This document shows, piece by piece, positions 1 through 64,000 of a stretch of DNA of 64,000 bases; the stretch's first letter is position 1, and the number at the start of each line of letters is the position of its first letter. Both the position numbers and the translations under genes were made by a program. This DNA comes from Chloroflexota bacterium (GTDB lineage: Bacteria > Chloroflexota > Chloroflexia > Chloroflexales > Herpetosiphonaceae), in the NCBI GenBank assembly GCA_020161265.1, contig JAIUOC010000006.1, forward strand, positions 62,001 to 126,000, written 5' to 3'. Below the pieces are notes generated by a model, which saw nothing but the letters and a program-made list of their open reading frames with translations, did not search any database and had not been told where the DNA came from.

Positions 1-3000
1 TCAACCCCGGCGGTGCTGGTCGTGATGCTCTTATCAATCGACAAGAGTGGCTCGCGCACCGTGACACTCACCGAGTTATTGTTATCGGCTGCGACACCAT
101 CGGCAGTTGCATCAACATCATTGGTTAATACCGTCCCAGCAACATTGCCAGGCACATCGTTAACCCGAACTTGATACGAAATTGTAAAGCTATCAGTATC
201 CATGATGTTTGGCGCATCGGAGTTGCCGGGGTTCATCACACTGTTAGTTGCGAAGGTTAACTGTTGTCCAATTGGTATGATACTTACCGGAGCTATAGTC
301 ATCCCATTGGCATTGAGTAAGGTTGAACCTGATACATAACTCATTCCAGCAGGTAAGGTATCGACCATCTGGATATTGCTGGTTGTACCTTCTAAGACAT
401 TGATACTCAATTGGTAGGTAACAATGCTGCCAATCGTTGGCGTGCTACCTGCAATTACCGATTTGGTAACATTAAACGGCGTTGGCACCGAAATATTTGG
501 CGCACTGCCTGAATCGTTGTAGTTTGATCGCTGGAACGCGGTTGCATTGCGCCAGGTAATATTGGCAGTATTGGCGATTGTTGCGCCAGGAGCCACACTA
601 TTCTTGGTGATCCCACTGACGATAATCGTCAAGGATTGATCAACTGTGCCATTGGTATTGATATCAAGATTGATTAGGCCTGTATTAGCAAGCTGGCCTG
701 AGCCATTGATCGCAAAACTACTGGTTACATCAGTATTGGTTGCGCCATCGCTAATCGTGGCGGATTCCACAGCTAGCGAACCAAGCACGGTTGGCAAGTT
801 ATCGATCAGGCCGATATCATAGGCAAACGCAGTGCTAGCAGCGGTATGGCTGACCCGAATTTGGTAGCGCACCGTATCGCCAGCATCGACCGCCGAGGAT
901 GAACCAACAATCGTTTTGCTGACATCCAAGAATGGTTCAACAATCGTCAGGTTATGGGTATTGCCGTTATCAACTTGGCTTGGGCTGGCCGAAGCATTGA
1001 CACTATTGGTCAAAACCACGCCGCTCACATTGGCAGGCACATCAAGTACTTTTACTTGATAGGATAAGCGGAACACATCGCTATCAGCGGTTGCGCCGTT
1101 ATCAACATTACCTGGATTGACGACACTACTTGCATTGATCGTCAAGGTTTGGCCGCTAACATTGGCAGTCAAACCACTGATCGTCATCCCATTGCTATTA
1201 CTAACGTTAATTGAGCCTAGCACATAACTGGTATTCGCAGGTAGGGTATCGACAAATTGTAAGCTATTGGTCGTCCCTTCAATCACGCCAACATCAAGAT
1301 GGTAGGTAATATTTTGATCGATCAAGGCATTAGTTTCAAGGCTCGATTTGCTGACCGTAAAGGCGCGGGCCATTGTGGCGTTCACATTCGCGCTACTATC
1401 AGTCAAGCCCGTAACACTGCCAAGTGAACTGGTATTGCTCCACGTCGCGTTGGCAACATTGCCAAAAATTGCGCCGGCAACCGTTGTATTGGCAACTTTG
1501 GTGTTCAGCACTAAGGTTAATTTTTCGCTGTTGTTGCCATTGGAGCGATAGCGCAAGCCAAATGGAGTTGAGGTTGCGAGATCGCCGCTACCAACCGAGA
1601 GATTGGCAGCGACATTGGTGCTGTTTGCCCCATCACTAACAATCGCACTGACAATAGTGGCATTATTCAGTTGGGGAGGTAAATCATCGGTCAGGTTGAG
1701 ATTAAAGCCATCGGCCAAACTCAACGAAACCGTATCAGCGCCTTCAACCACCGTGGCATGTTCAACTTCGATTTGATAGGTCAGGGTGTCAAAGGCATCA
1801 AGGTTGGTAGTATTGCTGGTGATGGTTTTGCGTACATTCAGAATTGGCGTAATCAATTGACCAAAAATTTCTGATTCGCCAATTGTTTGACCATCACGAT
1901 TATCAGCTCCACCCCAAACAACCAAGGTATGGTTGAGAGTTTGTCCAGCGTAGGCAATCCCAATAAAGCCATTGGCAAAGAAACTATCATTGCCATTTGG
2001 TCCCATATCGCTGACTTGCACATCATTGGGGGCGAGGCGAGCACCCGTTGCAGCATTAATTTTTTGGGTGAAGATTTCGCGTTCAGTATTACCAGCAGCG
2101 CTGGGAGCCATCCAGGCAATAATAAACTGGTTATCCCGCGAGTTATAGGTAATAACTGGGTCAGTTGAAACGCCTGTGTTGGTTGATGAGAGGGTCAACA
2201 GGCCACCAGTTACCGCTCCTGCCCCGCTGACGATCTGGCCATAAACGTTATAGACCGAGTTGGTGACGTTATCGCCCGACCAAAGCACCAGATAGAGATT
2301 ATTGGTTGGGTTATAGCCAACATTAATATCAAACGAATCTTGATTGGCATTATTGGCGATCAAGAAATCGTCTGCACCAATTTCGGTGAGGGCGGCATTC
2401 AAGCGTTGGCCATAAACATCAAAATCGCCGTCAGTGCCGCTATCATCGGAGCGCCAAACGACTAAATATTCATTATTGGCGCTATTCCACACAATGTTCG
2501 GGTCTTCTGGGCGAATGGTTGCACTGCCAGTCGTGCCAACATCAGAGACCTTAACGTCGCCGCCAACCTCGATCAGGTTACCGCCGCCAAAGCCGAGCAA
2601 TTGCACATAGACTTCAAACTCAGCCTCGACTCGTCCGCCAACCATATCATCGCCATACCAAACCACTGCATATTGATTATTGGTGGCGTTATAAGTAACA
2701 GCTGGTTCGAAGGCATCAAGTGTATTTACGCCATCCGCACCCATTTGGCTAACCCGCAATGGCGCACCAATCAAGCTGCCGTTGGCGGCAACCCGCTGCG
2801 CATATACTTCAAGCTCGTTGGTAAGCCCAGCCGCAACCTGGCTATCGCCTTCAAAAACGACTAAATATTCATTGTTGACGCTATTCCAGACCACTTGTGG
2901 TCTGCCATAGGCATCTTGAACATCAGCGTCATCGGCAATTAAAAAGTCATTCGTGCCAATTTCAGCACCAGTCGCTGCATCGATCAATTGACCATGCAAG

Positions 3001-3332
3001 TTTAACGAGCCAGTGGCGGTTTCTAAGCCTTCCCACACCAAAAGATATTGGCTATCGGTGGCGTTATAGGCAACCACAGGATTCACAGCAATGCTACCAT
3101 CAGCATTGCCCAGCCCGCCCATATCGCTCAACAACACATCGTTGGAGCCGAGGAGGGGCGCAGCCATGGGGCGTTCAGCCGACGTTTGGGCTTGCTGCAC
3201 AGGCTTTGGAGCGGCAAAGGCTCCACTTCCTTGCAGCACAAACAGCACTCCAACGAGGAGTGCCGCTACCACAGCAGAAAGTCGAGATTGTTTCAACACA
3301 GCGGGATACCTTTCTGTTTGGGTTACCTTCAT
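1..3332 (-). CDS. Giant secreted protein: 7 propeller-like repeats then DUF11 repeats (partial)
   Basis: About 1,110 residues are visible and the frame is still open at base 1, so the C-terminus lies outside the window. The N-terminus is basic followed by a hydrophobic core ending near GSGAFA, a Sec signal peptide. Residues ~70-490 contain seven imperfect repeats with cores such as NNEYLVVW followed by VYGQ, which suggests a seven-bladed propeller. From residue ~497 DUF11-type (conserved repeat domain) units begin, each opening with a strand like VSKTI and then GDTVRYQIRVSH. Five unit starts are visible, the last one cut. DUF11 repeats are known from large cell-surface and adhesion proteins. 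The start ATG overlaps the upstream stop codon as TGATG, which implies translational coupling. Exported adhesin or surface-layer-associated protein is inferred; the ligand is unknown. Confidence 0.85.
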   Translation of the reverse strand, partial: MKVTQTERYPAVLKQSRLSAVVAALLVGVLFVLQGSGAFAAPKPVQQAQTSAERPMAAPLLGSNDVLLSDMGGLGNADGSIAVNPVVAYNATDSQYLLVWEGLETATGSLNLHGQLIDAATGAEIGTNDFLIADDADVQDAYGRPQVVWNSVNNEYLVVFEGDSQVAAGLTNELEVYAQRVAANGSLIGAPLRVSQMGADGVNTLDAFEPAVTYNATNNQYAVVWYGDDMVGGRVEAEFEVYVQLLGFGGGNLIEVGGDVKVSDVGTTGSATIRPEDPNIVWNSANNEYLVVWRSDDSGTDGDFDVYGQRLNAALTEIGADDFLIANNANQDSFDINVGYNPTNNLYLVLWSGDNVTNSVYNVYGQIVSGAGAVTGGLLTLSSTNTGVSTDPVITYNSRDNQFIIAWMAPSAAGNTEREIFTQKINAATGARLAPNDVQVSDMGPNGNDSFFANGFIGIAYAGQTLNHTLVVWGGADNRDGQTIGESEIFGQLITPILNVRKTITSNTTNLDAFDTLTYQIEVEHATVVEGADTVSLSLADGFNLNLTDDLPPQLNNATIVSAIVSDGANSTNVAANLSVGSGDLATSTPFGLRYRSNGNNSEKLTLVLNTKVANTTVAGAIFGNVANATWSNTSSLGSVTGLTDSSANVNATMARAFTVSKSSLETNALIDQNITYHLDVGVIEGTTNSLQFVDTLPANTSYVLGSINVSNSNGMTISGLTANVSGQTLTINASSVVNPGNVDNGATADSDVFRLSYQVKVLDVPANVSGVVLTNSVNASASPSQVDNGNTHNLTIVEPFLDVSKTIVGSSSAVDAGDTVRYQIRVSHTAASTAFAYDIGLIDNLPTVLGSLAVESATISDGATNTDVTSSFAINGSGQLANTGLINLDINTNGTVDQSLTIIVSGITKNSVAPGATIANTANITWRNATAFQRSNYNDSGSAPNISVPTPFNVTKSVIAGSTPTIGSIVTYQLSINVLEGTTSNIQMVDTLPAGMSYVSGSTLLNANGMTIAPVSIIPIGQQLTFATNSVMNPGNSDAPNIMDTDSFTISYQVRVNDVPGNVAGTVLTNDVDATADGVAADNNNSVSVTVREPLLSIDKSITTSTAGV

Positions 3333-4459
3333 CAGACACACAAATATGAGTTGAGCCAGCCACTGCGCGGCGCTTGTTCAATGGTGCGAAGCAGTGGATT
3401 AAGATCAAGTGTCGCAAGCTCAAGCGCGATAACTTGGTTGCTGGTTTGATCGGTTGGATGAGCTTGAATAAGGTACAACTGTGGCACACTGGTTTGTTGG
3501 CTTGAATAACGTTCGATTGAGCCACGTGGGGTCGTCCAGGTTGCGTTGTTCAGCGCCTGCAACAACCCTTGATCATCGGAATTGGGCGACTCAAGCAGTG
3601 CCTGAGCCAGGCAAGCTCCAGCTTCTAGGCCTAAAAGCTGCGCCAATGCTTCAAAGGGGTTTGTTGCTGCATTCGCTGACGAAAGGAGATCCGGATGCCA
3701 TGGCAAACAGGTCGTTAGGGCTAGTTTTGAGCGTAGCTCAGGCTCGATTTCAAACCAAACCATCGGACTAACGACTAACGATCGTTTGCCAAGCAATGGA
3801 CTATCCGCCCACGCCGCTAAAAATTGTTTTGCCTCAGGGCCGCATGCTGTATAAAAGAGCAGATCGCTAGGGGTTTCTGCCAAATAATGCCAGAGTGGCG
3901 TAAAATTGCCGCGATCAGGCGCAACATGGCTCAGGTAGTGGCCAACTGTCTCGCCACCAGCCTGATTGAACCCCTCTAAAAGGGCATAATGCAGATCATA
4001 ACCACTATCGTAGTGGCTCAAGGCATGCACGGTGGTGCGGCCCAGCTGTTCCGCTGCCCAACGTCCAAGCGCATGATGGGCCTGCCATAATCCCAAACTG
4101 TGTTGAACAATCCACGGATGCTGTTCGCTCGTGCGTGGAATATTTTCACCAAGGTTGACGACCAGCGTTGGGCGTGGCATGCGCTCCAAAAATGGCGTAA
4201 TGTATTCAATTAAGCCACTTTGCAGCCACAGCACTAAAATATCAACATGGCGATTGCCAAGCAATTGTTGAATTTTTTGCTCAAGCAGAATCACCCCAGC
4301 CCCAACTTCTTCAACAACCACATGAACATCCTTGATCATGCCATCGTGAATGCTGGGAGCCAGAACGCTACGCAAGCCTTGCTCAAATTGCTCGGCAATC
4401 GCTGATCGATCGACTGCGAAAGGGACGAGCATACCAATGCCCAAACGCTGATTGTGCAT
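3332..4459 (-). CDS. Periplasmic-binding-protein-like protein without signal peptide
   Basis: 375 residues. The fold pattern resembles ABC-transporter branched-chain amino-acid/amide binding proteins (type I periplasmic binding fold): a strand MLVPFAVDRS at the N-terminus, a repeated Rossmann-like alternation, and TLVVNLGENIPR near residue 100. No signal peptide or lipobox is visible, so it probably stays in the cytoplasm or is a non-transport ligand sensor. It sits between the last tail-collar gene (20-nt gap) and the giant DUF11 protein, whose start codon overlaps its stop. A second binding-protein-like gene with a Tat signal lies at the head of the same run of minus-strand genes. The family call is moderate; the ligand is unknown. 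An adjacent permease or ATPase is absent, which argues against a standard ABC importer. Confidence 0.7.
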   Translation of the reverse strand: MHNQRLGIGMLVPFAVDRSAIAEQFEQGLRSVLAPSIHDGMIKDVHVVVEEVGAGVILLEQKIQQLLGNRHVDILVLWLQSGLIEYITPFLERMPRPTLVVNLGENIPRTSEQHPWIVQHSLGLWQAHHALGRWAAEQLGRTTVHALSHYDSGYDLHYALLEGFNQAGGETVGHYLSHVAPDRGNFTPLWHYLAETPSDLLFYTACGPEAKQFLAAWADSPLLGKRSLVVSPMVWFEIEPELRSKLALTTCLPWHPDLLSSANAATNPFEALAQLLGLEAGACLAQALLESPNSDDQGLLQALNNATWTTPRGSIERYSSQQTSVPQLYLIQAHPTDQTSNQVIALELATLDLNPLLRTIEQAPRSGWLNSYLCV

Positions 4460-4479
4460 ACCTTTAAATCCTCAACCTA

Positions 4480-4977
4480 TTAAGTCTGCGATGGGAAGAT
4501 GCCTTGTAAGGCAATGCAAAAACTGATCGTTAAAAATGGAGCCATATTCAGGTGGGCTTGACTGCCCCCAACACTACCGACGGCCAATGGATTCATTGTG
4601 CCAGTTGGGCCAGCGGTGGTGTAGCCATTGACCCCACTCGAACGGGCTGGCGGATAGCCACTAGCGCTATTGGCGGGCTGGATTGAAGCTGAAAGCATAT
4701 GATTATGGGTTGGTAATTCTGTAATCGAGAGGGTATGGGCTTGCTCGCCTGCGCGTTCACCTAAAGTATGTCCATTGCCCATATGAATCGGAATACGCCC
4801 GCGTAAATCGGGCAAAGCAAAATTGACGCGACCATCGCCACCATAGGTTGTGCCTAATAACGAAAATAAGGCTTGATTTTGATTAATTGGTAATAATTGA
4901 CCATTACACAAAGCCCAGCCACGCGGGGCGAATACGAACGAAAACAGGCGAAGCTCGCCTAAAAATGGTTCTGCCAT
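4480..4977 (-). CDS. Tail-collar domain protein (MdpB type), copy 3
   Basis: 165 residues. It opens with the hallmark FAPRGWALCNGQLLPI and LFSLLGTTYGGDG of the phage tail collar domain / microcystin-dependent protein family. This is followed by FALPDLRGRIPIHMG and a His-containing THNH region, and ends FCIALQGIFPSQT. The length is normal for stand-alone bacterial members. It is preceded by a GAGG ribosome site and forms a tandem triplet with two homologues just upstream. The family name derives from phage receptor-binding fibres. Bacterial chromosomal copies usually occur as such small tandem sets, and their function is unsettled. No structural phage genes accompany it here. Confidence 0.9.
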   Translation of the reverse strand: MAEPFLGELRLFSFVFAPRGWALCNGQLLPINQNQALFSLLGTTYGGDGRVNFALPDLRGRIPIHMGNGHTLGERAGEQAHTLSITELPTHNHMLSASIQPANSASGYPPARSSGVNGYTTAGPTGTMNPLAVGSVGGSQAHLNMAPFLTISFCIALQGIFPSQT

Positions 4978-5023
4978 AGTAATTCATCCTCATTTAAATA
5001 GCTGGATGCCGAATCGTTCGAAC

Positions 5024-5539
5024 TTAGCCACGTGGTGGGAAGATGCCTTGCATGGCAATAATAAAATTCAAGGTCAGATAGGGCTGCATATTATTATGTG
5101 GTTGGTTATTGCCAGTTAATGTAAGTTCTTGCGGTGATAAGGTTGTATCAGCCGTATTGCGGAAGGTATCAGTTGATTCGCTGGCCCCAAAGATATTATT
5201 TGTTGGGTCAGCATTCGTCCCATCAAGTGCTACAAAATTAAAGGTGTGGTTATGGCTTGGAATTTCACTTTGTAAGAGGGTAACGGTTTCAGTACCGCCA
5301 GTTTCGCCTAAGTCGCGTAAACTTAAGCCTGGGCCTTGGCCTGGCTGCATGGGGGCGCAGCCTTGGAGATTGGGCAGGGCAAAGTTGCTTTTGCCATTAC
5401 CCCCGTAGGTTGTACCTAATAACGAAAATAAAGCAGTATTTTGCGAAATTGGCAACAATTGACCATCACAAAAAGCCCAGCCACGCGGTGCAAAGTTGAA
5501 GCCAACAATCCGAATCTCAGCGACAAATGGGTCTGACAT
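5024..5539 (-). CDS. Tail-collar domain protein (MdpB type), copy 2
   Basis: 171 residues with the same architecture as its neighbours: an N-terminal FAPRGWAFCDGQLLPI, then LFSLLGTTYGGNG, FALPNLQGCAPMQPG, a glycine-rich ETGGTETVTL strand, PSHNHTF, and a C-terminal FIIAMQGIFPPRG. A GAGG ribosome site lies just upstream of the ATG. Gaps to the flanking copies are about 50 nt, which is consistent with one transcript. The three copies share the ends and diverge in the middle (residues ~90-150), the part expected to make the variable fibre tip. Tail-collar membership is clear; the biological role is not. Confidence 0.9.
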   Translation of the reverse strand: MSDPFVAEIRIVGFNFAPRGWAFCDGQLLPISQNTALFSLLGTTYGGNGKSNFALPNLQGCAPMQPGQGPGLSLRDLGETGGTETVTLLQSEIPSHNHTFNFVALDGTNADPTNNIFGASESTDTFRNTADTTLSPQELTLTGNNQPHNNMQPYLTLNFIIAMQGIFPPRG

Positions 5540-5593
5540 ACAAGCACCTCAATAACTACATCTACTTAACGATTCAAGGCTCGCTTTTTTCGC

Positions 5594-6106
5594 CTAGCTT
5601 GGTGATGGGAAGATGCCAAACAATGAGATAATAAAGTTGACAGCTAAAAAGGGCTGCATATTGTCATGTGGCTGCGAACCACCAGTTTGGCTAACGGCGT
5701 TGGCGGCAAACGGCGAAATATCACCGGGTGTTGCTCCAGCAACATACAGGTTGGTTGAGCCAGCTTTGGCCCAAATGGCGTTTTGCGGAATATTGGTTGT
5801 GCCATTGTTGGCGCTCACTAAAGCAGGGTGGGTGTGGTTAGGGATTTGGGAAACAATCAAGGTGACTTGTTCAACCCCACCAGTTTCGGCTAAAATGAAC
5901 CCGTTGCCTTGGTGCAAGGGAAAACGGCTTTGTAAATTGGGTAAGGCAAAAGTCGATTCTCCATCGCCGCCATAAGTTGTGCCGATTAATTGAAAGAGCG
6001 TTTCGTTCTCTGAGATTGGTAATATCTGCCCTGCGCAGAACATCCAGCCGGCTGGGGCAAAATTGCCTGCAAACATGCGAATTTCACCAACATACGGTTG
6101 TCCCAT
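5594..6106 (-). CDS. Tail-collar domain protein (MdpB type), copy 1
   Basis: 170 residues starting MGQPYVGEIRMF. The frame is open further upstream, but this ATG at 6106 has a perfect GGAGG seven bases ahead and aligns with the starts of the other two copies. Family motifs are FAPAGWMFCAGQILPI, LFQLIGTTYGGDG, FALPNLQSRFPLHQG, PNHTHPA and a terminal NFIISLFGIFPSPS. It is the first of three tandem copies and follows a GNAT acetyltransferase gene with a 17-nt gap. Tail fibre-like extracellular role is inferred from family only. Confidence 0.9.
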   Translation of the reverse strand: MGQPYVGEIRMFAGNFAPAGWMFCAGQILPISENETLFQLIGTTYGGDGESTFALPNLQSRFPLHQGNGFILAETGGVEQVTLIVSQIPNHTHPALVSANNGTTNIPQNAIWAKAGSTNLYVAGATPGDISPFAANAVSQTGGSQPHDNMQPFLAVNFIISLFGIFPSPS

Positions 6107-6123
6107 GTGCGATCCTCCAAAAA

Positions 6124-6606
6124 CTAAGGCCGCCATTCCATTTCGGTGTACATACTCATGCCACCGACAGCTTGAAATCCTAGGCGCTCGTACCAAGCCT
6201 GAACCTGAGGATTTTCTTTATAAACATATAAACGAATCCGGCGTTGGCTAGCTTTGGCCTCAGCGATAAACTGGGTCAAGAGTTGCCGACCAATGCCGCG
6301 TCCGCGAAATTGCGGCAGAATCGTTATATCTAAAACGCGCATCAGGGTTGAACTTTGAAATGTGTACCAGTTGCCAACGGGTTTGGCTTTATGCAGCACA
6401 ATTTGGTAGCTGCCATCGGGGTAATGTTGCATGTAGTGGGCATGTTGGGCGCGGTATTGCATTTTGATAAAATTGGTCTTTTGGGTTTCATCCCAATCAA
6501 CCCGCGCCAATTCGGCTGCCCGTGTCGAGGCATACAAATTAAGCAGCAGCGACTCATCGTTGGGAGTCGCTGCCCGCAGACTCAGTGGGGCTGCTAATCC
6601 AATCAT
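6124..6606 (-). CDS. GNAT family N-acetyltransferase
   Basis: 160 residues. The acetyl-CoA-binding motif A is visible as ILPQFRGRGIGRQLL (R/Q-x-x-G-x-G/A pattern) at about residues 95-110, followed by the late motif B region WYERLGFQAVGG. The start ATG has AAGGAG at good spacing. It sits directly upstream of the three tail-collar genes and downstream of the Tat-exported protein, all on one strand with short gaps. It could modify a cluster product, for example a protein N-terminus or an amino sugar, but the substrate cannot be read from sequence. Confidence 0.85.
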   Translation of the reverse strand: MIGLAAPLSLRAATPNDESLLLNLYASTRAAELARVDWDETQKTNFIKMQYRAQHAHYMQHYPDGSYQIVLHKAKPVGNWYTFQSSTLMRVLDITILPQFRGRGIGRQLLTQFIAEAKASQRRIRLYVYKENPQVQAWYERLGFQAVGGMSMYTEMEWRP

Positions 6607-6664
6607 CGGTGATCTCCTTCAGCACACCAAACCCTAGAGAATCAAGCAAACCGAGTCTTTGTGT

Positions 6665-7810
6665 TTATTCAAAATACGGTTGAATTACGCCGCTGCGCGT
6701 TGAATCAAGCCGCTGTTGAACGCTAGATTGATCAAGCGCTGCCAAGCTAATTGGTGCTGCTTGGCGTTGTTGGCTAACCAAAAAGTGCAAATAGGTTGGA
6801 GCATGGCTTGTGCGATAGGCGTTAATGCTGGTTGCCCCCCGCAATCCATCGTAGCGAATCGTTTTTTGCCCAGCCCGAGCACTGGCAATCAACAAAGCGG
6901 TATCGTAGCCAAGTGCATGATGGTGGGTTGTTTCAGTCCCAGACACTTTGCTAAATGCCTGTTGAAAGCTTGGATTACTCGCCACGCTCCAACCACCAGC
7001 ATAAGCTATATCCAACCCTTGTTTGCGCAGCCGTTGCGCTAATTTCGCATCGAGCGTGGCATTGGGGGTAATCCATAAGGTTTTGCTGCTGGCGGTATAG
7101 CTATGCCACCATTGCTGTGATTCAGCGGCATTGAGCGCTAGGTACACAACATCAGGATTGAGGCTGGCAACTTTGGCGGCCAGATCAGCTGAATCGAAGT
7201 TAAAATCGCCAATTAACTCAGCGCCTGCCACCAATAGACCTTGGGCAAAACCCCACGTACAATCGTAGCCACTGAGTGCTGTTGAACGAATGATGACGGC
7301 GCGTTTGCCTCGTTGTTGGCTAGCCCACACTGCGCTTTGCCAAGCAGCATCGGCCAGGCCAAAACTATTGATCAACAGATTGGGGCTGGGGTTGGCAACC
7401 GCGAAATGTTCGCCCAAGGTTGCAGCAATGATCGCCTGATTGGGCAAGCAGTCGCTTAAGGTTTGGATGCCGAAGGCTGTGCCAAGGCTGAGCCAAATAT
7501 CCGCCGTCGCAGCCTTGGCGGTGAATAGGTGGCTGAGGCTTTGGGGCGTTTGAAGATTAAATCGGAAGGGAACTGCTGCTTGCTCGCTGGCAAACTGTAA
7601 ACCTGCCAAAAACGCTAGCGTTGCACGATGGCTGTGCAATTCTGTGGGCAGGATAACTCCAACCTGCATTACCTCTGGCTCTCGTAGCCGAATAGGGCTT
7701 CCCTCGTTGGCAGCGGCTAGCTCGGGCATGCTGGCAAGCAACCCGGACATAGCGCCCAACTTGAGAAACTGCCGCCGATTGATGGCTTGATTGTGATCTT
7801 GATCGGGCAT
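6665..7810 (-). CDS. Tat-exported ABC substrate-binding-like protein
   Basis: 381 residues from the ATG at 7810, chosen because GAGGATG precedes it and it places a twin-arginine signal (RRQFLKLGAMSGLLASM) at residues ~12-30. The mature part has the type I periplasmic binding fold of Leu/Ile/Val-type receptors: VGVILPTELH, alternating strands and helices, and an ALGYDTALLIASA segment typical of these proteins near the C-terminus. Tat export implies folding before transport or simple lineage preference. No permease genes are adjacent. It is the probable first gene of the minus-strand run that continues into GNAT, the collar triplet, a second binding-like protein and the giant DUF11 protein. Confidence 0.8.
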   Translation of the reverse strand: MPDQDHNQAINRRQFLKLGAMSGLLASMPELAAANEGSPIRLREPEVMQVGVILPTELHSHRATLAFLAGLQFASEQAAVPFRFNLQTPQSLSHLFTAKAATADIWLSLGTAFGIQTLSDCLPNQAIIAATLGEHFAVANPSPNLLINSFGLADAAWQSAVWASQQRGKRAVIIRSTALSGYDCTWGFAQGLLVAGAELIGDFNFDSADLAAKVASLNPDVVYLALNAAESQQWWHSYTASSKTLWITPNATLDAKLAQRLRKQGLDIAYAGGWSVASNPSFQQAFSKVSGTETTHHHALGYDTALLIASARAGQKTIRYDGLRGATSINAYRTSHAPTYLHFLVSQQRQAAPISLAALDQSSVQQRLDSTRSGVIQPYFE

Positions 7811-7935
7811 GGTGGCATCCTCAAATGTATTAAATGTGGGTGTGGATCGGGCAATGCGCCAAAAGCATACCATAGCCCTGGAATAACCCTTGTAGGAAAA
7901 AGGTCATAGTAGCATATAGTACCTAGGCTGATAGA

Positions 7936-7972
7936 TAAAAAATTAAAAAACCACCGCATGGGGTGCGGTGGT
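7936..7972 (-). terminator. Rho-independent terminator after frr
   Basis: A perfect 9-bp stem (ACCACCGCA / TGCGGTGGT, 7950-7958 with 7964-7972) and a 5-nt loop are followed on the minus strand by a T-rich tract (7936-7949). It lies about 135 nt beyond the frr stop and closes the rpsB-tsf-pyrH-frr cluster. Confidence 0.85.
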
Positions 7973-8107
7973 GAAATGAGCCTTGCAAGAATCAAAACTT
8001 ACACTTGGCTCATGGGGGATTTTCGGGCTTGGACAGTCAGTTGCGTTGCATTAAGCGCTGGCCTACTGGTGGTAGGCCAAGCTATAATTCGCCAACAACC
8101 ACAAGTC

Positions 8108-8668
8108 CTAGACTTCCATGACCTCGGCTTCTTTGGTTGTGCCGATCGTTTCAACTTCCTTTTGGAAGCGGTCGGTCAATTTTTGCAACTCTTCTTGGCC
8201 ACGGCGCTCGTCATCTTCCGAGATGGCCTTATCTTGTTGCAATTTACGAATGGCATCTTGGGCTTCGCGACGCACATTGCGAATCGCGACTTTGCCATCT
8301 TCAACTTTGGCCTTGACCTGCTTGACCAACTCCTTACGCCGTTCTTGGGTCAATTGGGGAATCGCCAAGCGAATGACGCGGCCATCGTTGCTGGGGTTGA
8401 TGCCCAACTCGGAATTTTGGATGGCCTTTTCAATCGCCTTGATTGCCCCTTGATCGTAAGGTTGAATCGTAATCATCCGTGATTCAGGGGTAGCGATGTT
8501 GGCCAACTGGTTGAGCGGCATTTCAGAGCCATAATATTCAACCTTCAAATCTTCGACCAAGGCGGGAGAGGCGCGGCCCGTGCGCACAGCACCAAGGGTA
8601 TGGCGCAACGAATCGATGCTCTTTTTCATTTTGCTTTCGGCATCGCGTAAAACATCTTTAACCGTCAT
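8108..8668 (-). CDS. frr: Ribosome recycling factor
   Basis: 186 residues, the normal size (about 185). With EF-G it splits post-termination 70S ribosomes. Diagnostic stretches are [14 protein letters not shown] near residue 30, [15 protein letters not shown], the [19 protein letters not shown] hinge/domain-II region, and a long C-terminal helix. The start at 8668 (MTVKDVL) was chosen over an ATG six codons upstream because AAGGAG sits eight bases before it. It is the last gene of the conserved order rpsB-tsf-pyrH-frr and is followed by a strong terminator. Confidence 0.97.
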
Positions 8669-8696
8669 ACTAAAACTCCTTGTCATTTGGCTAATG

Positions 8697-9443
8697 CTAC
8701 CCAGCGGTAGCGGGGGCTTCAGTGCTGGCTTTGCTAATCAAGGTACCAACCTGCTCACCTAGCACAATTCGTTCCAAATTGCCTGGGCTATCGAGGCTAA
8801 ATACAATGATTGGAAGATTATTATCCATGCAAAAGGTCAGCGCCGTACTGTCCATAATCGTTAAGCCACGGGTTAGGGCATCAAGATAGGTGATATGGTC
8901 AAATTTGGTTGCTTTGGGGTCGGTGCGTGGGTCAGCGCTATACACCCCATCAACCCGGTTTTTGGCCATCAGAATCACATCGGCATCGAGTTCGGCAGCG
9001 CGTAAAGCTGCGCCCGAATCGGTGGTGAAATAAGGATTACCAGTGCCAGCGGCCAAAATAACCACTCGGCCTTTTTCCATATGCCGCACCGCTCGCCGTC
9101 GAATGTACGATTCTGCCACCTCATCCATTTTAATCGCGGTCATGGCACGGGTTTGCATGCCGTTCCGCTCAAGCGCATCTTGCAAGGCTAAGGCGTTGAT
9201 AATTGTTGCCAGCATGCCCATATAATGTGCTTGGGGTGGTTCCATTCCAGCTTTGATTGCTGGGCCACCACGCCAGATATTGCCGCCGCCAAGCACAATT
9301 GCCACTTGCACCCCATGCGCCAACAATGGCTTAATCTCGGCTGACATATAGTTTAACACGTCAGGCGAAATATTGGTTTTACCATCGCCAGCCAATGCTT
9401 CGCCACTGAGCTTGAGCAAAACCCGTTTGTAGCGTGGTTGCAT
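8697..9443 (-). CDS. pyrH: Uridylate kinase (UMP kinase)
   Basis: 248 residues. It phosphorylates UMP to UDP in pyrimidine nucleotide synthesis and belongs to the amino-acid-kinase fold of hexameric bacterial UMP kinases. Visible motifs are [12 protein letters not shown] at the N-terminus, [11 protein letters not shown] (ATP/UMP glycine loop), [14 protein letters not shown], the [16 protein letters not shown] segment, and [10 protein letters not shown]. The start at 9443 is supported by GGAGGG seven bases upstream; an ATG five codons earlier lacks a site. It lies 28 nt upstream of frr and follows the tsf terminator. Confidence 0.97.
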
Positions 9444-9512
9444 ACCAGAACCCTCCAAGTGAAAGTCAAAAGGTCAAAAGCAAGGAAGAAACAAACACCT
9501 GCGTGATTTCAG

Positions 9513-9559
9513 AAAAAAACCGTCGCCTGCGGATTGAGAACAATCCACAAACGACGGTT
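9513..9559 (-). terminator. Rho-independent terminator after tsf
   Basis: AACCGTCG (9518-9525) pairs with CGACGGTT (9552-9559), with an inner stem GGATTG/CAATCC and loop AGAA. On the minus strand the stem is followed by seven T residues (9513-9519). It separates rpsB-tsf from pyrH-frr; readthrough may feed the latter, because I see no clear promoter in the gap. Confidence 0.8.
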
Positions 9560-9599
9560 GAAGAGTGAATAGATTGGGTTGCGCCAATCGTCGCACTGT

Positions 9600-10196
9600 T
9601 TAGTTGCTGCCAACTTCAAAGCGGCTAAAGCGGCGGACAACGATGTTTTCGCCCAATTTAGCAATCGCTTCTTGGACCAAATCTTTGATCTTGACGCTGG
9701 GGTCTTTGACGAATTCTTGTTCGAGCAAGACCACTTCGCCATAGAATTTCTCGATGCGACCTTCAACAATTTTTTCGACAATATTGGCTGGCTTGCCACT
9801 ATCGACATTTTGTTGGCGCAAGATTTCGCGTTCGCGTTCGACTTCGGCAGCTGGCACTTCTTCGCGATTGACATATGATGGGTTGGTTGCAGCAACGTGC
9901 AAGGCCAAATCATAGGCCAATTTCTTGAAATCGTCGGTTTTGGCCACGAAGTCGGTTTCGCAGTTTACTTCCACGATGGCAACAACTTTATTGCCTGGGT
10001 GCACATAAACTTCGATCCGGCCATCGCTGGCATCGCGTGATGATTTCTTGGCGGCGGCGGCCAAGCCTTTTTCGCGCAAAATCTTGATTGCAGCGTCAAC
10101 ATCGCCACTGGTATCCGTCAGCGCCTTCTTGCAGTCGAGGATGCCAGCGCCGGTGCGTTCGCGGAGTTCCTTGACTTGATCCATCGAGATACTCAC
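9600..10196 (-). CDS. tsf: Elongation factor Ts
   Basis: 198 residues. It is the nucleotide-exchange factor for EF-Tu. The N-terminal UBA-like module carries the signature RTGAGILDCKKAL. The core shows VNCETDFVAKTDDF, the conserved contact region, and the C-terminal helical part ends VRRFSRFEVGSN. This is the short form of EF-Ts common outside Proteobacteria. The start codon is GTG with AAGGAG eight bases upstream. It lies downstream of rpsB with a hairpin-U terminator between them. Confidence 0.97.
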   Translation of the reverse strand: MSISMDQVKELRERTGAGILDCKKALTDTSGDVDAAIKILREKGLAAAAKKSSRDASDGRIEVYVHPGNKVVAIVEVNCETDFVAKTDDFKKLAYDLALHVAATNPSYVNREEVPAAEVEREREILRQQNVDSGKPANIVEKIVEGRIEKFYGEVVLLEQEFVKDPSVKIKDLVQEAIAKLGENIVVRRFSRFEVGSN

Positions 10197-10215
10197 AGGG
10201 TATTCTCCTTGTTGT

Positions 10216-10244
10216 AAAAACGGACGAGCATTGTTGCTCGTCCG
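10216..10244 (-). terminator. Intra-operon terminator between rpsB and tsf
   Basis: A perfect 10-bp stem, CGGACGAGCA/TGCTCGTCCG (10221-10230 and 10235-10244), with a 4-nt loop is followed by TTTTT on the minus strand. It probably attenuates transcription so that S2 is made in excess of EF-Ts or tuned separately. Confidence 0.75.
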
Positions 10245-10306
10245 GGGTCTGGGTGTCTATCGATACTAGGACGGCATTCGCGAGCGCAGGCCGGAATGAC
10301 CTCGGC

Positions 10307-11074
10307 CTAGAATGCGTCTTCTTCGTACTTGGTTTGTTCTGCCAAAGCACGTTCTTCGATATGTTGTGATTGACGGCGGTTTTGGCCTTCCAAAGCTGCG
10401 TCGGCAATTTTGCCAGCCATCAGTCGGATAGCGCGAATCGCGTCGTCGTTTGATGGAATTGGGTAATCGATTGGATCGGGATCGCAGTTGGTATCAACCA
10501 TCGCCACGACTGGAATGCCCAGCTTCTTAGCTTCGCTAATTGCCAAGGTTTCTTTGTGTGGGTCGATCACGAACATGGCTGCTGGCAAGCGTTCCATCGT
10601 TTTGATCCCGCCGAATACGCGGTTCAATTTAACGATTTCGTCTTCCAACTTCAATGCTTCAGCCTTGGTAACCAAGTTGAATTCACCACGGTCGCGGCGA
10701 GCTTCCAAATCGTGCAAGAATTGCAAGCGGCGCTTGATGGTTGAGAAGTTGGTCAACAAACCACCCATCCAGCGTTGGGTCACATACAATTGATTTGAGC
10801 GGGTGGCTTCATCGCGCACAGCTTCTTGAGCTTGCTTCTTGGTGCCTACGAAGAGCACCTTGCCGCCGCCAGCAACTGCATCGGCTACAAAGCGATAGGC
10901 GCTTTGCAAGCTGGTGACAGTTTGTTGCAAATCGATAATGTGAATCCCATTGCGATCCGTGAAAATAAACGGACGCATTTTGGGGTTCCAGCGCTTGGTT
11001 TGGTGGCCGAAGTGAACACCTGCTTCAAGCAGGGCCTTCAGCGACACTACACGGTTGGTAGTTGTGTCGGTCAA
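10307..11074 (-). CDS. rpsB: 30S ribosomal protein S2
   Basis: 255 residues. It is a component of the small ribosomal subunit. Signatures are [19 protein letters not shown] at the N-terminus, [28 protein letters not shown] and [20 protein letters not shown]. The family starts about ten residues before LLEAG, and the only start there with a ribosome site is TTG at 11074 (AAGGAG, 7-nt spacing); ATG codons further upstream lack a site and would add a non-conserved extension. A promoter lies about 150 nt upstream. It heads the rpsB-tsf-pyrH-frr cluster. The long leader may host S2 autoregulation, as in other bacteria, but no recognised structure was identified. Confidence 0.96.
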
Positions 11075-11221
11075 GGGATGACTCCTTACAAAATAATGTT
11101 TTCCTCCGCCGCCGCAGTTATTCCAGCACTGAACCAATCACCCAAAGGATCGGCAGGAGCGGTGCCATGCAGACGACGTGCGTCACTAGCGACCAGCCCA
11201 ATGGCTGGCACACCGTCGATT

Positions 11222-11250
11222 AGTATAGCATGACTAGTAGTAAAAGGCAA
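11222..11250 (-). promoter_or_regulatory. Sigma70-type promoter of rpsB cluster
   Basis: On the minus strand TTGCCT (11245-11250) and TATACT (11222-11227) are separated by exactly 17 bp. Transcription would start near 11215, giving a leader of about 140 nt before rpsB. Confidence 0.65.
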
Positions 11251-11303
11251 AAGCATGAGCATAGAGCATAGAACATAGAGCATAAAGAATGATAGTTATT
11301 GAT

Positions 11304-11363
11304 CCACGAAGCGCACGAAGGACACGAAGTAATTAATCTTCGTGCGCTTCGTGGCCTTCGTGG
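11304..11363. repeat. Palindromic CACGAAG repeat array
   Basis: Left arm 11304-11329 holds three CACGAAG units at 9-bp spacing. Right arm 11338-11363 holds three units in inverse orientation, separated by TAATTAAT. The whole can fold into a long imperfect hairpin. Related units recur at 18530, 18740 and 38215. The remaining sequence between here and the rpsB promoter has short AGCATAGA-type tandem copies (11252-11285) and no gene. Confidence 0.75.
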
Positions 11364-11375
11364 TTAAAACTAGCA

Positions 11376-12692
11376 CTACAACAAACGAATTTTTTCGCGG
11401 TGGGTTTTGACTTCGCGGGTGGCATTGCGGGTATCCACAACCACGCGGCTTTGCTCAACGATCTTGGCATAATCAAAGTCGCTGTGATCGGTCACAATCA
11501 CGGTGCAATGGGCTTGCTGTAGTAGTTCATCGGTCAGCGGCACGGTTTGGTATTCATGATTATGGTGATCATAGAATACGGTTACATGCGGATCGCAACA
11601 GTACACATTGGCCCCATCAGCTGCCAATAAATCCATTACTTTGAAAATTGGCGATTCACGATAGTCGTCGATGTCTTTTTTGTAGGCCACACCGAGCAGT
11701 ACAACCGTCGAGCCTTTGATGCTGCGTTCTTGATCATTCAGGGCATGGCTGATCCGATCGCGCACAAAGCGTGGCATGGTCAAGTTGATCTCGCCTGCTA
11801 GCTCGATAAAACGCGCCGAAATATCATAATGCCGCGCCTTCCAAGCCAAATAGAAGGGATCAAGCGGGATACAGTGGCCGCCTAAACCTGGGCCAGGCGT
11901 AAAGCGCATAAATCCAAATGGCTTGGTCGCGGCGGCATCGATAATTTCCCAAACATTCAAGCCCATGCGATCGCAAATCAGGGTCAATTCATTGACCAAG
12001 GCAATATTGACGTTGCGAAAAATATTCTCGAACAGTTTGGTCATTTCGGCGGCGGCTGGCGATGAAACTTCGGTTACCGCAGTCACGATATGGCCGTAGA
12101 ACAACGAGGTTAGCTCGTTGCACTGCGGCGTAACCCCGCCAACTACCTTGGGAATGTTGTGCACCTTGAAATTAACCGAACCTGGATCGATCCGTTCGGG
12201 CGAGAAGGCTAAGAAATAATCTTCGCCTACGCTGAGATTGCATGCATCAAAGGCTGGTTTGAGCACTTCAACCGTGGTACCGGGGTAGGTGGTGCTTTCA
12301 AGAATAATCAATTGGCCTGGGCGAAGTCGTGCGGCAATCTCGTTGGTCGCCGATTCGATATAGCTCATATCGGGGTCGCGAGCTTCGTTGAGTGGGGTCG
12401 GCATACAAATAATAATAATGTCGCAATCGCGCAATCGCTCAAATTGGGCGGTTGCTTCGATCAACTTATTATTGCGGAGTGCGGCCAAATCGCTGCTTGG
12501 CACATCGCCAATATAGCTTACGCCCTCGTTGATGCTGGCAATTCGTTCAGCACTAATATCGAAACCCAGTACATTGAATCCAACGTTGCCTGCCCGAGCC
12601 AACATTGGCAAGCCAACATAGCCCATGCCAATAACCCCAACTTGAGCACGTCGTGTTTCGATCGCGCTGCGTAAATCTGCAAAGGTACTCAC
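11376..12692 (-). CDS. Nucleotide sugar dehydrogenase (UDP-GlcNAc/ManNAc type)
   Basis: 438 residues. It is an NAD-dependent four-electron oxidation enzyme turning the C6 alcohol of a UDP-sugar into a uronic acid for surface polysaccharide. The Rossmann motif is GVIGMGYVGLPM (residues 19-30). The substrate/catalytic region is FTPGPGLGGHCIPLDPF with nucleophile Cys274, and the PLDPFYLAWK variant points to the WbpA/UDP-N-acetylglucosamine 6-dehydrogenase branch rather than plain UDP-glucose dehydrogenase. The C-terminal UDP-binding domain has LLGVAYKKDIDDYRESP. Start is GTG with AAAGGA six bases upstream. It is the last gene of a three-gene glycan run on this strand (GT-C protein, GT4, dehydrogenase). 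Exact substrate is inferred. Confidence 0.9.
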   Translation of the reverse strand: MSTFADLRSAIETRRAQVGVIGMGYVGLPMLARAGNVGFNVLGFDISAERIASINEGVSYIGDVPSSDLAALRNNKLIEATAQFERLRDCDIIIICMPTPLNEARDPDMSYIESATNEIAARLRPGQLIILESTTYPGTTVEVLKPAFDACNLSVGEDYFLAFSPERIDPGSVNFKVHNIPKVVGGVTPQCNELTSLFYGHIVTAVTEVSSPAAAEMTKLFENIFRNVNIALVNELTLICDRMGLNVWEIIDAAATKPFGFMRFTPGPGLGGHCIPLDPFYLAWKARHYDISARFIELAGEINLTMPRFVRDRISHALNDQERSIKGSTVVLLGVAYKKDIDDYRESPIFKVMDLLAADGANVYCCDPHVTVFYDHHNHEYQTVPLTDELLQQAHCTVIVTDHSDFDYAKIVEQSRVVVDTRNATREVKTHREKIRLL

Positions 12693-12745
12693 ACTAAATC
12701 CTTTATTGTTTCATAGATTGGCATCTATGCGAAACTGAAAACCAT

Positions 12746-12765
12746 GTGCCAAACAAGCTTGGCAC
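12746..12765 (-). terminator. Weak hairpin after GT4 gene
   Basis: GTGCCAA/TTGGCAC, a 7-bp stem with 6-nt loop, lies just beyond the GT4 stop. On the minus strand it is followed by ATGGTTTTC only, so termination would be inefficient. It may simply tune expression of the downstream dehydrogenase. Confidence 0.3.
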
Positions 12766-12779
12766 GAGAATGATTGTTG

Positions 12780-14012
12780 TTAACATGTCGGCTGAATCGC
12801 CGCAGTATACAGCTGTTCAAGCCGTGCGGCATAACGATTCCAAGTTAATTCGTTTTCGACCCGTGAACGTGCTGCTTTGCCCAGCAGCCTAGCCCGTTCT
12901 GGTTGATTGAGTAGATCGTTGATAGCGGCACTCAGCGCTTGTGGCTGGGCGGGTGCTACCAACAAGCCATGTTCGCCCGAAGTAATTACTCCAGGTACTC
13001 CGGCAATCTTGCTGGCGATAATTGGCCGACCCGCGCCCATAGCTTCAAGCAGAGTGTTGGGCAAGCCATCAACGTTGCCACTGCGATCGCGCACCGAAGG
13101 CAGGATGAAGATTGTAGCGGCATTCAAAGCACTATTAATGACATCGTGGCCAATTGCCCCGGGAAATAGCACGGCCTCGCCAATTCCCAAATCGGCGGCT
13201 TGGGCTATAAGTTGCTCTAAGCCTGGGCCATAGCCACCGATCATCAATTTGGCGGTTGGGTGCTGGGTTAGCACCTGAGCGAAGGCTTGCACCAAATAGC
13301 GAAAGCCTTTTTTCTCGACCATACGCCCAACCGTAAATAGCAACGGCGTAGTATCATCGAGGCCATGTTGCTGGCGAAACGCTGCGCCAGCGGCGGGGTC
13401 GGGCCGAAAATCAACAGCATCGACACAATAGGGCAGTACATGCAATTTAGCAGGTTCTGCGCCCAAAGCTGCCGCCCGCGTCGTTAGATCGCTCGATGGC
13501 GCGGTGATAGCCGAGGCATAGCGCATAATCGCTGTATTGATCCAGCCAGTCGGGGCAGTGCGCTCAGCCACCGAGACATCCGAGCCGTGCGTGCTGATAA
13601 TCAGTGGTAATTTACGTTGCCGCGCTAGCAACCAAGCCGGAAAGCCATTCGGAATCGACCAGTGGCCATGAATTAAATCGAAGGGTTGTTGGGCGGTAAG
13701 CTGAGCCATAGTGCGCCACGCCGAAGCAACTGCTAAGGGTGCAACCAAAAGAGCGGCGTTGCGCATTTGCACATCATTATGCAACGCGCCAGCATAACCC
13801 CAAACATTTAAGCTCGGATGCGGCGCATAGCGATAGCGATGGATGTGGATGCCTCGTACCTGATCGCCTCGTTTGAGTTCGGGGTGATCGGGCAAAAGCA
13901 TATGCACCTCGTGGCCACGCTCAACCACGGCGGCGGCAATTTCTTCGATAAAGGGCGCGGTCATCTCACCTGGATATTTGGGAAACGACGACGCAATCAT
14001 GAGTATGCGCAT
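12780..14012 (-). CDS. Glycosyltransferase family 4
   Basis: 410 residues. It is a retaining GT-B enzyme transferring a sugar from a nucleotide donor. The N-terminal domain starts MRILMIASSFPKYPGE, with HGHWSIPNGFPAWLLAR near residue 115. The C-terminal donor domain shows LLFTVGRMVEKKGFRYLVQA, MIGGYGPG, and the E-x7-E signature region FILPSVRDRSGNVDGLPNTL followed by LEAMGAGRPIIASKIAGVPG. Length is typical. It is cytoplasmic or membrane-peripheral. It lies between the large GT-C-like membrane protein and the nucleotide-sugar dehydrogenase, so a shared polysaccharide or glycolipid product is likely. Ribosome site before ATG 14012 is weak. Confidence 0.92.
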   Translation of the reverse strand: MRILMIASSFPKYPGEMTAPFIEEIAAAVVERGHEVHMLLPDHPELKRGDQVRGIHIHRYRYAPHPSLNVWGYAGALHNDVQMRNAALLVAPLAVASAWRTMAQLTAQQPFDLIHGHWSIPNGFPAWLLARQRKLPLIISTHGSDVSVAERTAPTGWINTAIMRYASAITAPSSDLTTRAAALGAEPAKLHVLPYCVDAVDFRPDPAAGAAFRQQHGLDDTTPLLFTVGRMVEKKGFRYLVQAFAQVLTQHPTAKLMIGGYGPGLEQLIAQAADLGIGEAVLFPGAIGHDVINSALNAATIFILPSVRDRSGNVDGLPNTLLEAMGAGRPIIASKIAGVPGVITSGEHGLLVAPAQPQALSAAINDLLNQPERARLLGKAARSRVENELTWNRYAARLEQLYTAAIQPTC

Positions 14013-14125
14013 AACTTGCTATTCGCTCATAGGCTATCGATCAATGCAATAGCCTTGTATGATGATCAATCAGTTTGGAGTCGTTGGTACATTGCAGCTA
14101 CAGTTTTGGCTCCAGCAAACTGTAT

Positions 14126-16975
14126 TTATTGAATTTCGTAGATATAGACTGTGCGATTTTTCGGCCCCGCAAAGCTGGCTCGTAGCACAAACCCAGGTAG
14201 CTCCTCGCCTTTGAGCAAGCGGCCTAAGCCAATTTGGGCTTGATCTTTGTTGTTTTGCACAGCATTAACCAGAATAAACGAGGCCTTGTAATAGTCAGCA
14301 ACCTGTTTGATCACTGCTAAATCGGCCACATTTGGATTCATCACAGCAGCCCGTTCAGCATGAAAATTGAGTTGCCATGGCACGCGAGTCATCACCACTG
14401 CCTCTGGTGGGGTATTTTGGCGCAACCATTCGAAGGCCTGCAAATCGGGTTGCCATTCGGCATACTCGCTGCCTGCGACGGTGGCACTTTTGTTGGCGGC
14501 CTCGACCCAACCTGGGGTGAGCGCCAACACCAGCAGTTGAGCTGCTACCAACAAGGCCAACGGACGACCACGCTGGTTCCAGCAACGAGCAATTGCATCG
14601 TGAATTGCCACCAACGCGCCAGCTGCCAGCAAGGCCAAAAATGGCACTAATGGCACAAAATAGCGTTCTTCGTCGGCATGCCAATACAGCGCCAAGAACA
14701 GCACATATGGTGTGAAACTCGCTCCAACCAAAGCGATCAAGCTGGCTTGTTGGTGGCGAGCAGCAATCAACCCAATTAAGCTCAGCCACGCACCCAACAT
14801 CAACCACACATAGGGCTGACCATTAACTCCCTGATCATTATTGCCCATCAAATTGCCGCGACCGCTAAACATACCCAAGGCAGGGCTAGCTGGCAACAAA
14901 TAGTTGCGGGTCGCCTCAAATTGATTGCCAATTTTATCAAAGGTCTTTTGATAGCCCCAACGCAGAATCCAGCTTGGCTCGGGTAAGCCGTTGCTGCCGG
15001 GCAAGCCTTGCTCGTTGGTGTAGATATTGTAGATCGAATCGAAATTTGTGTAACCGATGATCCAGGCATCATAACTTTCGGTCGAAAAGGCGGGCTTGCC
15101 AAATTCATGCAGGTTGCGGGCAATATAGGGTGAGAACACTAAAACTGCTGGTAGTACCCACCACAAAGCGGCAGTTCGATAGGCCTTCCAGCGATCTTCG
15201 ACCTGCCATAAACGCCAAATTAGCCACAAACCCATGCCAATTGCCACAATCACGGCGCTGGTTTTTTGCCAACACATCAGCCCGATGATTAAACCTGAGC
15301 CAAGTAAGCGCTCTTTGCTATGGGTTGCCAAACTACGCCAGAGCAGCCAAATCGCCGCTGTGTAGAACAGCACAAACGCCAAATCCGAGGTGCTATAGAT
15401 CATCAAGCGGAACATATGCCGATTGATCAGCACCAACAGCACCGCAATCAAGCCAACCCGTTGATCCCACAACTGGCGGGCAATTCGATAGACCAAGATC
15501 GACAACAAACTAAAAAAGATCAGATTGGGGATTTTGGCGGCCCACGGTTCAGGCCCAAACAAGGCAAAGAATGGCGCGATCCAGACTGGTTGCAACATTG
15601 GCCAGGTTTCTTGCACCCGCGTCACGTCGCCATTGGGATACAGTTTGAAAAATTGGGTTACATAATCAACGACCCAGCCGCGTCCCGCCACCAAGTTGCG
15701 GGCAACTACGCCATTATCGGAGTAATCGGCGTTGCCAAGGTAGTTAATTTGGCGAATTACGCCCCAGCTATAAATTAACCAAACTCCAACCACTAAGCCT
15801 AGCAAGGCCCAGCCCAAGCCTTGGCGGGTGCGCAAACGCCGATTGAGCCGATCGAGCAGCCGATTGAGATCGCCCCAGTAGAAGCCTGCAATAAACAAGC
15901 TAGCTACTGCCAACGAAACCACAATAATTGCCCCAGGATCGAGCTTTTTGGCTTTGGGGAGCCATTCGTTGGCGGCTTGGCTAAGGCTGGGCCAACTGAT
16001 AGCCAGCAGGCCAATCAGTGCGGCCATTGCTAAACCATAATCAAGATTTTGACCTTGTAACAAGCGTTGACGGAAATGTAACCAAGTATCAATAATCTGG
16101 CGTTGCCAATTCCAAACCACCACAAACCCAAGCCCCAACAGCACCAACTCAAACGATGGTAACAGCCAGTGACGGGCAAAATAGCCTAGCGTCAGCCAAA
16201 AAACGACCAAGAGCAACCCAAGCAAAAACAATGGCAAACGCTCACGCGGGTAGAGCCAACCAGCCAAGAGGATCAAGCCCAAGGCCACTGCTACGCGCCA
16301 AATTAGGCTCCAGGCAGGCAGATTAAATCCTACAGTATTGGTCGTGGCGCTAACGCCATACAAACGCAAACCATGAGGTCGGCGGTCGTTGGGATACAGT
16401 GTTGTGCCAGTGAAGGTGGCGGTATTATCCAAGGGGGCAAGTTGCTGTGGGTCGTGGCTCAGGCGTAATTCAAGCTCAAGATTGCTTTGATTGAGCGCTG
16501 GCGTACTTATTTGATAGATGGTGCGTTGGCTGCTGGCCTCAAATACGGCAATAAGCTGTTGATTGACCAACACATGCACAAATGGTTGAGGTAAATCGCT
16601 GCGTAGCACATCATCGGGCCAGCCAACTAAATCAAGCTCAAGTGTATAGCTGCTATGTGCGCCGAGTGCCGGAATCTGAATTTGGGTGCTGCCGCGTGTC
16701 CAGCGAAAACGCCCGCCGATTGCGTCGAGTTCATCGGGGAAGACCGTGCCAAGATCGGTGGCGGCTTGGCCAAGTGCCTCGCTTGAAACCAAAAAAGGCT
16801 GATCGCCCAAGCCGTCGCTGGCAATCCGCACATGGGTCGGCAACTGATAAAGCGCGGTTAACAAGCATAGCGCCATCAGCAACACACTTGCGATTGTAAT
16901 GATCCATTGACGCAGCGACCATGCAGCGCGGCGTTGCCACCAGTTTTGTACCAAACCAGCCTCAAATCGTTTCAT
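14126..16975 (-). CDS. GT-C-like polytopic membrane glycosyltransferase with N-terminal beta domain
   Basis: 949 residues from ATG 16975 (MKRFEAGL); an ATG ten codons upstream lies inside the candidate TATAAT box. One TM segment (residues ~25-45) is followed by an extracytoplasmic domain of ~180 residues carrying FRWTRGSTQIQIP and LRLYGVSA. About fifteen further hydrophobic segments follow. The GT39/ArnT-like signature region is GNADYSDNGVVARNLVAGRG, a lumenal acidic loop after the first TM of the catalytic core. A final soluble tail with AFEWLRQNTPPEAVV is typical of these enzymes. Polyprenyl-phosphate sugar donor and transfer outside the membrane are expected from the family. Its N-terminal domain resembles that of the membrane protein at 21214-23142. 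It is first in the GT-C, GT4, dehydrogenase run. Confidence 0.82.
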   Translation of the reverse strand: MKRFEAGLVQNWWQRRAAWSLRQWIITIASVLLMALCLLTALYQLPTHVRIASDGLGDQPFLVSSEALGQAATDLGTVFPDELDAIGGRFRWTRGSTQIQIPALGAHSSYTLELDLVGWPDDVLRSDLPQPFVHVLVNQQLIAVFEASSQRTIYQISTPALNQSNLELELRLSHDPQQLAPLDNTATFTGTTLYPNDRRPHGLRLYGVSATTNTVGFNLPAWSLIWRVAVALGLILLAGWLYPRERLPLFLLGLLLVVFWLTLGYFARHWLLPSFELVLLGLGFVVVWNWQRQIIDTWLHFRQRLLQGQNLDYGLAMAALIGLLAISWPSLSQAANEWLPKAKKLDPGAIIVVSLAVASLFIAGFYWGDLNRLLDRLNRRLRTRQGLGWALLGLVVGVWLIYSWGVIRQINYLGNADYSDNGVVARNLVAGRGWVVDYVTQFFKLYPNGDVTRVQETWPMLQPVWIAPFFALFGPEPWAAKIPNLIFFSLLSILVYRIARQLWDQRVGLIAVLLVLINRHMFRLMIYSTSDLAFVLFYTAAIWLLWRSLATHSKERLLGSGLIIGLMCWQKTSAVIVAIGMGLWLIWRLWQVEDRWKAYRTAALWWVLPAVLVFSPYIARNLHEFGKPAFSTESYDAWIIGYTNFDSIYNIYTNEQGLPGSNGLPEPSWILRWGYQKTFDKIGNQFEATRNYLLPASPALGMFSGRGNLMGNNDQGVNGQPYVWLMLGAWLSLIGLIAARHQQASLIALVGASFTPYVLFLALYWHADEERYFVPLVPFLALLAAGALVAIHDAIARCWNQRGRPLALLVAAQLLVLALTPGWVEAANKSATVAGSEYAEWQPDLQAFEWLRQNTPPEAVVMTRVPWQLNFHAERAAVMNPNVADLAVIKQVADYYKASFILVNAVQNNKDQAQIGLGRLLKGEELPGFVLRASFAGPKNRTVYIYEIQ

Positions 16976-16990
16976 CGACAACAACGTGCC

Positions 16991-16996
16991 ATTATA
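16991..16996 (-). promoter_or_regulatory. Candidate -10 box close to the GT-C start
   Basis: A consensus TATAAT lies only 15 bases before the preferred ATG (16975), implying a very short leader. No good -35 hexamer is seen at 16-18 bp. Confidence 0.35.
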
Positions 16997-17085
16997 CCAG
17001 AGCATCGGATTGGCGCTTTTCAGCAGTTTATCATTGCAATCGGCCTTGGAGTTCTGCCATGATCAAGCGTATTTGGAGCAAAATC

Positions 17086-17691
17086 ATGATCAAAGCAATT
17101 GTATTTGATATTGGCGGAGTATTGGAAATTACGCCGCGTACCGATTGGGTTGAACGTTGGGAGCAACAACTGGGTTTGGCTGCGGGCAGCATCAATCAAC
17201 AGCTACACGATCTTTGGCTTGGTGGCAGCATTGGCACAATCAGCGAACAAGCAGTTGAGGCTGGCATTGCCGAACGCTTAGGCCTAGATTCTAACCAATT
17301 AGCCGCTTTTTTGGCCGATTTATGGGCTGAATATTTAGGCACACTCAATGCCGAATTGGCCGATTTTTTTGCCAGCCTACGCCCACGCTATATCACCGCC
17401 ATCTTGAGCAATAGTTTTGTGGGCGCACGCCAGCGCGAACAAGCCGCCTATGGCTTTGAAGACATCTGCGATTTAATCATCTACTCGCACGAAGAAGGCC
17501 TGAAAAAGCCTGATCCGGCGTTTTATCGTTTGGCCTGCGAACGACTCAAGGTTCAGCCCCACGAAATGATTTTCCTTGATGATATTGAAGTGGTAGTTGA
17601 AGCTGCGCGAAACGTTGGCATCAAGGCCATTCACTATCGCTCAAATCAGCAGGCGATTGCCGCCATTCAGGCCTTGCTTACCGAAGCTTGA
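17086..17691 (+). CDS. HAD-superfamily hydrolase (subfamily IA-like)
   Basis: 201 residues from ATG 17086 (MIKAIVFDIGGVLEI). An in-frame ATG at 17059 also has GGAG upstream and would add nine residues, so the start is ambiguous. Motif I is VFDIGGVL with the nucleophile Asp; the usual second Asp is Gly, as in many IA members. Motif II is AILSNSF, motif III the Lys in LKKPDPAFY, motif IV IFLDDIEVVVEAA. The helical cap lies at residues ~20-85. Probable phosphatase of a small metabolite. Its 3' end overlaps the convergent SpoU-family gene by 25 bp. Confidence 0.88.
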   Translation: MIKAIVFDIGGVLEITPRTDWVERWEQQLGLAAGSINQQLHDLWLGGSIGTISEQAVEAGIAERLGLDSNQLAAFLADLWAEYLGTLNAELADFFASLRPRYITAILSNSFVGARQREQAAYGFEDICDLIIYSHEEGLKKPDPAFYRLACERLKVQPHEMIFLDDIEVVVEAARNVGIKAIHYRSNQQAIAAIQALLTEA

Positions 17692-18467
17692 GCCAGAATT
17701 TCATACAACAGCACGCCTGTGGCCACCGCCAAATTCAGCGAATCGGCTTGGCCACGCATGGGAATGCTGACCAAGGCTTGGCATTGGGCTTGTTGCTCGG
17801 CATCCAAGCCTTCGCGCTCACTGCCCATCAGCAAAATCAACGGTTGGGGATAATCATAGTTGCGATAGTGGCTGCTGGCTGAATCCGCCGCCCCAACCAA
17901 ATTAAAGCCACTTGGGCCAAGCCATTGGCTAAATTCGGCCCAGGTTGCCTTCACCAAGCGTTGGCTGAATAAGGTTCCCATGCTGGCTCGCCCCGTTGCT
18001 GGATCATAGGGATCGGTGCAATCGCCCAATAAAATCACGCCTGCTGCGCCAACTGCATCGCCAGTGCGCAAAATTGTGCCCAAATTCCCAGGGTCACTAA
18101 TCGCATTGAGCGCGATCCAACACAAGCCTTGGTCGGGCCTAACCTCGGCTAAACTGGCCCATTGTTGGCGTACTACCGCTGCCAAACCTTGTGGGCCATC
18201 TTTGCTCGAAAGGCTGGCAAACACCTCGCCGCTGACTTCGAGAATAGTTGTGGCTTGTTGGCGCTGCTGCTCAACTAAATCTTGGGCAAATTGGCTACGC
18301 AACAGCTCGGGCGCAACGATCAATTGCTCAATCGGGGCTTGGGCTTGTACTGCCTCGGTCACATTGCGAATACCTTCAATAAAAAAAAGGCCGGTGGTTT
18401 CACGTTCACGGCGTTGGCGCAAAGCCCGAATTTGCTTAATTGCTGGATTATGTTTGCTGGTTAACAT
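17667..18467 (-). CDS. TrmH/SpoU-family RNA 2'-O-methyltransferase
   Basis: 266 residues from ATG 18467. It transfers methyl from SAM to a ribose 2'-OH of rRNA or tRNA. The N-terminal substrate-binding domain has LTSKHNPAIKQIRALRQR and FFIEGIRNV. The SPOUT knot domain has motif 1 ALNAISDPGNLGTILRTGDA, motif 2 PLILLMGSEREGL and motif 3 VSIPMRGQADSLNLAVATGV, all three intact. The arrangement is that of the 23S rRNA RlmB-like/TsnR-like group; the exact target nucleotide cannot be told. It converges on and overlaps the HAD gene. Confidence 0.92.
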   Translation of the reverse strand: MLTSKHNPAIKQIRALRQRRERETTGLFFIEGIRNVTEAVQAQAPIEQLIVAPELLRSQFAQDLVEQQRQQATTILEVSGEVFASLSSKDGPQGLAAVVRQQWASLAEVRPDQGLCWIALNAISDPGNLGTILRTGDAVGAAGVILLGDCTDPYDPATGRASMGTLFSQRLVKATWAEFSQWLGPSGFNLVGAADSASSHYRNYDYPQPLILLMGSEREGLDAEQQAQCQALVSIPMRGQADSLNLAVATGVLLYEILAQASVSKA

Positions 18468-18479
18468 TGCCAAACTTTC

Positions 18480-18867
18480 TAGTTGAAATCATGCTGTTGG
18501 CTATTGTAACAAGCAATTTGCTCAAACCGATCCACGAAGAGCACGAAGGGATGAGGGATCAGGGGTCAGATGTCAGAGGTCAGCAATATGCAACCGCGAA
18601 GAACGCGAAGATTACGAAGGTTAAGGCTATAGGCGCTCGGCTATTGGCTATGGGAAGAATTATTGGGATTTCAAACCAACCTCCGCTAGTCCAAAGCCAA
18701 CAGCCCTGCTCTCCTCTGCGCCTCTGCGGTAAAGTATCGTAACCACGAAGAACGCGAAGATCACGAAGGTTAAGGCTTGTCGCCACAAATTGCCCGAATG
18801 CTTAGGCTGGAATGCTCTGTGTCTGAATGCTAGCCCCTAGCCCCTGACACCTGATCCCTATAAATCG
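18480..18867. repeat. Gene-free repeat island
   Basis: About 390 bp without a credible gene. It contains degenerate CACGAAG/CGCGAAG units (near 18531 and 18743), TTACGAAGGTTAAGGCT-type copies occurring twice (18611 and 18765), and G-rich GGGATCAGGGGTCAG-type and inverse CCCCTAGCCCCTGAC-type runs (18548-18590, 18832-18858). These units recur elsewhere in the window. The right end runs into the promoter of the next gene. Confidence 0.6.
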
Positions 18868-18876
18868 TGGTATAGT
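18868..18876 (+). promoter_or_regulatory. Extended -10 promoter of methyltransferase genes
   Basis: TGG-TATAGT at 18868-18876 is an extended -10 element; no good -35 is present. The GTG start follows 32 nt later. Confidence 0.45.
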
Positions 18877-18907
18877 CTCTGCGGAGTTCTTGCTAAAAGG
18901 CAACATT

Positions 18908-19663
18908 GTGGAAGATATCGAATATAGCGTGATGGCGGCAGTCGAGGAGCAACATTGGTGGTATGTGGGCATGCGCCAAATTGCCCAAGCATGGCTTGAT
19001 CAATTGCCGACCCAGCGTGCTTGGCGAGCGCTTGATGCTGGTTGTGGTACGGCGGGCAATGTCGCTTATTTATTAGGCGATTATGGCCCAGCCTATGGCT
19101 TGGATCTGATGCAGGCAGCCGTGCAGTTGGGGCGCAAAAAAACCGATGCACCATTAACTCAAGGTTCAGTCTTGACCTTGCCCTATCGCGATGAAAGTTT
19201 CGATTTGGTAACCTCGTTTGAAGTGTTGTATCATCGAGCTGTCCCTGATGAAGTCGCCGCGTTACAGGAAATTTATCGCGTCTTGAAGCCAGGTGGTTGG
19301 GTGTTATTGCGGATGCCAGCCTATCATTGGCTCTATTCAGCCCATGATCGCTCGGTGCATACCCGTCGCCGTTACACTAATAAGGAAGTACAACAGTTGT
19401 TACGCGCTGCCAATTTCACAATTGAGCGCAGTTCGTATATTAACAGCCTGTTGTTTCCGTTGATTTTGCTCCAACGCTTGATTGAGCGGATTCGGCCAAG
19501 TGCCCCAACCAATGAATCGGCGATGCAACTGCCTGGACGTTTGGCCAATAAATTGTTTGGCACAGCCATGCGCTTCGAGGCCCGATGGCTTGAATCAGGC
19601 TCTAGCTTTCCTTTTGGGCTATCAATTTTAACCCTCGCCCAAAAACCCAATCATTCGGTATAA
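18908..19663 (+). CDS. Class I SAM-dependent methyltransferase
   Basis: 251 residues from GTG 18908, chosen because AAAAGG ends seven bases ahead; an upstream in-frame TTG has poor spacing. SAM-binding motif I is ALDAGCGTAGNVAYL, then YGLDLMQAAV (motif II acidic residue), QGSVLTLPYRDESFDLV (motif IV region) and VLKPGGWVLLRMPAY. The C-terminal part has a hydrophobic LLFPLILLQRLIERI segment that may touch the membrane. It begins a plus-strand run with a second methyltransferase, two SMR-like proteins and a GT-C-like protein, suggesting a lipid or glycolipid substrate. Substrate is otherwise unknown. Confidence 0.88.
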   Translation: MEDIEYSVMAAVEEQHWWYVGMRQIAQAWLDQLPTQRAWRALDAGCGTAGNVAYLLGDYGPAYGLDLMQAAVQLGRKKTDAPLTQGSVLTLPYRDESFDLVTSFEVLYHRAVPDEVAALQEIYRVLKPGGWVLLRMPAYHWLYSAHDRSVHTRRRYTNKEVQQLLRAANFTIERSSYINSLLFPLILLQRLIERIRPSAPTNESAMQLPGRLANKLFGTAMRFEARWLESGSSFPFGLSILTLAQKPNHSV

Positions 19664-19695
19664 TCGCCAAATACATTTAGTTATTGAGAATATAT

Positions 19696-20307
19696 ATGCA
19701 AGCCTTTTTAACCAATATTGCCCAGCGTCCAGCTTTATGGGCCACGTTGCGGCGAATTGTTGAAAATAATTATGTTGGCGAACGCGCCGCTATTGCCGAT
19801 GAACTTACGCCATGGCTGCAAACCAAGCCCCGCCGTTTTTTGGATTTTGGCTGTGGCACTGGTGAATTTGCCTCATCGTTTCCCCATCACAGCTATATGG
19901 GCGTTGATCTTTCGCAAGGCTATGTGCGCTACGCTGCGACCCTGAGCGATCACCGCTTTGGGGTGATGAACGGCAATGCTTTGGCCTTTGGCGATGCTAG
20001 TTTTGATGCAGCGTTAATTGTCGGCGTTATTCACCACCTTGATGATGCCTTAGCCCAAATCACTGCCCGCGAATTACACCGCGTTTTAGCACCAGGCGGC
20101 GAAATTTTGATGCTCGAAGATATTCCAGCCCAAGATTGGTGGAATCTGCCTGGGCGTTTGATGCACTGGCTTGATCGTGGTGATGCGATTCGCCAAGATG
20201 AAGATTATGGGCGTTTGTTCGCACCCTACTTTACCATCCAACGCCGTTGGGCTATTCGCAGTGGAATTTGTGATTATGCAGTTTACCGTTTTAGCCGCGT
20301 CGATTAA
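19696..20307 (+). CDS. Class I SAM-dependent methyltransferase
   Basis: 203 residues from ATG 19696; ribosome site weak (GAGA). Motif I is FLDFGCGTGEFASSF, then YMGVDLSQGYVRYA, FGDASFDAALIVGVIHHLDD and ELHRVLAPGGEILMLEDI. The fold is a standalone Methyltransf_11-like domain. It lies 32 nt after the previous methyltransferase, and its last 32 nt overlap the following SMR-like gene, which indicates a coupled operon. Probably modifies a membrane-linked sugar or lipid; substrate inferred from neighbours only. Confidence 0.86.
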   Translation: MQAFLTNIAQRPALWATLRRIVENNYVGERAAIADELTPWLQTKPRRFLDFGCGTGEFASSFPHHSYMGVDLSQGYVRYAATLSDHRFGVMNGNALAFGDASFDAALIVGVIHHLDDALAQITARELHRVLAPGGEILMLEDIPAQDWWNLPGRLMHWLDRGDAIRQDEDYGRLFAPYFTIQRRWAIRSGICDYAVYRFSRVD

Positions 20308-20686
20308 ACGCGGGCTTGGCGAGCATGGCACGGCGATCCGCTTGTTTGGCAGTGCGCTTGGCTTGCTCATCGCTGGTCAATTGTGTTATCGCAAGGCTCT
20401 GCTCAGCGCAACTCAACATAACCTTGAAAGCTTATGGCAGGTGAGCCAAAGTTTTTGGGGCATGTTGGGGATTGGTTTAATACTGCTTTCGCTGATTCCA
20501 TGGTTGGCGTTGCTAGCTCGCCGCCAACTCAGCTTCTTCTACCCACTTTGGAGCATCGCCACCATTCTGTTGGTGGTGATCAATTGGTGGTGGTTTGGCG
20601 GCGGCATGTCGTGGCAAACCCTCGCCGGAATCGGCTTGGTTTTGCTGGGAGTCAGCCTCTTATTTCGCGGTGGGCATAGTATTTAA
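20276..20686 (+). CDS. Small four-TM membrane protein, SMR/EmrE-like
   Basis: 136 residues from ATG 20276, overlapping the preceding methyltransferase by 32 nt. Four hydrophobic segments are visible: GSALGLLIAGQLCY, MLGIGLILLSLIPWLALLA, YPLWSIATILLVVINWWWFG and LAGIGLVLLGVSLLF. The final GIGLVLLGV segment matches the last helix of EmrE/ArnE-type small multidrug-resistance relatives. A second protein of this type follows at 20830. Paired small SMR-like proteins next to glycan genes recall ArnE/ArnF-type flippases for lipid-linked sugars. The function is an inference from size, topology and context. Confidence 0.65.
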   Translation: MQFTVLAASIKRGLGEHGTAIRLFGSALGLLIAGQLCYRKALLSATQHNLESLWQVSQSFWGMLGIGLILLSLIPWLALLARRQLSFFYPLWSIATILLVVINWWWFGGGMSWQTLAGIGLVLLGVSLLFRGGHSI

Positions 20687-20692
20687 TTAATT

Positions 20693-20812
20693 GGGGGTCG
20701 GTCGTTGGGGATCGGGGGTCGGGATCGACAAATAGCAGTGGAAACTGAATACCAAAAGCCTATGACCCTTGCATAACCCGATCCCCGAAAACCGATCCCC
20801 GACCCCTAACAA
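20693..20812. repeat. GGGGTCGG-type repeat with inverted copy
   Basis: The gap between the two SMR-like genes contains G-rich GGGGTCGG/GGGATCGG units (20691-20730) and an inverse C-rich copy (GATCCCCGA units, 20779-20808). They can pair into a long imperfect hairpin. Similar units occur at 38113-38140. Confidence 0.6.
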
Positions 20813-20829
20813 ACGAACGAGCAACAAGC

Positions 20830-21204
20830 ATGATGCAAACGTGGTGGATCATTGGCGCAGTACTGGCGATGATGTTGGGTAATTTGATCGTTCGAGCGGG
20901 GATGGTTGGGGTGCAACTAGCCCATTCGAGCCGTTTAAGCACTTGGCAAGTGCTGCGTTATGGCATACGCCGTTGGCAAGTTTGGCTAGGCCTGCTTTTG
21001 CTGTTTGTGGGAGTTGTAGCCTGGATTAGCAGCGTAGTTTGGTGGCGTTTGGAGCTTGGCTATACTTTGCTGGGCTTAAGCTACGTTGCCACAATTGTGT
21101 TTGCTTGGTGGTTTGTGGGCGAAACCTTGACCCTCGAAAAGATGTTTGGGGCAATTATTATTGTGGTTGGCCTGCTGTTGATCATTCGTGGTAGTGGATT
21201 TTAA
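20830..21204 (+). CDS. Small four-TM membrane protein, SMR/EmrE-like
   Basis: 124 residues. Hydrophobic segments are WWIIGAVLAMMLGNLIV, VWLGLLLLFVGVVAWISSV, YTLLGLSYVATIVFAWWF and MFGAIIIVVGLLLIIRG. The third segment followed by GETLTLEKMFGAIIIVVG matches the EamA/SMR pattern, where GE-x-hydrophobic-x-K precedes the last helix, seen in ArnE/ArnF and EmrE. Ribosome site is weak. It is followed after 9 nt by a GT-C-like membrane protein with AAGGGG upstream. Together with the protein at 20276 it may form a heterodimeric flippase; no drug-resistance evidence exists. Confidence 0.75.
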   Translation: MMQTWWIIGAVLAMMLGNLIVRAGMVGVQLAHSSRLSTWQVLRYGIRRWQVWLGLLLLFVGVVAWISSVVWWRLELGYTLLGLSYVATIVFAWWFVGETLTLEKMFGAIIIVVGLLLIIRGSGF

Positions 21205-21213
21205 GGGGCGTTT

Positions 21214-23142
21214 GTGCAAATGGCGTTGGGTCGATATGCTCGGCCACTGCTGCTAAGTAGCATGGTTGCAGGGCTATTGTTATGGCTTGGCTGGCAACGT
21301 TTAGTCCCATTCAACCTAGCAATTGGCGGCGATTTAGTCATTGGCGAGTCAGGCGAGCAATTTGCCTTGATGTACGATCAGCCCTATCTTGACCATGTGC
21401 ATGCCCCCGAACCAGCCACGGTTGATCTCACCACCAATGAAACCTATCGCTGGACCCAACCCGAATCGACGATTGATGTACCGTATCTCAATGGTAGTGC
21501 CCATATGGTTCGCTTGAGTTTAGCGCCGCCATCAGTGCCACAAACCCCGTTTTTACTGCAAGCCAATGGTGCAGCAATTCGTACCGATTTGCCACCAGGC
21601 CAACGCACGTTGCATCTGTTCGCCCCTGCTAGCAGCGATGGCAGTTTAACCCTCGAATTACAAGCCCCAACCTACAATGCTAGCCCTGACCCACGTTTGT
21701 TGGGAGTGGTGCTGTATCGGATGCAGGCTCAGCCGTTAAGCCATACATGGTTTCTGCCATGGGCTGCTTGGCTCGATTTGCTGCTCGTTGTAATTGTGGT
21801 TGGGCTTGGTGCTGCTTTGGCGGGTTTGGCTCCGCTGACTGCGGCTGGCGCGATCTTGGTGACCAGCAGCGGCTTAAGTGTTTTGTTGGCAACCGTGCGG
21901 ACGGTGATTACGATTGATACTGGCCAGTTGCGCACAATTGCTTTGGCTTGTTTGCTGGTAGCTGGGCTTGGGCGTTGGTTGGCTGAGCGCCGCCAAAACC
22001 CCGAAATTGCCTTAGTTGCTGGCATGACCGCTTTGGGCTTGGCTTTGCGCTTGATCGGCATTCGCCATCCTCAAACTAATTTCAGCGATCTCTTGTTGAA
22101 TGTCAATAATCTGGCGAGTGTGGGCAGCGGCGATTTACTCTTTACTGAAGGTTTGCCTTGTGCCGCAGGTGCGGGCCGTTCGCCCTATCCCCCTGGCACG
22201 TATCTCATCACGCAACCTTTAAGTTTATTGCTGCCTGCCAGCGTTAATCGTGGCATTTTGATTCAGGTTGTTGGTGCGTGTGCTGATGCGTTGGTGATTC
22301 CGTTGTTGTGGTGGCTGATTGATCGCACCCGCGATGCACGAACTCCAGCACGGGCGGCGTTATGGGCAGCCAGCCTCTATCTTGCTCCTTTAGCGATGCT
22401 GCGGGCAATGGTGATTGGCGAATGGAGTAATGTGCTGGGGCAGGCAATTGCCATACCAATCTTAGCGTGGCTGGGCTTATGGCTTGCCAGCAACCAGCCG
22501 CGAACATGGCAACCAGCTCTGATTGCTGGCTTGACGATCGCCGCCTTACAGCATAGTGGCACGATGTTATCGTTCGGGTTGTGGGGCGTGGCGTTGGCGG
22601 GATTCTTGGTTTGGCAAAAACAGTGGCAAGTGCTGGGGCGTTTGGTGATGGTTGGGACAAGCGCCGTCGTGTTGGCTGTTGGCTTGTATTACAGCAATTT
22701 CTTGGGCGATCCAACCCTTGCCAATAATGGTGTGATTTGCCCAGCGCCACGTCCGTTCGGCCAAAAATTGTGGGGCGTAGTCTGGAACGATCTAATTGCG
22801 CTTGATGGGCGAGTTCCGGCTTGGTTTTGGTTGGTAGGCTTGGGCGGTGCATTTAGCCTGCGTCAAGGCTTATCACGGCTAGCAACTCCAATTTGGGCTT
22901 GGCTGGCAACCTTCGTGCTTTCGCTTAGCTCGTTGCTTTGGTCGGAACAAACTGTGCGGTGGTGGCTGTTTATCTTGCCAGCCTTAGCTTTGAGTGGCGG
23001 TGTTGGTTTGGCGACTTTAGCCCAGCGCGGGCGGTTCGGGCGAGCAACTGCCACTGCCGCTAGTTTGTTCATCATCGCCGCTTCATTGGCCCTTTGGACG
23101 CGGTTTATTATCGAATATCGCACTGGGGCGTTTGTACCATAA
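21214..23142 (+). CDS. GT-C-like polytopic membrane protein with N-terminal beta domain
   Basis: 642 residues from GTG 21214 (AAGGGG, 5-nt spacing); ATG 21220 is an equally plausible start. One TM segment (residues ~10-28) precedes an extracytoplasmic domain to residue ~180 with YRWTQPESTIDVPYLNG and LLGVVLYRMQ. About eleven hydrophobic helices follow. A conserved-looking acidic lumenal stretch, HPQTNFSDLLLNVNN, and SPYPPGTYLIT resemble the first loops of membrane mannosyl/GT39 enzymes. The N-terminal domain matches the pattern of the 949-residue protein at 14126-16975, suggesting a related substrate-binding module. Likely an envelope glycosyltransferase using a polyprenyl donor. Convincing catalytic residues cannot be assigned. 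Confidence 0.75.
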   Translation: MQMALGRYARPLLLSSMVAGLLLWLGWQRLVPFNLAIGGDLVIGESGEQFALMYDQPYLDHVHAPEPATVDLTTNETYRWTQPESTIDVPYLNGSAHMVRLSLAPPSVPQTPFLLQANGAAIRTDLPPGQRTLHLFAPASSDGSLTLELQAPTYNASPDPRLLGVVLYRMQAQPLSHTWFLPWAAWLDLLLVVIVVGLGAALAGLAPLTAAGAILVTSSGLSVLLATVRTVITIDTGQLRTIALACLLVAGLGRWLAERRQNPEIALVAGMTALGLALRLIGIRHPQTNFSDLLLNVNNLASVGSGDLLFTEGLPCAAGAGRSPYPPGTYLITQPLSLLLPASVNRGILIQVVGACADALVIPLLWWLIDRTRDARTPARAALWAASLYLAPLAMLRAMVIGEWSNVLGQAIAIPILAWLGLWLASNQPRTWQPALIAGLTIAALQHSGTMLSFGLWGVALAGFLVWQKQWQVLGRLVMVGTSAVVLAVGLYYSNFLGDPTLANNGVICPAPRPFGQKLWGVVWNDLIALDGRVPAWFWLVGLGGAFSLRQGLSRLATPIWAWLATFVLSLSSLLWSEQTVRWWLFILPALALSGGVGLATLAQRGRFGRATATAASLFIIAASLALWTRFIIEYRTGAFVP

Positions 23143-23301
23143 CGCGATTCGCGGATATGGATTGGATACCATTCTAGCGAGAATGCAGGGACGAGAATTC
23201 AGCTTTTACCATTGTGGATAGCTTATCGATGGCTAATCCTGATGAGAACCTGCTTTATGCCCCTGATTCCCGACTATATTTGCTCAAGGTTTCAGCTGTG
23301 A

Positions 23302-24153
23302 TTAGGCTTTGCCTGCGCGAATTTTAAGGTTGAGCAAGCGTGCTGACTCGTTTTGGGCAAACCACTCATCTTGCTCTAAAGCTTGGTAGGCTTGTTCAAA
23401 GTAAGGTTTAGCTGCCTCATGCTCGCCTAAGGCGGCTAAATTCTCGCCAATTTCCTCGAAAACATAGCCATCGGTGATGCCTGCGGCTTGCAGATCAGCG
23501 GCCAATGTTTGTTGCAATGCTAGCGCCGATTGATATTCGCCCAATGAACGTAAACATCGCGCTACCGACCAACGGGCAATCTGGATTTGGCGCGGGCGTT
23601 CGCGTTGCAGCCATGCCTGTTCGGCCTCTTTGAATAATGCCAAAGCCTCAACAAACTCGCCTCGTTCATGCAGATCCCAAGCGGCATTATTGAGCATCGC
23701 TGGAATGAGCGCTTGAGCTTTGGGGTCATCAGAGGTTCGGGCTAGCTCCAAGCCACGTTGGTTCCAAATCAGCGCTTGTTGATCGCCGCCATAACTAATT
23801 GCTAACATGTGGGCGGCATCAACCGCCAAGCCGATAAAACCCGCTTGGCTGGCCAATTCCCATGCTTGGGCAAAAAAATAACGAGCCATTTCTAGCTCAT
23901 CAGCCGAATTATGGGTGCGGCCTCGCTCTAGGTAGTAGCGCACTTTGGGTCGTTCGCCCCCTAAGGACAATTGGGCTTCGAGTTGGTCGAGCCGTTCATG
24001 CGCTTCAGCAAACCGCCCACGCAACGAAAATGTGCGGGCAATTTGGCTGAGCAGTTCAAGCTGATCGTCGCCGTTGGTTTCGGCTAAGGCTTGGACAAAG
24101 CGGCTTTCGCTCACAGCAGGATCAGCATATTCCCACAGCGCATCAATATCCAT
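23302..24153 (-). CDS. TPR-repeat protein
   Basis: 283 residues made almost wholly of helix-turn-helix TPR-like units: RGRFAEAHERLDQLEAQL, AISYGGDQQALIWNQRGLEL, RGEFVEALALFKEAEQAWL, LGEYQSALALQQTLAADL and LGEHEAAKPYFEQAYQAL, each with the W/L-G/A-Y pattern. No enzymatic or membrane region is visible, so it is probably a cytoplasmic scaffold. It stands alone on the minus strand and is followed by a small unknown gene. The upstream gap 23143-23301 shows nothing I can assign. Role unknown. Confidence 0.8.
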   Translation of the reverse strand: MDIDALWEYADPAVSESRFVQALAETNGDDQLELLSQIARTFSLRGRFAEAHERLDQLEAQLSLGGERPKVRYYLERGRTHNSADELEMARYFFAQAWELASQAGFIGLAVDAAHMLAISYGGDQQALIWNQRGLELARTSDDPKAQALIPAMLNNAAWDLHERGEFVEALALFKEAEQAWLQRERPRQIQIARWSVARCLRSLGEYQSALALQQTLAADLQAAGITDGYVFEEIGENLAALGEHEAAKPYFEQAYQALEQDEWFAQNESARLLNLKIRAGKA

Positions 24154-24220
24154 AATTCAATTGCTCCATTCCAATTAAATAGCACAGCCTTGCTATTTTA
24201 AGGAGTCGAATGAATCACTG

Positions 24221-24595
24221 TCAAGGTTCAATTAGGCCTTTGGCACGTAGTTCAGCGTAAATTGCCCGATTATATACATACATCGCTTGTTGTTGGGCCT
24301 CGCGGTCGCCTTCAATCGCTGGATCGTAGGAGTAATAGCCAATTGGGCTAGGCAAATGACTGATTACGCCTGCGCTATCAATTTTTAAATGCTGATCGTT
24401 GGTAAAGCGATTGATGGCATAGACTTCGAGACTACAACCTTCTGCATCAATTTCGACGAGATAGCGAATCTCCCATGGCGTAACATATTGCCATGGAATT
24501 GTGCCTCGGCCAGCTTGTGCCAGCAGTTCATCAAGAAAACGCAGATCAGTACAATCGAAAAACTGGCCAAATGCCGCCTTGAGTTCAGCAGTCAT
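24221..24595 (-). CDS. Hypothetical protein
   Basis: 124 residues, acidic, no signal peptide or TM segment. The central part YLVEIDAEGCSLEVYAINRF followed by LPSPIGYYSYDP suggests a small alpha/beta protein. It resembles no family I can name. Gene order (TPR protein downstream, YwbE-like protein upstream, all minus strand) suggests but does not prove cotranscription. Codon pattern is similar to its neighbours, so a real gene is likely. Confidence 0.6.
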   Translation of the reverse strand: MTAELKAAFGQFFDCTDLRFLDELLAQAGRGTIPWQYVTPWEIRYLVEIDAEGCSLEVYAINRFTNDQHLKIDSAGVISHLPSPIGYYSYDPAIEGDREAQQQAMYVYNRAIYAELRAKGLIEP

Positions 24596-24636
24596 TCGCG
24601 ATTCCTTAACGATTGGTTAGGTGAAGTAGGGCGATT

Positions 24637-24843
24637 TTAGCCATTCGGCGCAGCCAAAATTTGCTTGACCCGCCCTACTTCACCTGTTACCAAGCGCACT
24701 TTGATGCCATGCGGGTGGTTAGGCGATTTGGTCAGAATATCCTTGACAATGCCGGTGGTGGTCTTGCCAGTAGCCTGATCCTGCTTGATCACAATCGCCA
24801 CTTGGATGCCAGGTTTGATTGCGCTGCGTTGTTGGCCGCTCAT
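24637..24843 (-). CDS. YwbE family protein
   Basis: 68 residues. The whole length matches the YwbE (DUF2196) family: RSAIKPGIQVAIVIKQDQ, TGKTTTGIVKDILTKSP, NHPHGIKVRLVTGEVGRVK. These are small beta-barrel proteins of about 65 residues whose function remains unknown; the KPG and HPHGIKVRL motifs are the hallmarks. The start has GGAGCAAAC upstream. It is preceded on the same strand by the MOSC-domain gene with a 29-nt gap. Confidence 0.9.
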   Translation of the reverse strand: MSGQQRSAIKPGIQVAIVIKQDQATGKTTTGIVKDILTKSPNHPHGIKVRLVTGEVGRVKQILAAPNG

Positions 24844-24872
24844 GTTTGCTCCTAAAAAATGTGATCAATTGA

Positions 24873-25703
24873 TTATACAGGCTGTTTGAGCACGACAACC
24901 TGATCGCCGTGGCGAATTGTGCCCAATTTACGTGGCACGAGCTGAATGCCAAATGGCACGCCGCCATTGGCAGTTTTGCGATACCGAGCTAATGTGCGTA
25001 ATGGCTCTTGCTGTGCATGTTTTTGGCCCGTGCTTGGGTCGGCAGTAATCAGCACACAACGTGGGCAAGCTTGAGCGACTTCAAACAAACATTCACCAAT
25101 TTGCAACCACTGCCATTGATCTTCTTGGTAGGCTCGTGTGCCATCGATCACAATGTTTGGTCGAAAATGGCGCATACTGACTGGTTGTTCAAGGCGTTGA
25201 TTGAGATCGGCCAACGAAGCCTGTGAAGCCAGCAAAATTGGATAATCATCGGCGTAACTTACGCGGTCGGTGGTGCGGCCCGTGTAGCCCGATGGCATAT
25301 CGCTTGGCAGCGGGCGTTCACAACCTTCGCCCATATAAATCACCAAACAATCGATTCCCAGATATTCGCTAAATGCTTGATTAATTGCTTGGTTGTAGAC
25401 CATGGCTGGGTGCTGTTCCTCGGCCCATAAATTGACCCGCTCAATTGGCTGCAATAAATAGGGCAAGACGATCGACTCGGTGTGATTTGGCAAATGCACC
25501 AGCAAGCCATTAGGCCCAACCTGGCTTTGAATTGCCAACAGGTTGCCATGTTCGCGAGCCGTCAGAATCCGACGATTTTCGCTGGCAACGATTGCCCAAC
25601 GTCGATCATGCGCACAGCCACGCAACTCCAAGCGAGCTTGATCGAGGGTAATTCCAGCAGTCGATTTAATCGGGTAAATCGTGAGATCAACAACCTGCGC
25701 CAT
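24873..25703 (-). CDS. MOSC domain protein (mARC/YcbX-like)
   Basis: 276 residues. An N-terminal MOSC beta-barrel domain (VVDLTIYPIKSTAGITLDQA, RGCAHDRRWAIV) is followed by a MOSC domain with SYADDYPILLASQASLADLN, MRHFRPNIVIDG, and the cysteine region VAQACPRCVLITADP, the putative molybdenum-cofactor sulfur ligand. The family transfers or uses Mo-cofactor for reduction of N-hydroxylated compounds. There is no C-terminal ferredoxin domain, unlike E. coli YcbX, so a separate electron donor is needed. A moaC gene lies at 56923 in this window, so cofactor is made. Start has GAGGAG upstream. Confidence 0.9.
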   Translation of the reverse strand: MAQVVDLTIYPIKSTAGITLDQARLELRGCAHDRRWAIVASENRRILTAREHGNLLAIQSQVGPNGLLVHLPNHTESIVLPYLLQPIERVNLWAEEQHPAMVYNQAINQAFSEYLGIDCLVIYMGEGCERPLPSDMPSGYTGRTTDRVSYADDYPILLASQASLADLNQRLEQPVSMRHFRPNIVIDGTRAYQEDQWQWLQIGECLFEVAQACPRCVLITADPSTGQKHAQQEPLRTLARYRKTANGGVPFGIQLVPRKLGTIRHGDQVVVLKQPV

Positions 25704-25927
25704 TACGATGCTCCTCTAAACCAAAGATTAATTCGAATTATAGAGCAAATGGCTTTTAGGAGAAATTCGCAAAGAGCACGAAGTACAGGAAGTTGTGATT
25801 ATTGAGCAGCTGGATATTGCCCAAGCTGCTTGACATTCAAAACTGCTAGGTCGATACTTATTAACCAACACACCAGCATCAACCGCTCCTCGCCGTGTGT
25901 CAGCCTTAGCAACAAGGAACCCAACCT

Positions 25928-27049
25928 ATGCACTTGCGTCCGTTCAAGCTTGAACGTTTTTTTGTGCCTTTTGAATTTAGTGCCAAATATATGCTTGGTT
26001 CATCCGATAGCGAATCAGTGACGATTGGCGATTTGTTGGCGTTAGAACCAGAGGCCAATGCGCAATTTAATCAACACTGGTTGGGCTATACCGAGGCTCC
26101 AGGTGCGCCCTATCTGCGTGCCGAAATTGCCAAAATCTATACCACAATTGATCCGACTCAAGTGTTAGTCTTTGCTGGCGCTGAGGAAGCAATTTTTTGG
26201 TATTTCAATGCGGTACTTGAGGCTGGCGATCATGCGATTATCCAAATGCCCTGCTATCAATCGCACTATGAGGTTGCCCGCGCAACTGGAGCCACAATTA
26301 GCGAATGGCGTTTGGAGTTTGATAACGCTTGGGCGATCGATTTGGATTGGCTTGAGCAGCAGATTCGGCCCAATACCAAGCTGATTGCATTAACCACGCC
26401 TAATAATCCGACCGGAGCGCAGCTCAAGCTGCATGAATTTGAGCGCTTGGTTGAAATTGCCCGCAGCCGCCAAATTCGACTTTTCTTTGATGAAGTTTAT
26501 CGCGAGCTTGAACATGATCCGGCTGATCGGCTGCCTGCGGTTTGCGATGCCTACCCATTGGCCACATCGCTGGGCGTAATGTCCAAAAGTTATGGCCTGC
26601 CTGGTTTGCGCATCGGCTGGGTTGCGACCCATGATCAAACCCTTTTTCAGCGTTTGCAAGAACTCAAAGATTACACCAGCCTGTGTAATGCAGCCCCAAG
26701 TGAGTTTTTGGCAGCACTGGCCTTGCGCAACCGCCAACAATTGCTCGACCGCAACTTGCAGATTGTGCATGCCAATTTGCGCCTATTGGATGACTTTTTC
26801 GCGCGTTGGTCACATCGTATGCGTTGGCACAAACCGCTTGCAGGCCCGATTAGCTTTGTGCAATTGCAGCAAACCAAGGATAGCCAACAGTTTGTGTTGG
26901 ATTTAGTCGAGCAACAAAGTACCTTGATGGTGCCAGGCGAAGTCTACGATTACCCTGGTTTTGTGCGTTTAGGCTTTGGTCGCGCCAACATGGCCGAGGC
27001 TCTAGCCCGACTTGAAATTTTTCTACAAGCCCGCGATCACGTGATCTGA
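25928..27049 (+). CDS. Fold-type I PLP aminotransferase (class I/II)
   Basis: 373 residues. PLP-binding features are FAGAEEAIFWYFNAV (cofactor phosphate loop), TTPNNPTGAQL with the conserved Asn, FFDEVYREL with the Asp contacting the pyridine N, and SKSYGLPGLRIGW with the Schiff-base Lys. The length is slightly short of aspartate-aminotransferase size because the N-terminal arm is short. Substrate specificity cannot be assigned; its overall look is similar to capreomycidine-synthase/kynurenine aminotransferase-like proteins. It begins a plus-strand group followed after 74 nt by an APH-family kinase. Ribosome site AAGGA lies eleven bases upstream. Confidence 0.9.
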   Translation: MHLRPFKLERFFVPFEFSAKYMLGSSDSESVTIGDLLALEPEANAQFNQHWLGYTEAPGAPYLRAEIAKIYTTIDPTQVLVFAGAEEAIFWYFNAVLEAGDHAIIQMPCYQSHYEVARATGATISEWRLEFDNAWAIDLDWLEQQIRPNTKLIALTTPNNPTGAQLKLHEFERLVEIARSRQIRLFFDEVYRELEHDPADRLPAVCDAYPLATSLGVMSKSYGLPGLRIGWVATHDQTLFQRLQELKDYTSLCNAAPSEFLAALALRNRQQLLDRNLQIVHANLRLLDDFFARWSHRMRWHKPLAGPISFVQLQQTKDSQQFVLDLVEQQSTLMVPGEVYDYPGFVRLGFGRANMAEALARLEIFLQARDHVI

Positions 27050-27123
27050 GCCGATTTTTGGTGTTTTAGCTTGCTTTCCAAGGGCGTAAGGCAAGCCAGT
27101 TATTTCGCTGAAGGAAGACTGTT

Positions 27124-28128
27124 ATGCAGCAAGCCCTTGCCCCCGACCCTGCCACAATTCGTCAGTACCTCGCCCAAACCTATGCCATTCAGCCCAACCG
27201 CATCGAGCAAATCAATCGCGGTAACGACCCACGTGCGGCGATTTACCATGTGCAAACTAACGAACAACCCTACTTTCTCAAGCTTAAGACTGGCTCAATC
27301 TATCAGGCAGGGGTGTTATTATCGCGCTATCTCAAGGATCGGGGAGTGGCGGCGGTTGCGCCAGTCGATACCCGCACCCAGCACCTTTGGGGCCATTGTC
27401 AACAATTTCATAGCGTGCTCTACCCCTATATCGAAGGCTCAACTGGCATGGATCAAGGCATGTCGGCGCTGCAATGGCGGAGTTTTGGTCAACAATTGCG
27501 CCGAATCCACACCATGCAAGTGCGTGCGCCACTACGCCACATGCTGCAATGGGAGCAATTTCACCCGCTCTGGCTGCCAACGGTTCAGGCAATTCACAAC
27601 AGCATCAATACTTGGCCAATTGGCGATAGCTATAGCGCCGAATTGATCGACTTTTGGCGAGTCAAATCGGTCGAAATCAGCTATCTGATTAAGCGCATCA
27701 GCGCATTAGGCCATGAGCTACGGGCCAATGCTGGCGATTTTGGCCTGAGCCATGGCGATATTCACACTGCCAATATTGTGCTCGATCAGATTCAACAGAT
27801 TAATATCGTCGATTGGGATTACCCGATGTTTGCCCCCAAAGAGCGTGATTTGCGGTTTGTGGTTGGCTCAGTCATCGGCGTACCAGTTCAGCAGCATGAA
27901 GAACAATGGTTTTTTGAAGGCTACGGCCAACCAAGGATTGACTACAAAACCTTGGCCTATTATCGTTATGAGCGGGTGATTCAAGACCTTGGCGATTATG
28001 CCCAGCGGGTGCTGTTACGCCGCGATGCCCCGCCAGCATTCAAACAAGCCGCCTTGCAATCGCTGCGTTCGCGTTTTTTGGCTGGCAATATCATCGAATC
28101 GGCCTATCAAGCTGATCGCACAAGTTAA
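27124..28128 (+). CDS. APH-family phosphotransferase (spectinomycin kinase-like)
   Basis: 334 residues. A protein-kinase-like small-molecule kinase. The N-lobe has YFLKLKTG with the ATP-binding Lys. The catalytic loop is LSHGDIHTANIVLD (H-G-D-x-x-x-x-N) and the metal-binding Asp is in IVDWDYP. The pattern, length and PYIEGSTGMDQGMSALQW segment resemble APH(9)-type spectinomycin phosphotransferase-like proteins, a group that includes many housekeeping kinases. Resistance must not be assumed. It lies 16 nt before the first DUF4419 gene and 74 nt after an aminotransferase. Ribosome site GAAGGA. Confidence 0.88.
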   Translation: MQQALAPDPATIRQYLAQTYAIQPNRIEQINRGNDPRAAIYHVQTNEQPYFLKLKTGSIYQAGVLLSRYLKDRGVAAVAPVDTRTQHLWGHCQQFHSVLYPYIEGSTGMDQGMSALQWRSFGQQLRRIHTMQVRAPLRHMLQWEQFHPLWLPTVQAIHNSINTWPIGDSYSAELIDFWRVKSVEISYLIKRISALGHELRANAGDFGLSHGDIHTANIVLDQIQQINIVDWDYPMFAPKERDLRFVVGSVIGVPVQQHEEQWFFEGYGQPRIDYKTLAYYRYERVIQDLGDYAQRVLLRRDAPPAFKQAALQSLRSRFLAGNIIESAYQADRTS

Positions 28129-28143
28129 TGGAGAAAGATTGAG

Positions 28144-29298
28144 ATGCCTACAATTGCCCCAATTTTAGCTCAAAGCCATGGCTCAATTCAGTTCATGGTC
28201 GATGCAGTTGAACCATGCCAAAGCTCGCCAGGGTGCTTGCAACCCCAAGAATTGCCGCTTTGGCAAGGGCTGCCACCACTGAAAACCTTGCAAACCCAAA
28301 CTCAATTATTTGCCCGTACTGGGAGTGATCATCAATTATTGAGTTGTTTGGAGCTAGCCTATGGGCAACATTATCCGCTGGTGCTCACCCCAGATTGCAT
28401 TTGGCTGACAATCGCCCAAGGTTTTAGTTCGCACGTTAATCAATACTATCAACAATTACGCCAACGCTTAGTTGAACATACAGGCAAAAAAACCTTGCGG
28501 GTTGATGAAGGGATCACATGGGCTGATACGATTGGTTTTTGGGCCGACCGACTTTGCCAAACCTTACCTAAAAACCTAGTTAAAACATTGCAATGTGACT
28601 TTTCAACCACAACTTCAATCACCCATACCGCCAGCCAGATTGTATTGATGGAGGGCTTTCAAGCCTTTTTTGACTATGATTTTATGCCAATCTGTGGCAT
28701 TCCAAATATCACGCTATTGGGCACACCGGACGATTGGCGCTCAATCGCTGAACGGGTAAAACGGCTAGCAACCTTTGATCTTGGCTGGTGGACGGAGCGG
28801 CTAGCCCCAATTTGCGAGGGCTTGATTTTAACCAGCGAAGGCCAACCGCCGCATCGTTTTTGGCAACAAATCTATCATCAAACCAGTGGTTTTTGTGATG
28901 ACAAAATTGATGGCTGGATTATCGATTTGTTTCCATATATCAAGAAAGTTGGCAAGCCTGGCCAGCTGTGCCGTAACCCAATGCTTGCCCACCAACGCCA
29001 GCTTTTGCATGATCCGCTTGCCTCACCATCAATCCAACCAACTCAACCTGAACCATTGGTAAATTTGGCGGAAATAGAGCCATTTGATCCTGAGGTGTTG
29101 GAGTTTGAAACTGAATCGAGAGAAAGCGGTCTTGCGCCTTGGATTTTTCCGAGTGGTTTAGCTAAAGTGACGACAACCTATCGCGAGCATATTGATGGAC
29201 CAGCAACGAACGTTAGGCTAGTCGCAGGCTTGATTGGCACAGGCTACAATCGTGATACCAATCAACTTAGCCCTGAAATTGGTTGGGCGGTGTATTAA
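28144..29298 (+). CDS. DUF4419 domain protein, copy 1
   Basis: 384 residues. The DUF4419 pattern is clear: HYPLVLTPDCIWLTIAQGF near residue 80, CDFSTTTSITHTAS, ICGIPNITLLGTPDDWRSIA, RLAPICEGLILTSEGQP and a C-terminal SPEIGWAVY. No signal peptide. Members occur in fungi and bacteria with no known function. The second copy follows at 29358 with very similar blocks but a divergent ~80-residue region before the last motif. The two also share a near-identical ribosome-site context (GGAGAAAGATTGAG here). It lies 16 nt after the APH-type kinase, probably in one operon. Confidence 0.85.
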   Translation: MPTIAPILAQSHGSIQFMVDAVEPCQSSPGCLQPQELPLWQGLPPLKTLQTQTQLFARTGSDHQLLSCLELAYGQHYPLVLTPDCIWLTIAQGFSSHVNQYYQQLRQRLVEHTGKKTLRVDEGITWADTIGFWADRLCQTLPKNLVKTLQCDFSTTTSITHTASQIVLMEGFQAFFDYDFMPICGIPNITLLGTPDDWRSIAERVKRLATFDLGWWTERLAPICEGLILTSEGQPPHRFWQQIYHQTSGFCDDKIDGWIIDLFPYIKKVGKPGQLCRNPMLAHQRQLLHDPLASPSIQPTQPEPLVNLAEIEPFDPEVLEFETESRESGLAPWIFPSGLAKVTTTYREHIDGPATNVRLVAGLIGTGYNRDTNQLSPEIGWAVY

Positions 29299-29357
29299 TG
29301 AAATTTAGCTGTGCTAGGTGAGTTAAGTGTGATTTGACTGAATGGAGAAGGATTAAG

Positions 29358-30536
29358 ATGCCTGCAAACGCCCCAATTTTAGCCCAAAGCCATGGCTCAA
29401 TTCAGTTCGTGGTTGATGCAGTTGAGCCTTATCAAGGTTCGTTTGAGTTGGTTGTGGCTCAGGCGCAATTTGCGACTCGGATCAAACGCCAACTCATCCA
29501 AACCAGCCATGATCCGGCTCAGTTGTTGGTCAAAACGAATACCGATAATCCATTAATTCAAACAATCCACCTGGCTTTTAGCCAGCACTATCCCTTGGTG
29601 CTCACGCCTGATTGTCTTTGGCTAACGATCGCTCAAGGCTTTGCAAATCATGTCAATCGGCATGCTGAGCATTTGCGCCAGCGTTTTGTTGCCCATGAAG
29701 CTAAAAAGCAACTTAACATTCGGGTTGATGATCTCAGTAGTCAAGCAGCATGGACCCAAGCAATCGAACTATGGGCAGAATTCCTCAATCAAGCATTACC
29801 CGACCAACTTGCCCAAACCTTGCAATGCGATTTTTCAACCACAACCTCAATTAGCCGTACTGCCAGCCGAATTGGGCTGATGGAAAGTTTTGAGCATTAT
29901 TTTGATTATGGGGCAGTTTGCGTTTGTGGCATTCCCAATATCACACTGCTGGGCACGCCTGCCGATTGGCGCTCAATCGCTGAGCGCGTCAAACGCTTGG
30001 CCGAATATGATTTGCTTTGGTGGACGGAGCGGCTAGCCCCAATTTGCGAGGGCTTGATTTTGACCAGCGAAGGCCAACCGCCGCATAGTTTCTGGCAACA
30101 ACTCTACAAACCTTATGATCAGTATGGTGGTGAAGTTGTCACGGGCTGGGTTGCCGACCTCTTTCCTTATATCAAAGATGCCAAAGAACAGCCAACGCTG
30201 CGTAATCCGCTGTTTGAGCAGCCGCGTACCACCCTCTTAAATGCTGAGCTTGATCATGAGCTTGATTTGCCCTACAACCCCGCAACCTATCAAGAAAGGC
30301 TGGTGCAGTACTTTTTTGATCAACCTGCAAAAAATGTTACTCCCAGCAAACGCCTTGGCGACGGCATTAGCAACCGCCGCTTCCCTAGTGGCTTGGCTAG
30401 TGTACCAATCACGCTCGAATTGCCCGATGGTTCAAAACAAGCATTGGCCTGTGTGGCTGGCTTGATCGGCACACACTACGATTCTGCCAAACAACAGCTT
30501 AGCCCTGAAATTGGCTGGGCGGTTTGTCAGCCATAA
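29358..30536 (+). CDS. DUF4419 domain protein, copy 2
   Basis: 392 residues from ATG 29358 (MPANAPILAQSHGS), which aligns exactly with the start of copy 1; GGAGAAGGA precedes it. Core motifs are HYPLVLTPDCLWLTIAQGF, CDFSTTTSISRTAS, VCGIPNITLLGTPADWRSIA, RLAPICEGLILTSEGQP and SPEIGWAVCQP. Differences cluster at residues 15-60 and near 300-350. The tandem arrangement shows a local duplication that included the leader. A strong hairpin terminator follows at 30582. Function unknown. Confidence 0.85.
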   Translation: MPANAPILAQSHGSIQFVVDAVEPYQGSFELVVAQAQFATRIKRQLIQTSHDPAQLLVKTNTDNPLIQTIHLAFSQHYPLVLTPDCLWLTIAQGFANHVNRHAEHLRQRFVAHEAKKQLNIRVDDLSSQAAWTQAIELWAEFLNQALPDQLAQTLQCDFSTTTSISRTASRIGLMESFEHYFDYGAVCVCGIPNITLLGTPADWRSIAERVKRLAEYDLLWWTERLAPICEGLILTSEGQPPHSFWQQLYKPYDQYGGEVVTGWVADLFPYIKDAKEQPTLRNPLFEQPRTTLLNAELDHELDLPYNPATYQERLVQYFFDQPAKNVTPSKRLGDGISNRRFPSGLASVPITLELPDGSKQALACVAGLIGTHYDSAKQQLSPEIGWAVCQP

Positions 30537-30581
30537 TCTCGCAGCTTGGCTCATGACGTATAATTGAGCATTAGATCGTTG

Positions 30582-30613
30582 CCCATGGGTTGAGTCTCAG
30601 CCCATGGGTTTTT
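30582..30613 (+). terminator. Rho-independent terminator after DUF4419 pair
   Basis: Arms CCCATGGG (30582-30589 and 30601-30608) flank an inner TGAG/CTCA stem, followed by TTTTT. A TATAAT lies upstream at 30559-30564, so transcripts starting there towards the YfhO-like gene would also meet this hairpin, and attenuation is possible. Confidence 0.75.
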
Positions 30614-30628
30614 AATGGAATGAGCGCC

Positions 30629-33067
30629 ATGCAACCAAGCCTATTTTTGCGCCAGTGGCAACGCTGGTGGCCGTATCTCAGCATTACCTTTGTCGCCCTG
30701 CTTTTAATGTGGCGGGTGGTGCTGGGCAACATTTTCTTGCCGCTGGATATCGTGGCCCACCTGCATCCTTGGCGCTTTTCCTACGAACGGGTGGCAGTCA
30801 ATAATCCAATCAATAGCGATCTGGTTACCCAAATTTACCCGCGCCGCTTGGTGACTAACCACATTCTTGAGCAAGGCGCGTTGCCACTGTGGAATCCGAC
30901 GATTTTAACCGGCACGCCGTTATTGGCCGATGGTCAGTTAGCCTTCTTTTACCCTTTGAGTTGGCTGTTTGTGTTGCTACCAGTTGGCTATGCCTTTGGC
31001 ATTTACACGCTGTTGAATGTGTGGTTGGCAGGGATTGGCACGTTTAAATTTGCCCAGCGCATGCAGCTTGAGCCGATGCCAGCAACGCTCGCTGCCGTGG
31101 GCTATATGCTCAGCGGCTTTTTGCTCAATTGGCTGCATTTCCCCGAATTTAGTGCTGCTTGTGCCATGCTGCCGTGGTGTTTTTGGGCGGTGCTACGTGC
31201 CAGCCAAAGCCAACGTTGGCGCGATTGGCTGCTTGCCAGTTTGGTGCTGGCCTTGCCGTTGGTCAGCCAAATTCAACTAGCCTTCTATGTGTATGTTGGA
31301 GTTGGCTGTTTGCTGCTGGCTCAACTGTTGGCATTGCCAACTTGGCGCTTACGCTTCCAACAAATTGGCCAATTTAGCAGTGCAATTGGCTTGGCGCTCG
31401 GATTGAGCGCGGTGCAGTTGTTGCCACAAATTGCGCTTTCGGCTCAAGGCCAACGGCTTGATATTGGCTCAGGGCTTGGTTCGGCTAGCTCAATTATGGT
31501 TTGGCTGCTGCGTTTGGCATTGCCGATTGTTGATGGAGCCGCCCGCGAAACTGCCAGCGCATGGCAACCACATTTGTTGCAAGGCATTCAACCTTATGCT
31601 GGCATCGTAAGTTTGGCCTTGGCAGGCTTGGCGATTTGGCGCAGCCAACAGCCTGGTGTGAAGCTGTTTGCCTGCTTGGCGCTTGGCTCGTTTGCGGTGG
31701 CGATTGGTACACCATTGCTCCAACTGTTGCTTTGGTTGGTTCCACCCTATCGCCAATTCGCCGATCATCAGCGTTGGTTTAGTTTGTGGGGTTTTGCGAT
31801 AGCGCTGTTGGCGGGCTTTGGCTTACAAAGTTTGCAGCAACCGAGCAACAAGCCAAATCGGGCGCTCTGGGTGCAACGCGGCCTCTTGCTACTAGGTTTA
31901 CCTGGGGTAACTGGTTGGGCTTTGCAACATATCGCCTTATTCACCGCCAATTCGCGCTATGCTCAATATAGCACCATGCTGCGTTTGGCACTCAACCCAA
32001 TCAGCCTTGCTATTCTGGGCCTGAGTGGTTTAGCATTGGTGGGGTTGTTGATCAAACGCATCCCACGGCGTTGGAGCAATCTTGCTATTTTGTTGATTCT
32101 GCTGGGCGATTTGCTTTGGTATGGCGGCAGCTACAACACTAGCGTTGATCCAGCGATCTTCCAGCCAACCGCTGATCAGCAAGCCAGTTTGGCTGCCGAG
32201 CCAGCCTTGCAAGATCCGGCAATTCTATACCCGCCAACCCGCCAGATCAATTTTCTGCTGAGCCAACCCGGGGTGTTTCGCGTGTTTGGAGCCGATTATC
32301 AAGCCATGCCGACGAATGTATTTAGCGCCTTTGGACTTGAGGATATTCGCGGCTATCAATCGCTCTATTTAGCCCAATACAATCGGCTGACTCGCCTGAT
32401 GGATGGCAAGGATTATCATAAACTTGGCGAGGGTGGCAATAGCCTGCATGCGTATTTCACCATGGCCTACAACCAGCGGCGTTTGCTGAATATGCTGAAT
32501 GTGGAATATCTGATTTTCACGCCTAACAGCCCCAACCCTGAGCTGTATCAACCATTAGAATTAGTGCAACGCAACGATGAAGGCACGATTTATCGTAATC
32601 CTGAGGTTTTGCCACGCGCCTGGATGGTCTATCAAACCGAGGTAATTAGCGACGAATTAGCCCAGCTTGATCGGCTGGCAGCTAGCGATTTTGACCCAGC
32701 CAAGCAAGCAATTGTGGCCCAGCCAATTCCTGCACTTGGTCAAGCACCGAGCCAAACGCTGACTCCTACCGTGAGCTACAGTCCAAATCGGGCGCTGGTG
32801 CAGGTCGAAACCTCAGCGGCAGGCTTGTTGGTTTTAGCCGATGCCTATACCAACGATTGGCAAGTAAGCGTTGACGGCCAAACAACCCAACTCTATCGCA
32901 CCAATTATGCTTTGCGCGGCGTATGGGTTGATGCAGGCCAACACACAGTCGAGTTCAGCTATCGACCCAAGAGCTTGGTTATTGGTGGTTGGGTCAGTGG
33001 CCTAAGTTTAGCTCTGATTTTGCTTGGCCTAGCTTTGAGTTCGTATAAAACGAGAAAGGCGGCATGA
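30629..33067 (+). CDS. YfhO-like polytopic membrane protein
   Basis: 812 residues from ATG 30629 (MQPSLFLRQW); ATG 30620 is possible. About thirteen hydrophobic segments are followed by a long extracytoplasmic tail. Family-style features are LDIVAHLHPWRF and PRRLVTNHILEQGALPLWNP after the first TM, a DLLWYGGSYNT region, and the C-terminal LVLADAYTNDWQVSVDGQ and GQHTVEFSYRP that end YfhO proteins. In Bacillus, YfhO glycosylates lipoteichoic acid; GT-C-type chemistry is therefore plausible. Its TGA overlaps the ATG of the STAND regulator (ATGA), implying coupled translation. Confidence 0.85.
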   Translation: MQPSLFLRQWQRWWPYLSITFVALLLMWRVVLGNIFLPLDIVAHLHPWRFSYERVAVNNPINSDLVTQIYPRRLVTNHILEQGALPLWNPTILTGTPLLADGQLAFFYPLSWLFVLLPVGYAFGIYTLLNVWLAGIGTFKFAQRMQLEPMPATLAAVGYMLSGFLLNWLHFPEFSAACAMLPWCFWAVLRASQSQRWRDWLLASLVLALPLVSQIQLAFYVYVGVGCLLLAQLLALPTWRLRFQQIGQFSSAIGLALGLSAVQLLPQIALSAQGQRLDIGSGLGSASSIMVWLLRLALPIVDGAARETASAWQPHLLQGIQPYAGIVSLALAGLAIWRSQQPGVKLFACLALGSFAVAIGTPLLQLLLWLVPPYRQFADHQRWFSLWGFAIALLAGFGLQSLQQPSNKPNRALWVQRGLLLLGLPGVTGWALQHIALFTANSRYAQYSTMLRLALNPISLAILGLSGLALVGLLIKRIPRRWSNLAILLILLGDLLWYGGSYNTSVDPAIFQPTADQQASLAAEPALQDPAILYPPTRQINFLLSQPGVFRVFGADYQAMPTNVFSAFGLEDIRGYQSLYLAQYNRLTRLMDGKDYHKLGEGGNSLHAYFTMAYNQRRLLNMLNVEYLIFTPNSPNPELYQPLELVQRNDEGTIYRNPEVLPRAWMVYQTEVISDELAQLDRLAASDFDPAKQAIVAQPIPALGQAPSQTLTPTVSYSPNRALVQVETSAAGLLVLADAYTNDWQVSVDGQTTQLYRTNYALRGVWVDAGQHTVEFSYRPKSLVIGGWVSGLSLALILLGLALSSYKTRKAA

Positions 33068-35502
33068 TGACAATGTGGAATGAACGCACCGTGCAAGATG
33101 TGTTACAACGACCAGAACGCTTGCTTAGCCATACTGATTGGCGGCACATGATTCAGCAACAGGGTGGATTAACTGCGTTTTACCAACAATTGCAGCAATT
33201 GCCACTTGAAGCCAATCAACAAGCAGTGCTGAACGTTTTGACGACCTATCCAGGTGCGCCAGTTGAAACCTATTGCTCATTGCTGAATGTGCACAAAGCG
33301 ACCTATCATCGCTATCAAAAAGCCTTAATTCAACAATTAACCAGCTTGCTCAATAACGAACAACCGCAAGCACACACGCCAACCCAAGCACCGTCGTTGC
33401 ACCAACTTCGCCCGATTTTGGCCGATTTTGTGGGTCGTACAGCCGAACTCAAACAAGCTAACTATGCGATCGATATCGCCCACAATGCCGCACGGGGTGC
33501 GGTGATCAGCGGCATTCAAGGCATGGGTGGGGTTGGAAAAACCGAGTTAGCAATCTATTTGGCGCATCAGTTGATTCCGCATTTTCCCGATGCCCAAATT
33601 GTGCTCAATTTGTATGGCTCGCGCGAGCAACCGCTGACGATTGAGCAAGCACTGGGCACGGTGATTGCGCTGTTTAAGCCGAATGCCAAATTGCCTGAAC
33701 AACGCGAAAAATTGCTTGAAATTTATCATGCAGTGTTGGCTGATAAGCGGGTGCTGATTTTGGCTGACGATGCGCGAGATTTGGCCCATGTCCAAGATTT
33801 AACCCCGCCAGTTGGTAGTTGTTTGTTGGTCACCAGCCGCTTGCGGTTTGCGATGCCGCTGATGGCTCAACTGCATCTGACCGAGTTTCAGGAGCCTGAG
33901 GCCATCGCTTTGCTTCAGCAAATTTGCCCACGACTTGAGGCTGAAACTGCCCAGAAATTGGCCGCTGCCTGTGGTTATCTACCCTTGGCTTTGCGTATCA
34001 GTGCCAGTATTTTGGCCCAAAACCCTGAACTTGGCGTTGATGAATATCTGAGCCAACTGCACGATCAACAGCAACAACTCGCTGCCTTGGAACACCCCGA
34101 TGATCCGCAGGCCAGCGTGGCGGCATCGTTGGCCCTGAGTTACGCCCGTTTGCCCAGCGAATTGCAAGCCTTGGCGCGTCAACTCAGCCTGATTGTGGCC
34201 GAATTTAGCAGCGCCATGGGTTTAGCAACAGCAGGGCTTGATTTCAACATGGCCAACGAAAACTTGCTGTATAAATTGGCCTTGCACAACTTGATTCAAT
34301 TCGAGCATCGCCAAGAGCGCTGGCGTATGCACGACCTGGTGCGCAGCGTGCTACGGCGCTATCTGGACGAAGCAGAACAAGCTCAAATCCAGTTAAATTA
34401 TGCCCAAGCCAGTGTTGAAACTCTCAAAATTATTTATCAGGATTTTCGAGCAGGCGGCGCTACTCAAACTCAAAGCATTGATAATTTTGACCGCGAATAT
34501 GCCCATATTGTAGCAATTTGGCAATGGGCACTGCAGCAACCAATTTCAGCAGTAACAGATCAGATCTTGGTTGAATTAGGATCTTTAAGTGCTGGGGTTA
34601 GTCGGATTCGGATAGGACGACGTTATAGCACTTTAGCCGAACGCGAATTCGTATTTGATGCGGCGTTACGGATTCAAGAACTCGATAAAGCCGCACTTTT
34701 TGCAGGAGCCATTGCGAATCAATATCGCGAAGATGGTGATTACTCAATGTCGATAGTGTGGCACGAGCGAACATATGCCATTGATTTAGAACTTAACGAT
34801 CTCTACTTACAATCATTGTGCTTGGGTGATATGGCCACATGTTACAGTGAAATGGGAGGGCAAGCATACCTGCAAAAAGCGCTAGAGTTAGAACGGGAAG
34901 CTTTAAGGTTGTTTCGATTAAGCGGTCATGGTGGGGCTATTGAGAGTATGCGAGTTAATAATCTTGCTACAAACCTGATCTTACTTGGGTATCATGAGGA
35001 GTCGGTTAGCTATCTCATTGAGGCAATCGCTTTAGCTCAAAAATTTGAGAACCAAGCTGATGAGTGTCGTGCACTCTATAATCTTGGTGAAACTTATCTT
35101 AAATTGAATCAACTTGACCAAGCAGAAATAGCCTTTGAGCAAGCACTGACGATTGTTGAGCGCATGAATTTTGATGAAGGGCGTGCTTACATGTTGCAAG
35201 GTCAAGCAAATGTAGCGATGTTGCAAAAAAACTATCACCAATCAATCGAAAAGCTGAATCAAGCATATGCCATTATGCAGCATTTTAATCGAGGTATCGC
35301 ATTAAACGTTCAGTGGAAAATCGCCCTACTATATTGGAAGCTTGGTGATGTACCAACAGCCGAAGCTCTAATGCAAGCAGTTGTTGAACAAGAACGCCCA
35401 TTAGGGCTTGATCGGGTGCATGCCCATGAACAACAATTGAGCAATTTGCGCACTCGACAGCCCTTTGATGATGACCTGTTGCAAACACTGTTAAATGAAT
35501 AG
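33064..35502 (+). CDS. STAND NTPase (NB-ARC) with C-terminal TPRs
   Basis: 812 residues. A helical N-terminal domain (residues 1-100) contains an HTH-like YCSLLNVHKATYHRYQKAL. The NB-ARC module has Walker A GIQGMGGVGKTELA (residues 150-163), Walker B RVLILADDARD (229-239), the sensor LLVTSRL (254-260), GYLPLALRI and the winged-helix motif MHDLVRSVLRRYL. TPR-like repeats run from ~440 to the end (ALYNLGETYLKLNQLDQAEI). Such proteins oligomerise on ligand binding; a regulatory or defence role is possible. The start overlaps the YfhO-like stop. Hand-counted samples show G+C near 48-50% in the NTPase part and about 42% in the TPR part, hinting at a swapped sensor. Confidence 0.88.
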   Translation: MMTMWNERTVQDVLQRPERLLSHTDWRHMIQQQGGLTAFYQQLQQLPLEANQQAVLNVLTTYPGAPVETYCSLLNVHKATYHRYQKALIQQLTSLLNNEQPQAHTPTQAPSLHQLRPILADFVGRTAELKQANYAIDIAHNAARGAVISGIQGMGGVGKTELAIYLAHQLIPHFPDAQIVLNLYGSREQPLTIEQALGTVIALFKPNAKLPEQREKLLEIYHAVLADKRVLILADDARDLAHVQDLTPPVGSCLLVTSRLRFAMPLMAQLHLTEFQEPEAIALLQQICPRLEAETAQKLAAACGYLPLALRISASILAQNPELGVDEYLSQLHDQQQQLAALEHPDDPQASVAASLALSYARLPSELQALARQLSLIVAEFSSAMGLATAGLDFNMANENLLYKLALHNLIQFEHRQERWRMHDLVRSVLRRYLDEAEQAQIQLNYAQASVETLKIIYQDFRAGGATQTQSIDNFDREYAHIVAIWQWALQQPISAVTDQILVELGSLSAGVSRIRIGRRYSTLAEREFVFDAALRIQELDKAALFAGAIANQYREDGDYSMSIVWHERTYAIDLELNDLYLQSLCLGDMATCYSEMGGQAYLQKALELEREALRLFRLSGHGGAIESMRVNNLATNLILLGYHEESVSYLIEAIALAQKFENQADECRALYNLGETYLKLNQLDQAEIAFEQALTIVERMNFDEGRAYMLQGQANVAMLQKNYHQSIEKLNQAYAIMQHFNRGIALNVQWKIALLYWKLGDVPTAEALMQAVVEQERPLGLDRVHAHEQQLSNLRTRQPFDDDLLQTLLNE

Positions 35503-35551
35503 GCTTATGCCGAAAATCACATAAGTTCTATGCAATTCTAGCAATAGGCTG

Positions 35552-35580
35552 TTGGGGAATCGGCTGAGATTTGGTACAAT
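35552..35580 (+). promoter_or_regulatory. Promoter of phenylalanine hydroxylase gene
   Basis: TTGGGG (35552-35557), 17 bp, then TACAAT (35575-35580) with an extended TG at 35572-35573. The gene starts about 90 nt downstream with AAAGGAG. Confidence 0.55.
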
Positions 35581-35669
35581 AGCGAGGCAACGATTTTGGC
35601 ACTGCTGCCACCCCCACTCCCATGCTTGGGCTTGGTTGGCAGCCTATGGCTTACACAAAGGAGTGATCA

Positions 35670-36413
35670 ATGGCCACCGCATCGCCAACGCTCAGCCGCT
35701 TGGAATATCCACAAGAAGATCACGATACATGGGCAGCGCTCTGGCAGCGTCAAATGCCCCTCGCTCAACAACATGCCTGCAAGCTCTTTCTCGAAGGCAT
35801 CGACATTTTGAATCTCGATCGCACGCACTTGCCCGACCCATTAGCAGTTAGCGATTACCTAAACACGCTAACTGGCTGGGCTTTGGGTGATGCCCAAAAT
35901 GCCTATCTTGGGCCAACCGAGTGGTTTGAGCATATCGCCGAGCGCCGTTTTCCGGTCACCAACTATATTCGTCGCCCGCATGAACTGGAATTTACGCCGC
36001 TGCCCGATTTGTTTCACGAGTATTTTGGCCACTTGCCAGCCTTTACCAACCGCGAATTTGCCGATATTGCCCAATTGTTTGGGCCGCTGTATCTCTCGGC
36101 CAAAGATGAACGCCAGCAATTAGGTATTGCACGGATTTGGTGGTTTAGTACTGAGTTTGGTTTGTTGCGTGAAAATGGCGAGTTGAAGGTTTTGGGGGCT
36201 GGTTTGCTCTCATCACCAGGCGAGTTATTGCACGCGCTCAATCCAGAAACCCCGCGCTATGAGTTCGATATTGAACGGGTTGCCGACACTGCTTCAGCAC
36301 CCTATGGCTATCACGAGCACTATTTTATCCTTAATAGCCTCGATCACTTGCGCTCAATCGTCTATGAATATGCTGAATTAGAAGGCTTGCCCAAGCCTCA
36401 ATTGCCGTTATAA
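35670..36413 (+). CDS. phhA: Phenylalanine 4-monooxygenase
   Basis: 247 residues. It is a pterin-dependent non-haem iron hydroxylase converting phenylalanine to tyrosine. The iron ligands fit: His116 and His121 in LFHEYFGHLP and Glu162 in WWFSTEFGL. The 41-residue gap between His121 and Glu162 equals that in the Chromobacterium enzyme. Substrate-pocket and tail motifs are GAGLLSSPGEL and YEFDIERV. Length matches single-domain bacterial enzymes with no regulatory ACT domain. It has its own promoter and an AAAGGAG site. No pterin-recycling gene (phhB) is adjacent. Confidence 0.93.
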   Translation: MATASPTLSRLEYPQEDHDTWAALWQRQMPLAQQHACKLFLEGIDILNLDRTHLPDPLAVSDYLNTLTGWALGDAQNAYLGPTEWFEHIAERRFPVTNYIRRPHELEFTPLPDLFHEYFGHLPAFTNREFADIAQLFGPLYLSAKDERQQLGIARIWWFSTEFGLLRENGELKVLGAGLLSSPGELLHALNPETPRYEFDIERVADTASAPYGYHEHYFILNSLDHLRSIVYEYAELEGLPKPQLPL

Positions 36414-36432
36414 CACCGCAACATGCCCATCC

Positions 36433-36612
36433 CTTTCAAGGGTAGGTTATTCACAATCATCCGTGATCACCACCCTTCCGTCCCGCCTCGAGGCGGGAGA
36501 CGCAGGGGGATTAAAGCCCCCTGCACCCCCTCAAGGGCAATTAGAGTTAGTTATCCATCCACTGATGAACCAGCGTCGCAGTGGTTCGCAACGTCGTCCT
36601 ACCCTTAAAAGC
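36433..36612. repeat. MITE-like element with 14-bp terminal inverted repeats
   Basis: CTTTCAAGGGTAGG (36433-36446) is inversely repeated as CCTACCCTTAAAAG (36599-36612) with one mismatch. Inside are strong hairpins: CCCGCCTCGAGGCGGG (about 36483-36498), GCAGGGGG/CCCCCTGC with an ATTAAAG loop (36502-36525), and GAACCA/TGGTTC (about 36567-36588). No gene is present in the 239-bp convergent gap between phhA and the phosphatase gene. It could instead be a structured bidirectional terminator. Confidence 0.55.
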
Positions 36613-36652
36613 TCACCTTGCTCACGTAGTTTGGGCGCGGGGTTGCGTTAAA

Positions 36653-37237
36653 TTATTCCCACAGCAAACGAATACATTCAGTATTGCCAACCAAGCGACT
36701 GCCACCATCAAGATGCCAACGCCGCATCACTGCTTGATCAAGCGTGGTGATGGTTTGGGTTTGCAGCCAAAGCATGGTGCGAATAATCTGGCCATGAGCA
36801 AAAACACAGCTAATGCCATCCAAGGCTTGGAGTTGTTGCATGGCGGCTTGCACCCGTTCGATTAGCATGCGAAAGCTCTCGGCATCGGGGCCATGCCGAT
36901 AATCAGGGTCGCAACGTTGCCAATAATCATCAACTAGTGGCCGCCGATCATCTTGGTTGGTATCGCGACAGAGGCTGGGCGAAAGATAGGTAAATTCGTG
37001 GATCGACCAAACCTCAGCTTGGAGCTCAGGATAGTGTTTTAGCAATGGCTCAGCGGTTTGTTGGGTGCGCAGATATGGCGAAACGATCACCCGATTAGGC
37101 TTGGGCAAGCGTTCGATCAAGCCATGCGCTTGTTGCCAACCCAATGCCGTTAAGGGAACGCTGGCCGGGTCGGGCGTGCGCTCGCCAGCATTGGCAACGC
37201 TCTCGCCATGGCGAATCAGCCAGCATTCATGGCTCAT
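36653..37237 (-). CDS. Histidine phosphatase family protein
   Basis: 194 residues. The phosphoglycerate-mutase-like signature is LIRHGESVANAGE with the phosphohistidine at residue ~10. Arg in VSPYLRTQQTAEPL and the second catalytic His in CVFAHGQIIRTML complete the site. Likely a broad phosphatase. Its first bases overlap the stop of the upstream methyltransferase gene (4 nt), so the two are coupled. Unlike most family members the helical insert (YWQRCDPDYRHGPDAES) is short. Substrate unknown. Confidence 0.9.
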   Translation of the reverse strand: MSHECWLIRHGESVANAGERTPDPASVPLTALGWQQAHGLIERLPKPNRVIVSPYLRTQQTAEPLLKHYPELQAEVWSIHEFTYLSPSLCRDTNQDDRRPLVDDYWQRCDPDYRHGPDAESFRMLIERVQAAMQQLQALDGISCVFAHGQIIRTMLWLQTQTITTLDQAVMRRWHLDGGSRLVGNTECIRLLWE

Positions 37238-38109
37238 TTGGCGCTCCAGCGGGCATAAATCGAGGTCGATAGTAAACGACCTGCTGATTGTTCGCGCAAG
37301 GTTTGTTCGCCAGCCTCAAGCTCGCCCGGCAAACCCGCCAAGCTATCGCCCAGCGTGTTGGCCAACATCAAAGCCGAGGAGCGGGTATCGTAGGTCGTTA
37401 CCAAGAAAAACAATGGTTTAGGCGCCAGAATCGTGCGACATTCTTGCAAAAGCACCGGAAACGATTCGGCAAATTGCCAAACTTGGCCTTGGCTGCCCCG
37501 ACCAAAAGCAGGTGGGTCCATGATAATACCTTCGTAGTGAGCGCCGCGCCGCGCTTCACGCCGCACAAATTTCAAAGCATCATCAATAATCCAGCGAATT
37601 GAATCGGGCGCAAGGTGTGAAGCTGTTTGATTTTCCTTGGCCCAATCGACCGAAGCCTTAGAAGCATCCAAGTGGGTTACTTTGGCTCCGGCTTGAGCAG
37701 CGACCAACGAGGCCACGCCAGTATAGGCAAACAGATTGAGCACTCGTGGTTGCTCGGTTGCTCGTTTAATTTGTTCGGCAACCCAATCCCATTGTGCGCC
37801 GTGTTCAGGGAAAACCCCAACATGGCGAAATGGGGTAAGTTGGGCTTTGAAGCGTAAGCCTTGGTAGCTCATCATCCATGTTTCAGGGTGTGGCTTGAGT
37901 TTACGCCAATTTTCGCCCTTGCCTTGATATTCATAAATTGCATGAGCCGCTTCCCAGGCCTTGGCATCGAGTTTGGGTTGCCATAAGGCTTCGCTTTCGG
38001 GGCGAATCACGGTAACTGGGCCAAAACGCTCAAGTTTGCGGCCATTGCCACTATCGAGCAAGGCGTAATCGTGCCAATTATCCGATGTTAGTAGTGAAAG
38101 TGTTTTCAT
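37234..38109 (-). CDS. Class I SAM-dependent rRNA methyltransferase-like protein
   Basis: 291 residues. Motif I is VLNLFAYTGVASLVAAQAGA, then THLDASKASVDWAKEN, IIDDALKFVRRE and the catalytic-type MDPPAFGRGSQGQVW. This DPPxFG arrangement is that of RlmI/RlmL-C-terminal-type enzymes methylating 23S rRNA cytosine or guanine. An N-terminal PUA domain is absent, but a ~90-residue beta-rich leader is present (LLDSGNGRKLERFGPVTVIR). Overlaps by 4 nt with the phosphatase gene. The upstream gap holds the repeat island at 38113-38331. Confidence 0.85.
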   Translation of the reverse strand: MKTLSLLTSDNWHDYALLDSGNGRKLERFGPVTVIRPESEALWQPKLDAKAWEAAHAIYEYQGKGENWRKLKPHPETWMMSYQGLRFKAQLTPFRHVGVFPEHGAQWDWVAEQIKRATEQPRVLNLFAYTGVASLVAAQAGAKVTHLDASKASVDWAKENQTASHLAPDSIRWIIDDALKFVRREARRGAHYEGIIMDPPAFGRGSQGQVWQFAESFPVLLQECRTILAPKPLFFLVTTYDTRSSALMLANTLGDSLAGLPGELEAGEQTLREQSAGRLLSTSIYARWSAK

Positions 38110-38112
38110 AAC

Positions 38113-38331
38113 TTTAGGGGTCGGGGGTCGGGGGTTAGGGGCCAGTGACCCCTATTATCCCATTGACCTTACCAAACCTGATACCTTAACTTGTGTTTAT
38201 AGGTTAAAAATTGATCCACGAAGGACACGAAGGACATGAGGGTTTAGTTTTTAGCCACGAATTACACGAATTGCACGAATAATCCGCTAATTTTCACATC
38301 CTTCATCCCTCATCCTTCATCCTTCATCCTT
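38113..38331. repeat. Mixed intergenic repeat island
   Basis: GGGGTCGG-type units (38113-38135) with an inverse GACCCC unit, CCACGAAGGACACGAAGGAC units (38217-38236), ACGAATTACACGAATTGCACGAAT units (38258-38282) and a tandem CATCCTT tract (38303-38331) that runs into the stop codon of the next gene. No gene is seen. Confidence 0.65.
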
Positions 38332-38743
38332 CTACCGGCTCCCAGCCATTGCGCAAATAGATTGTGCGAATATCTTTGGAGAGCAAATAGCCCAAGGCCA
38401 GCACAATCAGCAGTAATGGCGAAAGCACCTCGACGCTGATGATCGAATTGCTCAGCAGCAGGGCATTGCTGAACACATAAAAGGTGCTGAGAATAAACAT
38501 AATCACGGTGGCAAACCAAGCCCAACGCCACAAACGCCATAAGCCAAAAGCCAAGGCAATCAGGTAAATCGTGACTACACTGGCCACGTCGCTGGGCATG
38601 ACATCAGTTCCGCCAGTTGCCAAGGCGGAAATCACCACCAACGCGGCGGCTCCATAAAATGCTAGCACCATCAGCACAATGCCCTTGGGGCGCTTGGCGC
38701 GGCGCAATTTAATCTCTTGTGAATCTGAATCGCTGGTTGACAT
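38324..38743 (-). CDS. Four-TM membrane protein of unknown function
   Basis: 139 residues from ATG 38743, with AAGG eight bases upstream; an ATG six codons earlier lacks a site. A charged N-terminus (SQEIKLRRAKRPKG) is followed by four hydrophobic segments: IVLMVLAFYGAAALVVISAL, VVTIYLIALAFGLW, WAWFATVIMFILSTFYV and VLSPLLLIVLALGYLL, with a cytoplasmic RTIYLRNGWEP tail. No family recognised. It starts almost immediately after the stop of the spermidine-synthase-like gene, so they are cotranscribed. The 3' end merges into a CATCCTT tandem tract, which may have altered the natural C-terminus. Confidence 0.7.
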   Translation of the reverse strand: MSTSDSDSQEIKLRRAKRPKGIVLMVLAFYGAAALVVISALATGGTDVMPSDVASVVTIYLIALAFGLWRLWRWAWFATVIMFILSTFYVFSNALLLSNSIISVEVLSPLLLIVLALGYLLSKDIRTIYLRNGWEPVEG

Positions 38744-38744
38744 A

Positions 38745-40397
38745 CTATTGGCCTTCATCAACCTGCCCCAAAATAATTCGGTCGATCACCGATTCTACTG
38801 GGGCAAGGTCGTCGGTAAAGACCCGATTTTCGCCTACACCATCCCAACGGCGAATTGGCTTTTTGCTGCTATTGCTGGCCAGTGCTTGCTCCATCACATA
38901 GCGCAGAGTCGGGTCTTGAATGGTTGCGAGATTGGCTTCAAAGTTGGCAACGCCATCGCCAACATCGCCAGGAATACCAATCAACATTGTATTGAAATTA
39001 TTCGGCACATCGATCATATAAACATGGGCAAACACGCTGCTCATGGTGCTGGCCAACACATTGACCAAGCGATAATCACCACCAGCAGATGTATTGGGCT
39101 TGCCTGCATTAACCACAGCAACCCCGTTGGGAGCTAAATGGTCGCGCACCGTTTCAAAAAACTCACGGGTGGTGAGGTGAAACGGAATATAGGGCTGTTT
39201 GTAGGCATCCATGCCGATAATATCATATTTATTGTCGTTGCCAGCAAAGAAAATTCGGCCATCAGCAACATGGGTATTAAAATTAGGAAACTGGGGAGTT
39301 TCGCCGCGTGCTTGATAATATTGCACGTCGTGCATCGCGAAGTATTCACGGCCTAATTCAACAATTCGTGGATCGATTTCAATTCCATCGATCACTGAAT
39401 CTTTGCCGTAGATTGCTAGAAATTGTTTAGGCACTGAGCCAGCTGCCGAGCCAACCATGGCCATGCTGTTGACGCTTTCCATGCTGCGGTTTGGGTAGAA
39501 GTAAGGCGCAATATTGTAAAAATCCCATGGCCCGTTGGTCAGCAAATCGCTGGCATTATTGGTTTGCTCAAATTTTGGGTAGTAAATTGAGTGGATGGCT
39601 TGGCCCTCGTTGAGCACCAAGCCGATCATTTTGTTGGCATCGCTGCCCCGTTCGACAATCTGAATATAGTTGTAGGCCGAATCATCTTCGGTAATCAGGC
39701 TACAGCCACGGCAATCGGCAACCTTAATTGGCTCGCTTTGCGGCCAAAATGCCAATGCCACCACGACGATCAAGGCCACCAAAGCGACTGGCAGCAACTT
39801 ACGTCGCTCCAACCAGAAGCCAGGCAAAATCAGCACCAACAAGCCCATGGCAAAAATATAAATTGTCATATTTGTGCCAACCGTAGGAATGAGGAAGAGC
39901 ACCGGCAAGAAGGTACCGAGAATCGAGCCAAGCGTCGAAATGGCTGAGAGGTTGCCCGCCGCCTTGCCTGCATCGGCAGCATCGCGAATGGCGAGACGCA
40001 CTGCGAAGGGGCTAACCATGCCCAACAAGGTGATTGGCACTGAGAACAAGGCCAAAACCCCCAGCAACGAGCCAATAAACGAACCTGCTGAACGAGTGGC
40101 AAAAGCCTCAAGCGACCACTTCAAAATTGGCCGTGAGATCCAAGGAATCACCGCAGCAGTAATTGCCCCGACCAAAATAATTGTACAAAGCAAGCCCAAT
40201 TCAGGCCGACGGTCGGCCCAACGCCCGCCGAGGGTATAGCCAATCGTCAAATAGAGCAAAGTTAAACCAATGACATTGGCCCAAATCAACTGTGATGTAC
40301 CGAAGTAAGGAGCCAAAAGCCGCGAAGCAGTCATTTCGATGCCGAGCGTACAGATCCCCGCACCAAAGACCAACAACATAAGGTAACGACGTGCCAA
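38745..40397 (-). CDS. Membrane-bound spermidine-synthase-like protein
   Basis: 550 residues from TTG 40397 (AAAGGA, 8-nt spacing). The frame is open to an ATG at 40454, but that ATG lies inside the terminator hairpin of the upstream gene. Residues 1-~230 form seven to eight TM segments with GIEMTASRLLAPYFGTSQLI, a signature of spermidine-synthase-linked transport-like domains. The C-terminal Rossmann domain shows MVGSAAGSVPKQFLAIYG, DGIEIDPRIVELGREYF and IIGMDAYKQPYIPFHLTTREF, resembling aminopropyltransferases, though the usual GGGDG loop is changed to GSAAGS. Catalytic activity on putrescine is therefore uncertain. An agmatinase gene occurs at 58952. Confidence 0.85.
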   Translation of the reverse strand: MARRYLMLLVFGAGICTLGIEMTASRLLAPYFGTSQLIWANVIGLTLLYLTIGYTLGGRWADRRPELGLLCTIILVGAITAAVIPWISRPILKWSLEAFATRSAGSFIGSLLGVLALFSVPITLLGMVSPFAVRLAIRDAADAGKAAGNLSAISTLGSILGTFLPVLFLIPTVGTNMTIYIFAMGLLVLILPGFWLERRKLLPVALVALIVVVALAFWPQSEPIKVADCRGCSLITEDDSAYNYIQIVERGSDANKMIGLVLNEGQAIHSIYYPKFEQTNNASDLLTNGPWDFYNIAPYFYPNRSMESVNSMAMVGSAAGSVPKQFLAIYGKDSVIDGIEIDPRIVELGREYFAMHDVQYYQARGETPQFPNFNTHVADGRIFFAGNDNKYDIIGMDAYKQPYIPFHLTTREFFETVRDHLAPNGVAVVNAGKPNTSAGGDYRLVNVLASTMSSVFAHVYMIDVPNNFNTMLIGIPGDVGDGVANFEANLATIQDPTLRYVMEQALASNSSKKPIRRWDGVGENRVFTDDLAPVESVIDRIILGQVDEGQ

Positions 40398-40415
40398 TGC
40401 TTGAATCCTTTCAAC

Positions 40416-40457
40416 AAAAAGCCGTGGAAGCCACCCACTGGGCGTTGCATCCACGGC
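40416..40457 (-). terminator. Rho-independent terminator after YggT gene
   Basis: Arms GCCGTGGA (40421-40428) and TCCACGGC (40450-40457) are followed on the minus strand by TTTTT (40416-40420). It lies between yggT and the membrane spermidine-synthase-like gene, ending 19 nt before the proposed TTG start. Confidence 0.75.
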
Positions 40458-40486
40458 ACGGCATGACTAAAAAATCAATTAGCGCT

Positions 40487-40741
40487 TTAGCTAACCGATT
40501 GAAAAACCGTTTGCAAAACTTGCAGAATCAGCAGCGCAATTAACGGCGAGAGATCAAACATGCCGATCGATGGAATAACTCGCCGGATTGGTAGCAAGAT
40601 TGGGTCGGTGATTTCGCGCAGAATCAAGGCAAAGCGTGATTGACCCGTTGGATCAAACCACGACATGATGATTCGCACAAAAATCGCGATTTCGAGAATT
40701 GGGATTAACAGGAGAAAAAACTGGCTAATGAAATTGCCCAT
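40487..40741 (-). CDS. YggT family membrane protein
   Basis: 84 residues from ATG 40741 with GGGGG upstream. The YggT pattern is complete: two hydrophobic helices and the loop VRIIMSWFDPTG, then REITDPILLPIRRVIPSIG and DLSPLIALLILQVL. The family is widespread, often near cell-division or turgor genes, and implicated in osmotic/ion homeostasis without a fixed mechanism. It is followed by a strong terminator and preceded by an extended -10 promoter. Confidence 0.9.
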   Translation of the reverse strand: MGNFISQFFLLLIPILEIAIFVRIIMSWFDPTGQSRFALILREITDPILLPIRRVIPSIGMFDLSPLIALLILQVLQTVFQSVS

Positions 40742-40780
40742 GAGCGCCCCCAACAGGTGGTTTGCCGCATTTCTGCGTGC

Positions 40781-40811
40781 AGTATACCATAAGCGTTTGG
40801 CTTATGGTCAG
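40781..40811 (-). promoter_or_regulatory. Promoter of yggT with palindromic spacer
   Basis: TATACT (40781-40786 on the complement) with an extended TGG. TGACCA lies 18 bp upstream. The spacer contains the palindrome CCATAAGC/GCTTATGG (40787-40794 and 40800-40807, 5-nt loop), a possible operator. Confidence 0.5.
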
Positions 40812-40942
40812 CTAAGCGCCGAGTAAATTGCCCGATGTCACATTAGTTCATACAAACTCTCTAGCTAGCGTGATAGTTGCGTGATAGTCACTGGCTATCC
40901 TGCCGTTGCGATGAGTTTTCACCTATTGATTAGGAGGAATGT

Positions 40943-43900
40943 ATGCGACGGATGGTGCAGTTTTTGGCAATCGTGATGCTGGTGATCGGTGGCGCTTGGC
41001 CGCAATTTCAGGCCAATGCAGCTCAATCAGAGCCAAGCTTGCAGGCTCCCACGGCACTCAATGCGGTGGCCGACGACCAATTTTGGAATAACGATAATTT
41101 GGTGGCCGATGCCAATAATAAGATTAATGCGCTTACGACATTGAATAACGATCTGTTTGTTGGTGGGTTGTTTAGCCGAGTTGGCGGCATCAATGCCTCA
41201 CGAGTAGCCCGCTGGAATGGCGAGCGTTGGTTTGCGCTGGGCAGTGGTATCAGCGGCACAAATGCCAAAATCGAGGCGATCGATGCTTCGACCAGCGGCA
41301 ATGTCTATGCCGTGGGCGAGTTCGCTAGTGCTGGCGGGATTACCGCTGATAGTATCGCCCGCTGGAATATTGCTACTCAACAATGGTCGGCGTTGGCTAC
41401 CAATGTTAATGGCTCAGTCGATGCCGTGGTGGTTGTGCCCGATGCGAATGGCGATATTGTGTATGTTGGTGGAACCTTCACGAGTATTGATGGTGTGAGT
41501 GTTAATCGAATTGCCCGCTGGACGAATGGCACATGGAGCGGCTTGGCTGATGGTGTAGCAGGCACAAATGCCCAAGTTTTTGCTGTAGCCTTCAATCCGA
41601 GCAACACGGCCCAAATTGTGGCAGGCGGGGTATTTACTAGCGCCAATGGTTTGGTTGCCAACAACATCGCCTTATGGGATGGCAACGCATGGCAAAGCCT
41701 TGGTACTGGCGCGAACAACGGCGTAAATGGTCGGGTGCGCTTTGTCGATTTTCGCAACAGCAATTTTGTGGTGGTTGGTGGTAGTTTCACCAGTGCAGGC
41801 GTTGTTTCGCCAGTGGGCGGCTCGGCAGCTTGGCGCGGCGGCAATACGTGGGAAGCCTTCACTGGCCGTGGCTTTAATCCAACTGGATCGCCAAATTTAC
41901 CATCTGAAATTCGCGCGATTGCCGAATTACCTGGGCGAATCTTTGTTGGGGGCAATTATTTTGGTCTGGTGAATTCCAGCGGGCTGGTAACGTCGGGGAG
42001 CTTAATGGGGCTATGGAACGGCACGACATGGCAGTTTGTACCAAATTCACCACTCAAAATTACCCAAATCGAGCGCATCGGCACAACTGAACAATTTTTC
42101 GTCACTGGCGAAATTAACAACATCTTCGAGCCGATTGGTTTTGTGAGCTTGTTTATTCCCACACCAACTGGCAGCAACCAACCACACCAATTTTTGCCTT
42201 TGGGCGGCACAATCAGCGGGCCTGATAATGCAGTATTTGCGGTGCATGCGAGTACTTCAGGTGTATTTGTCGGCGGCGAATTCAACCGCGCCAGCGATCA
42301 AGCGATCAACAATATTGCGCTGTTCAACCCAACGACCCGCACATGGTCGCCATTATTTGGCAAAACTGAAAATGGCACCAATGATACCGTGCGGGCAATC
42401 GCGCCATTTGGCAGTGATCAATTGATCGTTGCTGGCGATTTTAGCGAGGCAGGCGGAATCAACACCGCAGGCGTGGCCAAGTGGGATATTGGCGATCAGC
42501 AGTGGATTGAAATTTCCAATAGTATCAATGGCTCAGTGCGGGCAATTGCCATCAACGGCAGTGAAATTGTGATCGGCGGCGATTTTACTCAAATCAATGG
42601 TATAACCGTCAATCATATTGCTCGCAGTACCAACGGCGGAAATTCATGGTCGGCGCTTGGCTCAGGCATTGGTGGGCCAGTTCATGCCTTGGTGTTCCGC
42701 AGCGGAACCTTATTTGCAGGTGGCGATTTTAGCACTGCTAGCGGCGTGAGTGCCAACAATATTGCCCGTTGGAATGGCACAGCCTGGCAAGCTTTGCGCG
42801 GTGGTACTGACGATATTGTATTTTCGTTAGCTGCATTTGGTACGCAGATTGCGGTTGGTGGCTCGTTCAATGCAGCTGATGGCGTGGCTGGAACCAGTGC
42901 GATCGCCCTCGTTCACCCGACAACTGGAGTTTGGTCGCCGTTGGCCCAAGGCTTTGGTGGGCAAGGCACGGCCCAAGTTTTGGCAGTTCGTGGCAATGAT
43001 CTCTATGCTGCTGGTTCGTTTACTCATATCACTCAAAATGCCAGCCCAACCTTGGTTAATAATATTGCTCGCTGGGATGGTACGCGCTGGCAACCGCTTG
43101 GCAGTGGGATTCGCGGCGGTGGAGTTGCGCTCTCGCCCAGCCGTGGCTTTGCCCTGAGCGTGCGTGGCGATAACTTATTTGTTGGCGGGATTTTCGATAC
43201 CGCTGGTGATCAATCGTCGAAGCGCTTTGCCCAATGGACGCAGCCAGAAGTTGATTTGGCGGTCGGCCTGCGCGATTCGGCTGATCCGGTGCAGGTCAAC
43301 ACCCCATTCCAATACAATGTGAGCTTAATCAACCAAGGCATCATTACCGCAACGAGCGTGATTTATGAGCAAACCTTTGATAGCTCGGTCAGTTTTGGCA
43401 ACATTAGCGCTAGCCAAGGCACATGTAGCTTCAGCAATGCCACGACCTTGCGTTGTACACTTGGCACGCTCACGCCCAATGCCCGTGCTACTGTGGTAAT
43501 CAATGTTACGCCAACCCAAGTTAGAACGATCACGAGCCGTGGCACGCTTAGTTCGCCTGCTGATGAGCCAATTACCGCCAATAATCAACAACAAATTAGC
43601 ACCCAAATTATTGCTCCAGGCAACCCAGTGCCCACTATCAGCAGCATTACGCCCAATAGTTTTGTGCAACAAGCAATTGGCTTGCCAGTGCAAATCAGCG
43701 TCAGCGGCACAGGTTTTGGCGCTAACTCCAAGGTGTTTGTTGATGGAATTGAACGTCCAACCACCTTCTTAAATAATGTTCAAATTAATTTCTCAATGCC
43801 AGTCAATACAGCGCTGGGCAATCATAGTGTGATTGTGCGCAATCCTGCGCCTGGCGGCGGCGATTCGAATAGTGTTAATTTGGCAGTTTTGCGCAATAGC

Positions 43901-44380
43901 GTCGGATTTAGCAGCATCACTCCCGATACAGGCGGCGTAGATGTGGGCTTGCAAACAACCTTCACGATTAGCTGGACTCACACCACCGATCCATGGCGGA
44001 TTATCGATAGCCTTGATTTACGCTTGGTCAATGCCGATGGAATTGGGTTGTGGGCACGCTTTACCGAGGGTGTTTCGGGCACATTTAGTTTGCTCAACAG
44101 CGAGGGTGATATCATCGGCACAGCGATTGCCGAAAGTGAAACCATCCTCAGCAGCGATACTGCCGAGCTTGATGTTGAAGCCAGTAGCTTTACAGGCAGC
44201 GGCCCAACTGGCTTTAGCATGAATGTGACTTTCAACGTAACCTTCAACGAGGCAGCGCGTGGTCGCTACAATATCGAACTCTACGCCAGCGATGATCATG
44301 GCGAGTTGCAAGGGCCAGATGTATTGGGCACCTTCGATGTTGGCATTCACCAAATCTTCCTGCCGATGACAATTAAATAA
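40943..44380 (+). CDS. Secreted 14-repeat propeller protein with DUF11/IPT domains
   Basis: 1145 residues. Sec signal peptide at residues 1-28 (AIVMLVIGGAWPQFQANA). Then fourteen repeats of a LFVGGxFxxxxGxxxxxIARWNGxxWxxLG type, consistent with two seven-bladed propellers (residues ~50-780). A DUF11-like domain follows (AVGLRDSADPVQVNTPFQYN), then an IPT/TIG-like domain (PTISSITPNSFVQQAIG), and a final beta domain ending IFLPMTIK. The repeats resemble those of Rax2-type/Kelch-like proteins, but no enzyme motif is seen. A GGAGG site precedes ATG. It lies alone between the yggT promoter and a strong terminator; the gap before it contains two GCGTGATAGT direct repeats. Surface adhesion or matrix protein is inferred. 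Confidence 0.85.
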   Translation: MRRMVQFLAIVMLVIGGAWPQFQANAAQSEPSLQAPTALNAVADDQFWNNDNLVADANNKINALTTLNNDLFVGGLFSRVGGINASRVARWNGERWFALGSGISGTNAKIEAIDASTSGNVYAVGEFASAGGITADSIARWNIATQQWSALATNVNGSVDAVVVVPDANGDIVYVGGTFTSIDGVSVNRIARWTNGTWSGLADGVAGTNAQVFAVAFNPSNTAQIVAGGVFTSANGLVANNIALWDGNAWQSLGTGANNGVNGRVRFVDFRNSNFVVVGGSFTSAGVVSPVGGSAAWRGGNTWEAFTGRGFNPTGSPNLPSEIRAIAELPGRIFVGGNYFGLVNSSGLVTSGSLMGLWNGTTWQFVPNSPLKITQIERIGTTEQFFVTGEINNIFEPIGFVSLFIPTPTGSNQPHQFLPLGGTISGPDNAVFAVHASTSGVFVGGEFNRASDQAINNIALFNPTTRTWSPLFGKTENGTNDTVRAIAPFGSDQLIVAGDFSEAGGINTAGVAKWDIGDQQWIEISNSINGSVRAIAINGSEIVIGGDFTQINGITVNHIARSTNGGNSWSALGSGIGGPVHALVFRSGTLFAGGDFSTASGVSANNIARWNGTAWQALRGGTDDIVFSLAAFGTQIAVGGSFNAADGVAGTSAIALVHPTTGVWSPLAQGFGGQGTAQVLAVRGNDLYAAGSFTHITQNASPTLVNNIARWDGTRWQPLGSGIRGGGVALSPSRGFALSVRGDNLFVGGIFDTAGDQSSKRFAQWTQPEVDLAVGLRDSADPVQVNTPFQYNVSLINQGIITATSVIYEQTFDSSVSFGNISASQGTCSFSNATTLRCTLGTLTPNARATVVINVTPTQVRTITSRGTLSSPADEPITANNQQQISTQIIAPGNPVPTISSITPNSFVQQAIGLPVQISVSGTGFGANSKVFVDGIERPTTFLNNVQINFSMPVNTALGNHSVIVRNPAPGGGDSNSVNLAVLRNSVGFSSITPDTGGVDVGLQTTFTISWTHTTDPWRIIDSLDLRLVNADGIGLWARFTEGVSGTFSLLNSEGDIIGTAIAESETILSSDTAELDVEASSFTGSGPTGFSMNVTFNVTFNEAARGRYNIELYASDDHGELQGPDVLGTFDVGIHQIFLPMTIK

Positions 44381-44392
44381 ATACTCAATATG

Positions 44393-44436
44393 AATAGCTA
44401 GCCCGCTCAACTCTTTGTGAGTGGGCTAGCTATTTT
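44393..44436 (+). terminator. Terminator of 14-repeat protein gene
   Basis: AATAGCTAGCCC (44393-44404) pairs with GGGCTAGCTATT (44423-44434), an inner CTCA/TGAG stem extends it, then TTTT follows. The symmetrical sequence may also end the convergent frameshifted gene. Confidence 0.8.
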
Positions 44437-44439
44437 AGG

Positions 44440-44885
44440 TTACCAAAGTTTATGATACCCTGCCTCAATAGCGTTGCGTTGAATAATCCACTCTGAAAGT
44501 TTAACCCCATCTTCATTGAAACTTGAACATGGTTCTATAATTTTATATGGATCTTTTTCTGAAAATGTAGGCCATACCACTAAATAGAGCAGTTGATTAT
44601 AGATATAGACCATATCGCCTTCAGGATATAACTGCCACCAATTAATCAAACATTCGCGATCAACAGGGTCATACATATCAGTTATAAGCGCTGCTGGTTC
44701 TTCCATATAGTAAACCCGCTCTAATGCATCGCGCCATTGCCGAATATAATCTTGCTCTGTCCAATATGATAACGACGCATAAAAAACTCTTGAAACTCTC
44801 CTTTTGCCGAGTTGATGGTGATACTTCCTAACATAGCATTCTTATGAGTTGGCTGAATCAACTCAATTCTAAATAGATCTCGCAT
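44440..44885 (-). pseudogene. CdiI-like immunity protein gene, frameshifted at a T6 run
   Basis: A start ATG at 44885 (AAGAGG upstream) opens MRDLFRIELIQPTHKNAMLGS, typical of the N-terminus of CdiI-type contact-inhibition immunity proteins. The 0 frame ends at a stop (44721-44723) after 54 codons. Moving to the -1 frame at the T6 run (complement of 44781-44786) continues the family pattern YASLSYWTEQDYIRQWRDAL and LITDMYDP, WWQLYPEGDMVYIYNQLL, ISEW-like, to the stop at 44440, total about 148 residues. The region is A+T-rich compared with its neighbours. No cognate CdiA toxin is present. Decay, sequence error, or -1 slippage on the run are all possible. Family assignment is from memory of the motif pattern. 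Confidence 0.7.
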
Positions 44886-44915
44886 AGCATACAACCTCTT
44901 AATCTAAATCATAAG

Positions 44916-44967
44916 GAGTATAGCAATCAAATCCATTGCATCTAGTTAAATCACGCTTGCTATACTC
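44916..44967. promoter_or_regulatory. Divergent extended -10 promoters in an 11-bp inverted repeat
   Basis: GAGTATAGCAA (44916-44926) and TTGCTATACTC (44957-44967) are perfect inverse copies 30 bp apart. Each arm contains a TGC-TATACT extended -10 facing outward: one for the frameshifted gene on the minus strand, one for the 108-residue gene on the plus strand. The shared arms could also be a binding site for one regulator. Confidence 0.5.
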
Positions 44968-44996
44968 AATACATCTTGCTAACTAAGGAGCTAAGC

Positions 44997-45323
44997 ATGC
45001 CAAAGCGTCCGCCACTCCCCGAAGCCGTCCGCGATCTTGCGCTCGATCAATTTAGGTCAAGCAATGCTGATCGCACGACCCGTGGCCGCCAAATTATCAC
45101 CGCAGCCACCGATTTGGAATATCGTTGGGGCTTCGATCCTGAGAGCACAGCTGAAAATCCACTCTACCTGGTCAAAGTCCGAATTCATGCGTGGGATATT
45201 ATTCAGCCAGAAATTTATAAGGTTAGCCTTGTTGATCAAGCTTTTGAAATCAGCGAAATTAAACTAGGCGATCGCAAAGTCGCTTGGAGCCATTGGCGGG
45301 TTGTGCCAGGCAGGCTGAGTTAA
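44997..45323 (+). CDS. Hypothetical protein
   Basis: 108 residues from ATG 44997 with AAGGAG at 8 nt. Basic N-terminus (PKRPPLPEAVRDLALDQFR) then a beta-rich part (YLVKVRIHAWDIIQPEIYKV). No signal or TM segment, no family recognised. Divergently transcribed from the CdiI-like gene across an inverted repeat that carries both -10 boxes, so co-regulation is plausible. The gap 45324-45411 is A+T-rich with no gene. Confidence 0.65.
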   Translation: MPKRPPLPEAVRDLALDQFRSSNADRTTRGRQIITAATDLEYRWGFDPESTAENPLYLVKVRIHAWDIIQPEIYKVSLVDQAFEISEIKLGDRKVAWSHWRVVPGRLS

Positions 45324-45411
45324 ATGCAAACTATCGCTTGCAATATTCTAATTTTATTGATATTATTTCATATAATCTAGAATAGTAGAATATTGTAAGA
45401 GGTTAGGATAC

Positions 45412-46620
45412 ATGGCTAACTGGTTTTGGGTGTTCATGTTAGTGATCGTGTTGGTTGGATGTGGCGGTGCGAGCGTTCAACCAACGGCTGTGCCAAGTGC
45501 AGTGGCGGCGACAGCAACCACCGCAACAATTAGCAATCCTCAAACTTCCGATCAAATGCTCGATTTTATACGCCAACATGCCGCCAATACGTCGATGGTC
45601 AGCTATAGCACCAACAGCGATGGCAGCATCAACCAAGCTGATCCAGTGATTCAATTCAATGCTGAAATGCCATTGCCGCTCGCCTCGACCATGAAAATCG
45701 TGGTCTTGGCAAGCTATGCCCAAGCAGTCGAGGCGGGCACGCTTGATCCTGAAGAGCCGATTGCTATGGCCGATTGGGAGCTGTGGTATTGGCCAAATAC
45801 TGATGGCGGCGCACATCCGGCGGCATTAAAACGGCTTGAAATTCCCGCCGATCAACGCGGCTTTGCCAATGACCCGCAAAAAACCGTGCCGCTCAAAACC
45901 CTTGTTCAAGCCATGATTTTCGAGAGCGATAACGCCGCTACCGATTATTTGATCGATCGCTTGGGAATGGCAGTGCTTGATCAAACGATCAAAACACTAG
46001 GAATGCAGCAGCAAACCAAAATTCTACCAATTATGGGGCTTTTTCTGTTGGTAATGAACCCCGATGCACCAATCGATTCAAGCACCCTGCCAAGCTTATT
46101 GAAGTTGGATCAAGCGAGCATCGAGCAACAAGCCTTGGCGCTAGCTGAGCGCTACAAAACAGAGCCAGCATGGCGCGAAACTGTGCGTAATCAAGGCCAA
46201 ATAACCCTAACTTTGGCTGAACAAGGCCAAGTTTTTAGCCATATTATGCCCAGAGGCAGCGCCAGCGATTATGCTAAGGTAATGGCGTTGGTTGGCAATA
46301 ATCAACTGATCAGCCCTAAAGTTTCGCAAACTATGCGCGAATATCTAGAATGGCCCATGACCATTCCTGGCAATGAAGCAATGTTCAAACATTTTGGCAC
46401 TAAGGGTGGTAGCCTGCCGGCAATGCTAACTGAAGCGATGTTTATCCAGCCTGCTCAGGGCGAATGGGCTGATCGAACGCGGGTGGTTGTGCTCTTTTTC
46501 AATCAATTGCCCGATGCCACATGGCTTGGCCTGCTGCAAACGTTTATGCAGCAGCAATTTGCCGTGCAAGTAGCGCTAGAGCCTGCATTTGCCCAATCGG
46601 TCGCAAGCCAGCTAAAATAG
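45412..46620 (+). CDS. Lipoprotein serine hydrolase, class A beta-lactamase fold
   Basis: 402 residues. Lipobox LVGC with Cys17 and a low-complexity linker (TTATISNPQ) anchor it outside. Active-site motifs of the beta-lactamase/D-Ala-D-Ala peptidase fold are Ser92-Thr-Met-Lys95 (SxxK), Ser172-Asp-Asn174 (SDN) and Lys331-Gly-Gly333 (KTG box variant). The enzyme therefore probably acylates on Ser92. An Omega-loop Glu as in true class A lactamases is not evident, and a long insertion lies between SDN and KGG, so peptidase/esterase function is more likely than antibiotic resistance. Followed directly by a regulator gene with a 28-nt gap. Confidence 0.85.
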   Translation: MANWFWVFMLVIVLVGCGGASVQPTAVPSAVAATATTATISNPQTSDQMLDFIRQHAANTSMVSYSTNSDGSINQADPVIQFNAEMPLPLASTMKIVVLASYAQAVEAGTLDPEEPIAMADWELWYWPNTDGGAHPAALKRLEIPADQRGFANDPQKTVPLKTLVQAMIFESDNAATDYLIDRLGMAVLDQTIKTLGMQQQTKILPIMGLFLLVMNPDAPIDSSTLPSLLKLDQASIEQQALALAERYKTEPAWRETVRNQGQITLTLAEQGQVFSHIMPRGSASDYAKVMALVGNNQLISPKVSQTMREYLEWPMTIPGNEAMFKHFGTKGGSLPAMLTEAMFIQPAQGEWADRTRVVVLFFNQLPDATWLGLLQTFMQQQFAVQVALEPAFAQSVASQLK

Positions 46621-46648
46621 GGTGATTTCAGCCAGAGGAACCAATTTC

Positions 46649-47176
46649 ATGGATGCAGCGCAAGCCTTGCTCGACCGAATTGCCACGTTGGAAGCCCGGG
46701 TCAGTGCCTTAGAAACCCAAGCTCCGGCAACACCGCCAACCATTGACGAGAACTTGGGCTTGGTGCGCCAATTACAACAACGCACAGGCAGCGATTATGA
46801 GCATGAGCTTGGTCATGGAGCGTTTCTGTTTGCTGGCTCAATTAATTCGGCGCTTGGCAATTATGTTTGGCAGGGCGAATATGGCTTAGGCGAATTGCTG
46901 CGCTACCCTGCCGAACAACTCATTGGTGTATTGAGTGCCTTGGCCAGCCCCGTGCGTTTACAAATTATCCAGACCCTGCTGGAAAATCCGGCCAGCAGCC
47001 AAAGCCTGTTGGAACGCTTGAATATGCAATCGGCGGGCCAGTTATATCATCATCTCAAGGAATTACGCAACGCTGGGATTATTACCCAACGTGGGCGCAG
47101 CGATTACACCCTTGAAATTACAGCATTAATTCCGGTGATGGTGATTTTAGCGGCAGCCAAAAATATCGTAGACTAA
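46649..47176 (+). CDS. ArsR-like winged-helix regulator with coiled-coil N-terminus
   Basis: 175 residues from ATG 46649 (AGAGGA upstream). A short coiled coil LLDRIATLEARVSALE is followed by a linker and a C-terminal winged helix: GVLSALASPVRLQIIQTLLE, SSQSLLERLNMQSAGQLYHH (recognition helix region) and LRNAGIITQRGRSDYTLE (wing). No metal-binding cysteines, so not a typical metal sensor. It could sense via the N-terminal segment FLFAGSINSALGNYVWQ. Neighbours are the serine-hydrolase lipoprotein upstream and a GNAT downstream; target unknown. Confidence 0.8.
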   Translation: MDAAQALLDRIATLEARVSALETQAPATPPTIDENLGLVRQLQQRTGSDYEHELGHGAFLFAGSINSALGNYVWQGEYGLGELLRYPAEQLIGVLSALASPVRLQIIQTLLENPASSQSLLERLNMQSAGQLYHHLKELRNAGIITQRGRSDYTLEITALIPVMVILAAAKNIVD

Positions 47177-47257
47177 GAACATAGAGCATATTTGGATAGG
47201 GTGACATGCCGAAAACCTGCGATAATAGCCCCGATTATGCTGTTGTGGAGCAACCCA

Positions 47258-47683
47258 ATGCAAATTCAACAAATTGAAAGCGCTGCTGAGATTGCCAGCA
47301 CCTTTGCCGTGATGCATGAGCTACGGCCTGCCTTAGTTGAAGCAGAGTATGTCGCCCGAATTCAAAGGATGATCCAGCGCGATGGCTATCGGATGGTCGC
47401 CGTCGTGGTTGATGGCCAAGTCCAAGCAGTGGCAGGCTATCGTTTTATGGAAATGCTGTATGCTGGAATGTTGCTGTATGTTGATGATCTGATTACTTCA
47501 GCTAGCCAACGCTCCAGTGGTCATGGCAAAGCACTGTTGGATTGGCTCAAAGCCGAAGCCAAAGCCCAAGGCTGCAACGAGCTGCATCTTGATAGTGGCG
47601 TTCATCGTGAACAAGCCCATAAATTCTATTTTCGCGAAGGCTTGACGATCAGCGCCTACCATTTTCGAATTGCGCTTGATTAA
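47258..47683 (+). CDS. GNAT family N-acetyltransferase
   Basis: 141 residues from ATG 47258, which has GTGGAG seven bases upstream; the open frame extends further but without site. Acetyl-CoA motif A region is ASQRSSGHGKALLDWLKAEA (Q-x-x-G-x-G-like), preceded by LYVDDLITSA and followed by the HREQAHKFYFREGLTISAYH tail typical of the family. Substrate unknown. It lies downstream of the ArsR-like gene and ends at a shared bidirectional terminator. Confidence 0.87.
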   Translation: MQIQQIESAAEIASTFAVMHELRPALVEAEYVARIQRMIQRDGYRMVAVVVDGQVQAVAGYRFMEMLYAGMLLYVDDLITSASQRSSGHGKALLDWLKAEAKAQGCNELHLDSGVHREQAHKFYFREGLTISAYHFRIALD

Positions 47684-47688
47684 CCAAA

Positions 47689-47726
47689 AAGCCCAGTGCT
47701 AAGCCTAACAACTTGGCACTGGGCTT
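47689..47726. terminator. Bidirectional terminator between GNAT and mtnA-like genes
   Basis: Perfect 11-bp stem AAGCCCAGTGC (47689-47699) with GCACTGGGCTT (47716-47726). The minus-strand side is followed by TTTTTGG (from 47690 back); the plus side by GAAATTT. Confidence 0.7.
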
Positions 47727-47731
47727 GAAAT

Positions 47732-48811
47732 TTAGCCTAACAACGGAATAACCTCAAGTGGTGCATCGCTGCTATCATCTAAATAGCGCTGAATCATGGC
47801 TGGCCGATAAATTCCGCGATCAGTCACGATGCTGCTAATCAGCTCTGGCGGGGTTACATCAAAGGCTGGATAATAGCCGCGCACGCCTTCAGGAGCGATG
47901 CGCTGACCATTCATCATTAGCACTTCATCACCGTTGCGTTCTTCAATCGGAATCTCAGCACCAGTTGCGGTGTTGAGATCAGGGCCATCGTAGCCCAACA
48001 CATAAAACGGCACACCATGACGTTTTGCCAGCACGGCGTTGGTATAGGTTCCAACTTTATTGGCAATCGAGCCATCGAGCGCAATGCGATCAGCAGCCGT
48101 TATATAAACCGTAATCATATCGCGACTAAAACAAAAGCCCGACATATTATCGTTAATGACGGTCACCTGTGAGCCAATTTCCAAGGCTTGCGAGGCAGTT
48201 AGCCGAATACCTTGGCCATAGGGTCGGGTTTCGGTGGGCATGACCGCAACTTGTTTGCCCTGTTTAACCACTGCCGTGTAGAGCATCCAATTAAAGGCCG
48301 CACCAGGATAGCAAACCGTCAAAACCGTATCGCCATCAGTCAACAACTCGGCTGCTCGCACGCCACAACGTTCGGCTGAACGGTCGCCACGCTGAATTTC
48401 GCCCGCAACATAGCCATAAACCACCTCGTTTGGAGCTTGATTTTGCTCAAGTGCCTGCAAGGCTAAGCGTTCGGCCTTAGCCAAAATGGTGTGTAAATCG
48501 TCGGCAGTTGGGCGAGTGCGGCGCAAGCGTTCCAAAGCTTGGGCTAAAACCACTTGCTGTTGTGCCAACGAATAGTCACTAGCTTGATCGAGGGCTAAGG
48601 CCAACCCATAGCCAGCAGCATAGGCCAAGGGTGGGCCACCCTGAATCACCATCGTCTCGATGGCTTGAGCCACGGCTTCAAGATCAGCACAATCAACCCA
48701 CAAAGTTTGGGCCGGATACAAACGGCGATTTAATATAGCAACAATGCCTTTTTCGCGGTCGTAGCGCAAGGTATCGCCACGGCGGGTCAGCAAAGGTAAA
48801 CGTCCAGTCAT
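47732..48811 (-). CDS. mtnA: MtnA-like isomerase (methylthioribose-1-phosphate isomerase family)
   Basis: 359 residues from ATG 48811 with GAGG six bases upstream. The eIF2B-alpha/MtnA fold is evident: TVCYPGAAFNW with the catalytic-type Cys167, ITAADRIALDGSIANKVGTY with Asp241, GAEIPIEERNGDEVLMMNG and AFDVTPPELISSIVTDRG. Classical MtnA converts methylthioribose-1-P to the ribulose form in methionine salvage. Here the phosphate-binding RGAPAIG is replaced by IQGGPPLAYA and the HCNAG loop by VCYPG, so the substrate may differ. Ribose-1,5-bisphosphate isomerase-like or another salvage role is possible. An MTA/SAH-deaminase-like fusion is at 50623. Extended -10 TGCTACAAT lies upstream on the minus strand. 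Confidence 0.8.
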   Translation of the reverse strand: MTGRLPLLTRRGDTLRYDREKGIVAILNRRLYPAQTLWVDCADLEAVAQAIETMVIQGGPPLAYAAGYGLALALDQASDYSLAQQQVVLAQALERLRRTRPTADDLHTILAKAERLALQALEQNQAPNEVVYGYVAGEIQRGDRSAERCGVRAAELLTDGDTVLTVCYPGAAFNWMLYTAVVKQGKQVAVMPTETRPYGQGIRLTASQALEIGSQVTVINDNMSGFCFSRDMITVYITAADRIALDGSIANKVGTYTNAVLAKRHGVPFYVLGYDGPDLNTATGAEIPIEERNGDEVLMMNGQRIAPEGVRGYYPAFDVTPPELISSIVTDRGIYRPAMIQRYLDDSSDAPLEVIPLLG

Positions 48812-48922
48812 CAGCAACCTCATCTATGTTATGATGCTAAAATTGTAGCAGAGATTGCGCCGCAACTGGCTTGAGCGTGGTAGGATAGCGTACAAAGCAG
48901 CAAACTAAGGCAAAGGATCGCA

Positions 48923-49531
48923 ATGCAATCACCAGCAAAACAATGGCTTCGTCGCAGCATCCGCGGGCTACTCGCCAGCTTGTGTTTGGCAGCGGTAATT
49001 TTTATTAGCACAGGTTATATTGTCTATCGCCAAGCCCAACGAGCTGAATTACGCCCAGTTGATGCCTTGTTAGTGCTGGGCGCAGCCCAATGGGATGGTG
49101 AGCCATCGCCAGTTTTGGAAGCGCGGCTAACCGAAGCAATTCGTTTGTATCGTTTGGGCTATGCCCGCCGAATCATCGTTTCAGGTGGCACTGGCCTCAA
49201 CGACACTCGCTCAGAAGCTTCGGTCGCTTACGATTATTTGATCGAACACGCAATTGATCCAACCTTAATCATCAGTGTAGCCCAAGGCAGCGATACCCGT
49301 AGCACTTTATTGGCAGTCCACGATGAAATGCAGCGCCAGCAGATCGATAGTTTATTGATTGTGACCGACCCACCGCACCTCTTGCGAGCACTCAAAATGG
49401 CCCACGACTATGGCATTACCAGCTTTGGAGCGCCCGTCAAAGCCAATAGCCCAACTACGAATTGGGCTAGTATCAAAGCTACTAGCCGAGAAACCTTGGC
49501 CTACCTCGCCTATGTACTCTTAGATCAATAA
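48923..49531 (+). CDS. YdcF/SanA-like DUF218 membrane protein
   Basis: 202 residues. One N-terminal TM segment (SLCLAAVIFISTGYIVYR) anchors a DUF218 domain: DALLVLGAAQWDGEPSP, RLTEAIRLYRLGYARRIIVSGG, the ASVAYDYLIEHAIDP region and LLIVTDPPHLLRALKMAHDYG. The domain resembles SanA/ElyC, linked to envelope integrity and polyprenyl-carrier use. Catalysis is not proven. It is divergent from the MtnA-like gene and ends 79 nt before a hypothetical wHTH-like gene. Confidence 0.88.
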   Translation: MQSPAKQWLRRSIRGLLASLCLAAVIFISTGYIVYRQAQRAELRPVDALLVLGAAQWDGEPSPVLEARLTEAIRLYRLGYARRIIVSGGTGLNDTRSEASVAYDYLIEHAIDPTLIISVAQGSDTRSTLLAVHDEMQRQQIDSLLIVTDPPHLLRALKMAHDYGITSFGAPVKANSPTTNWASIKATSRETLAYLAYVLLDQ

Positions 49532-49610
49532 GATCATGACTTTTGGGATACCATAAACTGAGCATCTGTGCGTCAAAGTCAGCGTATGTGCTTTCAGAGG
49601 AGGCCGCGCG

Positions 49611-50501
49611 ATGATGACAGTACACTCTTTGCCCACCGCCATTCATGCTGTCTACCACAGCTTGATCGACCATCCCCGTTGGCACAACTTTGGCAAACGC
49701 ACCTTTGGCTCTTGGCGCGATCTATTGCTGATCGAAGCCGTTGTGCGTTATCCACGTCAAACTCTTCATGGCTATGTCAATTATCTCCATTATTACACCC
49801 CATTGATTGTAGCGAGTGTGTTAGAGAAGGCTTTACGCAAAGGCTGGTTAGTGCTTGAACGTGGCAAATACGAACCTGGGCCACATTACTTGGCGTATCT
49901 GATTGAACGAGCCGATTTGATTCAAGAATTATTTGACGTTTGGCCGGAAGCTGCGGCCCATGCTGTAGCCGAATATGGCGAACGTTTATGCGAGGCGATT
50001 CCAACCCAAGCCTGCCTTGATCATTTGCTATATGCCTATGGACCAAGGCCTAGCGCTCATAAAGCTGTAATTTTTGAAGAACGGGCCCTGATGGTTTGCA
50101 CCGCGTTGAGCAACTATCGCGCCGATGCCAAAGCCTTGGCATGGCAGGCCTGTGGTATCAGCCCGGCCCAAGGCATGATTTTGCGCTCGATTGTTAAACA
50201 TCATAATCCGATCTCGCGCCCAGATCTATTAATCGCAGTTGATCCCTATTTGGGCATTTGCGCCGAAAGCACGATCGATGGGTTATTAGCCCAACAATGG
50301 ATCACCCGCGATGATCGCGGTTTGCGGCTGAATGCTACAGGCTGGGGCTATTGGCATGCTGCCCGCAGCGCCCTGCGCCAACGAATTGCCCAGCTGTATA
50401 GTGTGCTTGATTATCACGAAACCCAAGCATTCATAATGGGAGCACAAACCCTCGTTAACACAACTAAATATGTCTTTTCCCAACATTTAGCCGCCGCTTG
50501 A
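49611..50501 (+). CDS. Uncharacterised protein with tandem winged-helix-like halves
   Basis: 296 residues starting at ATG 49611 or 49614 with AGGAGG upstream. The N-half (RDLLLIEAVVRYPRQTLHGY then VASVLEKALRKGWLVLERGK) and the C-half (ILRSIVKHHNPISRPDLLIA then STIDGLLAQQWITRDDRGLR, followed by a long helix RQRIAQLYSVLDYHETQAFI) both look like winged helices. The last part resembles the MarR dimerisation helix. A DNA-binding role is inferred. It lies upstream of the leader of the amidohydrolase-CYTH gene and could regulate it. No named family recognised. Confidence 0.6.
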   Translation: MMTVHSLPTAIHAVYHSLIDHPRWHNFGKRTFGSWRDLLLIEAVVRYPRQTLHGYVNYLHYYTPLIVASVLEKALRKGWLVLERGKYEPGPHYLAYLIERADLIQELFDVWPEAAAHAVAEYGERLCEAIPTQACLDHLLYAYGPRPSAHKAVIFEERALMVCTALSNYRADAKALAWQACGISPAQGMILRSIVKHHNPISRPDLLIAVDPYLGICAESTIDGLLAQQWITRDDRGLRLNATGWGYWHAARSALRQRIAQLYSVLDYHETQAFIMGAQTLVNTTKYVFSQHLAAA

Positions 50502-50521
50502 TCCACATTTAACCGAAATCG

Positions 50522-50602
50522 TGGTACAATCACCTGAATACCTCCCGCCAGACGGGACCCAAATATGCCATCTAAGGCACAAGCGATGATGCTTGTGCTT
50601 TT
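50522..50602 (+). promoter_or_regulatory. Promoter and structured leader with terminator-like hairpin
   Basis: Extended -10 TGG-TACAAT (50522-50530). The leader holds TCCCG/CGGGA (50543-50557), TGCC/GGCA (50566-50579) and GCACAAGC/GCTTGTGC (50577-50584, 50591-50598) followed by TTTT. The second and third stems share GCA (50577-50579), so they exclude each other like an antiterminator and terminator. It matches no riboswitch I know. Confidence 0.45.
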
Positions 50603-50622
50603 GTGCAACATAAGGAGGCCAA

Positions 50623-52605
50623 ATGGCTTTACAACAAATTGATACCCTGCTGCTTAACGGCATCGTCGTCACAATGGACGCAGCAGGCACGATCATTCGT
50701 GATGGTGGGGTGGCAATTCAGGCTGGTGCAATCGTCGAGGTCGGGCCAAGCAGCCAGTTGCGCGAACGCTATACCGCCAGCCAAACGATCGACTGTAACA
50801 ATCATGCCATTGTGCCTGGCTTAATCAATGGCCATGCTCACGTTCCAATGAGTTTGTTGCGCGGCATCGTCGCCGATCAGCAGCTGGATGTGTGGCTCTA
50901 TGGCTATATGTTTCCAGTCGAAAGTCGCTTTGTTAACCCCGAATTTGTCTACCATGGCACGCGCCTCTCGTGTGCCGAAATGATCAAGGGCGGCATTACC
51001 AGCTTCGTCGATATGTATTATTTCGAGGAAGAAGTAGCCCGCGCCGCCGATCAAGCTGGGATGCGGGCGATCTGTGGTCAAACTGTGATGAAATGGCCCA
51101 CCCCCGATGCTGCTTCTTACGATGAAGGTCTCGAGCGCACTCGCCGCTTTTTCGAGCAATGGAAAAATCATGGTCGGGTGATTCCAGCGATTGCGCCGCA
51201 CGCACCCTACACCTGTAACAGCACCATCTATCGCGCTGCCGCCGAATTGGCCCGCGAATTCGATGTGCCGCTGGTAACTCACCTCAGCGAAACCGCCCGC
51301 GAAGTCGAAGAAGCTCGCCAGTTGGTCGATAAATCGCCAATCGCCTATGTCGCCGATTTGGATGCCTTTACCGATAAAGGGATTGCAGCCCATTGTGTGC
51401 ACATCGACAAACGCGATATGCAATTGCTCAAAAAGCATAACGCGGGAGCCGTGCCCTGTCCAACCAGCAACCTCAAACTGGCGAGCGGCGTGGCCAAATA
51501 TGGCGAAATGCTACAAGCTGGTGTGAATGTGGGGCTTGGCACTGATGGCCCTGCATCCAACGACGACCAAGATTTGTGGTTGGAAGTGCACTTGGCGGCA
51601 ATTTTGCCCAAGGGTGTCACGGGCGATCCCACTGTGGTCAACGCCAAGCAAGCCTTTGCTATGGCTACGAGCATGGGTGCTAAAGCTGTACACCTTGATC
51701 ATTTGGTTGGCAGCGTCGAAGCTGGCAAACGCGCCGATATCACAATTGTTGATTTGGGTGGATTGCACGTCGTGCCAGCCCCAGCCTACAACTACAGCAA
51801 CGATTCAATCTACAATCACTTGGTCTACTCAGCCCGCTCAGGCGATGTACGCCATGTGTTGATTGATGGGGCATTTGTGCTGCAAGATCGCCAATTGTTG
51901 ACGCTTGATGAAACCGAAGTTCGGAGCAATGCCCTGCGGATCGCCGAAACGATCAACCAATTCCTTAGCCAACGTGAAGTCAATTTGTTGGATAAAATTC
52001 TGGCAATCGGCGGAGTTAAACAAGCTGAAATCTTCGAAGTTCAAGTCAAAGCCCGTTTGGACGATGCTAGCAGCGTTGAAGCTTTCCTCGAATCGGAGGC
52101 GGTCGAAATTACCAAGGCGAGCGAACGCAAGCAATACGATACCTACTTCACCTTCGATGATCCCAATCGTGGGCGGATTCGCTACCGTGAAGATCATCGG
52201 GTTGATGGCTCGCGGCTTGAGCCAAAATACAATTTGACTTTGACCATGCCCAATGAACGCGAAGATTTGCCCTCGGCAGTCTTGCTTTCACGGGCACGCT
52301 ACACCGCGCCAGCTGATCGTTCGTTACGCTTCTATCGTGAATATTTCTCGCCCGATCATGTGATCGAAGTTGAGAAATATCGCCGCCGCTGGCGGATTAT
52401 GTATGGCGAGGTTGATTTTGCGATCAATATCGACATGATCACCAGTGGCCCGGCCAAAGGCACCTATTTGGAAATCAAGAGCCGCACATGGTCGGCCCGT
52501 GACGCTGAAGGCAAAACCCAAATCATCAGCGAATTATTGCAATTGGCCGGAGTTACGCCCGACCAAATTATCAAGCAAGAATACGTTGAATTAGCCCAAG
52601 CTTAA
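50623..52605 (+). CDS. Amidohydrolase (MTA/SAH deaminase type) fused to CYTH domain
   Basis: 660 residues. Residues ~1-430 form a metal-dependent amidohydrolase close to methylthioadenosine/S-adenosylhomocysteine deaminases. Metal ligands are His71 and His73 in GLINGHAHVP, His193 in APHAPYT, His220 in VTHLSET and Asp308 in LGTDGPASN. Residues ~465-655 match a CYTH (triphosphate tunnel) domain: FEVQVKAR (variant of E-x-E-x-K, second Glu is Gln), YDTYF, GRIRYRE, KYNLTL, RARY, EVEKYRRRW, and GTYLEIKSR. CYTH proteins bind triphosphates or act as adenylyl cyclases/triphosphatases. A fusion of these two is unusual. Start has AAGGAGG at good spacing. It follows a structured leader. Confidence 0.85.
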   Translation: MALQQIDTLLLNGIVVTMDAAGTIIRDGGVAIQAGAIVEVGPSSQLRERYTASQTIDCNNHAIVPGLINGHAHVPMSLLRGIVADQQLDVWLYGYMFPVESRFVNPEFVYHGTRLSCAEMIKGGITSFVDMYYFEEEVARAADQAGMRAICGQTVMKWPTPDAASYDEGLERTRRFFEQWKNHGRVIPAIAPHAPYTCNSTIYRAAAELAREFDVPLVTHLSETAREVEEARQLVDKSPIAYVADLDAFTDKGIAAHCVHIDKRDMQLLKKHNAGAVPCPTSNLKLASGVAKYGEMLQAGVNVGLGTDGPASNDDQDLWLEVHLAAILPKGVTGDPTVVNAKQAFAMATSMGAKAVHLDHLVGSVEAGKRADITIVDLGGLHVVPAPAYNYSNDSIYNHLVYSARSGDVRHVLIDGAFVLQDRQLLTLDETEVRSNALRIAETINQFLSQREVNLLDKILAIGGVKQAEIFEVQVKARLDDASSVEAFLESEAVEITKASERKQYDTYFTFDDPNRGRIRYREDHRVDGSRLEPKYNLTLTMPNEREDLPSAVLLSRARYTAPADRSLRFYREYFSPDHVIEVEKYRRRWRIMYGEVDFAINIDMITSGPAKGTYLEIKSRTWSARDAEGKTQIISELLQLAGVTPDQIIKQEYVELAQA

Positions 52606-52608
52606 CCT

Positions 52609-52646
52609 AAAAATCCCGCAGTCATGAACTTCATGGCTGCGGGATT
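52609..52646 (-). terminator. Terminator of PspC-LiaF operon
   Basis: AATCCCGCAG (52612-52621) pairs with CTGCGGGATT (52637-52646), with inner CATGAA/TTCATG. Minus strand continues into TTTTTAGG (52613-52606). On the plus strand there is no U tract, so it mainly stops the minus-strand operon, though the structure may also help end the amidohydrolase message. Confidence 0.75.
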
Positions 52647-52669
52647 GGTTCGGTTGGCAAGGCAAAGGC

Positions 52670-53545
52670 TTATTTAATCGTGATGCTTGATGCTGATCCT
52701 GAAAGATAAATATCTAAGCGATACTCCTCTGGGGTAGCTTCCCAATCGGGGCTGCTATACACATCATCATCAACTTGCTGAATATTCAAATCGCGACTGA
52801 GATTGAATGCCGTTGCATTATCATCGCGCTGAATTCGCACGGGAATATTGACGGGCAAGCTTAATTCCAAGGTGGTTGCATCGATATTGAAATGATATTC
52901 ACCACGCTCAGCTAAGCTAATCACCGCCGAGCCTGCATCTAATTCAGCATCAACTTTGCCAATTTGCAAGGTCGATAAATCAGCATTTAACGTTACATCA
53001 CGCAAATCCCAATCGAAATCAACTGGGTGATTCATCGAAACCAAAATTGTTTGCGGGCCTTTATTACCACCAAATGGCTCATCTTGACCCAAAACAATGC
53101 TGATATGTTCGCTATCTGGATTCAGTTCACGTAAGCCAATATTGGTTGCTTGCACAACGCCTGCAATCGAGGTTTGACCGTCGAGGATTTCGGGCTTGAT
53201 TTCAAGCGTACTGCCGCGCTCGCTGACCACAACCTTTGCCATTTGAGGCATGGATGCGGCAGAGCTATAGATTTCATAGTTGGGTTCAGTATAGGTAAGG
53301 CCATACAAGCCCAACACGCTCAAAACTACCAATGCTAAGCCCAGCCCGAAGCGTGGTCGATTCCGCGCCACCAAAAGATCGAGGCCAGCCCCGATCAACA
53401 AGACTGGCCAGAACTCATCAAGCAGATCAAACAAACTGGCATCGAAGAGATTGATTGCCGATAGTGCCCCGAGCAAACCGAGGCCGATCAGCAAACAGGG
53501 CCAGAATAATGAGCGACGTTGCACCTGTTCTGTCGCAGCTGTCAT
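52670..53545 (-). CDS. LiaF-like membrane protein
   Basis: 291 residues from ATG 53545. Three to four hydrophobic segments at the N-terminus (FWPCLLIGLGLLGALSAINL, LLDEFWPVLLIGAGLDLLV, LGLALVVLSVLGLYGLTY) match the LiaF-type transmembrane domain. A C-terminal beta-rich extracytoplasmic or adhesin-like domain follows (DLSTLQIGKVDAELDAGSAV, LELSLPVNIPVRI, YSSPDWEATPEEYRLDIYLS). LiaF homologues sense or modulate cell-envelope stress, often beside PspC-domain genes, as here (19-nt gap). Start has a GGGAGA site. Confidence 0.8.
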   Translation of the reverse strand: MTAATEQVQRRSLFWPCLLIGLGLLGALSAINLFDASLFDLLDEFWPVLLIGAGLDLLVARNRPRFGLGLALVVLSVLGLYGLTYTEPNYEIYSSAASMPQMAKVVVSERGSTLEIKPEILDGQTSIAGVVQATNIGLRELNPDSEHISIVLGQDEPFGGNKGPQTILVSMNHPVDFDWDLRDVTLNADLSTLQIGKVDAELDAGSAVISLAERGEYHFNIDATTLELSLPVNIPVRIQRDDNATAFNLSRDLNIQQVDDDVYSSPDWEATPEEYRLDIYLSGSASSITIK

Positions 53546-53563
53546 AACCAATATCTCCCGCTT

Positions 53564-54118
53564 CTAGCCACGCCGCCGAAACAACATGATCCCTAAGCCA
53601 ATCAACAACAATGGCGTAATAAATTCTGCTGCCCCACCAAATTTATCGATAAAGGTGATCAAGCCAAATGCCAGCAGCAACAACCCTAGCACTTTCTTGT
53701 TGTTGCGGGTTGACCGTGGCGCATGGGCTGGTTGCTGAGCCTGCGAATAAGGCGGAATATACTGATCAGGCCGGACTTGGACGGTTGTGCCAGTATAGGC
53801 TTCTGGTTGCTCAGCGATTGGCTGGCCAGTAAATGGGTCGTAGCGATAGGGCGAGCTAACATTGCTGAATGGTTGCTGTGGTGGCGGCACAACCCCCGCT
53901 TGCTGCTGCGGCATAAAGGGCGGTGGCATTGCCCCAGGTTTTTCGCTCGGCATAATCAACCACAATACAGGATAAATCAAAAACGTTAAGCCCGTAAAGA
54001 CCAGTAAAATCATGACTAAACGCACCAGCGTTGAATCAATTTCAAAATAAGCACCTAAGCCTCCACATACGCCAGCAAGTTTGCGGTCGTAATAGGAGCG
54101 CAATAACCGTGGTTGCAT
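53564..54118 (-). CDS. PspC domain protein
   Basis: 184 residues from ATG 54118 with GGAGG six bases upstream. The N-terminal PspC module is typical: LLRSYYDRKLAGVCGGLGAY, FEIDSTLVRLVMILLVFTGL, IYPVLWLIMPSEKPGAMPP. A Pro/Gln-rich linker and a C-terminal hydrophobic pair (VLGLLLLAFGLITFIDKF, FITPLLLIGLGIMLFRRRG) follow. PspC senses inner-membrane stress in Proteobacteria; in Gram-positives and Chloroflexota such proteins pair with LiaF, as here. Upstream 54119-54347 shows no other gene. Confidence 0.9.
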   Translation of the reverse strand: MQPRLLRSYYDRKLAGVCGGLGAYFEIDSTLVRLVMILLVFTGLTFLIYPVLWLIMPSEKPGAMPPPFMPQQQAGVVPPPQQPFSNVSSPYRYDPFTGQPIAEQPEAYTGTTVQVRPDQYIPPYSQAQQPAHAPRSTRNNKKVLGLLLLAFGLITFIDKFGGAAEFITPLLLIGLGIMLFRRRG

Positions 54119-54347
54119 TGTTTGCCTCCGAACCTTGTGTAGTTTTGCTATCGATATGACGCGCTTTGTGGTGCAATTGTTGCAAGCAATCATCGCACCA
54201 ACAGGCTAAACGCTGAAACCTTTTTTTGCAGGGTTCGTATGTGCTAAGTTCAAGCCTTGGGTATGGGCTTGCAAGCGGTTGGCATTGTATGCAATCAAGC
54301 CAACTCTGTCGAATTTTTGACGCAATGCGAAATTAACAAAGCACGAT

Positions 54348-54356
54348 GGTATAATT
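54348..54356 (+). promoter_or_regulatory. Promoter of psd-pssA
   Basis: Extended -10 TGG-TATAAT (54348-54356). No good -35 at standard spacing. The rest of the ~230-bp gap towards the pspC start shows no gene. The first gene starts 74 nt downstream with AAGGAG. Confidence 0.5.
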
Positions 54357-54429
54357 ACGCCTCAATCCAAGCATGCGTGTTGCAGCGCCACTTACGGCCT
54401 GTCTAATAGTTTTTTTAAGGAGTCGCTTC

Positions 54430-55092
54430 ATGCCTTCTAACCGCGCTCGTGTTCGCCGTTCACTGCCGGGTATTGCCATCGAAGGCATGCCTTTCATCGG
54501 AGCCGGCTTGGGCTTGACCGCCCTGACAGCGTTATTTAGTCGCAAGGCAGCGATCTTACCTCTCGCGCTCACAGCCTTTACCAGCTATTTCTTCCGCGAC
54601 CCCGATCGCGAATGCCCCGCCGATAGTTCAATTTTATACGCCGCCGCCGATGGCCATATTACGATGATCGATGAAGTTGATGAGCCACGCTTTATTGGCG
54701 GCAAAGCCACGCGAATTGTCACCTTCTTATCGGTGTTCGATGTACATATCAATCGCACCCCTTGCGCTGGCACAGTCCAATATCGCGATTATGTGCAAGG
54801 CGAATTTCGCGCTGCATGGGATGGCGAAGCCGATATCGTCAACGAGCGGGCTTATTTAGGCCTAGAAACTGAGCATGGCCCAGTGTTGATTAGCCAAATT
54901 GCTGGATTGGTAGCTCGTCGAATCATCACATGGCCAGTGGTTGGCGAAGAATTAGGCGCAGGTGAACGCTTTGGCTTAATTAAATTTGGCTCACGTACCG
55001 ATATTCTGGTGCCAAGCGGCTCGATCAACGTCTTTGTCAAGAAGGGGCAGGCCATCAAAGGTGGGTTGACCCAGATTGGAGCATGGCTGTGA
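54430..55092 (+). CDS. psd: Phosphatidylserine decarboxylase proenzyme (archaeal-type)
   Basis: 220 residues from ATG 54430 (AAGGAG, 7-nt spacing). It decarboxylates phosphatidylserine to phosphatidylethanolamine, using a pyruvoyl group made by self-cleavage. Motifs are TSYFFRDPDRECP, the DGHITMIDEVDEPRFIGG lid region, FLSVFDVHINRTP, and the cleavage site ILVPSGSINVFVKKGQ with the GS bond supplying the pyruvoyl Ser. One TM region (IEGMPFIGAGLGLTALTALF) is at the N-terminus. Length is that of the short soluble-type PSD. The last bases overlap the pssA start, as expected for a psd-pssA operon. Confidence 0.93.
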   Translation: MPSNRARVRRSLPGIAIEGMPFIGAGLGLTALTALFSRKAAILPLALTAFTSYFFRDPDRECPADSSILYAAADGHITMIDEVDEPRFIGGKATRIVTFLSVFDVHINRTPCAGTVQYRDYVQGEFRAAWDGEADIVNERAYLGLETEHGPVLISQIAGLVARRIITWPVVGEELGAGERFGLIKFGSRTDILVPSGSINVFVKKGQAIKGGLTQIGAWL

Positions 55093-55781
55093 AATTTCGC
55101 CGTTCATGGGTTCCCAATCTTGTTACGTCGGGCAACCTGTTTTGCGGCTTTTTAGCAGTTATTGCTGCTGTTGATGGTCAGGCCTTCAAAGCCGCTGTGC
55201 TCATTTGTTTGGCTGCAAGTTTTGATACGCTCGATGGTCGCGCCGCGCGGATGTTGGGCGTAAGTGGCGAGTTTGGCAAGGAATTGGATTCACTAGCCGA
55301 TGTAGTTTCATTTGGCACTGCTCCAGCCTTGCTGATCTACCAAATATCGTTGCGCGAAGTTGGCTGGATTGGCACAATCGCTGCGGGCATTTTTGTGTGC
55401 TGTGGCGCTGGCCGTTTAGCCCGCTACAATTTGATTACCAGCTCGGATAAGCGCTTTTTTGTGGGTATGCCGATTCCGATGGCGGGTATGACTGCTGCTT
55501 CGTTGGCGCTCTACACTGGTGCACTCAACCCGTATGTGGCAACAGCATTAATTGGCTTTACTGGCTTTTTGATGATTAGCACCTTGCGTTTCCCTAGTGT
55601 CGAGCAAATCGCCTTTGAAACCTTCTTGCCAATTCGGATCGCCTTTATCGCGATCTTTGTGTTGGCACTTGCTCGGCCAAGCCAATTTTTATATGTCTTA
55701 CCCCTCAGCTATATCTCCTATGGCATGATTGCCAACATTGTTTGGGCAATTCGTGGGCGTGGTTCGCGCAGCGCCGCTTAA
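55083..55781 (+). CDS. pssA: CDP-diacylglycerol-serine O-phosphatidyltransferase
   Basis: 232 residues. It makes phosphatidylserine from CDP-diacylglycerol and serine. The CDP-alcohol phosphotransferase signature is present as D-x2-D-G-x2-A-R-x8-G-x3-D-x3-D (DTLDGRAARMLGVSGEFGKE to DSLAD). About six to seven hydrophobic segments follow. Start overlaps the psd stop region by 10 nt (ATGGCTGTGA), so translation is coupled and the two enzymes act sequentially. Ends at a strong hairpin terminator. Confidence 0.94.
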   Translation: MAVKFRRSWVPNLVTSGNLFCGFLAVIAAVDGQAFKAAVLICLAASFDTLDGRAARMLGVSGEFGKELDSLADVVSFGTAPALLIYQISLREVGWIGTIAAGIFVCCGAGRLARYNLITSSDKRFFVGMPIPMAGMTAASLALYTGALNPYVATALIGFTGFLMISTLRFPSVEQIAFETFLPIRIAFIAIFVLALARPSQFLYVLPLSYISYGMIANIVWAIRGRGSRSAA

Positions 55782-55786
55782 CAACA

Positions 55787-55815
55787 ATTGGGCGTAGTAA
55801 CCAACTACGCCCAAT
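55787..55815. terminator. Convergent-gene terminator hairpin
   Basis: Perfect 12-bp stem ATTGGGCGTAGT (55787-55798) with ACTACGCCCAAT (55804-55815), loop AACCA, between pssA and the patatin gene. U tracts are weak on both sides, so termination is likely but not certain. Confidence 0.6.
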
Positions 55816-55837
55816 CAGCAAAAAGTTCAACAATAAT

Positions 55838-56836
55838 TTAACTTGGTGGAATAACTGAATCCTGGGGTAAGCCTTGGCGGCGCAACATACCGCGTAAAAT
55901 GCCAAAGCGCAAACGAGCCAATTGAGCTTGAGCCGCAATGCTGGTGCGTAAAGCCGCCTCGACTTTGCTGCGACGAGCTGGTTCTATTGGCGCTGCGACT
56001 GGTGCTAGTTGGTTTTGTTCACTCAGGTAGGTTTTGGCGCTTTGATAGCCCAAATCCATCAATTGGCTGCTATAGCGAAAATCACGCACATCAAGCCCAC
56101 TGTAATGCAACATTTGAATATGATGCACTTTGACTCCAGCCTTAGCTGCCAAGCGCACTAATTCGCGTTCATGAGCCATTTGACGACGCATCAAGGCATC
56201 AAAAGTGCGGGTCAACGAGCCACGCATCCCAAACGGCGGCACGGTGGCGGCTGCATCAAGCCCAATTTCCAAGGCCCAAATTTCGCTAGCCCCTTGTTGC
56301 AAAGCCACGCCAATTGGCAAATTCGAGACGAACCCACCATCAAGGTAAGTTTCGCCGCGATAATGATAAGCAGGCAAATAGGGTGGCACGGCAGCGCTGG
56401 CCATCAAGGCATCAACCAAGCGCTCACGGGGATCATCGCCAAACAAATGCATATCACCAGTGCGATAATTGGTGGCCGTGACAAAAAAGGGAATGGACAA
56501 ATCGCTGAAGCGCCGAATATTGGGCGGTAGCAGCGAGAGAATAAAGCGTCGCAAGCCATGATTATGATGCAGCGAACCACGCCCACGCACCACCCGCCAG
56601 GCTGAGCGCAACGAACCACCAGGAAAAATATCCTCGCGCTTGACGCTTTTCCAGCGCTGGGCGATGCGTTGAATGCCAGCTAAACTAGGATGACAAGCTA
56701 AAACTGCCCCATTGATTGAACCAACCGAGGAACCAACGACTAAATCGGGGATAATGCCGGCTTCGAGCAGCGCGAGAGCTGCTCCGGCTTGGAGTGAGCC
56801 GCGATTGGCTCCACCACTAAAGACAATTGCACGCAT
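55838..56836 (-). CDS. Patatin-like phospholipase
   Basis: 332 residues. A lipid acyl hydrolase with Ser-Asp dyad. GGANRG (oxyanion region) at residues 8-13, the nucleophile elbow GSSVGS (Ser ~37) and DGGFVSNLP with the Asp ~167. The C-terminal tail beyond residue 280 is basic and helical. No signal peptide, resembling RssA-type cytoplasmic patatins. It lies next to phospholipid synthesis genes, so it may help in membrane turnover. Ribosome site AAAGG eight bases upstream. Confidence 0.9.
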   Translation of the reverse strand: MRAIVFSGGANRGSLQAGAALALLEAGIIPDLVVGSSVGSINGAVLACHPSLAGIQRIAQRWKSVKREDIFPGGSLRSAWRVVRGRGSLHHNHGLRRFILSLLPPNIRRFSDLSIPFFVTATNYRTGDMHLFGDDPRERLVDALMASAAVPPYLPAYHYRGETYLDGGFVSNLPIGVALQQGASEIWALEIGLDAAATVPPFGMRGSLTRTFDALMRRQMAHERELVRLAAKAGVKVHHIQMLHYSGLDVRDFRYSSQLMDLGYQSAKTYLSEQNQLAPVAAPIEPARRSKVEAALRTSIAAQAQLARLRFGILRGMLRRQGLPQDSVIPPS

Positions 56837-56922
56837 AGAGACAACCTTTCATGACCATTCTGCCACATCGTTGGGACAAACGTAGGTCTCAGGCGAGGCT
56901 CTACACGCTCGATAATCAAAGC

Positions 56923-57417
56923 TTACTCTGAGGTATCAAGCGGAGTTAGGGGATGCTGGAAATCGCCCCGTGCGCCGCCCGTTTTATTCCGAACAAAAAC
57001 CTGCTCGATCACCATAGCACGATCAACAGCTTTGGCCATATCGTAAATGGTCAAGGCTGCGACTGATGCTGCCATCAGCGCCTCCATTTCTACGCCAGTG
57101 CGGCCTGTGCAACGCACCGTGCTGATAATACGAAGCAGCGATTGCGCAGGATGCGCCTCGATTTCAATCGTTACGGAACTTAGCGGGAGTGGATGACACA
57201 AGGGAATTAAATCGGCAGTACGTTTGGCTGCCATAATTCCAGCGATGCGGGCGGTTGCCAAAACATCGCCTTTGGGCAATTCTCCGGCCACCAAAAGATC
57301 TAATGTTGCTGGTTGCATACGCACATCGGCTTGGGCTTGGGCTTGGCGTTGGGTAACCGCTTTGTCACCAACATCAACCATATGCGCTCGCCCTTGATCA
57401 TCAAGATGGGTCAACAT
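56923..57417 (-). CDS. moaC: Cyclic pyranopterin monophosphate synthase
   Basis: 164 residues from ATG 57417 ([17 protein letters not shown]). A start at 57477 would overlap the neighbouring HAD gene and add a non-family extension. It completes the first step of molybdenum-cofactor synthesis with MoaA. Key residues appear in [26 protein letters not shown] and [29 protein letters not shown]. No other moa gene is nearby, and the MOSC protein at 24873 would use the cofactor. GAGGAAA lies upstream. Confidence 0.92.
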
Positions 57418-57433
57418 GAATCGTTTGGTTTCC

Positions 57434-57931
57434 TCAAACCGCGAAATGAGCCAGCGTCCGTTCGAGTTGATCAACAACTTGGGGCACTAAGCCAGTTTCG
57501 CGCACATCGATTAATTGAGTAAATCGGCCTTGTTTACTGCGTTGTTGCGCCCAGGTATGCACTTGAGGCCGAAAACCATCTTCGATCCAAAAGATCGGGG
57601 TTTGCCAATCGGCGAGGTGCTTGGCAACGCTGTTGAGTTTCCACAAAATCGCCGTCGGATTTTCGGGCAATGGCTCGATCAAGGGCAATTCTGGTAAGCC
57701 AAGATCGCTATGTAAGCCAGTATTGGCTAGTTGCAGCCAGGTCGAACACCACATTAATTGGCCGATTTTGGCCAGCCGGGCGATCGAAGCATGAATTTGG
57801 GGCGGATATTGCACTGGAATCCCCGGCGGGATGTGCTGTTGTTCGCGCCCCAAACGGCCAAACATATTGATCACCCCATCAATATCGAGCAAAATTAACG
57901 GACGTTGATCGTGCCAATTGAGTTTAGCCAC
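57434..57931 (-). CDS. HAD-family protein (SAK-type HAD-like)
   Basis: 165 residues from GTG 57931, which overlaps the RsbR-like stop by 8 nt; ATG codons further up lie inside that gene and look non-native. The first motif is [15 protein letters not shown] with DxD nucleophile/acid, then [40 protein letters not shown] and [20 protein letters not shown]. The pattern of a Trp/Ser-Thr pair (CSTW) and terminal GL resembles the HAD domain found in RNA-repair Swiss-army-knife proteins, but here it is stand-alone. Function unknown, possibly nucleotide phosphatase. Confidence 0.75.
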
Positions 57932-58811
57932 GCCGTTGCTCTTGCAATGGGCGAATGCCAAGCCCAACTTGTTCGAGCGCATATTCGATACCATCTTGTA
58001 AGTTGGCACGAACCGACAATTGGCGCAGATCGATTTCGAGGCCAACAATTGTTTGGGCAACTTCGGCGCTAATACCGACCAAAATTACTTGTGCCCCCAA
58101 CAAACTCACGGCCTTAGTGGTTTGCACCAAATAATTGGCGATATTGGTATCAACAATCGGCACACCTGTGATATCCATAATCACAATATCCGATTGCCGT
58201 GCCACAATTTGCTCAAGCAGATCTTCGGTCAACATTTGAGCACGATTGGTATCGATCGAGCCAACCAAGGGCAAAACCAAAATATTATCGTGGATTGGCG
58301 CGATTGGTGCTGCCAGTTCGCGCAAAGCAGCATTGGCTTGATCTAGTTCACTGGTCATTTGCTGCAAAGTTTCTTCGCGCTCACGAATGCGGGCTTCGCG
58401 GATATCGACAAAGGCTTGATAGCTATTTTTATTAGCAATAAAGGTAACCTCAGCAGCGACCGCTAAAACTAAAGCATAATTTAGTTCATTATCAACAAAC
58501 AATTCACGGGCTGCAAATTTCAAGGTTTCGTAAATCGCCTCGCCAACTTGGGCCACTGTTTCGCTATTGGCGTTAGGATTATCAGCTACAAGCCGAATCG
58601 ACTGACGTGAAAAATCGATTAAGGCTTGCAAATCACCGCGCAAAGCCGAAATTGTCGCCACAAATGGTTTTTGCATGCGAGGAATCAACTCTGCGTCCGA
58701 GAGCTTGGAATAGGGCGATTTGGGAATTTGGCGCAGCAAATCGCCAGTATGTTTGGCGAAGCGCCCAAGATTGGCTTCTAGAAAGTCGGCTAATGCATGT
58801 TCGACGCTCAT
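57924..58811 (-). CDS. RsbR-like stressosome protein (RsbRD + STAS)
   Basis: 295 residues from ATG 58811 with GAGGATAC upstream. Residues ~1-160 form the RsbR-type helical N-terminal domain, without haem, PAS or kinase. A short coiled coil (REETLQQMTSELDQANAALR) leads to a C-terminal STAS domain: NILVLPLVGSIDTNRAQMLT, IVIMDITGVPIVDTNIANYL (Thr sites for phosphorylation by a RsbT-like kinase) and GAQVILVGISAEVAQTIVG. It probably works in a stressosome or anti-anti-sigma module. No RsbS/T neighbours here. Coupled to the HAD gene by overlap. Confidence 0.85.
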   Translation of the reverse strand: MSVEHALADFLEANLGRFAKHTGDLLRQIPKSPYSKLSDAELIPRMQKPFVATISALRGDLQALIDFSRQSIRLVADNPNANSETVAQVGEAIYETLKFAARELFVDNELNYALVLAVAAEVTFIANKNSYQAFVDIREARIREREETLQQMTSELDQANAALRELAAPIAPIHDNILVLPLVGSIDTNRAQMLTEDLLEQIVARQSDIVIMDITGVPIVDTNIANYLVQTTKAVSLLGAQVILVGISAEVAQTIVGLEIDLRQLSVRANLQDGIEYALEQVGLGIRPLQEQRRG

Positions 58812-58951
58812 TGGTATCCTCGTTATCAACTAAATTGCTGATCGTCAGCGCCCGTTTGTCTCGTACAATGGTGATTATACCCGTTTCTACGGTTGGCTTC
58901 TATGGTTCTCTTTATGGTTCTTAATAGTACTTTTGTGGAATGAGGAACACG

Positions 58952-59854
58952 ATGACCCATACTACTCCCGATAACTTTTTGGGCTTAGATCAGCAGTATA
59001 GCACGCTGGAGACCAGCAAAGTGGTAGTTTTGCCCATCCCCTTTGAGGCTACTGTGAGTTATGGTGGTGGCACGGTCAATGGGCCAACGGCAATTATTGA
59101 GGCTTCGCAACAGGTCGAATTTTATGATCGTGAATTCGATACTGAGCCAGCCAAAAACTGGGGCGTGCACACCTTGCCCAGCGTCGATGTCAACGATCAA
59201 GACCCCGATAGCGCTATGCACAGCATTGCCAAGGCGGTTGAGCAAACTGCACGTTTGGGCAAATTGGTGTGTGTGCTGGGCGGCGAACATTCAGTTTCCG
59301 GCGCGGTTGCTCAAGGCCTCCACGCGGTACACGGCGATTTCGTGACAGTGCAGATTGATGCTCACGCCGATTTGCGCGATGAATATGAGGGCAGCAAGCA
59401 CTCCCATGCTTGTGCGATGCGCCGGATTCTCGATGTTGGCGCTGGCGATTTGTTGCAATTGGGCATTCGATCATTGGATATTAGCGAAGCCCACATGATC
59501 AAAACTGACCCACGGATTACGACCTTTTATAGTGAAAATGTGCATGATGGGTTGCATCTGCAAGCCTTGCGCGATTTTGTACGGGGCAAGCAAGTCTATT
59601 TTACAATCGATATTGACGGCTTGGATGTTGGCTTAGTCCCAGCGACTGGTACGCCCGAACCTGATGGCCTGACATGGCGCGAAGTGCTCGAAATTACCCG
59701 TATTCTAGTGCAAGAATCCTCTAAGGTTGTGGCCTTTGATATAATGGAATTAGCACCAATTGAAAATTTACATTCGCCAAATTTTGTTAGTGCCAAGCTC
59801 ACCTACAAGGTTATGAGCATTATTATGGCTAAACAAGCTGATTTGTGGCAATAG
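58952..59854 (+). CDS. speB: Agmatinase / ureohydrolase family enzyme
   Basis: 300 residues from ATG 58952, with GAGG six bases upstream; an ATG four codons earlier lacks a site. It hydrolyses agmatine to putrescine and urea. Manganese ligands are seen in VLGGEHSVSGAV, QIDAHADLRDEYEG and IDIDGLDVGLVPATG. FGGG-like substrate region is YGGGTVNGPTAI. All catalytic residues intact. Membrane spermidine-synthase-like gene at 38745 could use the product. Alone on the plus strand, divergent to the RsbR-like gene. Confidence 0.9.
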   Translation: MTHTTPDNFLGLDQQYSTLETSKVVVLPIPFEATVSYGGGTVNGPTAIIEASQQVEFYDREFDTEPAKNWGVHTLPSVDVNDQDPDSAMHSIAKAVEQTARLGKLVCVLGGEHSVSGAVAQGLHAVHGDFVTVQIDAHADLRDEYEGSKHSHACAMRRILDVGAGDLLQLGIRSLDISEAHMIKTDPRITTFYSENVHDGLHLQALRDFVRGKQVYFTIDIDGLDVGLVPATGTPEPDGLTWREVLEITRILVQESSKVVAFDIMELAPIENLHSPNFVSAKLTYKVMSIIMAKQADLWQ

Positions 59855-59941
59855 TTTTGATTAATCATCACAACCATGCCTAGCATAAACCCAATTGATG
59901 ATTAATTGCTATTACTTGCCATAACCTTGAGCGTAGCACCA

Positions 59942-59977
59942 CAACGGACACCAAGCATCAGCATTTGGTGTTCGTTG
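59942..59977. other. Strong hairpin before the CSLREA protein gene
   Basis: CAACG-g-ACACCAA (59942-59954) pairs with TTGGTGT-t-CGTTG (59965-59977). A shorter AT-rich inverted repeat TTAATCATCA/TGATGATTAA is at about 59862-59906. One of these probably ends agmatinase transcription; neither has a proper U run immediately after it. Confidence 0.45.
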
Positions 59978-60063
59978 TTGCATCTTTGGTAATTTTTACT
60001 CAAGGCTAATTCCAAAGGTGTGTTTTGTGTGAGGTCGTCGATGCTGATGTTTGAGGTAGGTCT

Positions 60064-63000
60064 ATGAAGCATGCATTTTCACTGCGTTTTACTCGTTTGC
60101 TTTCATTAGGAATGGTCGGTTTATTGATTGTGACGGGGGCGCTGCTTAATCGCCCTGCTGCTGCCCAACGGGTAGCCCCACCAACTGCCAAACAACTCGA
60201 TCAATCTGTTATCCAACGGGCTGAAGCTTTGAATCAAGCGCCTGCTCAGCGCGAAGTGCCGCTTACGATTCAACGCTTGCGAGCCTTGAATTTGCCGCCA
60301 GCCGCGCCAAAACCTGTAGCGCAGCCAAGACCATTTGTGCCGACAGGGATTTTTGTGGTCAATACGGTTGCTGATACCAACGATGGCGCGTGCGATGCTC
60401 TTGGCACGGGCACTGGCAACCAAGATTGTAGCTTGCGCGAAGCGATTAACGCGGCGAATGCCAATGTTGATGCTGACACGATTAATTTTGCGATTCCAGG
60501 GGCGGGTGTAAAAACGATTGCGCTGACGAGCGAATTGCCAGCCCTGCAAACGCAAATCCAAATCGACGGCTGTAGTCAAGCAGGCAGCGATTGTAGCATT
60601 TGGCCAATGAGTTTGATGGTCGAGCTTGATGGCTCAGGGTTGAGCGACCCTGTGGGAATTACAGATACTGAAATTTTGCTGGCCGAAGCTGATGGCTCGG
60701 TAATTCGTGGCTTGGTTTTGAACGCTGCTCGTAGCCCAAGCTTTTATACCTGGGTTGGGATTAACGTCCAAGGCGACAACGTTTGGCTAACTCAAAATAT
60801 TATCGGCCTCGAACCCGACGGCCAAACCGTCAATGGCAATAATATGGGCATTTTGCTCTATCCGAATAGCACTCAAGCGATGATTGGAACCAATGGCGAT
60901 GGCAGTAATGATGCGCTCGAAGGCAATATTATTGCTGGCCAAACTTTTAATGGTATTTCATTCTCGGGTGGCGCGAATACTCGTATCGCAGGCAACTATA
61001 TTGGGGTGGCCAGCGACGGCAATACTGCCCGCAGTAATCGTACTGGCGTAGAATTTTTTGGGCCGACAATTGGCAATGTCACAATTGGCACCAACAGCGA
61101 TGGCATTGGTGATGCCGCCGAACGCAATATCATTAGCGGCAATACCTTAGGCATCTATATTTATGGCTCATCGAATAATCAAATTAGTGGCAACTATATT
61201 GGATTAAATGCAGCCGGAACCATCGCTACACCTAATGAAGCAGGTATTAATATCGGTGGTAATGCCAGTGAGACGATCATTGGAACCAATGGCGATGGTG
61301 TACGCGATGCCGTCGAAGGCAACGTGATCAGTGGCAATAGCGCCGAGGGCGTGCAAATTGCCGAATTTAGCGGTGGCTCCAACGGCTTTCCAAATGATCA
61401 TGTGATTGCTGGCAATATTATCGGGCTTGATCCAACTGGCTCGACAGCAATTGGCAATCAGCGTGGGGTCGTGTTGCGCTTTGGTCCAAGCGGTACACGC
61501 ATCGGCACCAACGGCGATGGCATGAGCGATGGCTTAGAACGCAATATCATTAGCGGCAACGTCGATCTAGGGGTTGGCGTTGGTGGTGGCGATCAGCCAA
61601 TTACCGATACGATCATCAGTGGCAACTACATTGGTACGAATATCACTGGTTTAGTAGCTCGCCCAAATGGGGCTGGGGTGCAAATTCAAAATGAAGTTAC
61701 TGGCTTAGTGCTGGGCACTAATGGCGACGAAACCGCCGATGATGCCGAGGGCAACCTGATTAGTGGCAATAATGGCAATGGCGTAAACTTTGTTTTCGAT
61801 CCTACCAATGTTGCCGTGCAAGGCAATCGCATCGGCGTAGCGCTTGATGATAGCCCGCTTGGCAATCAAGGCGACGGCATTGCGCTGCTCGAATTGAGCG
61901 GAATGACCCCAAGTAACATCAAAATCGGCGGTGAAGGCTTATTTAGCGAAAATATCATTGCGTTCAATACTGAGCTAGGTGTTGATATTAATAATGATGG
62001 CCCGACTGCCAACGATCTTGATGATCTTGATGCAGGCCCGAACAGCACCCAAAATTATCCAGTAGTCGTCAGTGTTATCGATGATGGTACAACGGTTGCA
62101 GTCCAAGGGACATTCAATAGCACTGCTAGCCAAGAGTTACGTTTGGCTTTTTACAGCAATACCACCTGTGATGTTTCGGGCTATGGCGAGGGCCAACAAT
62201 TCTTAGAAAGTGATTTTTTTACGGCTGATGCCGCTGGAAATGGCGCATTTACCAAGCTGTTTCCCAGCCCAGCCCCAAACATCACGATTTTAGCAACGAA
62301 TACTGCAACCAACGAAACCTCGGAGTTTTCGCAATGTTGGGTTGCGCCCCCAGCGACAGCCACCCCAACCGCGACCAATACACCAACCAATACACCAACC
62401 AACACAGCGACGAACACGCCAACGTTAACCCCAAGCAACACGCCAACCAATACGGCGACGAATACCCCAAGCAACACGCCAACGCCCAGCAATACCGCTT
62501 TGCCGGTTACCCCAACCATTCCGCCGAGTGCATGCGTGCCAGGCAGCAATCTGCAAGTATTGTTCAGTGATAGCGTGAGCAGCGAGCCACTATGGAATGT
62601 CAGTGGCACAGGCCCAACATGGGGCTTGGATAGCAGCAGTTTTAATAGCCCCAGCCTTTCGTGGCATGCCGATAATCCTGAGACGATTAGCGATCAACGG
62701 CTAACGACGATGGCCGGCATCACAATTCCAGCAGGCGCGAGTGAAGTAACGTTGTATTTCAACCATAACTATAGCTTTGAGTTTGATACCGAAGGTGGTG
62801 GCGGTGAACCAACCCCAATGCCCGAACGCTCAGCCAAACGCAACAACACGCCATTTGATATTTATTATGATGGTGGGGTGGTTGAATATAGCACCGATGG
62901 CGTAACCTTTAACGATCTTGGTAGTTTCTTTACAAGCTCGGGCTACGATGGCGTACTGACACTTGAGAGCGATAATCCCTTAGCAGGACAATCTGCGTTT

Positions 63001-63933
63001 GTTGGCTTGAGCGGCGATTATCCAGTTTACATTGAAGAAACTGCTGATTTAAGCTCGTTGGCAGGTCAAACAGTTTGGTTGCGCTTCCGCATGGGCAGCG
63101 ACAGCTTGGTTAGTGCTCCTGGCTGGAATGTTGATGATATTGTGGTGGCTGGCTGTGTGCCAAGCGCCGCAACCAACACGCCAACGGCAACCGCTACGGC
63201 AACTGCCACGAACACGGCGACAGCAACGCCAAGCAATACGCCAACTAATACGGCAACACCAAGTAATACGCCAACCAGTACCGCAACAGCTACGGTCACT
63301 AATACACCAACGAATACAGCAACGGCGACACCAAGCAACACGCCTAGCCCCACTGGCACGCCATTTATTGGCACAAGCCAAAACTTCTTGCCATTGGTGT
63401 TGGGCTATTGCTATGCCGATTTACAGGTGAGCAGTATCACAGTTGACCAGCAATTGGTTGTAACAGTCACCAATCAAGGTAATTGTGCGACGAGCGAAGC
63501 ATTTTGGGTCGATTTGTATATCGCGCCCAATCCAGCACCTAGCCATGTTAATCAACAATGGTGGGATGTCGCGAACCAAGGCATTGTTTGGGGTGTGACC
63601 GAGGCGCTTGCGCCAGGTCAATCGATCACGCTTCGTCCATACGATCAATATTATTCAGCACGGCGCAGCGAGTGGGCTAACCGAATTGCAGCCCAAACTA
63701 AGCTGTATGTTCAGGCCGATGCCTACAATCTAGCAACCAGCTATGGCGCAGTTTTGGAGTTGCACGAAGCCTTCAATTTTGAATATAACAACATTGCCTC
63801 AATCACAACCAGTGCTAATTTCAGCCAACCAACTGGGTTGCGTCAGCAATTAGCAACCGAAACAGGCTTGCCGCTGCGGGCGCTGCCAAGCAATCCAAGC
63901 CCAAATCAATTTCGGTCAATTCCTGCTCGCTAA
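60064..63933 (+). CDS. Giant CSLREA / right-handed-helix surface protein with Thr-Pro linkers
   Basis: 1289 residues. Sec signal peptide (LLSLGMVGLLIVTGALLNRP). CSLREA motif CSLREAINAANAN near residue 121 follows IFVVNTVADTNDGACDA, the family's usual start. Residues ~180-680 form right-handed beta-helix repeats with GTNGDGxxDAxEGNxISGN units spaced 65-75 residues. Two Thr/Pro/Asn-rich linkers lie at ~765-815 and ~1035-1095; a jelly-roll-like MAM/CBM domain lies between them (VLFSDSVSSEPLWNVSGTGP). After the second linker comes FLPLVLGYCY and a CARDB-like beta domain. GAGGTAGG precedes ATG. Probably a surface adhesin or polysaccharide-binding protein. Confidence 0.85.
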   Translation: MKHAFSLRFTRLLSLGMVGLLIVTGALLNRPAAAQRVAPPTAKQLDQSVIQRAEALNQAPAQREVPLTIQRLRALNLPPAAPKPVAQPRPFVPTGIFVVNTVADTNDGACDALGTGTGNQDCSLREAINAANANVDADTINFAIPGAGVKTIALTSELPALQTQIQIDGCSQAGSDCSIWPMSLMVELDGSGLSDPVGITDTEILLAEADGSVIRGLVLNAARSPSFYTWVGINVQGDNVWLTQNIIGLEPDGQTVNGNNMGILLYPNSTQAMIGTNGDGSNDALEGNIIAGQTFNGISFSGGANTRIAGNYIGVASDGNTARSNRTGVEFFGPTIGNVTIGTNSDGIGDAAERNIISGNTLGIYIYGSSNNQISGNYIGLNAAGTIATPNEAGINIGGNASETIIGTNGDGVRDAVEGNVISGNSAEGVQIAEFSGGSNGFPNDHVIAGNIIGLDPTGSTAIGNQRGVVLRFGPSGTRIGTNGDGMSDGLERNIISGNVDLGVGVGGGDQPITDTIISGNYIGTNITGLVARPNGAGVQIQNEVTGLVLGTNGDETADDAEGNLISGNNGNGVNFVFDPTNVAVQGNRIGVALDDSPLGNQGDGIALLELSGMTPSNIKIGGEGLFSENIIAFNTELGVDINNDGPTANDLDDLDAGPNSTQNYPVVVSVIDDGTTVAVQGTFNSTASQELRLAFYSNTTCDVSGYGEGQQFLESDFFTADAAGNGAFTKLFPSPAPNITILATNTATNETSEFSQCWVAPPATATPTATNTPTNTPTNTATNTPTLTPSNTPTNTATNTPSNTPTPSNTALPVTPTIPPSACVPGSNLQVLFSDSVSSEPLWNVSGTGPTWGLDSSSFNSPSLSWHADNPETISDQRLTTMAGITIPAGASEVTLYFNHNYSFEFDTEGGGGEPTPMPERSAKRNNTPFDIYYDGGVVEYSTDGVTFNDLGSFFTSSGYDGVLTLESDNPLAGQSAFVGLSGDYPVYIEETADLSSLAGQTVWLRFRMGSDSLVSAPGWNVDDIVVAGCVPSAATNTPTATATATATNTATATPSNTPTNTATPSNTPTSTATATVTNTPTNTATATPSNTPSPTGTPFIGTSQNFLPLVLGYCYADLQVSSITVDQQLVVTVTNQGNCATSEAFWVDLYIAPNPAPSHVNQQWWDVANQGIVWGVTEALAPGQSITLRPYDQYYSARRSEWANRIAAQTKLYVQADAYNLATSYGAVLELHEAFNFEYNNIASITTSANFSQPTGLRQQLATETGLPLRALPSNPSPNQFRSIPAR

Positions 63934-63950
63934 AATAGGAGCGTCTAACG

Positions 63951-63990
63951 AAACGCCGATTAATCGATTGTGATTAATCGGCGTTTTGAC
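63951..63990 (+). terminator. Terminator of the CSLREA protein gene
   Basis: A 15-bp stem AAACGCCGATTAATC (63951-63965) with GATTAATCGGCGTTT (63972-63986), GATTGT loop, ending in a TTTT run. The remaining bases to 64000 show nothing else. Confidence 0.85.
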
Positions 63991-64000
63991 ATGCCAAAAA

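Follow-up and report, generated by a model that had tools for sequence, protein, structure and literature searches.

The locus raises the question of what a protein that joins a nucleoside deaminase to a triphosphate tunnel might do, and whether its tunnel is still an enzyme. The gene lies at positions 50623..52605 of the window, by which we mean the whole 64,000-nucleotide stretch of the Herpetosiphonaceae contig JAIUOC010000006.1 that was analyzed. All positions below refer to this window and, unless stated otherwise, to its forward strand.

Domain layout and fold

The gene encodes a deaminase-CYTH fusion of 660 amino acids in a single open frame throughout. Residues 1-430 (50623..51912) form an amidohydrolase domain of the MTA/SAH/5'-deoxyadenosine deaminase type, a two-helix linker follows at residues 430-462 (51910..52008; AlphaFold2 helices 430-453 and 455-462), and residues 466-660 (52018..52602) make up the CYTH, or triphosphate-tunnel, domain. 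In Pfam, Amidohydro_1 spans residues 63-417 (E 1e-71) and CYTH (PF01928) spans residues 472-634, with 25.6 bits when the full protein is the query and 28.9 bits when the query is cut down to its last 220 residues, both above the curated cut-off of 23.2 bits. No Pfam match to a CHAD domain was found in the fusion protein. The full-length AlphaFold2 model has a pLDDT of 89.0 and a pTM of 0.82. The initial annotation had described this pairing from the letters of the DNA and named a profile search and a structure prediction as checks. Both bear it out, and the CYTH motifs that it listed are found where it placed them.

The C-terminal part is predicted to adopt the eight-stranded tunnel fold. An AlphaFold2 model of residues 441-660, built with 40 homologues, has a mean pLDDT of 91.2 and eight long strands, and its top fold matches (Foldseek, VIA-align) are solved CYTH/TTM proteins: 2een at Z 17.3, SaTTM (7ns9) at Z 16.4, and the class IV cyclase 3n0z at Z 16.0. 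Med18 chains follow at Z 11-12 and a Vtc4p chain (3g3r) at Z 9.4. Searching PDB chains by sequence with the CYTH part, as a single sequence and as a 40-row profile, returned nothing up to E 10. The alignment of the fusion CYTH profile to canonical Chloroflexota CYTH proteins by hhalign was also weak (probability 4%). Residues were therefore mapped strand by strand, and the correspondence on strands 5 and 6 derives from strand order and parity.

Judged from its residues, the deaminase center is intact. The initial annotation held that every metal ligand is present, and this is what we find: the HxH ligands H71 and H73 (50833..50841), the ligand H220 together with the catalytic E223 (51280..51291), H257 (51391..51393), and the ligand D308 (51544..51546) are each invariant in 53 of 53 homologues. 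The nearest solved relatives are 4dyk (about 290 bits across residues 6-433), 4gbd, 4f0r, and 4dzh, of which 4f0r is named as an MTA/SAH deaminase. The fusion shares the fold, the HxH/H/H/D metal set, and the catalytic Glu of this family (TM0936; 4dyk, 4f0r, 4dzh). Family members are 400-480 amino acids long and have no C-terminal domain, whereas the fusion carries a CYTH domain at that place.

Distribution and selection

The fusion is real and old. Matches to the CYTH part occur in 61 of 301 Chloroflexota genomes, one in each, and the deaminase part is found at 45% identity or more in the same 61 genomes, the two lists having been compared by eye. The two parts share one open frame in all of these genomes but one, where the gene is split between contigs. 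Sixty of the 61 CYTH matches fall within open frames of about 660-890 codons; the remaining one, in a frame of 347 codons, is at the end of a contig. The next matches to the deaminase part reach at most 39% identity, in frames mostly of about 440-500 codons, and some genomes with the fusion also hold such stand-alone relatives. We conclude that the pairing of deaminase and CYTH domain is no chance fusion.

Deaminase domains of fusions are phylogenetically distinct from those of stand-alone enzymes. A maximum-likelihood tree of deaminase domains, 24 from fusions and 20 from stand-alone proteins, groups the fusions in one clade (support 100/100), which divides into a part with the order of this genome and a part with the rest. 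In a contig scan across 84,980 species, among the best 80 loci, nearly all are titled Chloroflexota or one of its classes, including Herpetosiphon, Chloroflexus, Roseiflexus, Oscillochloris, and Anaerolineae. Two of these fusion genes lie on contigs titled Singulisphaera and Pleurocapsa, which may be misbinned or misnamed Chloroflexota.

Within Herpetosiphon, purifying selection acts on the CYTH part, as indicated by low Ka against Ks (0.013 versus 0.186, and 0.049 versus 0.69).

Kept and altered tunnel residues

The tunnel combines a conserved phosphate cradle with altered metal motifs. Strand 1 carries E472-x-Q474-x-K476 (52036..52050), an altered ExExK, invariant in 54 of 54 homologues. Equally invariant are the RxR phosphate cradle of strand 3 within R520-x-R522-E523-D524 (52180..52194), K585-x-R587-x-R589 on strand 6 (52375..52389), and N602-x-D604 on strand 7 (52426..52434). 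Strand 5 has R557-x-R559 (52291..52299; R557 in 53 of 54, R559 in all 54) where canonical CYTH proteins have RxExE (R81-x-E83-x-E85). Strand 8 has E617-x-K619 (52471..52479; 54 of 54) where they have ExE (E161-x-E163), so that the C-terminal LEIKSR is an ExE metal motif turned into ExK. The basic cradle (K476, R520, R522, K585, and R587), the first Glu of strand 1, and the metal-1 ligand E617 are thus kept, while the ExExK and ExE motifs of active triphosphatases are replaced by ExQxK and ExK throughout the 54 homologues. Canonical CYTH proteins of relatives in the same genus, family, and order, and of this genome, where a separate one of 522 codons is present, have ExExK, RxR, TxK, RxExE, D, and ExE intact.

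Solved tunnel enzymes indicate what these replacements may mean. In AtTTM3, Glu169 is the ligand of metal site 1, which binds the triphosphate; the other metal centers are built from Glu2, Glu4, Glu90, and Glu171, and site 2 among them activates water; mutation of Glu2, Glu4, or Glu169 strongly lowers activity (PMC4641920). Three of the four counterparts of Glu2, Glu4, Glu90, and Glu171 are gone from the fusion tunnel. With Q474, an Arg for the strand-5 Glu, and K619, metal site 2, the activator of the attacking water, should be removed, and we predict that it is absent. The initial annotation had noted the Gln and suggested that it may weaken metal binding; the Gln is correct, and the loss extends to the change of ExE into ExK and to the strand-5 Arg. 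Its proposal that the domain might cleave triphosphates is unlikely to hold for the known two-metal route, as metal site 2 should be missing.

Comparison with described tunnel proteins places the fusion among domains of known kinds; what is new is the architecture and a distinct tunnel signature. SaTTM, E. coli YgiF, and AtTTM3 share with it the eight-stranded tunnel, the first Glu and the Lys of ExExK, RxR, the strand-7 Asp, and the first Glu of ExE. The fusion differs from canonical TTMs in its ExQxK, its ExK, the Arg for the strand-5 Glu, and the loss of the Lys of LTxK, and its partner is an amidohydrolase rather than CHAD. In a survey of CYTH proteins, the partner domain in multidomain clusters is either CHAD or a phosphoribulokinase domain (PMC8233210). 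A parallel to the signature is the tunnel domain of Vtc4p, the yeast polyphosphate polymerase, where metal site 1 alone is kept and site 2 is lost, as predicted for the fusion, and which likewise lacks the second Glu of the acidic patch (PMC4641920). Vtc4p is only a distant fold match, and its tunnel is attached to other domains as part of a membrane complex.

Plant TTM1 and TTM2 (P-loop kinase-CYTH) resemble the fusion in that an enzyme domain precedes a CYTH domain without the usual metal motifs, although their partner is a phosphoribulokinase-like domain. The W/YxRxR motif, the rule for thiamine triphosphatases (PMC8233210), is kept in TTM1 and TTM2 and absent from the fusion, where residue 518 is Arg in 47 homologues and W or Y in one each. 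These plant proteins still cleave pyrophosphate without ExExK and ExE (PMC8233210), and the tunnel residues of the fusion are strictly kept, so that its CYTH domain could be a working, altered phosphohydrolase and the protein bifunctional. We nevertheless consider this unlikely: a Lys stands in for the metal-2 Glu and an Arg for the usual strand-5 Glu, and no water-activating metal site is evident.

Conservation suggests that selection acts to preserve the tunnel interior. Strand positions conserved at 98% or more number 19 facing inward and 5 facing outward, with facing set by chosen anchors and an entropy test without anchors being not significant (p 0.28); invariant tunnel residues occur on all eight strands. 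This pattern bears on a role as a scaffold for oligomerization or partner binding, with no small ligand, as Med18 has in Mediator. The Med18 fold matches indicate that such a fold can be non-enzymatic, and high conservation extends to the outward-facing E523, S556, and T622 and to the helix RFYREYF. However, the Lys, Arg, and Glu residues that line the tunnel at i, i+2 on each strand are invariant, and a scaffold would have no need of them. We regard a scaffold as slightly less likely than an altered phosphohydrolase.

Gene neighborhood and proposed function

The deaminase substrate is proposed to be an adenosine-like nucleoside of the MTA, 5'-deoxyadenosine, or adenosine class. The best NCBIfam score of the fusion protein is 445 bits against a cut-off of 540 (NF006549), followed by 332 (cut-off 522) for the 5'-deoxyadenosine model and 240 (cut-off 779) for that of MTA/SAH. 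No equivalog cut-off is reached for deaminases of MTA/SAH or of 5'-deoxyadenosine, so that the assignment stops at the class of substrate. The fusions are thus set apart from stand-alone MTA/SAH-type deaminases both by their clade and by falling under every one of these cut-offs.

Two arrangements of neighboring genes recur, neither of which suggests a deaminase substrate. A coaE-like gene lies just 3' of the fusion gene, and in the same orientation, in about a quarter of the loci (25 or so, from Chloroflexales, Roseiflexus, and some others), often at a spacing of -4 to +36 nt; it is absent from this place in Herpetosiphon. Many Anaerolineae-type loci, seven of them recorded individually, have a cinA-like gene upstream, and a gene encoding a carboxypeptidase-like protein often lies between the two. 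The coaE and cinA identities were read from their sequences rather than from a profile search.

Two other genes of the window were recorded on its reverse strand. One, at 47732-48823, 1.8 kb upstream of the fusion, is a second, divergent MtnA-like gene, found at this place only in Herpetosiphon. It scores 294 bits with PRK05720, above the cut-off, and 236 bits with TIGR00512 (mtnA), below the cut-off of 279 (both NCBIfam), and it reads VCYPG in place of HCNAG, the usual active-site stretch of MtnA. The other, at 55838-56836, encodes a patatin-like phospholipase with a weak match to a CBASS phospholipase model (55 bits against a cut-off of 200).

Gene context does not support the suggestion of the initial annotation that the enzyme couples by-products of SAM to nucleotide pools. 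In the Herpetosiphon genome, metK, ahcY, and a canonical MtnA gene (442 bits) lie together in a single stretch of contig 1, and genes for MTAP and for a purine nucleoside phosphorylase are found elsewhere. With ahcY, MTAP, and canonical MtnA in the same genome, disposal of MTA and SAH need not depend on the fusion enzyme. A survey of neighbors found no methionine-salvage operon around the fusion homologues, whose neighbors are coaE or cinA. There is accordingly a slim chance, below that of a scaffold, that the protein is a methionine-salvage enzyme acting mainly on MTA or SAH, with an incidental CYTH part. Its nearest solved chains, including the named MTA/SAH deaminase, and the second MtnA-like gene nearby speak for such a role; the salvage genes elsewhere in the genome, the lack of a kept operon, and scores under every equivalog cut-off speak against it.

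A class IV adenylyl cyclase, which the initial annotation had allowed for in naming the making of cyclic nucleotides, is very improbable: its fold is close and NCBIfam cyaB gives a weak match (27 bits against a cut-off of 57.95), but the motif rule of HFxxxxExExK with Ala in place of the second Glu of ExE (PMC8233210) fails in the homologue alignment, where residues 466-467 are mostly Q/M/K/E then Q/E in place of HF, the first Arg of RxR is kept rather than small, and residue 619 is Lys.

The reading we prefer, at about an even chance of being right, is that of a metal-dependent nucleoside deaminase with a C-terminal phosphate-binding, non-hydrolytic tunnel as a regulatory domain. A sensing role, which the initial annotation had also raised, fits as a reading of the altered tunnel. 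The tunnel would bind a triphosphate-like ligand, such as an NTP or polyphosphate, whose phosphates would be held by metal site 1 or by K619 and which would stay uncut. Occupancy of the tunnel may then change deaminase activity, and nucleoside turnover would follow nucleotide or phosphate status. The analysis shows the conserved fusion, the intact deaminase center, the CYTH fold, and a tunnel that has lost its site-2 residues but kept its basic cradle, whereas we infer ligand binding, the lack of hydrolysis, allostery, and the deaminase substrate alike. More tentatively, and at somewhat less than an even chance, the tunnel has swapped its catalytic metal for lysine and conveys nucleotide or polyphosphate status to the fused deaminase across a large part of the Chloroflexota.

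Domain libraries detect both domains, while the amidohydrolase-CYTH pair itself has no description in the literature searched; the one paper there that mentions both the CYTH domain and Chloroflexi concerns, by its title and abstract, PIWI families. What most bacterial CYTH proteins do physiologically is not known. A protein in which a CYTH domain stays tied to a single enzyme through much of a phylum, and in which an invariant Lys replaces the catalytic metal site, would let the idea of the tunnel as a sensor be tested directly. If the reading is true, a deaminase family that had been regarded as single-domain may be controlled by energy or phosphate status, and the triphosphate tunnel would have a new regulatory use.
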